This document shows positions 1-28,529 of a DNA stretch of 28,529 bases, piece by piece (positions within the stretch are counted from its first letter, which is position 1; each line of letters begins with the position of its first letter). The stretch is from a virus. The stretch covers positions 1-28,529 of IMG/VR virus record IMGVR_UViG_3300009182_000249; one strand, 5' to 3'. A model generated the notes under the pieces. That model searched no databases, was not told the origin of the DNA, and saw nothing but the letters and a program-made list of their open reading frames with translations. The position numbers were made by a program, and so were the translations under genes.

Positions 1-4
1 AAAG

Positions 5-1825
5 ATGGCAGAGCGTGATGCCATGCGTCAGAAGCTCAAAGAGATTGAGAAGGAAGAGGCAGATCGCAAGAAACCATCTCCCGAACAAAAGGAAATTGAT
101 AGACTTCAGAAAGCTATTGATGATGCCAATGATCGTATTGCCAAAGGGGAAAAGACTTCTCCAACTCCAAAGAAAGAACCTCTTACAGAATACGCAAAAC
201 GACTTCTTGAGGATCTAAAAAAGGCTAGGCAACAATTCAAGAGAGTTACTGGCAAAGAACCAGAGAGCAGGGAGGATCGCTACAACAGGCGTAGGATGGA
301 GACAATCCAGAAAAGGATTGCCGACATGGAGGACAGAATGAAGCGTGGTGATACATCAAAGCCAACACGCAAAGAACCTCCTGCAAAATATCCCGCTACA
401 GAAATGGCAGAAGCAAGGCTCAAGGCCAAAGAAAGAGAGATTGACGCATGGAGGCAGGAAAAAGAGAAAGCCGAGCGTCCAATTTGGGAAAAGGCATTAC
501 GAGGAACTAGCGAAACTGCTAGGGAGCTTACAATTGCTGGTATCAATGTATTAAAAAAGATTGGCGGTTATATGCCAGCTAGAGCTTTAGCAACTTCGGC
601 TGAAGAAGTTGTGGGATATACCGGGAAACATTTGATGGGATTTGGTGGAGTTAGAGGAGAGCTAGAGTCTGGCGCTTCTCCATTAAAAACATTTCCCGCC
701 CAGGCTCGTGGTTACTTAAAGGGGGCTAGGCAATTTTTACGCACCTTGAAAGCGGGTGAGTCAGAATCTTCGCTTATGTATGACAAGAGTCATGTTGAGC
801 AAAGGAGTAGCAATTGGGCGAGGTGGATTGGAAGTAATCTCCATGCTGCACTTAAAAACATATCTGCTACAGGAAAGGAAGAAGTGTATAAAGAGCATTT
901 ATATGCCAATGCAATTGCTGATGGGTTAATTGATCCATCCAATCCATTTGACCCTAAAAACCAAATGGCTATTGCGGCATTAAATCTAAAGGCTTATGTT
1001 GCATCAAAAGCAGAAAAGTTAAGTGAGGACAATAAAATCGCAGAGTATATAGCCAATTGGCACAAATGGTTGGAAACACCCAATAAGCAAGGCGACCTTA
1101 ACCCTACTGCTGTTGTTGCCTCCCATTCTATAAAAGCACTTATAACTAAAGGAATTTATAAGATCGGTATCAATTATCCTACACAGACATTAAAATATGC
1201 TATTTCTAAACCATTAGAGGCAGTAGGAAGAACTTTGAATGCTTATTGGAAAGGTCTTGATAGCATTACACCAAAAGAAATGGATATGATTTCTTCTGCA
1301 TATAAAATGGGAGGCGTTGGTGCAGCCATGATGCTTTGGGGTGTTTTGGATGCTTTTAATGATGAAAAGGATCGAGTTTTTGGAGGGTATTACCAACAGG
1401 GAAGGAAAGCTGGAGATGCCAAATGGGGAACTATGCGATTGTTTGGAACAAATTGGCACATCCATATGCCAGCGATTGAAGCGGCTCAATTTGCCAATAC
1501 AATGACAAGGGCGTTTATCAAGAATCATAAAAAGTTTGATGTTGGAATGTCTGGAATACAGGCTTTTGCGGAAGCCATGACTGGCCTTATTTCATCAGCA
1601 CCTATAGCTGGCCCAATAACAGAAATATCAAAATCACCATCCAATTGGGCTAGTTACATGATTCAGGGAGAAGTTCCTAGTGCCGTTCGTGATGTTGCAA
1701 AGATGACTGATGTGAACGCAAAGGGAGAAACTCAACACAGGTATCCAAGAACCATTATAGAAAACATTGAAGTGGGTGTTCCAGGATTGCGTGAAAAGGT
1801 TCGCAAATATCAATGGCAGAAATAA
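5..1825 (+). CDS. C-terminal part of a large phage polyvalent-type protein (5' end outside window)
   Basis: The frame is open to the left edge, so the ATG at 5 is probably internal and the gene starts upstream. The visible 606 residues begin with about 160 highly charged, helical residues. These contain two diverged copies of a module of about 45 residues (31-76 and 98-144), each with a coiled-coil segment, an R-(I/M)-x-(K/R)-G-(E/D) turn and a K-K/R-x-E-P linker. This module style is typical of giant 'large polyvalent proteins' of phages, which are thought to enter the cell with the DNA. The rest is alanine/glycine-rich helical sequence with a hydrophobic stretch near 435-450 (GGVGAAMMLWGVL). 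No catalytic motif is seen in this part. Lower GC than the glycosyltransferase downstream. Family assignment is by architecture only. Confidence 0.55.
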   Translation: MAERDAMRQKLKEIEKEEADRKKPSPEQKEIDRLQKAIDDANDRIAKGEKTSPTPKKEPLTEYAKRLLEDLKKARQQFKRVTGKEPESREDRYNRRRMETIQKRIADMEDRMKRGDTSKPTRKEPPAKYPATEMAEARLKAKEREIDAWRQEKEKAERPIWEKALRGTSETARELTIAGINVLKKIGGYMPARALATSAEEVVGYTGKHLMGFGGVRGELESGASPLKTFPAQARGYLKGARQFLRTLKAGESESSLMYDKSHVEQRSSNWARWIGSNLHAALKNISATGKEEVYKEHLYANAIADGLIDPSNPFDPKNQMAIAALNLKAYVASKAEKLSEDNKIAEYIANWHKWLETPNKQGDLNPTAVVASHSIKALITKGIYKIGINYPTQTLKYAISKPLEAVGRTLNAYWKGLDSITPKEMDMISSAYKMGGVGAAMMLWGVLDAFNDEKDRVFGGYYQQGRKAGDAKWGTMRLFGTNWHIHMPAIEAAQFANTMTRAFIKNHKKFDVGMSGIQAFAEAMTGLISSAPIAGPITEISKSPSNWASYMIQGEVPSAVRDVAKMTDVNAKGETQHRYPRTIIENIEVGVPGLREKVRKYQWQK

Positions 1826-1879
1826 CCCTTGATTCTCTTTCTCTTTTCAGCAACCCTTTAGCCTCACCTAGCAACCACC

Positions 1880-2179
1880 ATGAGCAAAAAATTCATCCTA
1901 CCTCCATCTCTTAAATATCCCTTTGAACAATCCGAGTTCCCCGGTGATGTCAACCTTCGTGAGATTCGGGAACACGCCGAGAAGAACAAACTGGCAGAGG
2001 TTTCCTTCTACCAAGCCATCGTTATCGCACTCCTTGAGCAGAGGAATTACTTTGTTGTGGAGACCCTTCGATATGCCAAGGAGTATGGTCAGTTGCCACC
2101 AAGGGAAGATGAGGTTGATTCCCCTGTGGAGAAAACTGAAGAGCCAGCACCAGAAAGATTCCGCAAAGTTTACGAGTAG
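1880..2179 (+). CDS. Small hypothetical protein (99 aa)
   Basis: Not recognised. It is an acidic, mostly helical protein. The C-terminal 30 residues are rich in E/P and probably disordered. The ATG at 1880 follows an A/C-rich leader (AGCAACCACC) without a Shine-Dalgarno, as at many starts in this window. It lies 54 nt after the long upstream protein and ends 3 nt before the glycosyltransferase, so the three are probably co-transcribed. A role in virion assembly or as a partner of the glycosyltransferase is possible but unsupported. Confidence 0.6.
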   Translation: MSKKFILPPSLKYPFEQSEFPGDVNLREIREHAEKNKLAEVSFYQAIVIALLEQRNYFVVETLRYAKEYGQLPPREDEVDSPVEKTEEPAPERFRKVYE

Positions 2180-2182
2180 GTC

Positions 2183-3709
2183 GTGGCTACCTTCCTCAAC
2201 ATGGGGCGGTATGGGGACATCGTATCGTTCCTGCCTGTCCTAAAGAATGAGTTTGATACAACGGGTAAGAAGCCTAGCCTAGTTGTTGCCAAAGACTTTG
2301 CGGACATACTGGATGGTGTTAGCTATGTTGAACCTATCGTCTATGATGGGGCATTTGATGACATCACAGGGGCATTAGAATACCTCAAGACCCGAAATGA
2401 AGCGGCAACTGCAACCCAAGTTGTCGGCATCCCTGATGTTTTAGTCGGTCAGGTTTACGGAAAGCATCATGGCCCCCAAATCATCTGTGACTCATTCCAG
2501 CAAGATGCTTGGAGGCTAGCAGGGAAGCTAGACCTCTGGCCTAGCCAACCTCCGCTGGTATTTGATCGACGGGACAAGAAGCGGGAGGAGAAACTCATCA
2601 AGGAGATCCCCAAGAACAAGCCGTGGATTGTTGTCTCAACTGGCGGGACATCCTCGCCCTTCCAGTATTCTGAATTGCTGTGGGAGATCCTGAACCATTC
2701 CTTGCCAGAGTTCCACATCGTTGATCTGGGAAAGATCAAGGCTGAAAGGTTCTACGACTTGCTTGGCATCATGGATCATCCCAATACCCATGCGATGATC
2801 TTGACCGATAGTGGGCCGCTACATCTCTCATACGCCACACAGAAGCCTGTTCATGCCCTTGTGACAGATTCCCCCTATTCATGGCATGGAGCTGCGTGGA
2901 GACCATCCTACGCATCCTATACACGCTATAAGAACTTCCCACGGGATGTGACTAGGATCTTGGGGTTGATTCGGGGGGCTAGACCAAAAGCGATTTACAA
3001 GAACATTGTTCATGTCTATCAGAAAATGCCTTGGGCAAATCAATACGAGAAGAAGAGGAACGAGATAGCAGAAAAGACTTGGAAGACTATTGGATGCGTT
3101 GATTTGGGATTGGATGACAACTGTTTTGTAAGAACATCTGCTGAAGTAATACCTTCGGAGACCCGTAAGATACCCATGATTAAAGATATGATTCGATTGG
3201 CTTGCGTGGGGCGTGATGATGAATCGGTTATCCTGCTGACAAATACGGACACTTGTGTTGCCAGCAACTTGATCCAGAGACTGGAGGGAACTCTTCCTGC
3301 TTATTCTTATCGTCGTGACTTCAAGCGTATAGATGAACCAATGCATCATGATGAGATAAGTTCCGGGTCAAAGTATGCAGGGTGTGACTTCTTTGCTTTT
3401 AGGGTGGGATGGTGGAGACGCAATCACCATTTGTTCCCTGATATGGTTTTGGGAAGGCATTCCTGGGACCGTCTGATGCGGGAGTTGTTCAAGATAGCTA
3501 ATGGTCGGGAGATTGAAGATGTAATCTACCATGAATGGCATCCCTCGTTATGGGAGGGTGTTGAATTGCAGAGAGATCCCTCTAACCTACGCAACTGTAA
3601 GCTGGCAAGGGAATGGTTAATTGAAAGGAAGATTCCGCTAGAAGAACTAGAGCATCTTAACTACGAGGGTAAGTTCAAGCGTCCTGACTTTAGCAGATTG
3701 AGAACGTAG
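2183..3709 (+). CDS. Two-domain glycosyltransferase: GT9/heptosyltransferase-like domain plus second GT-like domain
   Basis: Residues 1-260 match the GT9 (ADP-heptose:LPS heptosyltransferase-like) fold: an N-terminal strand followed by the MGRYGDIV loop (7-14), and DSGPLHLSYATQKPVHAL (209-226), the nucleotide-sugar-binding signature of that family. Residues about 270-508 look like a second, GT-A-like domain with an N-T-D-T segment (354-357) after a hydrophobic strand, where a DxD-type metal site is expected, and FPDMVLGRHSWDRLM (418-432). The GTG at 2183 is preferred over the ATG at 2201 because it retains the first beta strand of the GT9 fold. Likely role is transfer of sugar to a surface glycan or a virion/host product; the substrate cannot be read from sequence. 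Its 3' end overlaps the convergent FkbM gene by 20 nt. Confidence 0.75.
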   Translation: MATFLNMGRYGDIVSFLPVLKNEFDTTGKKPSLVVAKDFADILDGVSYVEPIVYDGAFDDITGALEYLKTRNEAATATQVVGIPDVLVGQVYGKHHGPQIICDSFQQDAWRLAGKLDLWPSQPPLVFDRRDKKREEKLIKEIPKNKPWIVVSTGGTSSPFQYSELLWEILNHSLPEFHIVDLGKIKAERFYDLLGIMDHPNTHAMILTDSGPLHLSYATQKPVHALVTDSPYSWHGAAWRPSYASYTRYKNFPRDVTRILGLIRGARPKAIYKNIVHVYQKMPWANQYEKKRNEIAEKTWKTIGCVDLGLDDNCFVRTSAEVIPSETRKIPMIKDMIRLACVGRDDESVILLTNTDTCVASNLIQRLEGTLPAYSYRRDFKRIDEPMHHDEISSGSKYAGCDFFAFRVGWWRRNHHLFPDMVLGRHSWDRLMRELFKIANGREIEDVIYHEWHPSLWEGVELQRDPSNLRNCKLAREWLIERKIPLEELEHLNYEGKFKRPDFSRLRT

Positions 3710-4379
3710 CGGTAATATCCCATCTGACAGAATCTTCTTCTCCAATAGAAGTAACTATTTTGTAACCTAATTCAATTAATGGATTGTAAATATCAGATTT
3801 AGAGAACCCGGCTCTAGTAAGCATATCTGGATATACTTCACAAATAATAATAGGCTTATGCTTATTGATTATATTCTTTGCTCCTTGAATCACAGGAGGC
3901 TCGTAGCCTTCACAATCAATTTTAATTAGATCAATGGAAGGGAATTTAGCAAAGTAATCATCTAGTCTTATGCTTTTCTTTCCATTCTCATCTGATTTAA
4001 TGGTTCTTGTTCCAGGGTTACCATTCATGGGGTCTTGATTTACTGAAACCAAATCACCATTCCCAACTGCATCATTGATTGCAACAATATTGGCGTTGCT
4101 CTTAAATGCATTATACTCCATGCAAAAGAACGCATCCTCTTGCGGTTCAAAAGCATAAACTTCTGCTCCTTTTTTGGAAAATATAAGAGCCGTGTCACCA
4201 ATAAATCCTCCCACATCAATAACAACATCACCTGATTTAAGGGATTTTACCTCTGCAAGGTCAGCAATAGAATGCTCTAGGCATATTGTTCCATGCTTTA
4301 ACGCTTCTGGAGTAAGATTCTGATCATCCGAAAGGCAAATCATTTTCTCGTTAATTCGAGTAACTTTGTATTGGTTCAT
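3690..4379 (-). CDS. FkbM-family SAM-dependent methyltransferase
   Basis: 229 aa. SAM-binding motif I is VIDVGGFIGDTALIF (53-67), followed by the acidic end of strand 2 (AYAFEP-type, VYAFEP 74-79). IDLIKIDCEGYE (149-160) is the hallmark of FkbM-type O-methyltransferases. These enzymes commonly methylate sugars or secondary metabolites. It is the last gene of the leftward block and converges on the glycosyltransferase gene, so both may act on one glycan (inference). Markedly more AT-rich than its neighbours, which suggests separate acquisition. Its start shares ATGA with the stop of a 49-aa gene upstream, so translation is probably coupled. Confidence 0.85.
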   Translation of the reverse strand: MNQYKVTRINEKMICLSDDQNLTPEALKHGTICLEHSIADLAEVKSLKSGDVVIDVGGFIGDTALIFSKKGAEVYAFEPQEDAFFCMEYNAFKSNANIVAINDAVGNGDLVSVNQDPMNGNPGTRTIKSDENGKKSIRLDDYFAKFPSIDLIKIDCEGYEPPVIQGAKNIINKHKPIIICEVYPDMLTRAGFSKSDIYNPLIELGYKIVTSIGEEDSVRWDITATFSIC

Positions 4380-4525
4380 TTCTTTTCTTTGAATTGCCCT
4401 AGCCTAATAGCGTCTTTGGTTTCTTCAAACCTTTCTGGAGTTACCCACATCTCTTTTCCTTTTGGATGGTATCCCCAGAATCGCTTTGTATTATCAGCGT
4501 TCCAAGTTCCTCGCTTTAGCCTCAT
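4376..4525 (-). CDS. Small basic hypothetical protein (49 aa)
   Basis: A 49-codon frame rich in K/R and aromatic residues (TWNADNTKRFWGYHPKGKEMW). Its ATG lies in an ATGA overlap with the stop of the upstream 71-aa gene, and its stop is in an ATGA overlap with the FkbM start. Precise coupling at both ends is the main evidence that it is real. Function unknown; it looks like a compact nucleic-acid-binding or adaptor peptide, but no family is recognised. Confidence 0.6.
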   Translation of the reverse strand: MRLKRGTWNADNTKRFWGYHPKGKEMWVTPERFEETKDAIRLGQFKEKK

Positions 4526-4737
4526 TGGTCTTGATCGGATATACTTGGTATAGCCGTGATGGGTATGACTGGTTGGTATCGAGGCTCCTGTGATGGTTCT
4601 GGGAGAGTGGTCACTTGGTAGTATGCCCCGGCATCCCTGCCATCTGTTGCTGATAGGTTGGCAACATAGATAGTCTGGGTTTGTGGAACAGGCTGCTGGA
4701 TGGGGGCGAATGCCGTGTAGATGAGTGCTAGGATCAT
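4522..4737 (-). CDS. Small Pro/Thr-rich protein with hydrophobic N-terminus (71 aa)
   Basis: It begins with a short hydrophobic run (MILALIYTAF), then a region rich in P, Q, T and S. It could be a short secreted or membrane-anchored peptide, though the hydrophobic run of about 10 residues lacks the basic n-region of a classical signal peptide. ATGA overlaps couple it to genes on both sides. Function unknown. Confidence 0.5.
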   Translation of the reverse strand: MILALIYTAFAPIQQPVPQTQTIYVANLSATDGRDAGAYYQVTTLPEPSQEPRYQPVIPITAIPSISDQDQ

Positions 4738-5021
4738 TTGTTTAGTTTTGTGTGACTGCTACTCATATGATAGCCGCAACAGGTATCGCAAAAATAAGAA
4801 CGGAGAAAGCTAGTCCCTCCAAATCCTGATTCTAGTCGATGCTTGATAGCTGAATCACATTTTGAGGCTGAAGTGTAAACGGATTTACCGCATACGCCCT
4901 TCTTTGGTTTCTCTGTTCCCTTGATGAGACCTTGCTCAAATGCTTCCCGCTTGTTGATGGGAGGCAAGTCCGGGGTCTCAAAACCAAGTTCTTTTAGGAT
5001 AGCGTCAACTGCTTTGCTCAT
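4734..5021 (-). CDS. Small Cys-containing zinc-finger-like protein (95 aa)
   Basis: The C-terminal half carries a likely zinc knuckle: C-G-K-S-V-Y-T-S near residue 45, then YFCDTCCGYHMSS, which fits the C-x2-C-x2-W/Y-H-x-S/T-S pattern common in small phage proteins. The ATG at 5021 is preferred to the in-frame TTG at 5027. The start overlaps the end of the upstream gene by 17 nt. It may bind nucleic acid, but partner and role are unknown. Confidence 0.65.
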   Translation of the reverse strand: MSKAVDAILKELGFETPDLPPINKREAFEQGLIKGTEKPKKGVCGKSVYTSASKCDSAIKHRLESGFGGTSFLRSYFCDTCCGYHMSSSHTKLNK

Positions 5022-5388
5022 TGGCAATATGTGTGATTAGATCCCTCCGTAGTGTTCCGCATCCTTTTTTGCAACATGCATTGTCGGCATCTTTCTTATA
5101 TCCAGAATAATGCTCTGTGAGATCCCACCATCCTTCTTCATGCTTACAACAAGCATTGCAGATGGTAGAGTTATCATGGCTATACATATACCATCCTGTT
5201 CCTTTGCATTTAGGGCAATCTGTTTTTCCTATCTCACTTTTAAGGGCGGCAAGATCCTTCATGGACTTGCGAGTGTCCTGTAAAGACTCCCATTCCATGA
5301 CCCCATCTGCTATGGCTATCGCACGATCTCGCTGATCGTTGGAACGATCTAGCTTTTCCTGCATGGTGAGTTCTGGTTTTTCAGTCAT
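5005..5388 (-). CDS. DnaJ-type zinc-finger protein (127 aa)
   Basis: Contains a C-P-K-C-K-G-T-G motif around residues 57-64, then C-N-A-C-C and a late C-C-K-K-G-C-G cluster, so at least one DnaJ-like zinc site is likely. The N-terminal 55 residues are a charged helix. The start at 5388 is chosen because the upstream membrane-protein gene ends inside it through an 8-nt ATGACTGA overlap; a longer in-frame extension would lie antiparallel to sense within that gene's reading and is unlikely. Probably a small accessory protein; no J-domain is present. Confidence 0.65.
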   Translation of the reverse strand: MTEKPELTMQEKLDRSNDQRDRAIAIADGVMEWESLQDTRKSMKDLAALKSEIGKTDCPKCKGTGWYMYSHDNSTICNACCKHEEGWWDLTEHYSGYKKDADNACCKKGCGTLRRDLITHIANEQSS

Positions 5389-5722
5389 GGTGCATGATAA
5401 GAAGGCCGATAAAAGCCAATGAAGTTCCGATTGTGGTTTGGGTATCGAGTCTGATTCCATAAAACAGGATGGGTAGCGAGATGAAGATGAGGCTGACAAT
5501 GAAGTCCCAAGCTAAATTAGCAAAGAACATCTGGTTTTGACTTACGGATCTGCTCATCCAGAACCAGGCAAGACCCGACAATGCCCCTGCTGCTACGCTC
5601 AATGAGCAAGCAAGAGTGGTATTGCTACGGAGTCGCCAATCATAGGAGATGCAGACCCATGCGGAATTGGTGATGACCTCTACCAGAAATACTGGCAAGA
5701 GGATGGTGATTAGCTTTGTCAT
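5381..5722 (-). CDS. Small four-helix membrane protein (113 aa)
   Basis: Four hydrophobic segments are visible (about residues 3-25, 36-55, 66-85 and 92-110), with few charges between them. Length and topology resemble SMR/EamA-type small membrane proteins, and the last helix ends IGTSLAFIGLLIM, but no conserved transporter glutamate stands out, so no function is assigned. The start is in an ATGA overlap with the upstream coiled-coil gene. A membrane protein inside an early DNA-metabolism block may alter the host envelope (inference). Confidence 0.65.
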   Translation of the reverse strand: MTKLITILLPVFLVEVITNSAWVCISYDWRLRSNTTLACSLSVAAGALSGLAWFWMSRSVSQNQMFFANLAWDFIVSLIFISLPILFYGIRLDTQTTIGTSLAFIGLLIMHHD

Positions 5723-6177
5723 CTTATGTTGACCTCTTGAATTTCTTTACAGGTCACACACTTGAGTGTGCTGAATAAATCAACTTCCTCACGGGGCCTT
5801 GCGACCTCGTTGGATTTTTCCTTAAAAAGATTAGCAATAGTATCTGATACAAGTTCCTTGGGTTTCACATTTTCTTCTTTAATCCCAAGCTTTTCGTAAA
5901 TTGCGGCTAGGGTTTCTAAAAGGTCTCTGTTTTTCGCTTCAGCCTTGCAAAGAGCCTCAAATCTGTTGCACCCGATACGCTCGGCATTTTCTTTAAGTTC
6001 TTTAACTAGGGACTCCAGCCTTACTACCTCGTTGGTTTTCTCGTTTAGTTTACAGCAATCGGATTGACCTATTACAATCTCATAACCAAGGTCGTGAACT
6101 AACGATCCGCATTCCCATTCAGTAGGGTTAATTGGGCTTGCCCCGCAATGTGGGCATTTATTAGTTTTTTCGTTCAT
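5719..6177 (-). CDS. Zinc-ribbon plus coiled-coil protein (152 aa)
   Basis: The N-terminus has CPHCGASP (residues 8-15) and later cysteines C23 and CC near 41, consistent with a zinc ribbon. Residues about 45-130 are strongly helical and charged, likely a coiled coil. A second CVTCKE motif closes the protein near 140-145. Coupled by ATGA at both ends. Function unknown; the layout suggests a scaffold or adaptor. Confidence 0.65.
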   Translation of the reverse strand: MNEKTNKCPHCGASPINPTEWECGSLVHDLGYEIVIGQSDCCKLNEKTNEVVRLESLVKELKENAERIGCNRFEALCKAEAKNRDLLETLAAIYEKLGIKEENVKPKELVSDTIANLFKEKSNEVARPREEVDLFSTLKCVTCKEIQEVNIR

Positions 6178-6371
6178 TGGATTACATCAATGGCCGCATT
6201 GATTGCGTCATGGATCTTTAGGCTTTTGCCTAGCGAGTTGAGGAGATGGATCTCACTCAAGACATTCTCTAGGTATGCCAGTTTGCTGTTCAGTCTGCTT
6301 ATCTCCTGACAAAGAGACTCCTTCTCTCGGTCAAGACAATTCTGTTCGTCTTCGTTGTATATGTTTGTCAT
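6174..6371 (-). CDS. Short coiled-coil protein (65 aa)
   Basis: Almost entirely helical, with heptad-like spacing of leucines (residues 18-50). It has no recognisable catalytic motif. Its ATGA overlaps with both neighbours and its helix-rich character suggest it may pair with the adjacent 152-aa coiled-coil protein (inference). Function unknown. Confidence 0.6.
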   Translation of the reverse strand: MTNIYNEDEQNCLDREKESLCQEISRLNSKLAYLENVLSEIHLLNSLGKSLKIHDAINAAIDVIQ

Positions 6372-6835
6372 GGTTTTAGGGTTGCTAGGTATTTTCTTTG
6401 TACTGGTTCTATGTCTTCTTCAAAAGAAGAATCAATGAATTGAGGTGGGTAGCCTTCCTCAATCTTCCATGCTCGATATGCATTAGGGTCTACGCTGGAG
6501 GTTGATCCTTTGAATATGGGCTTCTGGATCTTTTGGGATAGAACAGAGTGGTCTATTCCCTCGTCCTCCCAACGGCCTTGGTTTAACCAAGTGCTAGGGT
6601 TGGGTATAAACTTGCCTCCCTCCTTCTGCCAATCAGGAGATGCTATGCTCTTCTTGAGTGACTCAAGGATGATCTCTATTGCCGGGAACTTCTTCCGCTT
6701 CCAAATGTCGTGACAATAGCCTTTCCCTGTCTTTCTAGGGTAAGCCTTCCAGAACACCTCAAAATCGCTTTTACGGGCATTCTGGGGTGAATATGACTGA
6801 CCACAGTGAGGACAGAGTTCTTCAGAATTGCTCAT
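6368..6835 (-). CDS. Phage replication-protein C-terminal-type domain with N-terminal zinc ribbon (155 aa)
   Basis: Residues about 25-95 carry the pattern FEVFWKAYPRKTGKG ... FIPNPSTWLNQGRWEDEG, usually found at the C-terminal end of phage replication initiators and replisome-organiser-like proteins. Here it is free-standing and preceded by a short CPHCGQSY zinc-knuckle half-site at residues 8-15. No HTH initiator domain is fused. Known family members often recruit or load helicase, so a replication accessory role is plausible. Located 3 nt from the DUF1064-like endonuclease gene. Confidence 0.65.
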   Translation of the reverse strand: MSNSEELCPHCGQSYSPQNARKSDFEVFWKAYPRKTGKGYCHDIWKRKKFPAIEIILESLKKSIASPDWQKEGGKFIPNPSTWLNQGRWEDEGIDHSVLSQKIQKPIFKGSTSSVDPNAYRAWKIEEGYPPQFIDSSFEEDIEPVQRKYLATLKP

Positions 6836-6838
6836 ATT

Positions 6839-7183
6839 CTAAAACTCTTCAAATACCCAAGACTTTTTTATGTATTTGATGGCAACAAATCGAAACCAAG
6901 GATGCAGAGCTGCCGCAACTTTAATTTTTACACGACCATTTCCCATCCAATGCCCCTTTACTTCATGCCATTCAATAAGGCCATCCTTATCTATAACAAA
7001 GAAGTCAGGCGTGTAGGTTGTCCTATCTGCCAGCCTTAAAGCCATAGCTTCAAACCCCCAATGGTGGATTTCTCCAGCCAGCTTTCTCTGATCAAGCAAG
7101 GCGGCATAGGCTTGCTCGGTCTTGTTCATGGTTCCAGCGACCCTCCTAGTCGTGTTGCCCTTTGCTCTGAATGGTTTCTTCAT
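6839..7183 (-). CDS. DUF1064-like PD-(D/E)XK phage endonuclease
   Basis: 114 aa. Contains MNKTEQAYAALLDQRKLAG, an E-containing first helix, then TYTPDFFVIDKDGLIEWHEVKGHW: the P-D and E-V-K residues form the D...ExK active site of PD-(D/E)XK nucleases. The family (DUF1064) is common in phage replication/recombination clusters and may process branched DNA. The start at 7183 is chosen because it overlaps the upstream stop by ATGA, in the recurrent ATCCAATGA context. Confidence 0.75.
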   Translation of the reverse strand: MKKPFRAKGNTTRRVAGTMNKTEQAYAALLDQRKLAGEIHHWGFEAMALRLADRTTYTPDFFVIDKDGLIEWHEVKGHWMGNGRVKIKVAAALHPWFRFVAIKYIKKSWVFEEF

Positions 7184-7359
7184 TGGATTTTCACCATTTG
7201 AATGGCATACTTTGCCTGTTCCCACTCTGGGTTTACGACGATCTCGTTCTTGCCCTCACCTCGGATATAGACAGGGATTGGGTGGCGAGGATAATCGCTC
7301 AACTCGTTATACCTCATCTTTAGGTCGTTGTTGAATGCTTCTAGTTCTTGATCGGTCAT
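7180..7359 (-). CDS. Small hypothetical protein (59 aa)
   Basis: Starts MTDQELEAFNNDL at 7359, in an ATGA overlap with the upstream winged-helix gene; a longer in-frame start at 7428 would run deep into that gene. The sequence is a short amphipathic helix followed by a beta-like segment. No family recognised. ATGA coupling to the endonuclease downstream suggests co-expression. Confidence 0.6.
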   Translation of the reverse strand: MTDQELEAFNNDLKMRYNELSDYPRHPIPVYIRGEGKNEIVVNPEWEQAKYAIQMVKIQ

Positions 7360-7655
7360 ACTAATGCTAGTGGCTTTATTGTTTTGCCTGTAATGGTGCA
7401 TTTGCGTTTTTCGCACTCTACCATCCAATTTTTCTTCTTGAGGCCGTTACAGCGACCAGAGACAGCGTTTATGGTTATCCCTGTAAGTCTGCTAATCTCT
7501 TGCAAGCTATAATCCCTGCCCTGTTTAAGAGTCGTGATGATGAGTTGCTCTTGATTGGAAAGCGTCCCATCTTCCTTGATCTCCTTGAATGCCTCCTTGG
7601 AGGTTCCTCGGACATTCTTTGCTACCCACTGAAATAAATCTCCCAGATCGTTCAT
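7356..7655 (-). CDS. Winged helix-turn-helix protein (99 aa)
   Basis: Residues about 33-85 form a MarR-like winged helix: NQEQLIITTLKQGRDYSLQEISRLTG (H1-H2), INAVSGRCNGLKKK (recognition helix) and a wing with EKRKCTITGKT. Similar small phage proteins govern DNA metabolism genes or act in replication. No dimerisation helix of classical MarR proteins is seen, so it may bind DNA alone. Coupled by ATGA on both sides. Confidence 0.7.
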   Translation of the reverse strand: MNDLGDLFQWVAKNVRGTSKEAFKEIKEDGTLSNQEQLIITTLKQGRDYSLQEISRLTGITINAVSGRCNGLKKKNWMVECEKRKCTITGKTIKPLALV

Positions 7656-7843
7656 AGAGTTGTTTTTGGGAAGTTGATATTTGTGTTGAAGGCATCAAAC
7701 CAGTTTTTGCGGTGGAAGTCTTTTACTCCAGCATCAAACGCTGCCTTGACTCGATCCTCAACTGAAGGAACATGGTTGCCTTCTGCAAGGTATCTGATCC
7801 CCTCGGTGTCCCAATACTCCTGTGCTTCTTTTGAGTGGTTCAT
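7652..7843 (-). CDS. Small hypothetical protein (63 aa)
   Basis: Contains EYWDTEGIRYLAEG and VEDRVKAAFDAGVKDFHRKNW. The 'AAFDAG' stretch resembles short helical segments found in many small phage proteins, but no defined family is recognised. Start and stop both lie in ATGA overlaps. Confidence 0.6.
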   Translation of the reverse strand: MNHSKEAQEYWDTEGIRYLAEGNHVPSVEDRVKAAFDAGVKDFHRKNWFDAFNTNINFPKTTL

Positions 7844-8061
7844 TTGAGTAATCCTGCTTCCTCAACGGCCTTTTCCATAAGGCGAGAGTAAACCTTGTTG
7901 AACTTGAGCAAGTCCAGAGACCCATCCTCCCTTCTGGACATTGCCCTAGCTTCGTATTCAGCGTCAGGGATTAACTTGTTCCTAGCTGTGACATAATCAC
8001 AGCAATGGTATTCGGGAACGACTCCATAGCGTTCTTCACAAGTGCAGTATCTTCGGCTCAT
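7840..8061 (-). CDS. Small Cys-rich hypothetical protein (73 aa)
   Basis: The N-terminus CTCEERYGVVPEYHCCDY could bind a metal. The remainder is charged and helical. The ATG at 8061 follows an A/C-rich leader (AACCACGCAACCAAGCACC) that closely resembles the leader of the RecT-like gene. It follows SSB by 30 nt. Confidence 0.6.
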   Translation of the reverse strand: MSRRYCTCEERYGVVPEYHCCDYVTARNKLIPDAEYEARAMSRREDGSLDLLKFNKVYSRLMEKAVEEAGLLK

Positions 8062-8091
8062 TGTGGTGCTTGGTTGCGTGGTTTAGCTAGG

Positions 8092-8439
8092 TTAGAAAGG
8101 CAGATCTGAATCGTCGTCCTCCTGTTCAAAAACAGGTTTTGGACGATTCTGGAACGCCTTCGCTGGCTTCACCTTGTCAACAAAGCTAGGAGGGAAAACT
8201 GACTCCTGCTCCTGCTTGACTTTGTAGTTGCCCAGGATCTCGCTCTTGATCCCGGCATCACGCTGCTCCTTGGTCAGGGAGTGTTTGACAGAACCATCGT
8301 TGCCATACTGGTCTTTACCATCCCTGTTAGGCCAGCAGATTAGGTTCAGGTATAAGGCTTTTGTCCCATCCTTCTTGGTGACTGACTTGAGGAGCGACTT
8401 GTCGATCTTGGTTACATCTAGTGATATTGTGAATGACAT
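8092..8439 (-). CDS. Single-strand DNA-binding protein-like (115 aa)
   Basis: The first 75 residues look like an OB-fold strand pattern. The C-terminus ends in an acidic tip, EQEDDDSDLPF, which is the classic SSB tail that docks replication and repair proteins. Together with the adjacent nuclease and annealing protein it fits a phage SSB. The start is preceded by a 40-nt G-poor A/C-rich leader with no Shine-Dalgarno. Weak point: the core is short and not a textbook bacterial SSB. Confidence 0.7.
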   Translation of the reverse strand: MSFTISLDVTKIDKSLLKSVTKKDGTKALYLNLICWPNRDGKDQYGNDGSVKHSLTKEQRDAGIKSEILGNYKVKQEQESVFPPSFVDKVKPAKAFQNRPKPVFEQEDDDSDLPF

Positions 8440-8495
8440 ATGGTTATTATTTATCTTGTTGTTTTGTTTGTGTTTTTACTGACATTTTACTCTTA

Positions 8496-8687
8496 TTAGG
8501 GAGAGATAAATCCCTCCACTAGAAGATATTCCATGACTTTCTTTGCTTGTGCAGAATCTGATGGTTTGTTATCTGTTGTCATCGCAGAGAAGTTCCCATC
8601 TGCTTTTGTGATGATAAGCCAATCACGCCCACGGTATCTGATTCCAAGAGCGTATTGTTCATCAGTTTCGTTTGATGGATGGTTCAC
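8496..8687 (-). CDS. Small hypothetical protein (63 aa, GTG start proposed)
   Basis: The C-terminal part (YALGIRYRGRDWLIITKADGNFSAM) reads as a compact beta-rich domain. The frame extends upstream to 8879, but that portion overlaps the nuclease gene and is low-complexity K/Q-rich, so a GTG at 8687 is proposed, overlapping the nuclease stop by 26 nt. The start is uncertain. Function unknown. Confidence 0.45.
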   Translation of the reverse strand: MNHPSNETDEQYALGIRYRGRDWLIITKADGNFSAMTTDNKPSDSAQAKKVMEYLLVEGFISP

Positions 8688-9723
8688 CTGTTGTTGTTTC
8701 AATGAGCCATCCAAGGTCTGATTCAAGGGAGGATTTGAGTTCCTTTCCTTTTTTCCCTGTTGCTTTTCCGTATGCTTTTTCAAGAGCCGTGATGCTAATC
8801 TTTGAACAAGCCATGACATCATCAGGTTTAAGAACACTAGACAACGCAGATACAACGGCACTTGTGTCTGTGGAAACATTCCTGATTGTGCGCCCTTCTG
8901 TTAGGGTTCGTCCAGCGAATTGTTGCCCTGCGATCATCCTAGCCTTCATCTCCTTCCTGACCTCATCAATGAAGTCCAGAACGACCTCGGCTTTCTCGTC
9001 AATCGCCAAAATCTCCTCGTTTGATAGTTGGGGAACAACGGCCTTTGAGACAACCTCTAGCTCTTTATGCGCCCCACGAACCTCTGGACAAATGCTTTTA
9101 GCACGACACCATTTACAAGCATCTGGACTAGGAGTTCTGACAGCATCATGCTTTTGTGAAGCAGTAACGATGCCAACGATCTCCTGCTCTGCTTTGATGA
9201 GATCCTCCTCATCGTATTGGGCAATGGTCTTGCCAGCGGCTAGGGGTTGGATTATCGCAACAAGGATCGTCTTGAGTTGGGGGAAGGATTTCTTGACTAG
9301 GACGGCATAGGCTCGGAGTTGGTAGTTTTCAGCAGCCCCTGATTGAGCTACACGCCCCGTCTTGTAATCAGTAACGACTGCTGTGTCGTCCCCAAAGAAG
9401 TCGATGCGGTCGATAGCTCCAGAGAAGAGATCATCATACCAGAATCGCTCTTCGATGACCTCCCTTGTTCTCTCGCCTAGATCCAACTGACCGATCATCT
9501 CGGAGAATTGGGAAAGACAACGAGTTGCGATGTCTTGACCATCTTCTGTGAGTGACTCGTAGGGTTTTGTTCCCGCTAGGACGGCGTGGACATCCGCTCC
9601 TAGTGCCATGTATTTGTTCTCCTCTTGCGGAGGGAGTGTCTGCTCTAGGTTCCATGAACCTGGGCATAGGGCAAGTCGGGAGAATCCGCTTGCTGAAGGC
9701 TTTCCGTTACGCTCGTCAGTCAT
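8662..9723 (-). CDS. DUF2800/Cas4-like PD-(D/E)XK nuclease
   Basis: 353 aa. Early residues SASGFSRLALCPGSW match the DUF2800/RecB-family N-terminus. The core has GAIDRIDFFGDD, then VVTDYKTGR (D...DxK active site) and ENYQLRAYAVL, the QxxxY motif. A later C-K-W-C-x5-C cluster (CKWCRAKSIC) suggests an iron-sulfur or zinc clasp as in Cas4/AddB-like nucleases. Such proteins pair with annealing proteins as 5'-3' exonucleases in phage recombination, and a RecT-like gene lies 365 nt upstream. The start at 9723 overlaps the upstream stop by 8 nt (ATGACTGA). Confidence 0.8.
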   Translation of the reverse strand: MTDERNGKPSASGFSRLALCPGSWNLEQTLPPQEENKYMALGADVHAVLAGTKPYESLTEDGQDIATRCLSQFSEMIGQLDLGERTREVIEERFWYDDLFSGAIDRIDFFGDDTAVVTDYKTGRVAQSGAAENYQLRAYAVLVKKSFPQLKTILVAIIQPLAAGKTIAQYDEEDLIKAEQEIVGIVTASQKHDAVRTPSPDACKWCRAKSICPEVRGAHKELEVVSKAVVPQLSNEEILAIDEKAEVVLDFIDEVRKEMKARMIAGQQFAGRTLTEGRTIRNVSTDTSAVVSALSSVLKPDDVMACSKISITALEKAYGKATGKKGKELKSSLESDLGWLIETTTGEPSIKRN

Positions 9724-9898
9724 TGGATTTAATCTCTTGGATAAAGTGTTTTTTCCCGCAAACTCCACAACATCCATATTTATCTATGAAGTCTTTTGCA
9801 GACTCTGCTAATTGTCTTGTTGAGTAATCAATGGATTTGATGCATGACCTCAATGTGTATGTGATGTTTTCCATTATAGTTGTCTGTTTATCAGTCAT
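9716..9898 (-). CDS. Small zinc-knuckle protein (60 aa)
   Basis: Mostly helical, with a Cys pair motif CCGVCGKKHF at residues 43-52. It ends in S-N-D, like the next gene upstream. It sits between two identical 8-nt ATGACTGA overlaps. Function unknown; it may be an accessory of the recombination module. Confidence 0.6.
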   Translation of the reverse strand: MTDKQTTIMENITYTLRSCIKSIDYSTRQLAESAKDFIDKYGCCGVCGKKHFIQEIKSND

Positions 9899-10091
9899 TG
9901 GATGTTTTGTTTAAAGCGAGATAGATGGCATCAAGGGCAATAATTCTAGCCTCTTCAGGGCTGATAATTTCTGCATCTTGCAAAGAGTTTAGAGTTTCAG
10001 AATTGCGAAAGATATTCCAAAAATCAAAAGCTTTAAGGACGTGCGTAGACGCAAGTGTAGCGGCTAATGCTTTTTTGTTTTTACGGATCAT
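9891..10091 (-). CDS. Small helical hypothetical protein (66 aa)
   Basis: Starts MIRKNKKALAATLAS at 10091, in an ATGA overlap with the RecT-like stop. The sequence is a single helical domain with an EEARIIALDAIYLAL helix. No family recognised. The position between annealing protein and nuclease suggests co-expression with both. Confidence 0.6.
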   Translation of the reverse strand: MIRKNKKALAATLASTHVLKAFDFWNIFRNSETLNSLQDAEIISPEEARIIALDAIYLALNKTSND

Positions 10092-10891
10092 GAGAGTGCT
10101 GGTTTGAAGGCTAGAACATCGTCCCATTTCTCACAGATTCGAGCGATGACCTTGGGGTTGACATCCTTGAGGAGAACGCTCCTGTCCTTAATTGCCTTTT
10201 TGGCGATCAAGAACTCAATGACATGAGAGTCTTCAATCCCGGCATCCCACATCAGGGATGAGAGTGTAGTCAGAGGGTCTTGTGCCTCTGCTGCTTTCAT
10301 GCTTGCCTCTACAAGCTCCGCAACAGTAGGCACAGCGTCTTCAATTGCAATCACCGGGGCTTCCACCTTGATCTCTGGCTTCTCAACCTTGATCGGTTTC
10401 GCATCAAAGTCCTGAACCTCTTCAGCGAGATAGACTCCATTAAGGCAAGCAGGGTAGATCGCCCTGACAAGCTCGGCAACGCATCTGCTAGAAAGCATAG
10501 CGGTTGGGTATTGCTTCCAGTTCTGCTTGCTGGTCAGTCCAGCGGCTTGCGCCCTGTCCCATGTCCAAGTGACTTGGAGAGTTCCACCAGCGGGGTGCTT
10601 GCCCTCTATGGTGCATTCCTTATCGGATCTGGTGATCCATTGGATTGTTCCCCCGGCTTGTTGGAATCGAGCTAGGCAAGCCTGACTCTTGAGTGCAGGA
10701 CGGCCTTGGATGACATCATATTCAGCGCAAATGCTGGCGAATGGCTTGTTCTCTGAAACTGCTAGGAGTCCTAATGCTAGTGCCTGTTCTGGGCTTTTCA
10801 TCCCGAATAGACCTGACTTTGCGATGGCAACTGCCATCTTTTCCATGTCTCCCATCGATGGTTGACTAGATACCGCTAATGTGTTATTCAT
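10088..10891 (-). CDS. RecT-like single-strand annealing protein (probable)
   Basis: 267 aa. The central region (about 20-165) has the layout of RecT-type phage annealing proteins: SGLFGMKSPEQALALGLLAV, then PFASICAEYDVIQGRPALKSQACLARFQQAGG, and a later NWKQYPTAMLSSRCVAELVRAIYP followed by L-x-G-V-Y-x-x-E-E. The C-terminal third is acidic and helical and may contact SSB. Role: promotes annealing or strand exchange during phage recombination with the nuclease downstream. The ATG at 10891 follows an A/C-rich leader; an ATG at 10951 is in frame but lies within a hairpin. Family named from motif layout only. Confidence 0.65.
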   Translation of the reverse strand: MNNTLAVSSQPSMGDMEKMAVAIAKSGLFGMKSPEQALALGLLAVSENKPFASICAEYDVIQGRPALKSQACLARFQQAGGTIQWITRSDKECTIEGKHPAGGTLQVTWTWDRAQAAGLTSKQNWKQYPTAMLSSRCVAELVRAIYPACLNGVYLAEEVQDFDAKPIKVEKPEIKVEAPVIAIEDAVPTVAELVEASMKAAEAQDPLTTLSSLMWDAGIEDSHVIEFLIAKKAIKDRSVLLKDVNPKVIARICEKWDDVLAFKPALS

Positions 10892-10931
10892 GTTTTTGTT
10901 GGGTGCTTGCGTGGTTGCTCTGCTCCTGGTA

Positions 10932-10965
10932 GCTCCGTATGGGTTGTTCATGTCCCATACGGAGC
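10932..10965. repeat. Perfect 12-bp inverted repeat, 10-nt loop
   Basis: Arms GCTCCGTATGGG and CCCATACGGAGC. It lies between the 52-aa basic gene and the RecT-like gene, in the RecT-like leader. There is no following U-tract on either strand, so it is not a simple terminator. It may be an RNA processing/regulatory hairpin or a protein-binding palindrome. Confidence 0.75.
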
Positions 10966-10976
10966 ATTCCAAGAAG

Positions 10977-11135
10977 TTACTTCTTCTTGTAGCCCATCAT
11001 GGCGGGCTTCTTGTCCATCTTCTTGCCTTTGGTTACGGGCTTGCCTTTGGCCTCGGACATCATTTTGGTTTTGGTTTTTGGTTTCATAAAGCGTGTGTCA
11101 ATGAGTGTGTGATTCTTTGTTGGCTTGGTTTGCAT
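10977..11135 (-). CDS. Very basic microprotein (52 aa)
   Basis: About a third of its residues are lysine, with M/G/P between them, and it ends MMGYKKK. The start at 11135 shares one base with the TAA stop of the upstream 56-aa gene (TAATG). A shorter start at 11087 would give 36 aa. Composition suggests nucleic-acid binding. It is one of three basic small proteins in this segment. Confidence 0.6.
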   Translation of the reverse strand: MQTKPTKNHTLIDTRFMKPKTKTKMMSEAKGKPVTKGKKMDKKPAMMGYKKK

Positions 11136-11305
11136 TAGAGGGTTTCTGTTTCAGATTTCTCTGACGCATTGCAGCAGGTCTTGGTTTCCGGGGTCGCCGT
11201 GACCAGAGCGTGAATCTGAATCAGGAGTTCCTGCGAGATATGACCGAGCTTGTTGGCTATCTCTTGGGCTATGGTATTTAACTCTGCTAGTGTTTTGTTG
11301 TGCAT
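11135..11305 (-). CDS. Small helical hypothetical protein (56 aa)
   Basis: MHNKTLAELNTIAQEIANKL begins an amphipathic helix of about 40 residues, followed by a Thr/Glu-rich tail with C-C. This frame is preferred over a competing frame (11151-11366), whose product is low-complexity S/Q/D/G and unlike a folded protein. The start follows a strikingly A/C-rich leader (AACCAAACCAAACCAACCAC), and TAATG couples it to the next gene. Function unknown. Confidence 0.6.
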   Translation of the reverse strand: MHNKTLAELNTIAQEIANKLGHISQELLIQIHALVTATPETKTCCNASEKSETETL

Positions 11306-11365
11306 TGTGGTTGGTTTGGTTTGGTTCTCTTTCAGCGTTATTGCTGACAGAAAAGTGTGTTTTCA

Positions 11366-11629
11366 TTAGTGGCAATTCCAAGCCCTTAAACTTTTGTTTA
11401 TGCGGCTATTCGGGTCGTTCTTCTTCTTTGATCCCGTCATCTTTGCCTTCATCCCTTTCATCCTGGCGCAAAAGGAAGCCTTCCTTCCTGCGTCTGCGTC
11501 AGTCTTTGGGTGGGGCGCAGGGGCTTTAAGATGCCCCCCGTGAGCCTTGTTATAGGAAGCTCGACCAGCGGCATTGAGTCCGCCTTTGGGATTCTTCCCT
11601 GCTTTTTTTTGCCATTTCTCTGATGCCAT
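11366..11629 (-). CDS. Basic conserved phage protein, DUF6321-like (87 aa)
   Basis: GKNPKGGLNAAGRASYNKAHGG followed by FCARMKGMKAKMTGSKKKNDPNSRINKSLRAWNC matches a small basic protein family widespread in tailed phages (I believe DUF6321; the name is from memory). No catalytic residues are known for it. The strong positive charge and conservation suggest DNA or RNA contact. Confidence 0.75.
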   Translation of the reverse strand: MASEKWQKKAGKNPKGGLNAAGRASYNKAHGGHLKAPAPHPKTDADAGRKASFCARMKGMKAKMTGSKKKNDPNSRINKSLRAWNCH

Positions 11630-11633
11630 AGTG

Positions 11634-11780
11634 TTATTTCTTCTTTGCGGTTTTAGCGGATTGTTTGAATGCCTTTGCGGTGGGTGCGCCCTTGGAGCCG
11701 GGCTTCCTCATCTTCTCGCCTGATCCTTTGGCAATGCGTTCCTGCTTTTTGTGAATGTTGCTATAAAGTCCGGGTTTCAT
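11634..11780 (-). CDS. Basic conserved phage microprotein (48 aa)
   Basis: MKPGLYSNIHKKQERIAKGS followed by GEKMRKPGSKGAPTAKAFKQ and a KKK terminus. Near-identical small proteins recur in many environmental phages, of unknown function. The start at 11780 sits in an ATGA overlap with a one-span membrane microprotein. In-frame upstream codons to 11975 belong to overlapping genes in other frames. Confidence 0.75.
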   Translation of the reverse strand: MKPGLYSNIHKKQERIAKGSGEKMRKPGSKGAPTAKAFKQSAKTAKKK

Positions 11781-11860
11781 CGTGGCATTGTTAGAACAGC
11801 GAGAACTACAAGTCCAGCGATAAGAATCAAGGTTGCGATTGTTCGTGCAGGGTGGCTCAT
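11777..11860 (-). CDS. Single-span membrane microprotein (27 aa)
   Basis: MSHPARTIATLILIAGLVVL followed by AVLTMPR: a short basic head, one hydrophobic helix and a basic tail. It lies in ATGA overlaps with both the RHH gene upstream and the 48-aa gene downstream, which argues that it is translated. Its function may be membrane insertion, but this is unproven. Too short for usual gene callers. Confidence 0.6.
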   Translation of the reverse strand: MSHPARTIATLILIAGLVVLAVLTMPR

Positions 11861-12057
11861 TCGGCGGTCTGCTTGTTGAAGTAGTCCTCAAAAACGCCAA
11901 CAGCGAATGAGGACATGGATCGGCGTTGTGCTTTAGCTGCCTCGCTGACCTTGTTTTTAAGAGGGACAGGGACATAGAGACCTAGGAAGGCGTTTGCCCT
12001 GGTCTCGGTTAGGTTGCTTGCGGCGGTCGTTGGTGTGGTTGTTTCGGTTGTTGTCAT
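11857..12057 (-). CDS. Ribbon-helix-helix-like DNA-binding protein (66 aa)
   Basis: Thr-rich N-terminus (residues 1-18), then GLYVPVPLKNKVSEAAKAQR and SMSSFAVGVFEDYFNK, which read as beta strand, helix A and helix B of an Arc/CopG-type RHH fold. Likely a dimeric transcriptional regulator of the block. The start follows AACAACC. Its Thr-rich N-terminal tag recurs in two other small genes of the window. Confidence 0.65.
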   Translation of the reverse strand: MTTTETTTPTTAASNLTETRANAFLGLYVPVPLKNKVSEAAKAQRRSMSSFAVGVFEDYFNKQTAE

Positions 12058-12064
12058 GGTTGTT

Positions 12065-12241
12065 TCAGTTAGAAGTTGTGACTATTGCATTTGTTTTCGT
12101 TTCTTGCAAACCTTTTTTTGCAGGTAATGAAGATTTATATCTGGGCTTGCAGAGGTTCCAGTTGTGGTCTCTGAATAGGTGGAGAAGGAAAGGAGGCCAA
12201 TCCAGATTGGGTCTCTCTCCGTTGTAGGTTGTTGTTTTCAT
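12065..12241 (-). CDS. Small hypothetical protein downstream of the methyltransferase (58 aa)
   Basis: NLDWPPFLLHLFRDHNWNLC is an aromatic-rich segment, and the C-terminus is basic (KPRYKSSLPAKKG) then polar. The ATG at 12241 is in an ATGA overlap with the methyltransferase stop, so it is almost certainly translated with it. It may be a partner of the methyltransferase (inference from position only). Confidence 0.65.
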   Translation of the reverse strand: MKTTTYNGERPNLDWPPFLLHLFRDHNWNLCKPRYKSSLPAKKGLQETKTNAIVTTSN

Positions 12242-13824
12242 AGGTTTGTTAATTCTTTTAGAAGAGTTCTGAAGGCCAGGGTTGCTGTTGCTGGAACAAC
12301 TCCGTTTCCGAGGAGTCGGAGTTCGTCTGTTCGATTGTCACAGGAGATGCAGAGTTCTGAATAACCTGACTCCCAAGACGTAGGATCTTCTTGCCATTGC
12401 TGATCTGGTATCCCGTGTGGTTCTTGCATTCCGGGGTCATCCAGCTCTCCCCACCCCTCTGATGTTCCTGATTTGCTTGCGGGGTCACAGGAGATGTACA
12501 ACTCGGCATAACCCATCCCACAGGAAGATTCATCAAAGTTTCTACCCAACGAGGGTTGAGTTTGCCTTGATTGTTCTGGGCATGAATCGCCTGACTGCTC
12601 AAAGGTAGGTGTAGATTTACCCCCTTGGTTGCTTGAAATGCTGCTCTCTTGCTCCAAGACTCCCAATCCTCCCCAGATTTGTGATCCCGGCTCTGGGGCG
12701 TTGCCCATTTCGCTTGAATCTCTGGATTGCTTAACTTGAAGTTTATTGATCCCTTCTCTTTCCATGATTTGCTCGTCGGCTGAGATGTATGGTCGCTCGC
12801 TGACGGGGTCGGAAACATCTGCTCCCTCCTGCATTGATCCCCCAATGGAATACCCCCCTTGTTGTTGGGTCGTGAGTTGTCCGTTGCCCCGGCTCTTGGC
12901 GTTGCCCATTTCGCCACATGATCTCGTAGCTTGTATTTCCCTGCTGTCCCCTCCCTCATCTCCATGATGCCGCCCTCTCCATCCGAGGAGCTTGGAGTTC
13001 TCCACGACTCTGGGCGGTTCCCACTCGTATTGGGGTTGCCCTGGTCGGCTAGGCCAGATGCATAGACTGCTCTTGCCAGTTGATCCACTCGGTTCCCGAT
13101 CGTTCCATCCGGGTTGACTCCAGTTTGAGACATCCCAGGGGAGTCCTTGTGATCCCTCGTTGATGCGGTGGGCCAGTTCTGGGGATTGACTATGCAACTC
13201 TCCAAGTCCCTGCCTCGTTTCCCATCGTAGACTCGACCAGTCCCCGTGTTCGTGTGAGTGGGCCAATTCGCGGTAGGCCAAGATGAAGACTCTTTTCCTT
13301 TGATGAGGTGCGCCGACTTCAGACGCACTAAAAACTCCTGCCGTTGCTTTGTAACCCACTCTCTCCAATTCTCGGAGGACATGGAGCAGAACCGGTGTTC
13401 CTGCTGGATCTCTCCAGTTGTCTCCTGACAACTTTGCGGACAAGATTCCTTCAACGTTTTCAAGGAAAACAACGGAAGGTCTGCATCTTCTAATGCCGTC
13501 CAAAATGTAGGGGAAGAGGTGGCGGGGGTCTTCATCTCCATCTCGCTTTCCTGCACAACTGAATGGCTGGCAAGGGAAGCCTCCAGAGAGGATGTCCACT
13601 CGGTCACGAAACGACTCCCAAGGCAGGGTCTTAAGATCCGTCCAGAGAGGTGCTGCGTCCAAGAGTCCCGCTTCCATTTTGCTGACCAGGTTCGCACAGG
13701 CGAAACCTTCGATCTCAGAAAACAAGATTGTGCGAAGGCTTGGGATTGCTCGTTTGAGTCCGAGATCAATCCCTCCGTATCCTGCACAGAGGCTAACGTG
13801 TGTAATTGTTTGGGAAGTATCCAC
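12238..13824 (-). CDS. C5-cytosine DNA methyltransferase with long Gly/Ser-rich insert
   Basis: 528 aa from a GTG at 13824. Motif I is SLCAGYGGIDLGL (11-23), the catalytic P-C loop GGFPCQPFS (81-89, Cys85), motif VI ENV (122-124), motif VIII GAPHQRKRVFILA (171-183) and motif X LLGNGVVPATA (504-514). It transfers a methyl group from SAM to C5 of cytosine. The region between motifs VIII and X is about 310 residues, polar and repetitive (L-A-H-S, M-G-N-A, M-G-Y-A starts), far longer than a normal target-recognition domain. This region is also open in a second frame. The in-frame ATG at 13893 overlaps a membrane microprotein gene and is less likely as start. Likely protects phage DNA from restriction. 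Confidence 0.85.
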   Translation of the reverse strand: MDTSQTITHVSLCAGYGGIDLGLKRAIPSLRTILFSEIEGFACANLVSKMEAGLLDAAPLWTDLKTLPWESFRDRVDILSGGFPCQPFSCAGKRDGDEDPRHLFPYILDGIRRCRPSVVFLENVEGILSAKLSGDNWRDPAGTPVLLHVLRELERVGYKATAGVFSASEVGAPHQRKRVFILAYRELAHSHEHGDWSSLRWETRQGLGELHSQSPELAHRINEGSQGLPWDVSNWSQPGWNDREPSGSTGKSSLCIWPSRPGQPQYEWEPPRVVENSKLLGWRGRHHGDEGGDSREIQATRSCGEMGNAKSRGNGQLTTQQQGGYSIGGSMQEGADVSDPVSERPYISADEQIMEREGINKLQVKQSRDSSEMGNAPEPGSQIWGGLGVLEQESSISSNQGGKSTPTFEQSGDSCPEQSRQTQPSLGRNFDESSCGMGYAELYISCDPASKSGTSEGWGELDDPGMQEPHGIPDQQWQEDPTSWESGYSELCISCDNRTDELRLLGNGVVPATATLAFRTLLKELTNL

Positions 13825-13826
13825 AT
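12258..13826 (-). CDS. Overlapping same-strand frame with W-x-T-P repeats (522 aa, or 374 aa from 13382)
   Basis: Open for 522 codons in a different frame from the methyltransferase. Residues 1-148 look like a shadow of it, but from MSSENWREWVTKQRQEFLVR (149 on) the product becomes protein-like: seven repeats around W/F-x-T-(P/A)-x-x-x-D at about 183, 217, 275, 306, 338, 373 and 462, e.g. NWPTASTRDHK and KWATPQSRDHKSG, then LNPRWVETLMNLPVGW (423-438). I recall phage proteins with such WPTP repeats and an LNPxWVExLMG tail encoded next to or within C5 methyltransferases. An internal ATG at 13382 would give 374 aa. Whether it is translated is not established. Confidence 0.4.
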   Translation of the reverse strand: MWILPKQLHTLASVQDTEGLISDSNEQSQAFAQSCFLRSKVSPVRTWSAKWKRDSWTQHLSGRILRPCLGSRFVTEWTSSLEASLASHSVVQESEMEMKTPATSSPTFWTALEDADLPLFSLKTLKESCPQSCQETTGEIQQEHRFCSMSSENWREWVTKQRQEFLVRLKSAHLIKGKESSSWPTANWPTHTNTGTGRVYDGKRGRDLESCIVNPQNWPTASTRDHKDSPGMSQTGVNPDGTIGNRVDQLARAVYASGLADQGNPNTSGNRPESWRTPSSSDGEGGIMEMREGTAGKYKLRDHVAKWATPRAGATDNSRPNNKGGIPLGDQCRREQMFPTPSASDHTSQPTSKSWKEKGSINFKLSNPEIQAKWATPQSRDHKSGEDWESWSKRAAFQATKGVNLHLPLSSQAIHAQNNQGKLNPRWVETLMNLPVGWVMPSCTSPVTPQANQEHQRGGESWMTPECKNHTGYQISNGKKILRLGSQVIQNSASPVTIEQTNSDSSETELFQQQQPWPSELF

Positions 13827-13828
13827 TT

Positions 13829-13936
13829 TTATAGGTTATTTTTGATGAATATCGCCAGCGTGATGATGATCGCCCAGAGTGATATGCTTGCAATCAGAAT
13901 GAATGCGGCTTCGGTTAGGATCAGTTTCTTGTTCAT
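13829..13936 (-). CDS. Single-span membrane microprotein (35 aa)
   Basis: MNKKLILTEAAFILIASISL followed by WAIIITLAIFIKNNL: a basic head, one long hydrophobic helix and a short tail. The start is in an ATGA overlap with the acidic zinc-ribbon gene, and the stop is 2 nt before the methyltransferase start region. Third and longest of the one-span microproteins in this block. Role unknown. Confidence 0.6.
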   Translation of the reverse strand: MNKKLILTEAAFILIASISLWAIIITLAIFIKNNL

Positions 13937-14163
13937 ACTTCGCATTCAAAATCATCTTGGTCAGGCTCACACTCGGCGGTGACATCCTCTATGTCCACGT
14001 CCTGCCCACATCTAGGGCATTCACCGGGGTATACCTCTGCGTCTTGTCCGGGGTCGTAGAGTTCGATGGAGCCGTATTGGCCTGATGCTGGACATTCTGG
14101 TGAGAATGAGACTTCAAACTCAAACTCACACTCATCATTTTTGCAGGTGTAGTCAATTTTCAT
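13933..14163 (-). CDS. Acidic zinc-ribbon protein (76 aa)
   Basis: CKNDEC near residues 7-12 and CPRCG at 49-53 form two Cys pairs of a zinc ribbon. Overall very acidic (E/D-rich tail). Acidic small phage proteins can mimic DNA or bind basic host factors, but nothing here proves that. ATGA couples it to the membrane microprotein. Confidence 0.65.
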   Translation of the reverse strand: MKIDYTCKNDECEFEFEVSFSPECPASGQYGSIELYDPGQDAEVYPGECPRCGQDVDIEDVTAECEPDQDDFECEV

Positions 14164-14190
14164 GGTATGCGGCGGTGTTGTGGTTGATGG

Positions 14191-14448
14191 TTAAAGCCCA
14201 AACATTGCATCAAGGTGGCGATCAATGGTTGACTCTGCAATTCTTTCAGAATCTTTGAACGATTGCAATCTCTTTTTTAAGACGATCAGGTCGGCGGTGA
14301 TCTCTCTTGCCCTGGCGGTGCTGATCTGGATCGTTTCCAGCTTTCCAAGGTCTGCGTATTTCAGTAGGCTATAGAAGAGAGGCTCGATGCTGGATACGAT
14401 TCTCTGCGTCTCAGTTAATAGGTCGGCGGCGGTAGTTTGTTTGGTCAT
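14191..14448 (-). CDS. Small helical hypothetical protein (85 aa)
   Basis: Begins MTKQTTAADLLTETQRIVSS, sharing a Thr/Ala-rich start with the 56-aa gene at 15211-15381 and the RHH gene at 11857-12057. The rest is two long helices. No family recognised. Preceded by a leader with GTCTGCG-type repeats. Confidence 0.6.
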   Translation of the reverse strand: MTKQTTAADLLTETQRIVSSIEPLFYSLLKYADLGKLETIQISTARAREITADLIVLKKRLQSFKDSERIAESTIDRHLDAMFGL

Positions 14449-14458
14449 GGTCTGCGTT

Positions 14459-14704
14459 TTATGGTTGGTTATGGATTGGTCTGCGTTTTTGGGTTTCTTC
14501 TAGTGTTTTGTAAATCAATTCTCTTTCTTCTGCGTTCAATGGTATTTTTTTATGTTCAAATGTTTGCCAGGGTAGCCATTTATTCTCAAAGAACCAAGAG
14601 GGACAGTTTAACAACGGCTCCCTGTGGGTGTAACGAGGCAACCCGCATTTGCAGATTGCCTCATCACTTAATTTTTCAAGGGCGTTTTGTATCTCCTTGT
14701 TCAT
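14459..14704 (-). CDS. Small hypothetical protein with Cys pair (81 aa)
   Basis: Contains AICKCGLPRYTHREPLLNCP, whose C-x-C and later C may bind metal, followed by W-rich WFFENKWLPWQTF and a C-terminal helix. Start at 14704 shares one base with the upstream TAA (TAATG). Function unknown. Confidence 0.6.
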   Translation of the reverse strand: MNKEIQNALEKLSDEAICKCGLPRYTHREPLLNCPSWFFENKWLPWQTFEHKKIPLNAEERELIYKTLEETQKRRPIHNQP

Positions 14705-14919
14705 TAATCGCACCAGAAAGAATAATCATCCTGCCATTCTTCATCTGTCATATTAACCTGTGGGAACATGTCTGTGACGTGCGGCGATTTAATCTGCTGG
14801 TCTGCGGCGGTTGTTTGCTCGGCAATGGAGTCCAGGATGCAAACATTGTCCCCGTGTTCGTCTACGGTTTCGCAAAAACAATGGTTTTCGTCGCAAAGAA
14901 TCTTTTTTTCTTTTGTCAT
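14704..14919 (-). CDS. Small acidic Cys-containing protein (71 aa)
   Basis: N-terminal CDENHCFCETVDEHGDNVC suggests a metal site. The central AEQTTAADQQ echoes the Thr/Ala tag of nearby genes. Acidic C-terminus ending FWCD. Its start lies within a 29-bp repeat shared with the next gene upstream. Function unknown. Confidence 0.55.
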   Translation of the reverse strand: MTKEKKILCDENHCFCETVDEHGDNVCILDSIAEQTTAADQQIKSPHVTDMFPQVNMTDEEWQDDYSFWCD

Positions 14920-14944
14920 AGTCTGCGGCGGTTAGTTGTTAAGG
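14916..14944. repeat. 29-bp direct repeat at gene junction, copy 1
   Basis: Identical to 15195-15223. Read on the minus strand it contains the last codons of one gene (L-N-N-stop), a short leader CCGCCGCAGAC and the ATG of the next gene. Recombination between such junctions could swap or duplicate whole small genes. Confidence 0.85.
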
Positions 14945-15198
14945 TAATACTCCCGGTTGATCATATGAACCATTGCAGACTGACCCTCGATGTTTTCCCA
15001 TTCAGGGACTGGTGGCCTGTTATAGTCTGCGGTTCCATCCGCTGCGGCATATCGGAGAGTCCAATAGCTCCCCCCTCCTGCTGTTACTACGACGGCGGTT
15101 CCATCTGCGAGCGTGTAAATGTCACCATCTTGGACAGAAAAGAATCCATTTACGGTGTTCGTTCCAAATTTAACTCTGCTCTTAATGTTTATATTCAT
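14932..15198 (-). CDS. Small beta-rich hypothetical protein (88 aa)
   Basis: The middle reads as alternating strands (DIYTLADGTAVVVTAGGGSY, WTLRYAAADG). Ends YYLNN, with the same last three residues as the next gene upstream because of the 29-bp repeat. No family recognised. Confidence 0.6.
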   Translation of the reverse strand: MNINIKSRVKFGTNTVNGFFSVQDGDIYTLADGTAVVVTAGGGSYWTLRYAAADGTADYNRPPVPEWENIEGQSAMVHMINREYYLNN

Positions 15199-15223
15199 AG
15201 TCTGCGGCGGTTAGTTGTTAAGG
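15195..15223. repeat. 29-bp direct repeat at gene junction, copy 2
   Basis: Second copy of the junction cassette, 279 nt from copy 1. It covers the last codons and stop of the 56-aa gene, the CCGCCGCAGAC leader and the ATG at 15198. Confidence 0.85.
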
Positions 15224-15381
15224 GTTTCCTGAATCGCTTTCAGCTCCCGGTCGATAGCCTCGCACGTTTCTATAATGCGCTCTAATGAGGCCAAGATGGG
15301 GTTGATCCTGGGTGCGTCCCAGGATTGAACTAGGGACAGATCGACGGTTATCGGCTCGGCGGCGGTGGTTTCTGTTGTCAT
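15211..15381 (-). CDS. Small helical hypothetical protein (56 aa)
   Basis: Begins MTTETTAAEPITVDLSLVQS, then INPILASLERIIETCEAIDR, a single amphipathic helix. The Thr/Ala-rich start resembles those at 14448 and 12057. Short, but fits perfectly between neighbours, with 4 nt upstream spacing. Function unknown. Confidence 0.6.
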   Translation of the reverse strand: MTTETTAAEPITVDLSLVQSWDAPRINPILASLERIIETCEAIDRELKAIQETLNN

Positions 15382-15385
15382 GAGA

Positions 15386-15655
15386 TTACTTTTGAACCAT
15401 TCGGACCCTGGCTAATTTAGCCTTGAACCACTCGCTTTCTGGATAACCTACGCTGATTTCAGCCCATTCCCGTTTGCACTGAAGAACGGATTCCAATCTA
15501 AGCCTTTTTAAACTCATGCTGCTTATCAATTTGTTTGTTATACCTTGAAAAATTCCCTTTTCATGGAAGTGATGGATTAAATCAGCTTTTTTGAACGATT
15601 GAAACACCGGTCCATCAACTGACAGTATCGAATGCTCTATTTTGTTTGGTTTCAT
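15386..15655 (-). CDS. Small basic hypothetical protein (89 aa)
   Basis: Charged and helical, with KKADLIHHFHEKGIFQGI and a C-terminal WFKAKLARVRMVQK. More AT-rich than the genes around it. No family recognised. Confidence 0.55.
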   Translation of the reverse strand: MKPNKIEHSILSVDGPVFQSFKKADLIHHFHEKGIFQGITNKLISSMSLKRLRLESVLQCKREWAEISVGYPESEWFKAKLARVRMVQK

Positions 15656-15663
15656 AGTGGTTA

Positions 15664-15888
15664 TTAGTCGCGAGTTACGATCATGGTCCCAGTGCGCTCG
15701 TCACCCTGCAGGTGTTCCCCGTTGTGGCGAAATAGTTGGACAGTTACAGGGAATCCAGCGGATTCCTGAATCTCCTTTGATATATCCAATGTGACTTGAT
15801 CGTGTCCCCGGCTGCTTGTCCATATTCCTTCGACAGGAAGGAAATCTTCCAAGGTGTTAATGTCTTGAGATTTGATGCTATGCGTCAT
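15664..15888 (-). CDS. Small hypothetical protein (74 aa)
   Basis: Starts MTHSIKSQDINTLEDFLP at 15888. A TTG at 15966 would add 26 residues but falls inside a repeated intergenic sequence and a hairpin, so it is rejected. The product is mixed alpha/beta with TVQLFRHNGEHLQGDERTGT. Leader is A/C-rich. Function unknown. Confidence 0.55.
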   Translation of the reverse strand: MTHSIKSQDINTLEDFLPVEGIWTSSRGHDQVTLDISKEIQESAGFPVTVQLFRHNGEHLQGDERTGTMIVTRD

Positions 15889-15929
15889 GCTTGTTTTTTT
15901 GGTGTTCCTGGGCTGAATTGTCCAGGCTA

Positions 15930-15953
15930 CTTCCCACCCCGAAAGATGGGAAG
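15930..15953. repeat. Intergenic hairpin, 7-bp arms
   Basis: CTTCCCA and TGGGAAG separated by 10 nt, in the 74-nt gap upstream of the 74-aa gene. A second short palindrome (CCTGG...CCAGG) lies just downstream on the minus strand. No U-tract, so a leader structure is more likely than a terminator. Confidence 0.5.
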
Positions 15954-15962
15954 TTTGCCTAA

Positions 15963-16217
15963 TCAATAAGGATAGTCAGGATAGCTTAACGACTCCACGC
16001 ATGGAGCAAATTCTTCATGGCATACATCACAAAGGATTTCTCCATTTTCTCTTTTCTTTGCTCCAGCGTTGCCGCATTCACATAAAATGCCTTTGCGGAC
16101 AACTTCAAATGTCACCATGTAGTTATATGGCTCGACGTTGACGATCCTATGTCCCTGAGATTGCAGGGATTTAGCTAAAGGTGAATCAATGCGTGTTCTT
16201 TTGTAGTTTTGGTTCAT
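15963..16217 (-). CDS. Small zinc-ribbon protein (84 aa)
   Basis: GILCECGNAGAKKRENGEIL followed by CDVCHEEF gives C-x-C and C-x2-C pairs of a zinc ribbon around residues 46-66. The N-terminus is basic. Start at 16217 preferred over a TTG further out. Function unknown. Confidence 0.65.
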   Translation of the reverse strand: MNQNYKRTRIDSPLAKSLQSQGHRIVNVEPYNYMVTFEVVRKGILCECGNAGAKKRENGEILCDVCHEEFAPCVESLSYPDYPY

Positions 16218-16233
16218 AGGTTTTTTATTTTGC

Positions 16234-16584
16234 CTAATCAATTAAGATCAGTTCAATTCCGTAGTTTCCCACCCTAGCGGCCTGAACTCGAAACCATTTA
16301 CCAAGTTTACGCTTTTTATCACGTTGCACATTTTCATAAAGACTTATGATCTTTTCCTGAATTTCTTCCCACCCCTTCCCTTGCCAGCTTCCCCCTGTTG
16401 AATAAGAACGGTGGTTTGTATAGTCCATTACTCCCCCGGTGACTTCTTGCCACGTTTTAAGCTGAATGCGCTCGTGCTTCCCGCCGTCCCGTTCATCGTA
16501 GACTGGAAAACTTACTTTATTGTTGCCCATTACGGTTTCAGGAACGATCCCAAAAGGATTTTTTGATGGTGATAGTGTGGTCAT
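16234..16584 (-). CDS. Hypothetical protein (116 aa)
   Basis: Mixed alpha/beta protein with a central IQLKTWQEVTGGVMDYTNHR and C-terminal beta segment ending IELILID. No family recognised. The 14 nt around its stop (16229-16242) are repeated exactly at the end of the next gene (15954-15967). Confidence 0.55.
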   Translation of the reverse strand: MTTLSPSKNPFGIVPETVMGNNKVSFPVYDERDGGKHERIQLKTWQEVTGGVMDYTNHRSYSTGGSWQGKGWEEIQEKIISLYENVQRDKKRKLGKWFRVQAARVGNYGIELILID

Positions 16585-16589
16585 AGTTT

Positions 16590-16685
16590 TTAGGATTTGA
16601 AAAGACAGAACAAGGTGAAGGCAAGGAATGCTTCGACGAAAAGAATGCCGAGCACGTTTAGGAGAAGGGTTTTCATGTAGTTCAT
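16590..16685 (-). CDS. Single-span membrane microprotein (31 aa)
   Basis: MNYMKTLLLNVLGILFVEAF followed by LAFTLFCLFKS: basic head, one hydrophobic helix, basic tail. It follows the 148-aa gene by 10 nt and precedes the 116-aa gene by 5 nt. A longer in-frame extension to 16898 runs inside the 148-aa gene and is a shadow. Confidence 0.55.
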   Translation of the reverse strand: MNYMKTLLLNVLGILFVEAFLAFTLFCLFKS

Positions 16686-16695
16686 AATGGGATGA

Positions 16696-17142
16696 TTAAT
16701 TGAACCAGCGAGAAGCCCCTGAACGCTTAAAGCATCCCCTGACATAGTCCAGAGAATTACCTTCTCTCCTGAATGCCTGAACAATTGCACGAGATAGAAC
16801 TGCGCAGACTGCTTTCCTGTATTCCGTAGGGAAATACTGACCCGCTGTATAGGACAGGGATCTTCCATCCCATTCCAAGCGTCCAGAAAAAGCAGCAAGG
16901 AACGCTTCCATCAAATCTTGTGCAGTTATCCACTCACGAGCGTTGACGGCATCCCACAAGATTCTCGCTTCCTTGCCATCCTTGGCAATGCTACGACGTT
17001 CTGAACGAAACGCCTTGATTCCGTTCTCATCCCGCCAGCTAGAAAAATAGTTTCCAGTTTCAATCCCTGGACGTTGGCTGATAAATTTCCATAATGCCGC
17101 AAGGATTGCTTCCTTTTCCGTTTGTAGTGTTGTGATGTTCAT
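16696..17142 (-). CDS. Conserved phage hypothetical protein (148 aa)
   Basis: Sequence style LAALWKFISQRPGIETGNY ... SYTAGQYFPTEYRKAVCAVL is shared by small proteins in many tailed phages; function unknown. Unlike most genes here, it has a good Shine-Dalgarno (AAAAGGAG) 8 nt before the ATG at 17142, suggesting stronger independent translation. Confidence 0.7.
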   Translation of the reverse strand: MNITTLQTEKEAILAALWKFISQRPGIETGNYFSSWRDENGIKAFRSERRSIAKDGKEARILWDAVNAREWITAQDLMEAFLAAFSGRLEWDGRSLSYTAGQYFPTEYRKAVCAVLSRAIVQAFRREGNSLDYVRGCFKRSGASRWFN

Positions 17143-17171
17143 GGTGTTTTCTCCTTTTTTTTAGTTGTTTA

Positions 17172-17387
17172 TTATTTTCCGATATAGGTGACCAAGTGAT
17201 TGCCATCAATCGAGACGATGCCCATACGTTGCAATGCGCCAAGCATTTTTTCATAACTATCAAGGGACATTCTTCCCATTAGTTGTGCATAGAGATGCCC
17301 GGAAGGGATAGATCCCAAATCCTTGATTGCGCTTGCAACGGCTTTCATGATCTCAACGGCTGCTTTCATTTTTTGTTCTTCGTTCAT
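17172..17387 (-). CDS. Small HTH-like conserved phage protein (71 aa)
   Basis: MNEEQKMKAAVEIMKAVASA followed by IKDLGSIPSGHLYAQLMGRM and MLGALQRMGIVSIDGNHLV reads as a small winged-helix-like fold; similar short proteins are common in phages. The leader is one of two copies of a 36-bp CAA-rich repeat. May be a regulator (inference). Confidence 0.6.
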   Translation of the reverse strand: MNEEQKMKAAVEIMKAVASAIKDLGSIPSGHLYAQLMGRMSLDSYEKMLGALQRMGIVSIDGNHLVTYIGK

Positions 17388-17417
17388 GTTTTTGGTATTG
17401 TTGTTGTTGTTTTTGGT
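17382..17417. repeat. 36-bp repeat carrying CAA-rich leader, copy 1
   Basis: On the minus strand it reads ACC, A-run, four CAA units, ATACC, A-run, then CATGAAC, so it includes the start codon of the 71-aa gene. Identical to 17616-17651. Confidence 0.9.
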
Positions 17418-17426
17418 TGATGGTGA

Positions 17427-17621
17427 TTAGTTGCCGGCAGCAGCTTCGATTGTGAACAATCCACTCCCCAGCCATTCCACGACGCAATCCGCCTCATCCT
17501 TGGTGTATTGTATTGCGTCTTTAGCTGAACCACCGATGATCTCGCCCTTGTCGTTAAGGGAGGTGATGTAATCGCCCCGTCCGTGGACAAGGATGATATA
17601 GCTTGCAGTTTTCGTGTTCAT
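17427..17621 (-). CDS. First gene of the leftward block: small hypothetical protein (64 aa)
   Basis: Beta-rich N-terminus (ASYIILVHGRGDYITSLND) and a helix (DAIQYTKDEADCVVEWLG). No family recognised. Its leader is the second copy of the CAA-rich 36-bp repeat, directly downstream of the control region, so it is likely the first translated gene of the early transcript. Confidence 0.6.
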   Translation of the reverse strand: MNTKTASYIILVHGRGDYITSLNDKGEIIGGSAKDAIQYTKDEADCVVEWLGSGLFTIEAAAGN

Positions 17622-17651
17622 GTTTTTGGTATTGTTGTTGTTGTTTTTGGT
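17616..17651. repeat. 36-bp repeat carrying CAA-rich leader, copy 2
   Basis: Exact second copy, 234 nt from copy 1, including the ATG of the 64-aa gene. Two genes thus share an identical 5' untranslated region and first codons. Confidence 0.9.
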
Positions 17652-17703
17652 GATCGCCTTCGAAGCCAGTATTTATCGGCTTCCGTTGTCAATCACTGGA
17701 TAC

Positions 17704-17731
17704 ACTCTACCACAATCTTAACGACATGCAA
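17704..17731 (-). promoter_or_regulatory. Possible leftward promoter of the early block
   Basis: On the minus strand TTGCAT, 16-nt spacer, TAGAGT, about 75 nt upstream of the first leftward gene. Only a moderate match to sigma70 consensus. A TTGACA on the minus strand at 17686-17691 has no good -10 partner. Confidence 0.3.
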
Positions 17732-17798
17732 GGGAAAAAGAAAAGAATCTTTAAGAAACTTTTATAGAGGTAAAGATCAAGGGAAGATGGAAATATGC

Positions 17799-17828
17799 TT
17801 GACACGTTTTTTCATCGATGAGTATACT
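17799..17828 (+). promoter_or_regulatory. Near-consensus rightward sigma70 promoter
   Basis: TTGACA at 17799-17804, 18-nt spacer, TATACT at 17823-17828. Expected start near 17835, giving a leader of about 220 nt before the small terminase gene. No competing promoter of this quality was seen elsewhere in the window. Confidence 0.65.
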
Positions 17829-18055
17829 TTAATCGTCATACACTTCTTTATATAGGCTAACTCTTCAGCTTATGGGTTTTCCTGATTCAGTCTCTTGTCT
17901 CTCTTAACAACTCCAATTAGAGAACGTCCAATATTGGTTACGATCAGACAACACTCTCTCCAAGCTATGCTTCACTCACTCGATCAAGCCACAACTGGCG
18001 AGGGAATTGCATAAGGTTGACTAGGGAAGTTTGAAAGGCTAAAAGCTAGGGATAC

Positions 18056-18601
18056 ATGACCAAGAAAAATCTCCCTAGCGTTGCCAAGTTGTCACCAAAG
18101 CAAAGTCAGTTCATCAAATACCACTTGGAAGGCCTGCCATTAAGCAAGGCATATCTGTTGGCGGGTTATAAATCGAGTAGCATCGAGAATGCGGCAAGTG
18201 ATGCTTGTCGACTAATCAAGACTCCCAAAGTTTCCCAAGCGATTCAGCGAGCAAAGGAAATAGAGTGGGAAAAAACGGTCATGTCACTCGCCGAGCGCAA
18301 AGCGTTTCTTTCTAGCGTTGCCAGAACTCCCGCTGGACAAGTGGACAAGGATTCTCCACTCTGCCAGGAATACAGTGAGGACGTAGATCAAATGGGCAAT
18401 GTTAAAAAGCGAGTAAAAATGCCTAGCAAATTAGAGGCAGTTAATATCCTATCCAAGTTATCAGGGGATTATGAAGGAAAGAGCGGGGAAGTTGTGAATC
18501 CGTTCCTTGCCATCGTGTCCTTGTTCAGCAGCCAACCTGGCACTTTGCCAGCTATGCCGGAGCGCCAGGTTATCGATGCGGAGCTGTTGCCGGGAGACTA
18601 G
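18056..18601 (+). CDS. Terminase small subunit
   Basis: 181 aa. LSPKQSQFIKYHLEGLPLSK followed by AYLLAGYKSSS and a later ACRLIKTPKVSQAIQRAKE is the typical N-terminal helix-turn-helix of phage TerS proteins that bind the packaging site. The middle is a helical oligomerisation region, and the C-terminal tail, rich in P and E, may contact TerL. It is about 4.8 kb from the large subunit and on the other strand, which is unusual. Confidence 0.8.
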   Translation: MTKKNLPSVAKLSPKQSQFIKYHLEGLPLSKAYLLAGYKSSSIENAASDACRLIKTPKVSQAIQRAKEIEWEKTVMSLAERKAFLSSVARTPAGQVDKDSPLCQEYSEDVDQMGNVKKRVKMPSKLEAVNILSKLSGDYEGKSGEVVNPFLAIVSLFSSQPGTLPAMPERQVIDAELLPGD

Positions 18602-18609
18602 GCAAGCCA

Positions 18610-18653
18610 GCCGGGAAGCCGGGAGAAAAGCCGGGGGCCATGCTTAAAAGCAT
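18610..18653. repeat. Triple GCCGGG repeat and palindrome after small terminase
   Basis: GCCGGG at 18610-18615, 18618-18623 and 18630-18635, then the inverted repeat ATGCTT-AA-AAGCAT at 18640-18653. These lie immediately downstream of the TerS stop. They could be packaging-site iterons or a transcription/RNA element. The rest of the 200-nt gap to 18802 shows nothing clear except an A/C-rich leader at its end. Confidence 0.45.
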
Positions 18654-18801
18654 TCTTCCAAGGAATCTCTTCGGGTGGTCCCCCTCCCCACACACACCTT
18701 ATATATGGGCGGTCGTGTGCGATACTCCCCAACAAAAAAATATCAGTATCTGGAAACTTTCCCCTCTTTTAGTTTCTTTTACAACAACCTAACCTTGACT
18801 G

Positions 18802-19044
18802 ATGGATAATAGAGAGTATAGAAAGGTGGTGATGAACCTGCGATACCCCGCCAGTGAGCGTAATAAGCCAAGTATAATGCTTTTGAGGAGTCTGGCTATG
18901 GAGTTGGAGTTGGATGCTGGCAATGCGCCTGGAGGCTATGGTGGGATGAAGATGGAAAGGCAGAGGTTGAGTGATGCATTGAAAGAAAAGATAGATGATC
19001 CTAGACTATCTGATTGGGATCGGGATATGATTAAGGGACTATGA
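18802..19044 (+). CDS. Small hypothetical protein (80 aa)
   Basis: Charged helical protein (YRKVVMNLRYPASERNKPS, MERQRLSDALKEKIDD). Start preceded by the A/C-rich leader ACAACAACCTAACC. Its stop overlaps the next ATG by ATGA. Function unknown. Confidence 0.6.
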   Translation: MDNREYRKVVMNLRYPASERNKPSIMLLRSLAMELELDAGNAPGGYGGMKMERQRLSDALKEKIDDPRLSDWDRDMIKGL

Positions 19045-19403
19045 ACGAGGGAGAATTTCTTATCACGTTACTGAATGCTGCGACTATTGGTCATGTGTTG
19101 CATTTGCAGAGTCGGAGTTACTCGGAGCATAAGGCATTGGAGACGTTCTACACGGCGTTGCCTGATTTGGTTGACCCTGTGATTGAGGCTTGGCAGGGAA
19201 GGAATGGTCAGTTGATTGAGTATCCTGACCAGACTGTGGAGTTGAGCGAGTATAAAGATGCCTTGGAGTTTGTGATGTTCTTGAAGATCTTGGTTGAGGA
19301 AGATCGGTATGTGCTTGGGAATGAGAGTGAGATCCAGAATTTGGTGGATGACATTGCCCAGTTGATTGACTCAACGATTTACAAGTTGACCTTCCTTAAA
19401 TAG
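19041..19403 (+). CDS. DUF5856-like phage protein (120 aa)
   Basis: LNAATIGHVLHLQSRSYSEH followed by KALETFYTALPDLVDPVIEA and WQGRNGQL matches the pattern of the small helical phage family I know as DUF5856 (name from memory), whose helical bundle recalls Dps/ferritin-like folds, though ferroxidase residues are not evident here. ATGA overlap with the preceding gene. Function unknown. Confidence 0.65.
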   Translation: MNEGEFLITLLNAATIGHVLHLQSRSYSEHKALETFYTALPDLVDPVIEAWQGRNGQLIEYPDQTVELSEYKDALEFVMFLKILVEEDRYVLGNESEIQNLVDDIAQLIDSTIYKLTFLK

Positions 19404-19661
19404 GATGTGTTGATTTGGTATGCATATCCATACTCTCATGTTCAAAAAACAAGGATCTTTGAACATGACACCACTCCTGTGTAGTAAGCATTAAATACTA
19501 CTTTTGCGTGGTATGTCCCCGAAATCTGTTTCGGGAACAAAGTTGGAGGATGTTCATGTCGCTACGCAATGGGATAGCCCCTTATGCCCCTTTGATGCCC
19601 CTTTGGAATTGCACTTCTCAACAAGTGTCAAGATTTTGTAAACCCCCTAAACTCCCTATAA
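19404..19661. other. Intergenic region between convergent units, with two hairpins
   Basis: No gene found. It contains a perfect 10-bp inverted repeat CATGTTCAAA/TTTGAACATG (19437-19467, 11-nt loop) and CCCGAAA-TCTG-TTTCGGG (19518-19535), plus a tandem ATGCCCCTTT repeat near 19588. Neither hairpin has a clear U-tract. They lie where the rightward transcript and the leftward AT-hook gene meet, so a terminating role is possible. Confidence 0.55.
19437..19467. repeat. Perfect 10-bp inverted repeat
   Basis: CATGTTCAAA and TTTGAACATG separated by 11 nt, 34 nt after the stop of the DUF5856-like gene. Possible transcript-end hairpin or operator. Confidence 0.7.
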
Positions 19662-19886
19662 CTATTTCTTTCTAGGACGGCCTCTAGACCGAGATGGGGT
19701 AGCCTGTTGGGATAATGCAACCCTGCCATAGATAGTTTTCTTGGCTAACTCCTCTGGGAGGTTGTAGATGAAGGCTCGTAGCCTCATCCTCTGCTCTGGA
19801 TCTATGACCCCGGCAAGGATGCTGTAGTCCTCACCCTTTAAGGCTAATCGCTTTGCTTCCTTCAGGGCATCTTCTTGTAATTTCAT
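19662..19886 (-). CDS. Small protein with C-terminal AT-hook-like tail (74 aa)
   Basis: Helical (KEAKRLALKGEDYSILAGVI, MRLRAFIYNLPEELAKK), ending RSRGRPRKK. The GRPRKK core matches an AT-hook/basic minor-groove-binding tail. Likely DNA-binding; role unknown. Reads leftward, divergent from the DnaJ-type zinc protein. Confidence 0.6.
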   Translation of the reverse strand: MKLQEDALKEAKRLALKGEDYSILAGVIDPEQRMRLRAFIYNLPEELAKKTIYGRVALSQQATPSRSRGRPRKK

Positions 19887-19939
19887 TTATAAATAAAAAT
19901 GCTTGCGTTATGAAAAAATTTGGCTAGTGATTGCAATGT

Positions 19940-20137
19940 ATGAAAAACATATTCACAAAGTCCAACCTTGAAAAGGCTTGTGATGAGTGTGGTGGAACTG
20001 GAAGTGACTGGTATGATGAAGGCTTGGGGGAACCCTGCTGGAAATGCCAAGGCACAGGCCATGTAGCCACCGAAGAGGGTAAGGCTATCCTCCAACTCAT
20101 TGCACACCATCAGGGTAGTCTTTTGCAATACTCATAA
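19940..20137 (+). CDS. DnaJ-type zinc-finger protein (65 aa)
   Basis: Two C-x2-C-x-G-x-G units, CDECGGTGSDWYDEGLGEPC then CWKCQGTGH, the two halves of one DnaJ-like zinc site. Lies on the plus strand between two leftward genes and abuts the metallopeptidase stop. Start at ATG 19940; a TTG at 19931 is in frame. Small phage proteins of this kind have no known function. Confidence 0.65.
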   Translation: MKNIFTKSNLEKACDECGGTGSDWYDEGLGEPCWKCQGTGHVATEEGKAILQLIAHHQGSLLQYS

Positions 20138-20389
20138 CTACTTCTCTAATCTTCTCCAGCGGTCACGCCATAGGAGATCGGCTAGACGATTTGCATAAGC
20201 TCTTACTTTCAATTCTGGAAGGTTAGGGTCAAGGATGTGTATCCCTTCATGCAAAACAGTGTTAAGTCTGTCTTTGGTGGATAACCTTGGATCTATTTCA
20301 ATTAACTTGTCAGCACAGATAGCCTGACCTTGGTTTCCTTCTCTGCCTAGCTTTCGATCCTCAATCTTAATACGCCCTGGTAATTTCAT
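20138..20389 (-). CDS. HExxH metallopeptidase-like protein (83 aa)
   Basis: LNTVLHEGIHILDP holds H47-E-G-I-H51, the zinc-binding motif of gluzincin/SprT-like peptidases, with a downstream acidic residue (E59) that could be the third ligand. At 83 aa it is a minimal domain. Similar short HEGIH/HEALH proteins occur in phages; activity is not established. Starts inside the end of the HTH gene (23-nt overlap). Confidence 0.7.
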   Translation of the reverse strand: MKLPGRIKIEDRKLGREGNQGQAICADKLIEIDPRLSTKDRLNTVLHEGIHILDPNLPELKVRAYANRLADLLWRDRWRRLEK

Positions 20390-20666
20390 CAGGTGCTTTG
20401 TAGAGGTTTAGTTTTGTTGTTCCATTACCACACCTGCACAGGATTGTTTTCCTATCTAGCTCGCCACGCTTGAAAGCCCTTTTCAATCTGTTGGATGCCG
20501 CATCTTCGCTAATGTTCTGATGCTTTGCCATCTGCTTTGCAGTCACCCATTCTGTGTCCTCAAAGTCTTCTTCTCTTGGGATTTGAGACCCTATTGTTTG
20601 GGCAATAGTATCAAGGACGCTTTTCCTTAAATCAGCCGAGGACGGGTTTAGTTTCTTTTGGCTCAT
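20367..20666 (-). CDS. Helix-turn-helix protein (99 aa)
   Basis: VTAKQMAKHQNISEDAASNR followed by LKRAFKRGELDRKTI forms a likely winged HTH in residues 50-85, followed by a CRCGNGTTKLNLY segment. Start at 20666, overlapping the phosphoesterase by 35 nt. May bind DNA to regulate or take part in replication. Confidence 0.6.
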   Translation of the reverse strand: MSQKKLNPSSADLRKSVLDTIAQTIGSQIPREEDFEDTEWVTAKQMAKHQNISEDAASNRLKRAFKRGELDRKTILCRCGNGTTKLNLYKAPDEITRAY

Positions 20667-21438
20667 ACGAGATAATCTTTGCTGCTGGTAATTCTCCCTT
20701 GTCACATCCACGCCAATCTAGGATTCCCACACCCGGACGGCATATTGCATCTCCCACAACCTTGTGAGCGTATTTGGTAAGCAACTGCCAAGCTGGCGTT
20801 ACCAAGAAAATTCCCGATCCATCGTTAAAGATTCCTCCCGTGTGTCTATGGCCTCGTAGATAGATTTTTGGAACCTTATGACCTACACGGGAGTAATTCT
20901 GTCGAGCGTTGCCCATCGTTATAGACATCGCTCCTGCTTCAAGATATGCCCTAGAAGTCGTCGGCATATGGTGGGCAATATCAATGAGGGTTCCGTTGAT
21001 TTCAAGGAGTCCTTTGTCGCCTAGCCAGGTTGCGCCAATCTCTCTGGCAATCATCTTTTCCCAATCACCCACATGGCATTCTGTTCCAGCAGTCATATAA
21101 ACTGCACAAGCTATTTTAGCCAGAGGTCGCAGACACTCGATAGCCGCAAGGGTGTGATCAAGGTTAAGAGCTGCCACAATTTCACTAGACCCATGATGCC
21201 TACCCTCAATGCAGTCACCATTGATAATCAAAGCAAATGGGGTATCTTGGAAATGAGCGGCAATCTTTTTGTCTTTGTCCTGCCAGCATTGCCACAACCA
21301 TCTTTGGTGGAGATTGTTTCCTAGTCCGATTGTATTCCCTGTGGATGTTTCATGACCATTAGGCCAGAGACCAACTGTAGATCCACAATGAAGATCACTT
21401 ACGATAACAACACCAATTGGTTTTTGCTTTTTAGTCAT
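20632..21438 (-). CDS. Calcineurin-like metallophosphoesterase (268 aa)
   Basis: Metal-binding motifs in order: VSDLHCGS (13-20), NGDCIEG (73-79), GTECHVG (118-124, where GNHE/GNHD is usual), IAHH (154-157) and GHRH (196-199). These fit the binuclear metallophosphatase fold. Likely substrates are phosphodiesters or nucleotides; not determinable here. Start in the recurrent context ATCCAATGACT, with an 8-nt overlap (ATGACTAA) with the gene upstream. Confidence 0.8.
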   Translation of the reverse strand: MTKKQKPIGVVIVSDLHCGSTVGLWPNGHETSTGNTIGLGNNLHQRWLWQCWQDKDKKIAAHFQDTPFALIINGDCIEGRHHGSSEIVAALNLDHTLAAIECLRPLAKIACAVYMTAGTECHVGDWEKMIAREIGATWLGDKGLLEINGTLIDIAHHMPTTSRAYLEAGAMSITMGNARQNYSRVGHKVPKIYLRGHRHTGGIFNDGSGIFLVTPAWQLLTKYAHKVVGDAICRPGVGILDWRGCDKGELPAAKIISYEPKETKPVLG

Positions 21439-21748
21439 TGGATTGATGTGCGTAGGGTTTGGGTGGGTTGCTTGATACCAACTCCTTTAGAATGGTAGCA
21501 GCATCCCTCAAAGACACCTCCCCTTCTTCCATCATTTCTGCAAGCGTTTGGATTGATTGGATTCTTTCCATTAGATGATGACCATAGCTGATTGAGTCAA
21601 GCTGTTCTTCTCTCAAACTCTTTGCATACCAACCTGCTCCACCCGTCCAAAATTGGGTGTTATGTTCTGCCTGACCCTTTGTGTATTTCTGCCTACCATT
21701 CTCTGATGCTTTTTCCCAAATCTCCCAAGCATCTTGTTTAGCATTCAT
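21431..21748 (-). CDS. Helical hypothetical protein (105 aa)
   Basis: NAKQDAWEIWEKASENGRQK, then SLREEQLDSISYGHHLMERI, has the pattern of acidic helices sometimes seen in all-alpha NTP pyrophosphohydrolase-like phage proteins, but the key metal residues cannot be confirmed. Start at 21748, 1 nt after the stop of a 37-aa gene; an in-frame extension to 21838 runs through that gene. Ends S-N-D like two genes near 9716-10091. Confidence 0.55.
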   Translation of the reverse strand: MNAKQDAWEIWEKASENGRQKYTKGQAEHNTQFWTGGAGWYAKSLREEQLDSISYGHHLMERIQSIQTLAEMMEEGEVSLRDAATILKELVSSNPPKPYAHQSND

Positions 21749-21749
21749 A

Positions 21750-21863
21750 TCACTTTTTTCTAGGCTTACGCTTTGGTTTTTGAACCGATCCGTAACTGAC
21801 TCTTGCTTCCCGCATTGTCGATACAGTTTGTTTGGCATTTGTGGTTGTGGTTGCTTTGTTCAT
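21750..21863 (-). CDS. Basic microprotein (37 aa)
   Basis: MNKATTTTNAKQTVSTMREA, then VSYGSVQKPKRKPRKK. Thr-rich start and highly basic end. Its ATG is in an ATGA overlap with the zinc protein upstream, and its stop is 1 nt before the next gene. Composition suggests nucleic-acid binding. Confidence 0.55.
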   Translation of the reverse strand: MNKATTTTNAKQTVSTMREARVSYGSVQKPKRKPRKK

Positions 21864-22027
21864 CTTGGATTGAATCTGTTCCAGATCCGATTGGGTTTGA
21901 TGTATCCAACAACATTGCAGACATGGCAAGGCTTTTCCTTAATTCCTTTCAAGTCTTCCAAACATTCCGGGCAATACCCATTCCAATAAGCAACCGCACC
22001 AACAAAGAATCTCAAGAGCTTTTCCAT
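21860..22027 (-). CDS. Small zinc-ribbon protein (55 aa)
   Basis: CPECLEDLKGIKEKPCHVCN: C-x2-C and C-x2-C pairs at residues about 19-36. Start at 22027 overlaps the amidinotransferase stop by one base (TGATG). Function unknown. Confidence 0.6.
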   Translation of the reverse strand: MEKLLRFFVGAVAYWNGYCPECLEDLKGIKEKPCHVCNVVGYIKPNRIWNRFNPR

Positions 22028-22980
22028 CAGAATGTGATGTGCATGACTTGGCATGAACAATCCGCACCATTCTTGTCAGCTTCATCAATGTCTGCAAAGA
22101 TCACCGAGTTGTTGAACTTGTCCATTGTAGTCAACATCCACTCCATGCTCTTGCGATACTGGTGATACTCTGGCTGGAACATACCAGAGATCACGATGTT
22201 CTTGTCAGGGATGCGTATCAAGTTGGTGGCTCCAGTTGCCTCCATATCCTTTGGAACAACAATGATGTTGGCGAGTTTTTCCAGACGCTTGAATGACTCC
22301 GCATCAATTCCACTACGGCATACCATGAAATTGTCTTTGTCTAGGACATGGATGCAGCAATCCAAGTGGTAGAGATCATCACTCACCATCTTCATGGGTA
22401 TGATTTCGATACCACCCTTTTTGGAAATCCACTCTTGTGCTTTCCAATCGGAGAATTTTCCATAGCCACCAAAGTAGGTTTTATCCTTCCAATGTTTTGT
22501 CTCGGCCTCTCCCTCCCAATAGTGAGGAGGTTGGAGAACTGTATATCCCATCTTCTCAAAGAACCTGCGACCAGGCTCTTCCTCAATCGTCCTACCCGGC
22601 GCACTCATTTTGGCAAGGAAGATAAACGGATCAGTTGAGAGGCCAAGGTTAGCCACAAAATGTTGATCTTGCGCCCCCTTGGTTGGAGGCAATTCCAAAA
22701 CCTTAACACCGAGGGCAGTAATAAGTCTCTTAATCCTAGAATACTGACGCATCGCTCGTTCAGTATCTATTTTCTGACCCTTCATGAACTTGTTGTTTGG
22801 GATAGCCGTGGACAAGTATTTTGGAGGACACATCAGGAAGCTAGGCTTCCGCTTATACTGACCAGTTCCAAAACCAGCAGATTCGGTTTTCATCAGGCTA
22901 GAAACCGACGAGTCAACTTTCCCATGAATGATTGATGGGATCATGGAACCGTTTCTAAACTCCTGGGGCAAGAACTTCAT
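22027..22980 (-). CDS. Amidinotransferase-superfamily enzyme (DDAH-like)
   Basis: 317 aa. LMCPPKYLSTAIPNNKFM (49-66), DQHFVANLGL (105-114), WEGEAE (155-160), FGGYGKFS (170-177), YHLDCC (204-209) and a C-terminal GADCSC (305-310) correspond in order to the strands and catalytic Glu/His/Cys of the guanidine-modifying superfamily (dimethylargininase, arginine deiminase, amidinotransferases). The catalytic His and Cys positions appear kept. The substrate may be arginine or a derivative, but it cannot be read off; a phage metabolic gene is plausible. The first about 40 residues are extra. Preceded by a promoter so close that the mRNA may be nearly leaderless. Confidence 0.75.
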   Translation of the reverse strand: MKFLPQEFRNGSMIPSIIHGKVDSSVSSLMKTESAGFGTGQYKRKPSFLMCPPKYLSTAIPNNKFMKGQKIDTERAMRQYSRIKRLITALGVKVLELPPTKGAQDQHFVANLGLSTDPFIFLAKMSAPGRTIEEEPGRRFFEKMGYTVLQPPHYWEGEAETKHWKDKTYFGGYGKFSDWKAQEWISKKGGIEIIPMKMVSDDLYHLDCCIHVLDKDNFMVCRSGIDAESFKRLEKLANIIVVPKDMEATGATNLIRIPDKNIVISGMFQPEYHQYRKSMEWMLTTMDKFNNSVIFADIDEADKNGADCSCQVMHITF

Positions 22981-22990
22981 GCAGGAGCGG

Positions 22991-23019
22991 AGTATGCTTT
23001 AGGGCAAGTTTCAAGTCAA
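22991..23019 (-). promoter_or_regulatory. Leftward promoter of the amidinotransferase unit
   Basis: On the minus strand TTGACT (23019-23014), 17-nt spacer, CATACT (22996-22991). The -10 box ends only 10 nt before the ATG at 22980, so the transcript would have a leader of a few nucleotides or none. Confidence 0.5.
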
Positions 23020-23276
23020 TACTCCACAGGCTAAAGAAATACAAAAGAGTAAAGGAAATTCCCCCCTGATCCCCCCACCCCCAAGGTGAGAAAGCCTGTC
23101 AGAAAAGAAAAGAAATTACTGCTCTCATGTTTAATTATGGCAGAATCGCCGCAATTAAAAAAGAAAGCAGGGTATTTCTTCTCCTTTCAATCGGGTAGGG
23201 AGTTTTGATTCTCCAAAGCCGAGTTGTTGGGTCATGTGGGACGCATTCACACTCACCCTCACTTGCTATAACGGGC

Positions 23277-23323
23277 AAGGGCCGCCGAGTGATGCGCCAC
23301 TTCGACGGCCCTTTGTTTCTTTT
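23277..23323 (+). terminator. Rho-independent terminator-like hairpin
   Basis: AAGGGCCG ... CGGCCCTT outer stem (8 bp), an inner GAGTG/CACTT stem and a small loop, followed by TTTGTTTCTTTT. Orientation favours plus-strand transcription, although the stem could also act after the leftward large-terminase gene. Confidence 0.65.
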
Positions 23324-23397
23324 GAGAAAATGATGGGATCAGAATGGCGCAATCATTCAGATGGGGTAAACTTATCAAAAACGATCATGGTGTCAAC

Positions 23398-25320
23398 TCA
23401 AAATCCGTCATCATCACAACCCCTTCCTCCATACCCCCAATCCTCTTCCATCTGCTCTTCTTCCACATTGTTTTTGCTGTGGATCAATTTGTTCTCCCAA
23501 TCCCTGATCTCAAGGATGTCTAGTGATTCTGTTTCCTCTTCAAAGTTAAACTCTAGTCCTGCCCTACGGAGCATCTGGACAGCATAGGTCAAAGAGTCAG
23601 CCAAATCGGGCGACTTCTTCAAGCGTTGCTTCATATCCAGTTTTTTCTCAACTGCAACCTTCCTGCCCTTGTGGTAATAAAGACGACTACAAAGCTCGTT
23701 TACGACTTGGGAGTGGGCATCTACATTGATACCTACCAATGACCTTGTGGAGAATGCCGTGTGAACTGCAAACCAATACTCGGTCACTAATCGATCATAG
23801 GCTTCTTTACAGGTTCGCTTATCAAGGTTGCTGATCTTCCGTTCCGTAGGCATTCCCATTGAGGAAATGGGGAACAAGAACATTGCCTCTGGATGGTATT
23901 TGCTCCACTCGATGATAATTGCCCTCATCATTTTTCCACCATCACCAGAAATATCCAAACCAAAGTCCCTTGGGTGGACTCCATACTCAATACAATCCTT
24001 GACCAACTGGATTGCTATGGATTCTTCAAACACATCACCCACAGATGAGGAGTATTCTCTAGTTCCGAGGTAAAAACCTATGTTTCTGCCAGCATCATTC
24101 TGACCAAATCGGCAAAATGATGCCGCACATCTATCTCCACCAGCTGTAAATGCCGGGTCAAATCCGCAAACTACCTTGGTTCTGCCTTTCCAGACAGGTT
24201 CAAAGTTTAAATCACACCCTGCAATGAATGCTTTGGAGAAAATGGTAAGCTCAACAGAGTTATCAGGCCACCATCCATAGACATTTCGCCAATACTCAAG
24301 GGCATTTTTGTTCCCGTAGCATCGTTTTAAGGTATTTGTTTCTCCTTGAATTGTAAGGAAACGATCAAATGGGGGGATTTCCGCATCAGGTAGCTTAAAA
24401 TTGGGGCTATCTTCTCCCGAAAGGTGTAATGCAACCCCTGTGCGAGTCTTCCACTTCTTTGTGTAACGATTTACTGACTCCCATTCCATAGGATCGTCAG
24501 GTTGGCACAACTCTGTATGGGGGTTATTGGCAGTTGCCGCTGGATTTGCCATTCCTCCAAAGATGAAGTCAGGATTTGCCCCAAGGTTGACCCTGGTATC
24601 CAATGCGTAGAGATCCATTTCCGCTAACTCATCCAAAAACAACCTCATTCTGGCATTCTTACGACCTCTGGTATTCTCAACGGCTCGTTTTCCCTCTCCG
24701 CCTTTAGGGAATGCCAATGCTTTGATGGCATTTGTGTAATCTCGTTCTGTATCTTTGGTATCAATACTCTCAAAAACAATCATCCTTCGATACTCAACAA
24801 GATTTCCAATGGATGCCCCCTTGTATTGGGCTTGGATGTTACGCATTGCAATCCTGTAAAGGGTGCAAACTTTACCCCAAAGTCGATCCTCTGAAGCGTC
24901 CAGAGATGTTGATGCCACATAGGTTGAGGTAACATTTGGGGCGCAAATCCAATCAATCACAATGCAAGCAGCAACAGAAAAGGTTTTTCCGCTGGATGCA
25001 CAACCAGCAATTCCCCAATCATTCTCATTGCAGAACAAATCTATGATGTCCAAGGCATAGTTGTTGGGAATCCCTTGGGATTGGAGCAAAACATCATTAC
25101 CATAAATCAAGTTGAAGCAGTTGACCATGTGCTGTGCAGGGTTCATCAGGTCAGTATCCTCAATCCTGATGCCTCGCTTTATCCTTTCCCGGCGACCAAA
25201 CTCCCCACGAGTATAAACATACGCCATTAACTCCCGAATAAACTGTGGGCTACTCTCAAAATATGGGATGCCGTATGTGGTGTCTTTTGGCGTGTCCAGA
25301 CAAAGACCGTTATAAATCAT
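23398..25320 (-). CDS. Terminase large subunit (packaging ATPase/nuclease)
   Basis: 640 aa from the ATG at 25320. Walker A GCASSGKT (106-113), Walker B RLFLDELAEMD (226-236) with catalytic Glu, then an RNase H-like nuclease with GFDPAFTAGGD (386-396) and DFGLDISGDGG (452-462), and a late SPDLADSLTYA segment that supplies the last acidic residue. This is the motor that drives DNA into the procapsid and cuts concatemers. It reads leftward, while small terminase and portal read rightward, so it must have its own promoter in the 52-nt divergent gap. Confidence 0.9.
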   Translation of the reverse strand: MIYNGLCLDTPKDTTYGIPYFESSPQFIRELMAYVYTRGEFGRRERIKRGIRIEDTDLMNPAQHMVNCFNLIYGNDVLLQSQGIPNNYALDIIDLFCNENDWGIAGCASSGKTFSVAACIVIDWICAPNVTSTYVASTSLDASEDRLWGKVCTLYRIAMRNIQAQYKGASIGNLVEYRRMIVFESIDTKDTERDYTNAIKALAFPKGGEGKRAVENTRGRKNARMRLFLDELAEMDLYALDTRVNLGANPDFIFGGMANPAATANNPHTELCQPDDPMEWESVNRYTKKWKTRTGVALHLSGEDSPNFKLPDAEIPPFDRFLTIQGETNTLKRCYGNKNALEYWRNVYGWWPDNSVELTIFSKAFIAGCDLNFEPVWKGRTKVVCGFDPAFTAGGDRCAASFCRFGQNDAGRNIGFYLGTREYSSSVGDVFEESIAIQLVKDCIEYGVHPRDFGLDISGDGGKMMRAIIIEWSKYHPEAMFLFPISSMGMPTERKISNLDKRTCKEAYDRLVTEYWFAVHTAFSTRSLVGINVDAHSQVVNELCSRLYYHKGRKVAVEKKLDMKQRLKKSPDLADSLTYAVQMLRRAGLEFNFEEETESLDILEIRDWENKLIHSKNNVEEEQMEEDWGYGGRGCDDDGF

Positions 25321-25372
25321 GTGCAATAAGAATTGACAAATTTCTAAAAAGAATGCAAATCATTTACGCAAC

Positions 25373-25762
25373 ATGAGATTGAAAGACCGCAATGGCCCGA
25401 TACCATCAGGACTTTGGTATGAATACAGCGATGACAAAGGCACAAGGTATCGTGTGAACGGAATGGAACTTACTTATGGGTTGCAATTCACCAACAAAGT
25501 GAAGTCAGATATGCAATCAAACAATGTCCAAGTGCCAGATAATTTAGATTACTTGATTGAACAGCAAATCTGTGGAAGAATCCCAAGCCAATACTGTTGG
25601 CAAGAAGCTGGAGACAAGGTTGCAAGCGTAATCCATACCTTTGCACACTTGGGAGATCGAGTTGCGGCAAGCCTTGGAATCCATTCCAACCTTGAACAAA
25701 CCGCAAAAGGTTGCACCGCTTGTCAAAAACGCAGACAGGCAATGAACCAAACTTTAGGCTAA
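25373..25762 (+). CDS. Conserved small phage protein preceding portal (129 aa)
   Basis: IPSGLWYEYSDDKGTRYRVN, then a central helix and IEQQICGRIPSQYCW, and a C-terminal GCTACQKRR with N following. Small proteins with this C-x2-C ending occur next to phage packaging genes. The cysteine pairs may bind zinc. Ends 1 nt before the portal gene. Confidence 0.65.
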   Translation: MRLKDRNGPIPSGLWYEYSDDKGTRYRVNGMELTYGLQFTNKVKSDMQSNNVQVPDNLDYLIEQQICGRIPSQYCWQEAGDKVASVIHTFAHLGDRVAASLGIHSNLEQTAKGCTACQKRRQAMNQTLG

Positions 25763-25763
25763 A

Positions 25764-28382
25764 ATGGCAAAAACAAAAAGCATCGTAAATCGTGAAGGCG
25801 TATCTTCCTGGGGTTTTAATACCATCAATTCTAACGGTGTTGCTCCTACAAGCCGTGTTCAAACTGCCAATGATGCTTTTACAATCTGTTGGAATCTTCG
25901 CCTAGATAACGCTGGTCGTGAGCGTAAGTGGGGAAGGATTTACAAATGTTATAAGGGCTTTCCTCCAACGGATTATAGTCAGGTAGCTTCTCGCCAGTTG
26001 TCAGGAATGAGCAATGTGCCATTCCGACAGATGAAATTCATTGTTGATAACCAAAAATCCTCGTTTGTGGATATGGTTATGGAGAGAAATACCGCTGCCA
26101 ACATCATTACCAAGTTGGGCAATCCAACAGAGAAGAAGCAATGGAGCGACATTATTAGCGTTGGGTTTGATCGAATGCTCCGTTCATGGCCTTCCTACAA
26201 CTACAATGTGGAGTTGGATGTTGAGGAAATGAGCCTTTACGGAAAGGGATTTGAGATCGCAGAGGACAGGGATGGATGGCCTACCAAGAGTTTCCATAAC
26301 TCCAATGTCTTGATTCCTGATAAAACTTACGCCGATCTTACCAACCTTGGCGAGATGTGCATCAAACGTAGCTACACACCCCTTGAGTTTTGGTTAAAGA
26401 TTACTGGTGGAGAGGAAGATCCAGAGAAAGCACAGGCACACGCTACCGACATGGGTTGGAATTTCTGGGCTTGCGTGGACGCACTCCGAATGTTCACGAC
26501 AAACTACCGCAACACCTACACCAATACGGAATGGTTGAGGGATGTGGCTTCTGGTAACCTTAATCTTTCCCGGTTATACACGCTTCGCATCGAGTTGTAT
26601 GAACTCTACATCATGGAGTTTAACGGATCTATCTCCAAGATGCTCTTGCTACAAAACTACGGAGGTCTTGTCCTTGGTTATAAAGAAAACGGACGTAAGG
26701 ATTTAACTGAAGAAGAGTATCGTGACCAGACAGGGTTCCTTTACTACAAGAAAGATTGGGTAGAGAAAGACGAGAATGGTTGGGAGGACATCATTGCCCC
26801 CATGACTGATTCTACTGGTTCTGGTATTTGGCATGAGATCCAAGGTCTGGCTGAAGCAATCTTTATCCAATGCCGAGCTTACGACATCCATATGAATCGT
26901 GCATTTGATTCAATGGATTGGTCAACTCGTTTGATGCTCAAGGGTGGTTCTGCTGAATCTACCAAGAAGCTCAAACAGATGGAGTGGCAACCTTGGATGA
27001 TTCTCCCACAGGATGTTGAACCAGCACAGGTCAACTTGAGTGTTCCTCTTAACGAGTTGTTTGCAGGGATGCAGATGTATCAAGCCGATATGTATCGAGG
27101 CATTGGTGCATACAACATTGGCAATTACTCAAAGACCGGGAAAGCTAGGACAAAGAAAGAAGCGGAAATGGATGCCGCTGAATCTGCCAAACTCCAAGGC
27201 ACACAGATTCGTCGCTTCAATGACAACCAGACTCGCTGGCTCAAGATGCTCTTCAAACGCATGAGCCGCACCAAGAAAGGTGGGTATGGTTACAAACTCA
27301 AAGAAAAGTTTGTGGATTTCATGCACGAGAATGGTGTTCCTGATGAAGCATGGAAGTGGGAGAACATTGAGAACCTTGAATCCAATATGCTTTCTGGTTC
27401 TGGTAGCCCGTCTTACAAACTCATGGCTGCACAGCAGACCGTCTCCCTTACTGGCATGACCCCAATGAATGATGGTCAGGCAAATGCCATTGCTGATGCA
27501 ATTGCCGCACTCAATGGTCGCCAGAATGTCAATCGTTACTTCCAGCATACCAAACTTGAGATCCCTGATGAGCAGGGAATCATCTCAATGGAGAACATTG
27601 GTATGACTGATCCAAAAGGAAACGCCGCAAACTTCCGAGTGTATCCCGATCAAAACCACGTGGAACACTTCAAGGGTCACATCCAAGATGCCGCTGTATC
27701 AATGCAGGAAGCCCAACAAGCACTCCAAAGTGCAGGGCTTAATCCACAGACACCTACCCGTGGACAAGCCGCTGGCGGGGTTTCTGAAGAAGCTGTGGAG
27801 CTTATCAAGGACATCTACGCTTGCCTTATGCGATTCAAAGGCCCACACCTTGTCGCCCACCTTGGATTCATCCAGAAAGATCCATCCAAAAAACAGATGG
27901 CACAACAATTTGGTCAGCAGATGCAACAACTCCAGCGTGGGGTTGATGAGCTTGGTAGCCAGCTTGCCCAGATTGAGAAAGCCAAACAGCAGACTCAAGG
28001 TGATCAGTCCCAGAATATGTCACCAGAGCAGGTCAAACTTCACGCTCTTGTTGCCAAAGAGTCCATGCAAACTGACTTCCTCCAGAAGAAAGAGAACATC
28101 AAACTTGCGGCAATGGCACAGAAAGCCAAACTCCATGATGCAATGCACATGGAAAAGGCATCAACTGACCTTGCAATCAAGAGGGCAAAGGCCGCTAATG
28201 ACATCCAAATCCACCGGGCAAAGGCATCACAGAATGCACAAGTCATGGAAGATCAACATGAGCAGGAGTTGGATCACAATGAACAACAGAACTCTCAAGA
28301 CATGGCAGCTCAACAGGCCGCTATCGCACAGCAGGAAGCCATAACCACGCAAAACCCCAACACAGGACAAGAGAATGGATGA
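25764..28382 (+). CDS. Portal protein (probable)
   Basis: 872 aa, the longest complete protein here. Residues 60-600 resemble portal proteins of the large P22-like type: FIVDNQKSSFVDMVMERNTA, a long alpha/beta middle and RGIGAYNIGNYSKTGKARTK followed by KEAEMDAAESAKLQGTQIRR, the pattern of the portal wing/crown helices. The last 150 residues are Q/A-rich coiled coil (QQFGQQMQQLQRGVDELGSQ), which could form the barrel. The portal forms the dodecameric ring through which TerL threads DNA. Position next to terminase supports the call. Confidence 0.7.
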   Translation: MAKTKSIVNREGVSSWGFNTINSNGVAPTSRVQTANDAFTICWNLRLDNAGRERKWGRIYKCYKGFPPTDYSQVASRQLSGMSNVPFRQMKFIVDNQKSSFVDMVMERNTAANIITKLGNPTEKKQWSDIISVGFDRMLRSWPSYNYNVELDVEEMSLYGKGFEIAEDRDGWPTKSFHNSNVLIPDKTYADLTNLGEMCIKRSYTPLEFWLKITGGEEDPEKAQAHATDMGWNFWACVDALRMFTTNYRNTYTNTEWLRDVASGNLNLSRLYTLRIELYELYIMEFNGSISKMLLLQNYGGLVLGYKENGRKDLTEEEYRDQTGFLYYKKDWVEKDENGWEDIIAPMTDSTGSGIWHEIQGLAEAIFIQCRAYDIHMNRAFDSMDWSTRLMLKGGSAESTKKLKQMEWQPWMILPQDVEPAQVNLSVPLNELFAGMQMYQADMYRGIGAYNIGNYSKTGKARTKKEAEMDAAESAKLQGTQIRRFNDNQTRWLKMLFKRMSRTKKGGYGYKLKEKFVDFMHENGVPDEAWKWENIENLESNMLSGSGSPSYKLMAAQQTVSLTGMTPMNDGQANAIADAIAALNGRQNVNRYFQHTKLEIPDEQGIISMENIGMTDPKGNAANFRVYPDQNHVEHFKGHIQDAAVSMQEAQQALQSAGLNPQTPTRGQAAGGVSEEAVELIKDIYACLMRFKGPHLVAHLGFIQKDPSKKQMAQQFGQQMQQLQRGVDELGSQLAQIEKAKQQTQGDQSQNMSPEQVKLHALVAKESMQTDFLQKKENIKLAAMAQKAKLHDAMHMEKASTDLAIKRAKAANDIQIHRAKASQNAQVMEDQHEQELDHNEQQNSQDMAAQQAAIAQQEAITTQNPNTGQENG

Positions 28383-28529
28383 TAAAAAAGAATCTATAAT
28401 TGTATCACATGAAGGATGGTTTTTATTTTGTCCAATTTATTGGTCAGATGATAAAGAACAAGCAATTGCTAAATACGATCTTTTTTGGTTATTTGATTTA
28501 GCATTGCAAATTCAACAGTTTAGAAACTG
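28375..28529 (+). CDS. Partial gene, small AT-rich protein (51 codons visible)
   Basis: Starts at ATG 28375, overlapping the portal stop by 8 nt (ATGGATGA), and runs off the window. MDDKKESIIVSHEGWFLFCP, then IYWSDDKEQAIAKYDLFWLF: hydrophobic and aromatic-rich, AT-richer than the portal. Family not recognised. Confidence 0.55.
   Translation, partial: MDDKKESIIVSHEGWFLFCPIYWSDDKEQAIAKYDLFWLFDLALQIQQFRN

Follow-up and report, generated by a model that had tools for sequence, protein, structure and literature searches.

A phage C5-cytosine methyltransferase gene with a conserved second gene nested in its +1 frame, probably encoding the two chains of one split enzyme

The C5 methyltransferase M.EaeI is naturally split into alpha and beta chains, and the multispecific methyltransferases of Bacillus phages carry several target-recognition units between motifs VIII and IX of a single chain. 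In M.EcoHK31I, the gene for the beta subunit presumably lies within that for alpha, in a different frame. The large subunit of this enzyme contains motifs I–VIII and X and the small subunit motif IX, and M.AquI also consists of two chains, encoded as tandem subunits, with the catalytic motifs in alpha and motif IX in beta (PMC3404938). Modular target-recognition units appear, to judge from the titles of papers cited in PMC8936443, in the multispecific Bacillus phage enzymes SPR, phi3T, rho11, and H2 and in M.phiBssHII. The ShiLan domain is an HNH homing endonuclease that a phage methyltransferase gene encodes in a frame other than its own (PMC11855218).

We analyzed a stretch of viral DNA of 28,529 nucleotides (the window), in which a C5-cytosine methyltransferase gene, frame A (alpha), is overlapped over nearly its whole length by a second frame on the same strand, frame B (beta; Table 1). 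A first-pass annotation had reported 2 long same-strand frames of 528 and 522 codons, with methyltransferase motifs in the former and W/F-x-T-P/A-type repeats together with the segment LNPRWVETLMNLPVGW in the latter; ORF calls recover both frames, and the repeats and the segment lie at the places described. Its span of 12258–13824 combines the end of B with the start of A, and its observation that repeats of frame A lie over those of frame B holds for ELAHS, ELAHR, EMGNA, and similar segments, but M-G-Y-A lies near a repeat rather than exactly on it.

Table 1. Positions of the features in the window.
Feature	Position	Strand	Remarks
Frame A (alpha), C5-cytosine methyltransferase	12238..13824	-	GTG start at 13824, 528 codons, stop at 12238-12240; motifs I-VIII and X, without motif IX
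Frame A catalytic (large) domain, motifs I-VIII, residues 7-188	13261..13806	-	AlphaFold; Foldseek; omega_A 0.25/0.11
Frame A "insert," residues 202-496	12337..13221	-	weakly constrained; across the frame-B cassette array
Frame A motif X helices (RTDELRLLGNGVVPATATLAFRTLL)	12241..12333	-	pLDDT 69-97 in the last three blocks; omega_A 0.18/0.07
Frame B (beta), nested in the +1 frame of A	12258..13826	-	ATG start at 13826, 522 codons, stop at 12258-12260
Paired starts, ATGTG	13822..13826	-	ATG opens B, GTG opens A, 2 nt apart
Frame B cassette 1 (WPTANWPTHTN...)	13176..13280	-	
Frame B cassette 2 (WPTASTRDHKDSPG...)	13005..13175	-	includes GLADQGNPNTSGNRPES over the conserved frame-A segment WPSRPGQPQYEWEPPRVV
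Frame B cassette 3 (WRTPSSSDGEGGIMEMREGTAGKYKLRDHVAK)	12909..13004	-	common to L019, L011, L008, L044, L081, L085
Frame B cassette 4 (WATPRAGATDNSRPNNKGGIPLGDQCRREQM)	12816..12908	-	94% identical in L050; catalytic domains 53%
Frame B cassette 5 (FPTPSASDHTSQPTSK...)	12708..12815	-	
Frame B cassette 6 (WATPQSRDHKSGEDWESW...)	12567..12707	-	
Frame B motif IX-like segment (LNPRWVETLMNLPVGW)	12513..12560	-	conservation and line-up with Dcm
Frame B cassette 7 (WMTPECKNHTGYQISNGKKILRLGSQVI)	12360..12443	-	after motif IX; in relatives the same cassette precedes motif IX
Second small methyltransferase (phrog_8156)	3693-4379	-	
Replication initiation	6371-6835	-	
Exonuclease	8665-9777	-	
RecT-like annealing protein	10091-10972	-	
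Terminase small subunit	18056-18598	+	
Starvation-type regulator (phrog_858)	19041-19400	+	
Terminase large subunit	23401-25326	-	weak match

Frame A belongs to the C5-cytosine methyltransferases: Pfam family PF00145 matches it over motifs I–VIII (E 4.2e-35), and the motif residues PCQ (IV), ENV (VI), HxRxR, and GN are invariant in an alignment of 42 homologues. The catalytic domain was modeled by AlphaFold, from an input alignment that left out rows from named phage records, with pLDDT mostly >90 (confident over residues 1–188), and Foldseek matched frame A to M.HhaI (E 7.5e-13), aligning ~186 columns with a target of 327 residues. The C-terminal end matches positions 293–319 of phrog_1008. 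Residues 202–496 have pLDDT <50 almost throughout, and this insert is predicted to be disordered in alpha. AlphaFold and Foldseek yielded no small domain for frame A, and a motif IX-like segment is absent from frame A in every locus examined; motif IX and the candidate target-recognition (small) domain are located in frame B rather than in the same chain as the catalytic motifs.

The open frame B is not explained by the protein that frame A encodes. When the codons of frame A were permuted synonymously, with its protein and codon usage held fixed, none of 2000 trials reached the observed frame-B run of 524 codons (mean longest run, 207), and frame C stood at chance level (longest run 70 vs. 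a permuted mean of 71). The same permutation at 17 other loci had a similar outcome, with 0 to 7 of 2000 trials reaching the observed run, and the earlier assessment that a chance open frame of this length is very unlikely is borne out. More than 100 viral homologues likewise keep frame B uninterrupted along almost all of frame A, and their frame C contains about 10 to 40 stops. A profile search detected a B homologue in the +1 frame at all 120 viral loci (~109 of them distinct by their first 400 bases), a proportion that applies to this lineage and not to all C5 methyltransferases, since the proteins of the window served as queries to collect the loci. In 114 loci, the match extends over motif IX, and Escherichia coli K-12 dcm, used as the negative control, gave no B match; both points carry weight, given that a conserved catalytic domain translated in its +1 frame could yield mutual matches even where that frame is noncoding.

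Frame B is a real, widely conserved second gene that most annotations have overlooked. It is also found in annotated phages, prophages, or plasmid-borne relatives of Salmonella, Klebsiella, Pseudomonas, Bacteroides, Paenibacillus, Lacticaseibacillus, Mycobacterium, Acinetobacter, and E. coli. A genome scan with the window B protein returned just one bacterial locus, as fixed peptide patterns seldom occur elsewhere, and in the plasmid search the B protein of locus L057 gave 1 weak match and that of an E. coli prophage gave 5, 3 of which covered at least 80% of the query. A compact form resides in the E. coli PT62 prophage (L131, 1391–2150), where an annotated alpha of 245 aa and an unannotated beta of 251 aa begin at GTGAATG, with one WPT cassette and motif IX; another E. 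coli relative (L130) is marked as a pseudogene and has an internal stop.

The B proteins are recognized by phrog_1008, a phage "DNA methyltransferase" family, the C-terminal end of which is the part that motif X of frame A hits in the window; the profile matches frame B of the window (E 4e-16) and each of 55 B proteins analyzed (best E 2.4e-43). No Pfam family matched any of these 55 proteins at E 0.01, NCBIfam and PADLOC scans of B returned no domain, a PDB sequence search with the B profile produced no match, and AlphaFold prediction of beta alone, using the compact B of L057, gave no confident fold (pTM 0.24). The motif IX-like segment contains columns L, P, V, M, G, P, and W, each at least 90% conserved among the 55 proteins, and its pattern, L-x-P...E-x-L-M-x-x-P-x-G-W, aligns with motif IX of Dcm (RRLTPRECARLMGF), at a similar distance upstream of motif X. 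As no Pfam model recognizes beta, the label "motif IX" rests on by-eye alignment, conservation, and the fused form described below.

Selection on the 2 frames was estimated from 39 independent pairs, each substitution being classed as synonymous or nonsynonymous in each frame and divided by the opportunities. Over motifs I–VIII, these simple pairwise estimates, which are approximate because they include no multiple-hit correction and assume a kappa of 3, gave an omega_A of 0.25 and 0.11 and an omega_B of 0.70 and 0.32 in 2 backgrounds. In the insert, where the counts come from in-phase aligned parts only, given the differences in array size, omega_B was 0.235 (bootstrap 0.17–0.31) and 0.15, and omega_A was 0.72 (0.52–0.94) and 0.47; at motif X, omega_A fell at 0.18 and 0.07 and omega_B at 1.6 and 0.65. 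Constraint is therefore ordered along the gene from A (motifs I–VIII) to B (insert) and back to A (motif X), with the switch from A to B occurring near motif VIII. Substitutions in the insert are concentrated at the first position of A codons, which is the third position of B codons (rates.178/.052/.065 per A-codon position), and among pairs with 75% to 90% identity in B, shared cassettes are more alike in B than in A in 140 of 148 cases (mean 0.83 vs. 0.53). In the window, the segment at approximately 13032–13085, where WPSRPGQPQYEWEPPRVV in frame A lies over GLADQGNPNTSGNRPESW in frame B, is conserved in both frames and was probably selected twice.

From this relay of constraint it follows that the insert of the methyltransferase is mostly coding region of B, and the disorder that AlphaFold assigns to it in A agrees. 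The first-pass annotation, which had treated the insert as an enlarged methyltransferase domain, was right that the second frame is open there, but the insert chiefly encodes the product of the second gene. The dual-coding region with a second product that it had also envisaged is supported by the open +1 frame in homologues and by frame-B selection in the insert, and the outcomes it had named as refuting, scattered stops in the second frame of homologues and purifying selection confined to the methyltransferase frame, did not appear: homologues keep B open, and purifying selection in the insert acts mainly on B. The direction of selection, together with the existence of separate and in-frame fused B blocks, rules out its other suggestion, a repeat array that does no more than leave both frames open. 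That frame B is untranslated altogether, and has stayed open by chance because the repeat array and the codon usage of the insert avoid stops, we regard as hardly credible and as refuted by the pattern of substitutions: the array is indeed repetitive, and GC-rich wobble positions reduce stop density, but synonymous permutation never yields the open frame of the window, substitutions in the insert follow the codon periodicity of frame B, cassettes are more alike in B than in A, and tandem forms of the locus use the B frame alone.

The repeats noticed in frame B mark an array of cassettes. W/F-x-T-P/A/H sites have their first base at positions 13280, 13265, 13175, 13004, 12908, 12815, 12707, and 12443 of the minus strand; FWTA at 13505 also matches the site pattern but lies within the catalytic overlap. 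The W-x-T-P units are modules of 25 to 50 residues with conserved ends and variable middles, and among close relatives the array contains from 3 to 7 W-x-T-P sites. When the 303 modules from 79 B proteins were clustered, they formed 150 clusters, and 204 of the 331 similar pairs occupied different array positions. Furthermore, 28 pairs of modules at least 75% identical belong to loci with catalytic domains less than 60% identical, and cassette 3 recurs in L044, the catalytic domain of which is only 38% identical to that of the window. The locus thus has the exchangeable modular units between motifs VIII and IX that characterize the multispecific type, and the shuffling of cassettes between phages suggests a changeable or multiple specificity.

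Poly-C/poly-G tracts of at least 8 are about eleven times commoner in this gene than in the flanking phage DNA (0.121 vs. 0.011 per kb). Such tracts were found in L034, L037, and L040 (568–577 from motif I), compared with L022 and L027 (571–579), and also in L045, L047, L049, L009, L052, L060, L091, and L121. A difference between C9 and C10 in one cassette changes the frame that holds motif X and cuts the cassettes and motif IX off from their start; it may represent either phase variation or a homopolymer sequencing error.

Each of the 2 frames is conserved, purifying selection acts on them in complementary segments, and in other genomes the B block exists as a separate gene or as part of a fusion. 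In mycobacteriophage Arissanae, gp80 (motifs I–VIII) is followed in tandem, with a short overlap, by gp79, which contains TPTARD cassettes and motifs IX and X, and Gordonia phage Upyo has the tandem pair gp54/gp53. In gp70 of mycobacteriophage ShiLan (L139, 1489–2655), the catalytic domain, LPTP cassettes, and motifs IX and X are joined in one frame, and several viral contigs have motif X in the B frame rather than in A. These tandem, fused, and nested arrangements indicate that the catalytic, cassette, IX, and X parts belong together, and their simplest reading is a C5 methyltransferase of two chains, with motif X variable in its position and motif IX accompanying the cassettes. ShiLan gp70, which has a residual B-like segment in the +1 frame upstream, is distinct from ShiLan gp65, the methylase gene with the published out-of-frame HNH insertion. 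For Upyo gp53 (L142, 1029–2291), the open frame and the B profile match continue through gp54 for ~500 nt ahead of the annotated start, which may therefore be placed too late.

The starts of A and B lie 2 to 8 nt apart in 83 of 116 loci, the offset from B to A being −2 in 46, −5 in 22, +4 in 7, +7 in 4, and −8 in 4, and the paired starts often stand behind one Shine–Dalgarno-like sequence; upstream of the paired starts of the window, no clear Shine–Dalgarno sequence was found. In other loci, B starts internally, ~130 to 190 nt downstream, several times with a Shine–Dalgarno-like site of its own (GGAGGTG in Redbud). The first eighth of the catalytic region, an internal control, reflects these positions. 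In the window clade, where B starts at the start of A, both frames are constrained there (omega_B 0.16/0.20, third-position rate 0.117), whereas in distant relatives, with a mostly later B start, omega_B is 0.94/0.70 and the third-position rate is four-fold higher (0.47). The fixed close registers of the starts, and the sites preceding the internal ones, make independent initiation of B likely, as opposed to frameshifting.

A programmed frameshift would have ribosomes start in A, shift to B after motif VIII, and continue through the cassettes and motif IX to produce one fused protein, and the proximity of the A-to-B switch in constraint to motif VIII would fit such a scheme, as would the known single-chain fused relatives. 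We nevertheless consider it very improbable. B has its own start, paired with that of A or internal with a Shine–Dalgarno-like site in several loci; B of the window clade is constrained even upstream of motif VIII; frame A remains open across the whole array, which frameshifting would not need; and the strong selection on motif X in frame A would call for a second shift back.

Since B carries the motif IX that is missing from A, together with a cassette array resembling target-recognition units, the 2 products probably form one enzyme. We consider it highly likely that a single stretch of DNA encodes a split C5 methyltransferase, with motifs I–VIII and X in alpha and target recognition and motif IX in the nested beta. 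Beta is very probably the partner that tells the enzyme core which sequences to mark. In the mechanism we propose, a single ribosome-loading site would, in most relatives, serve 2 start codons separated by a few bases; the alpha and beta chains would then assemble as one enzyme, beta supplying the small domain absent from alpha, and alpha would read through the coding region of beta as a disordered linker leading to motif X. Exchange of cassettes would alter or multiply the methylated sequences, its most likely purpose being to shield phage DNA from host restriction.

Alternatively, frame B could be a real nested gene with a function unrelated to methylation, such as a hidden selfish homing endonuclease or an anti-restriction protein. 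Out-of-frame HNH genes within phage methylases have been described (PMC11855218), and the cassettes are mobile among phages. This reading is improbable, however, as B lacks any Pfam, NCBIfam, or PADLOC domain and, unlike scattered homing elements, is present in every homologue tested; moreover, motif IX is in B and absent from A, and the B block is joined in frame to the catalytic domain in ShiLan gp70, with motif X coming next, and motif X likewise comes after it in Arissanae gp79. Extending the split-enzyme reading beyond this locus is tentative: it is possible, although we would not presume it, that many of the C5 methyltransferases of phages, a large share of the total, consist of two chains encoded by one dual-coded gene, with exchangeable target-recognition cassettes that have to be open in 2 frames simultaneously, and that they provide multispecific and, where the array contains poly-C/G tracts, switchable methylation against host restriction.

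Near-complete overlaps of more than 500 codons on the same strand, with selection measured on both frames, are rare. With its relatives in E. coli, Salmonella, and Klebsiella, the two-chain model lends itself to direct testing in laboratory strains, and the cassette array constitutes a natural library of probable target-recognition modules. Because the nested subunit has been overlooked in many annotations, methyltransferases recorded as single genes may prove inactive or mis-specified if cloned alone.

Among the described systems, nesting of beta in another frame, as found at the window locus, is presumably shared with M.EcoHK31I. In loci of the window type, the start of beta usually lies within a few bases of that of alpha, beta contains up to eight exchangeable cassettes, and the selected cassette (candidate target-recognition) region is in the beta frame, in all of which they differ from M.EcoHK31I. 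The motif layout is alike, with motifs I–VIII and X in alpha and motif IX in beta, when the 2 are compared by the layout given in PMC3404938; counting against the likeness, the target-recognition domain of M.EcoHK31I is assigned to the large subunit, whereas our proposal would place target recognition in the small one. The layout of M.AquI is matched by those relatives that have motif X in beta, namely L078, Arissanae gp79, and Upyo gp53; the window differs from M.AquI in having motif X in alpha and genes that are nested rather than tandem. The multispecific Bacillus enzymes may be regarded as analogous in their modular units, which in their case are in a single chain and in the window are in a nested second frame. 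With the ShiLan domain, the window has in common a second protein encoded out of frame, while the host methyltransferase frame stays open, but that domain has a patchy distribution, and frame B has no endonuclease domain, HNH included, and is present in every relative tested. In Paenibacillus larvae phages, the same nested +1 gene has already been annotated as a CDS (Redbud gp51, "g50 internal gene," and Tadhana gp54/gp55), labeled as hypothetical or as a second methyltransferase, with no mechanism given in the literature we found. Our literature search for nested or overlapping phage methyltransferase genes, which covered few subscription papers, returned nothing on this arrangement beyond ShiLan and EcoHK31I. 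As far as the literature searched goes, the breadth of the nesting, the relay of selection between the frames, the staggered starts, and the exchangeable cassettes in a dual-coded stretch are new.
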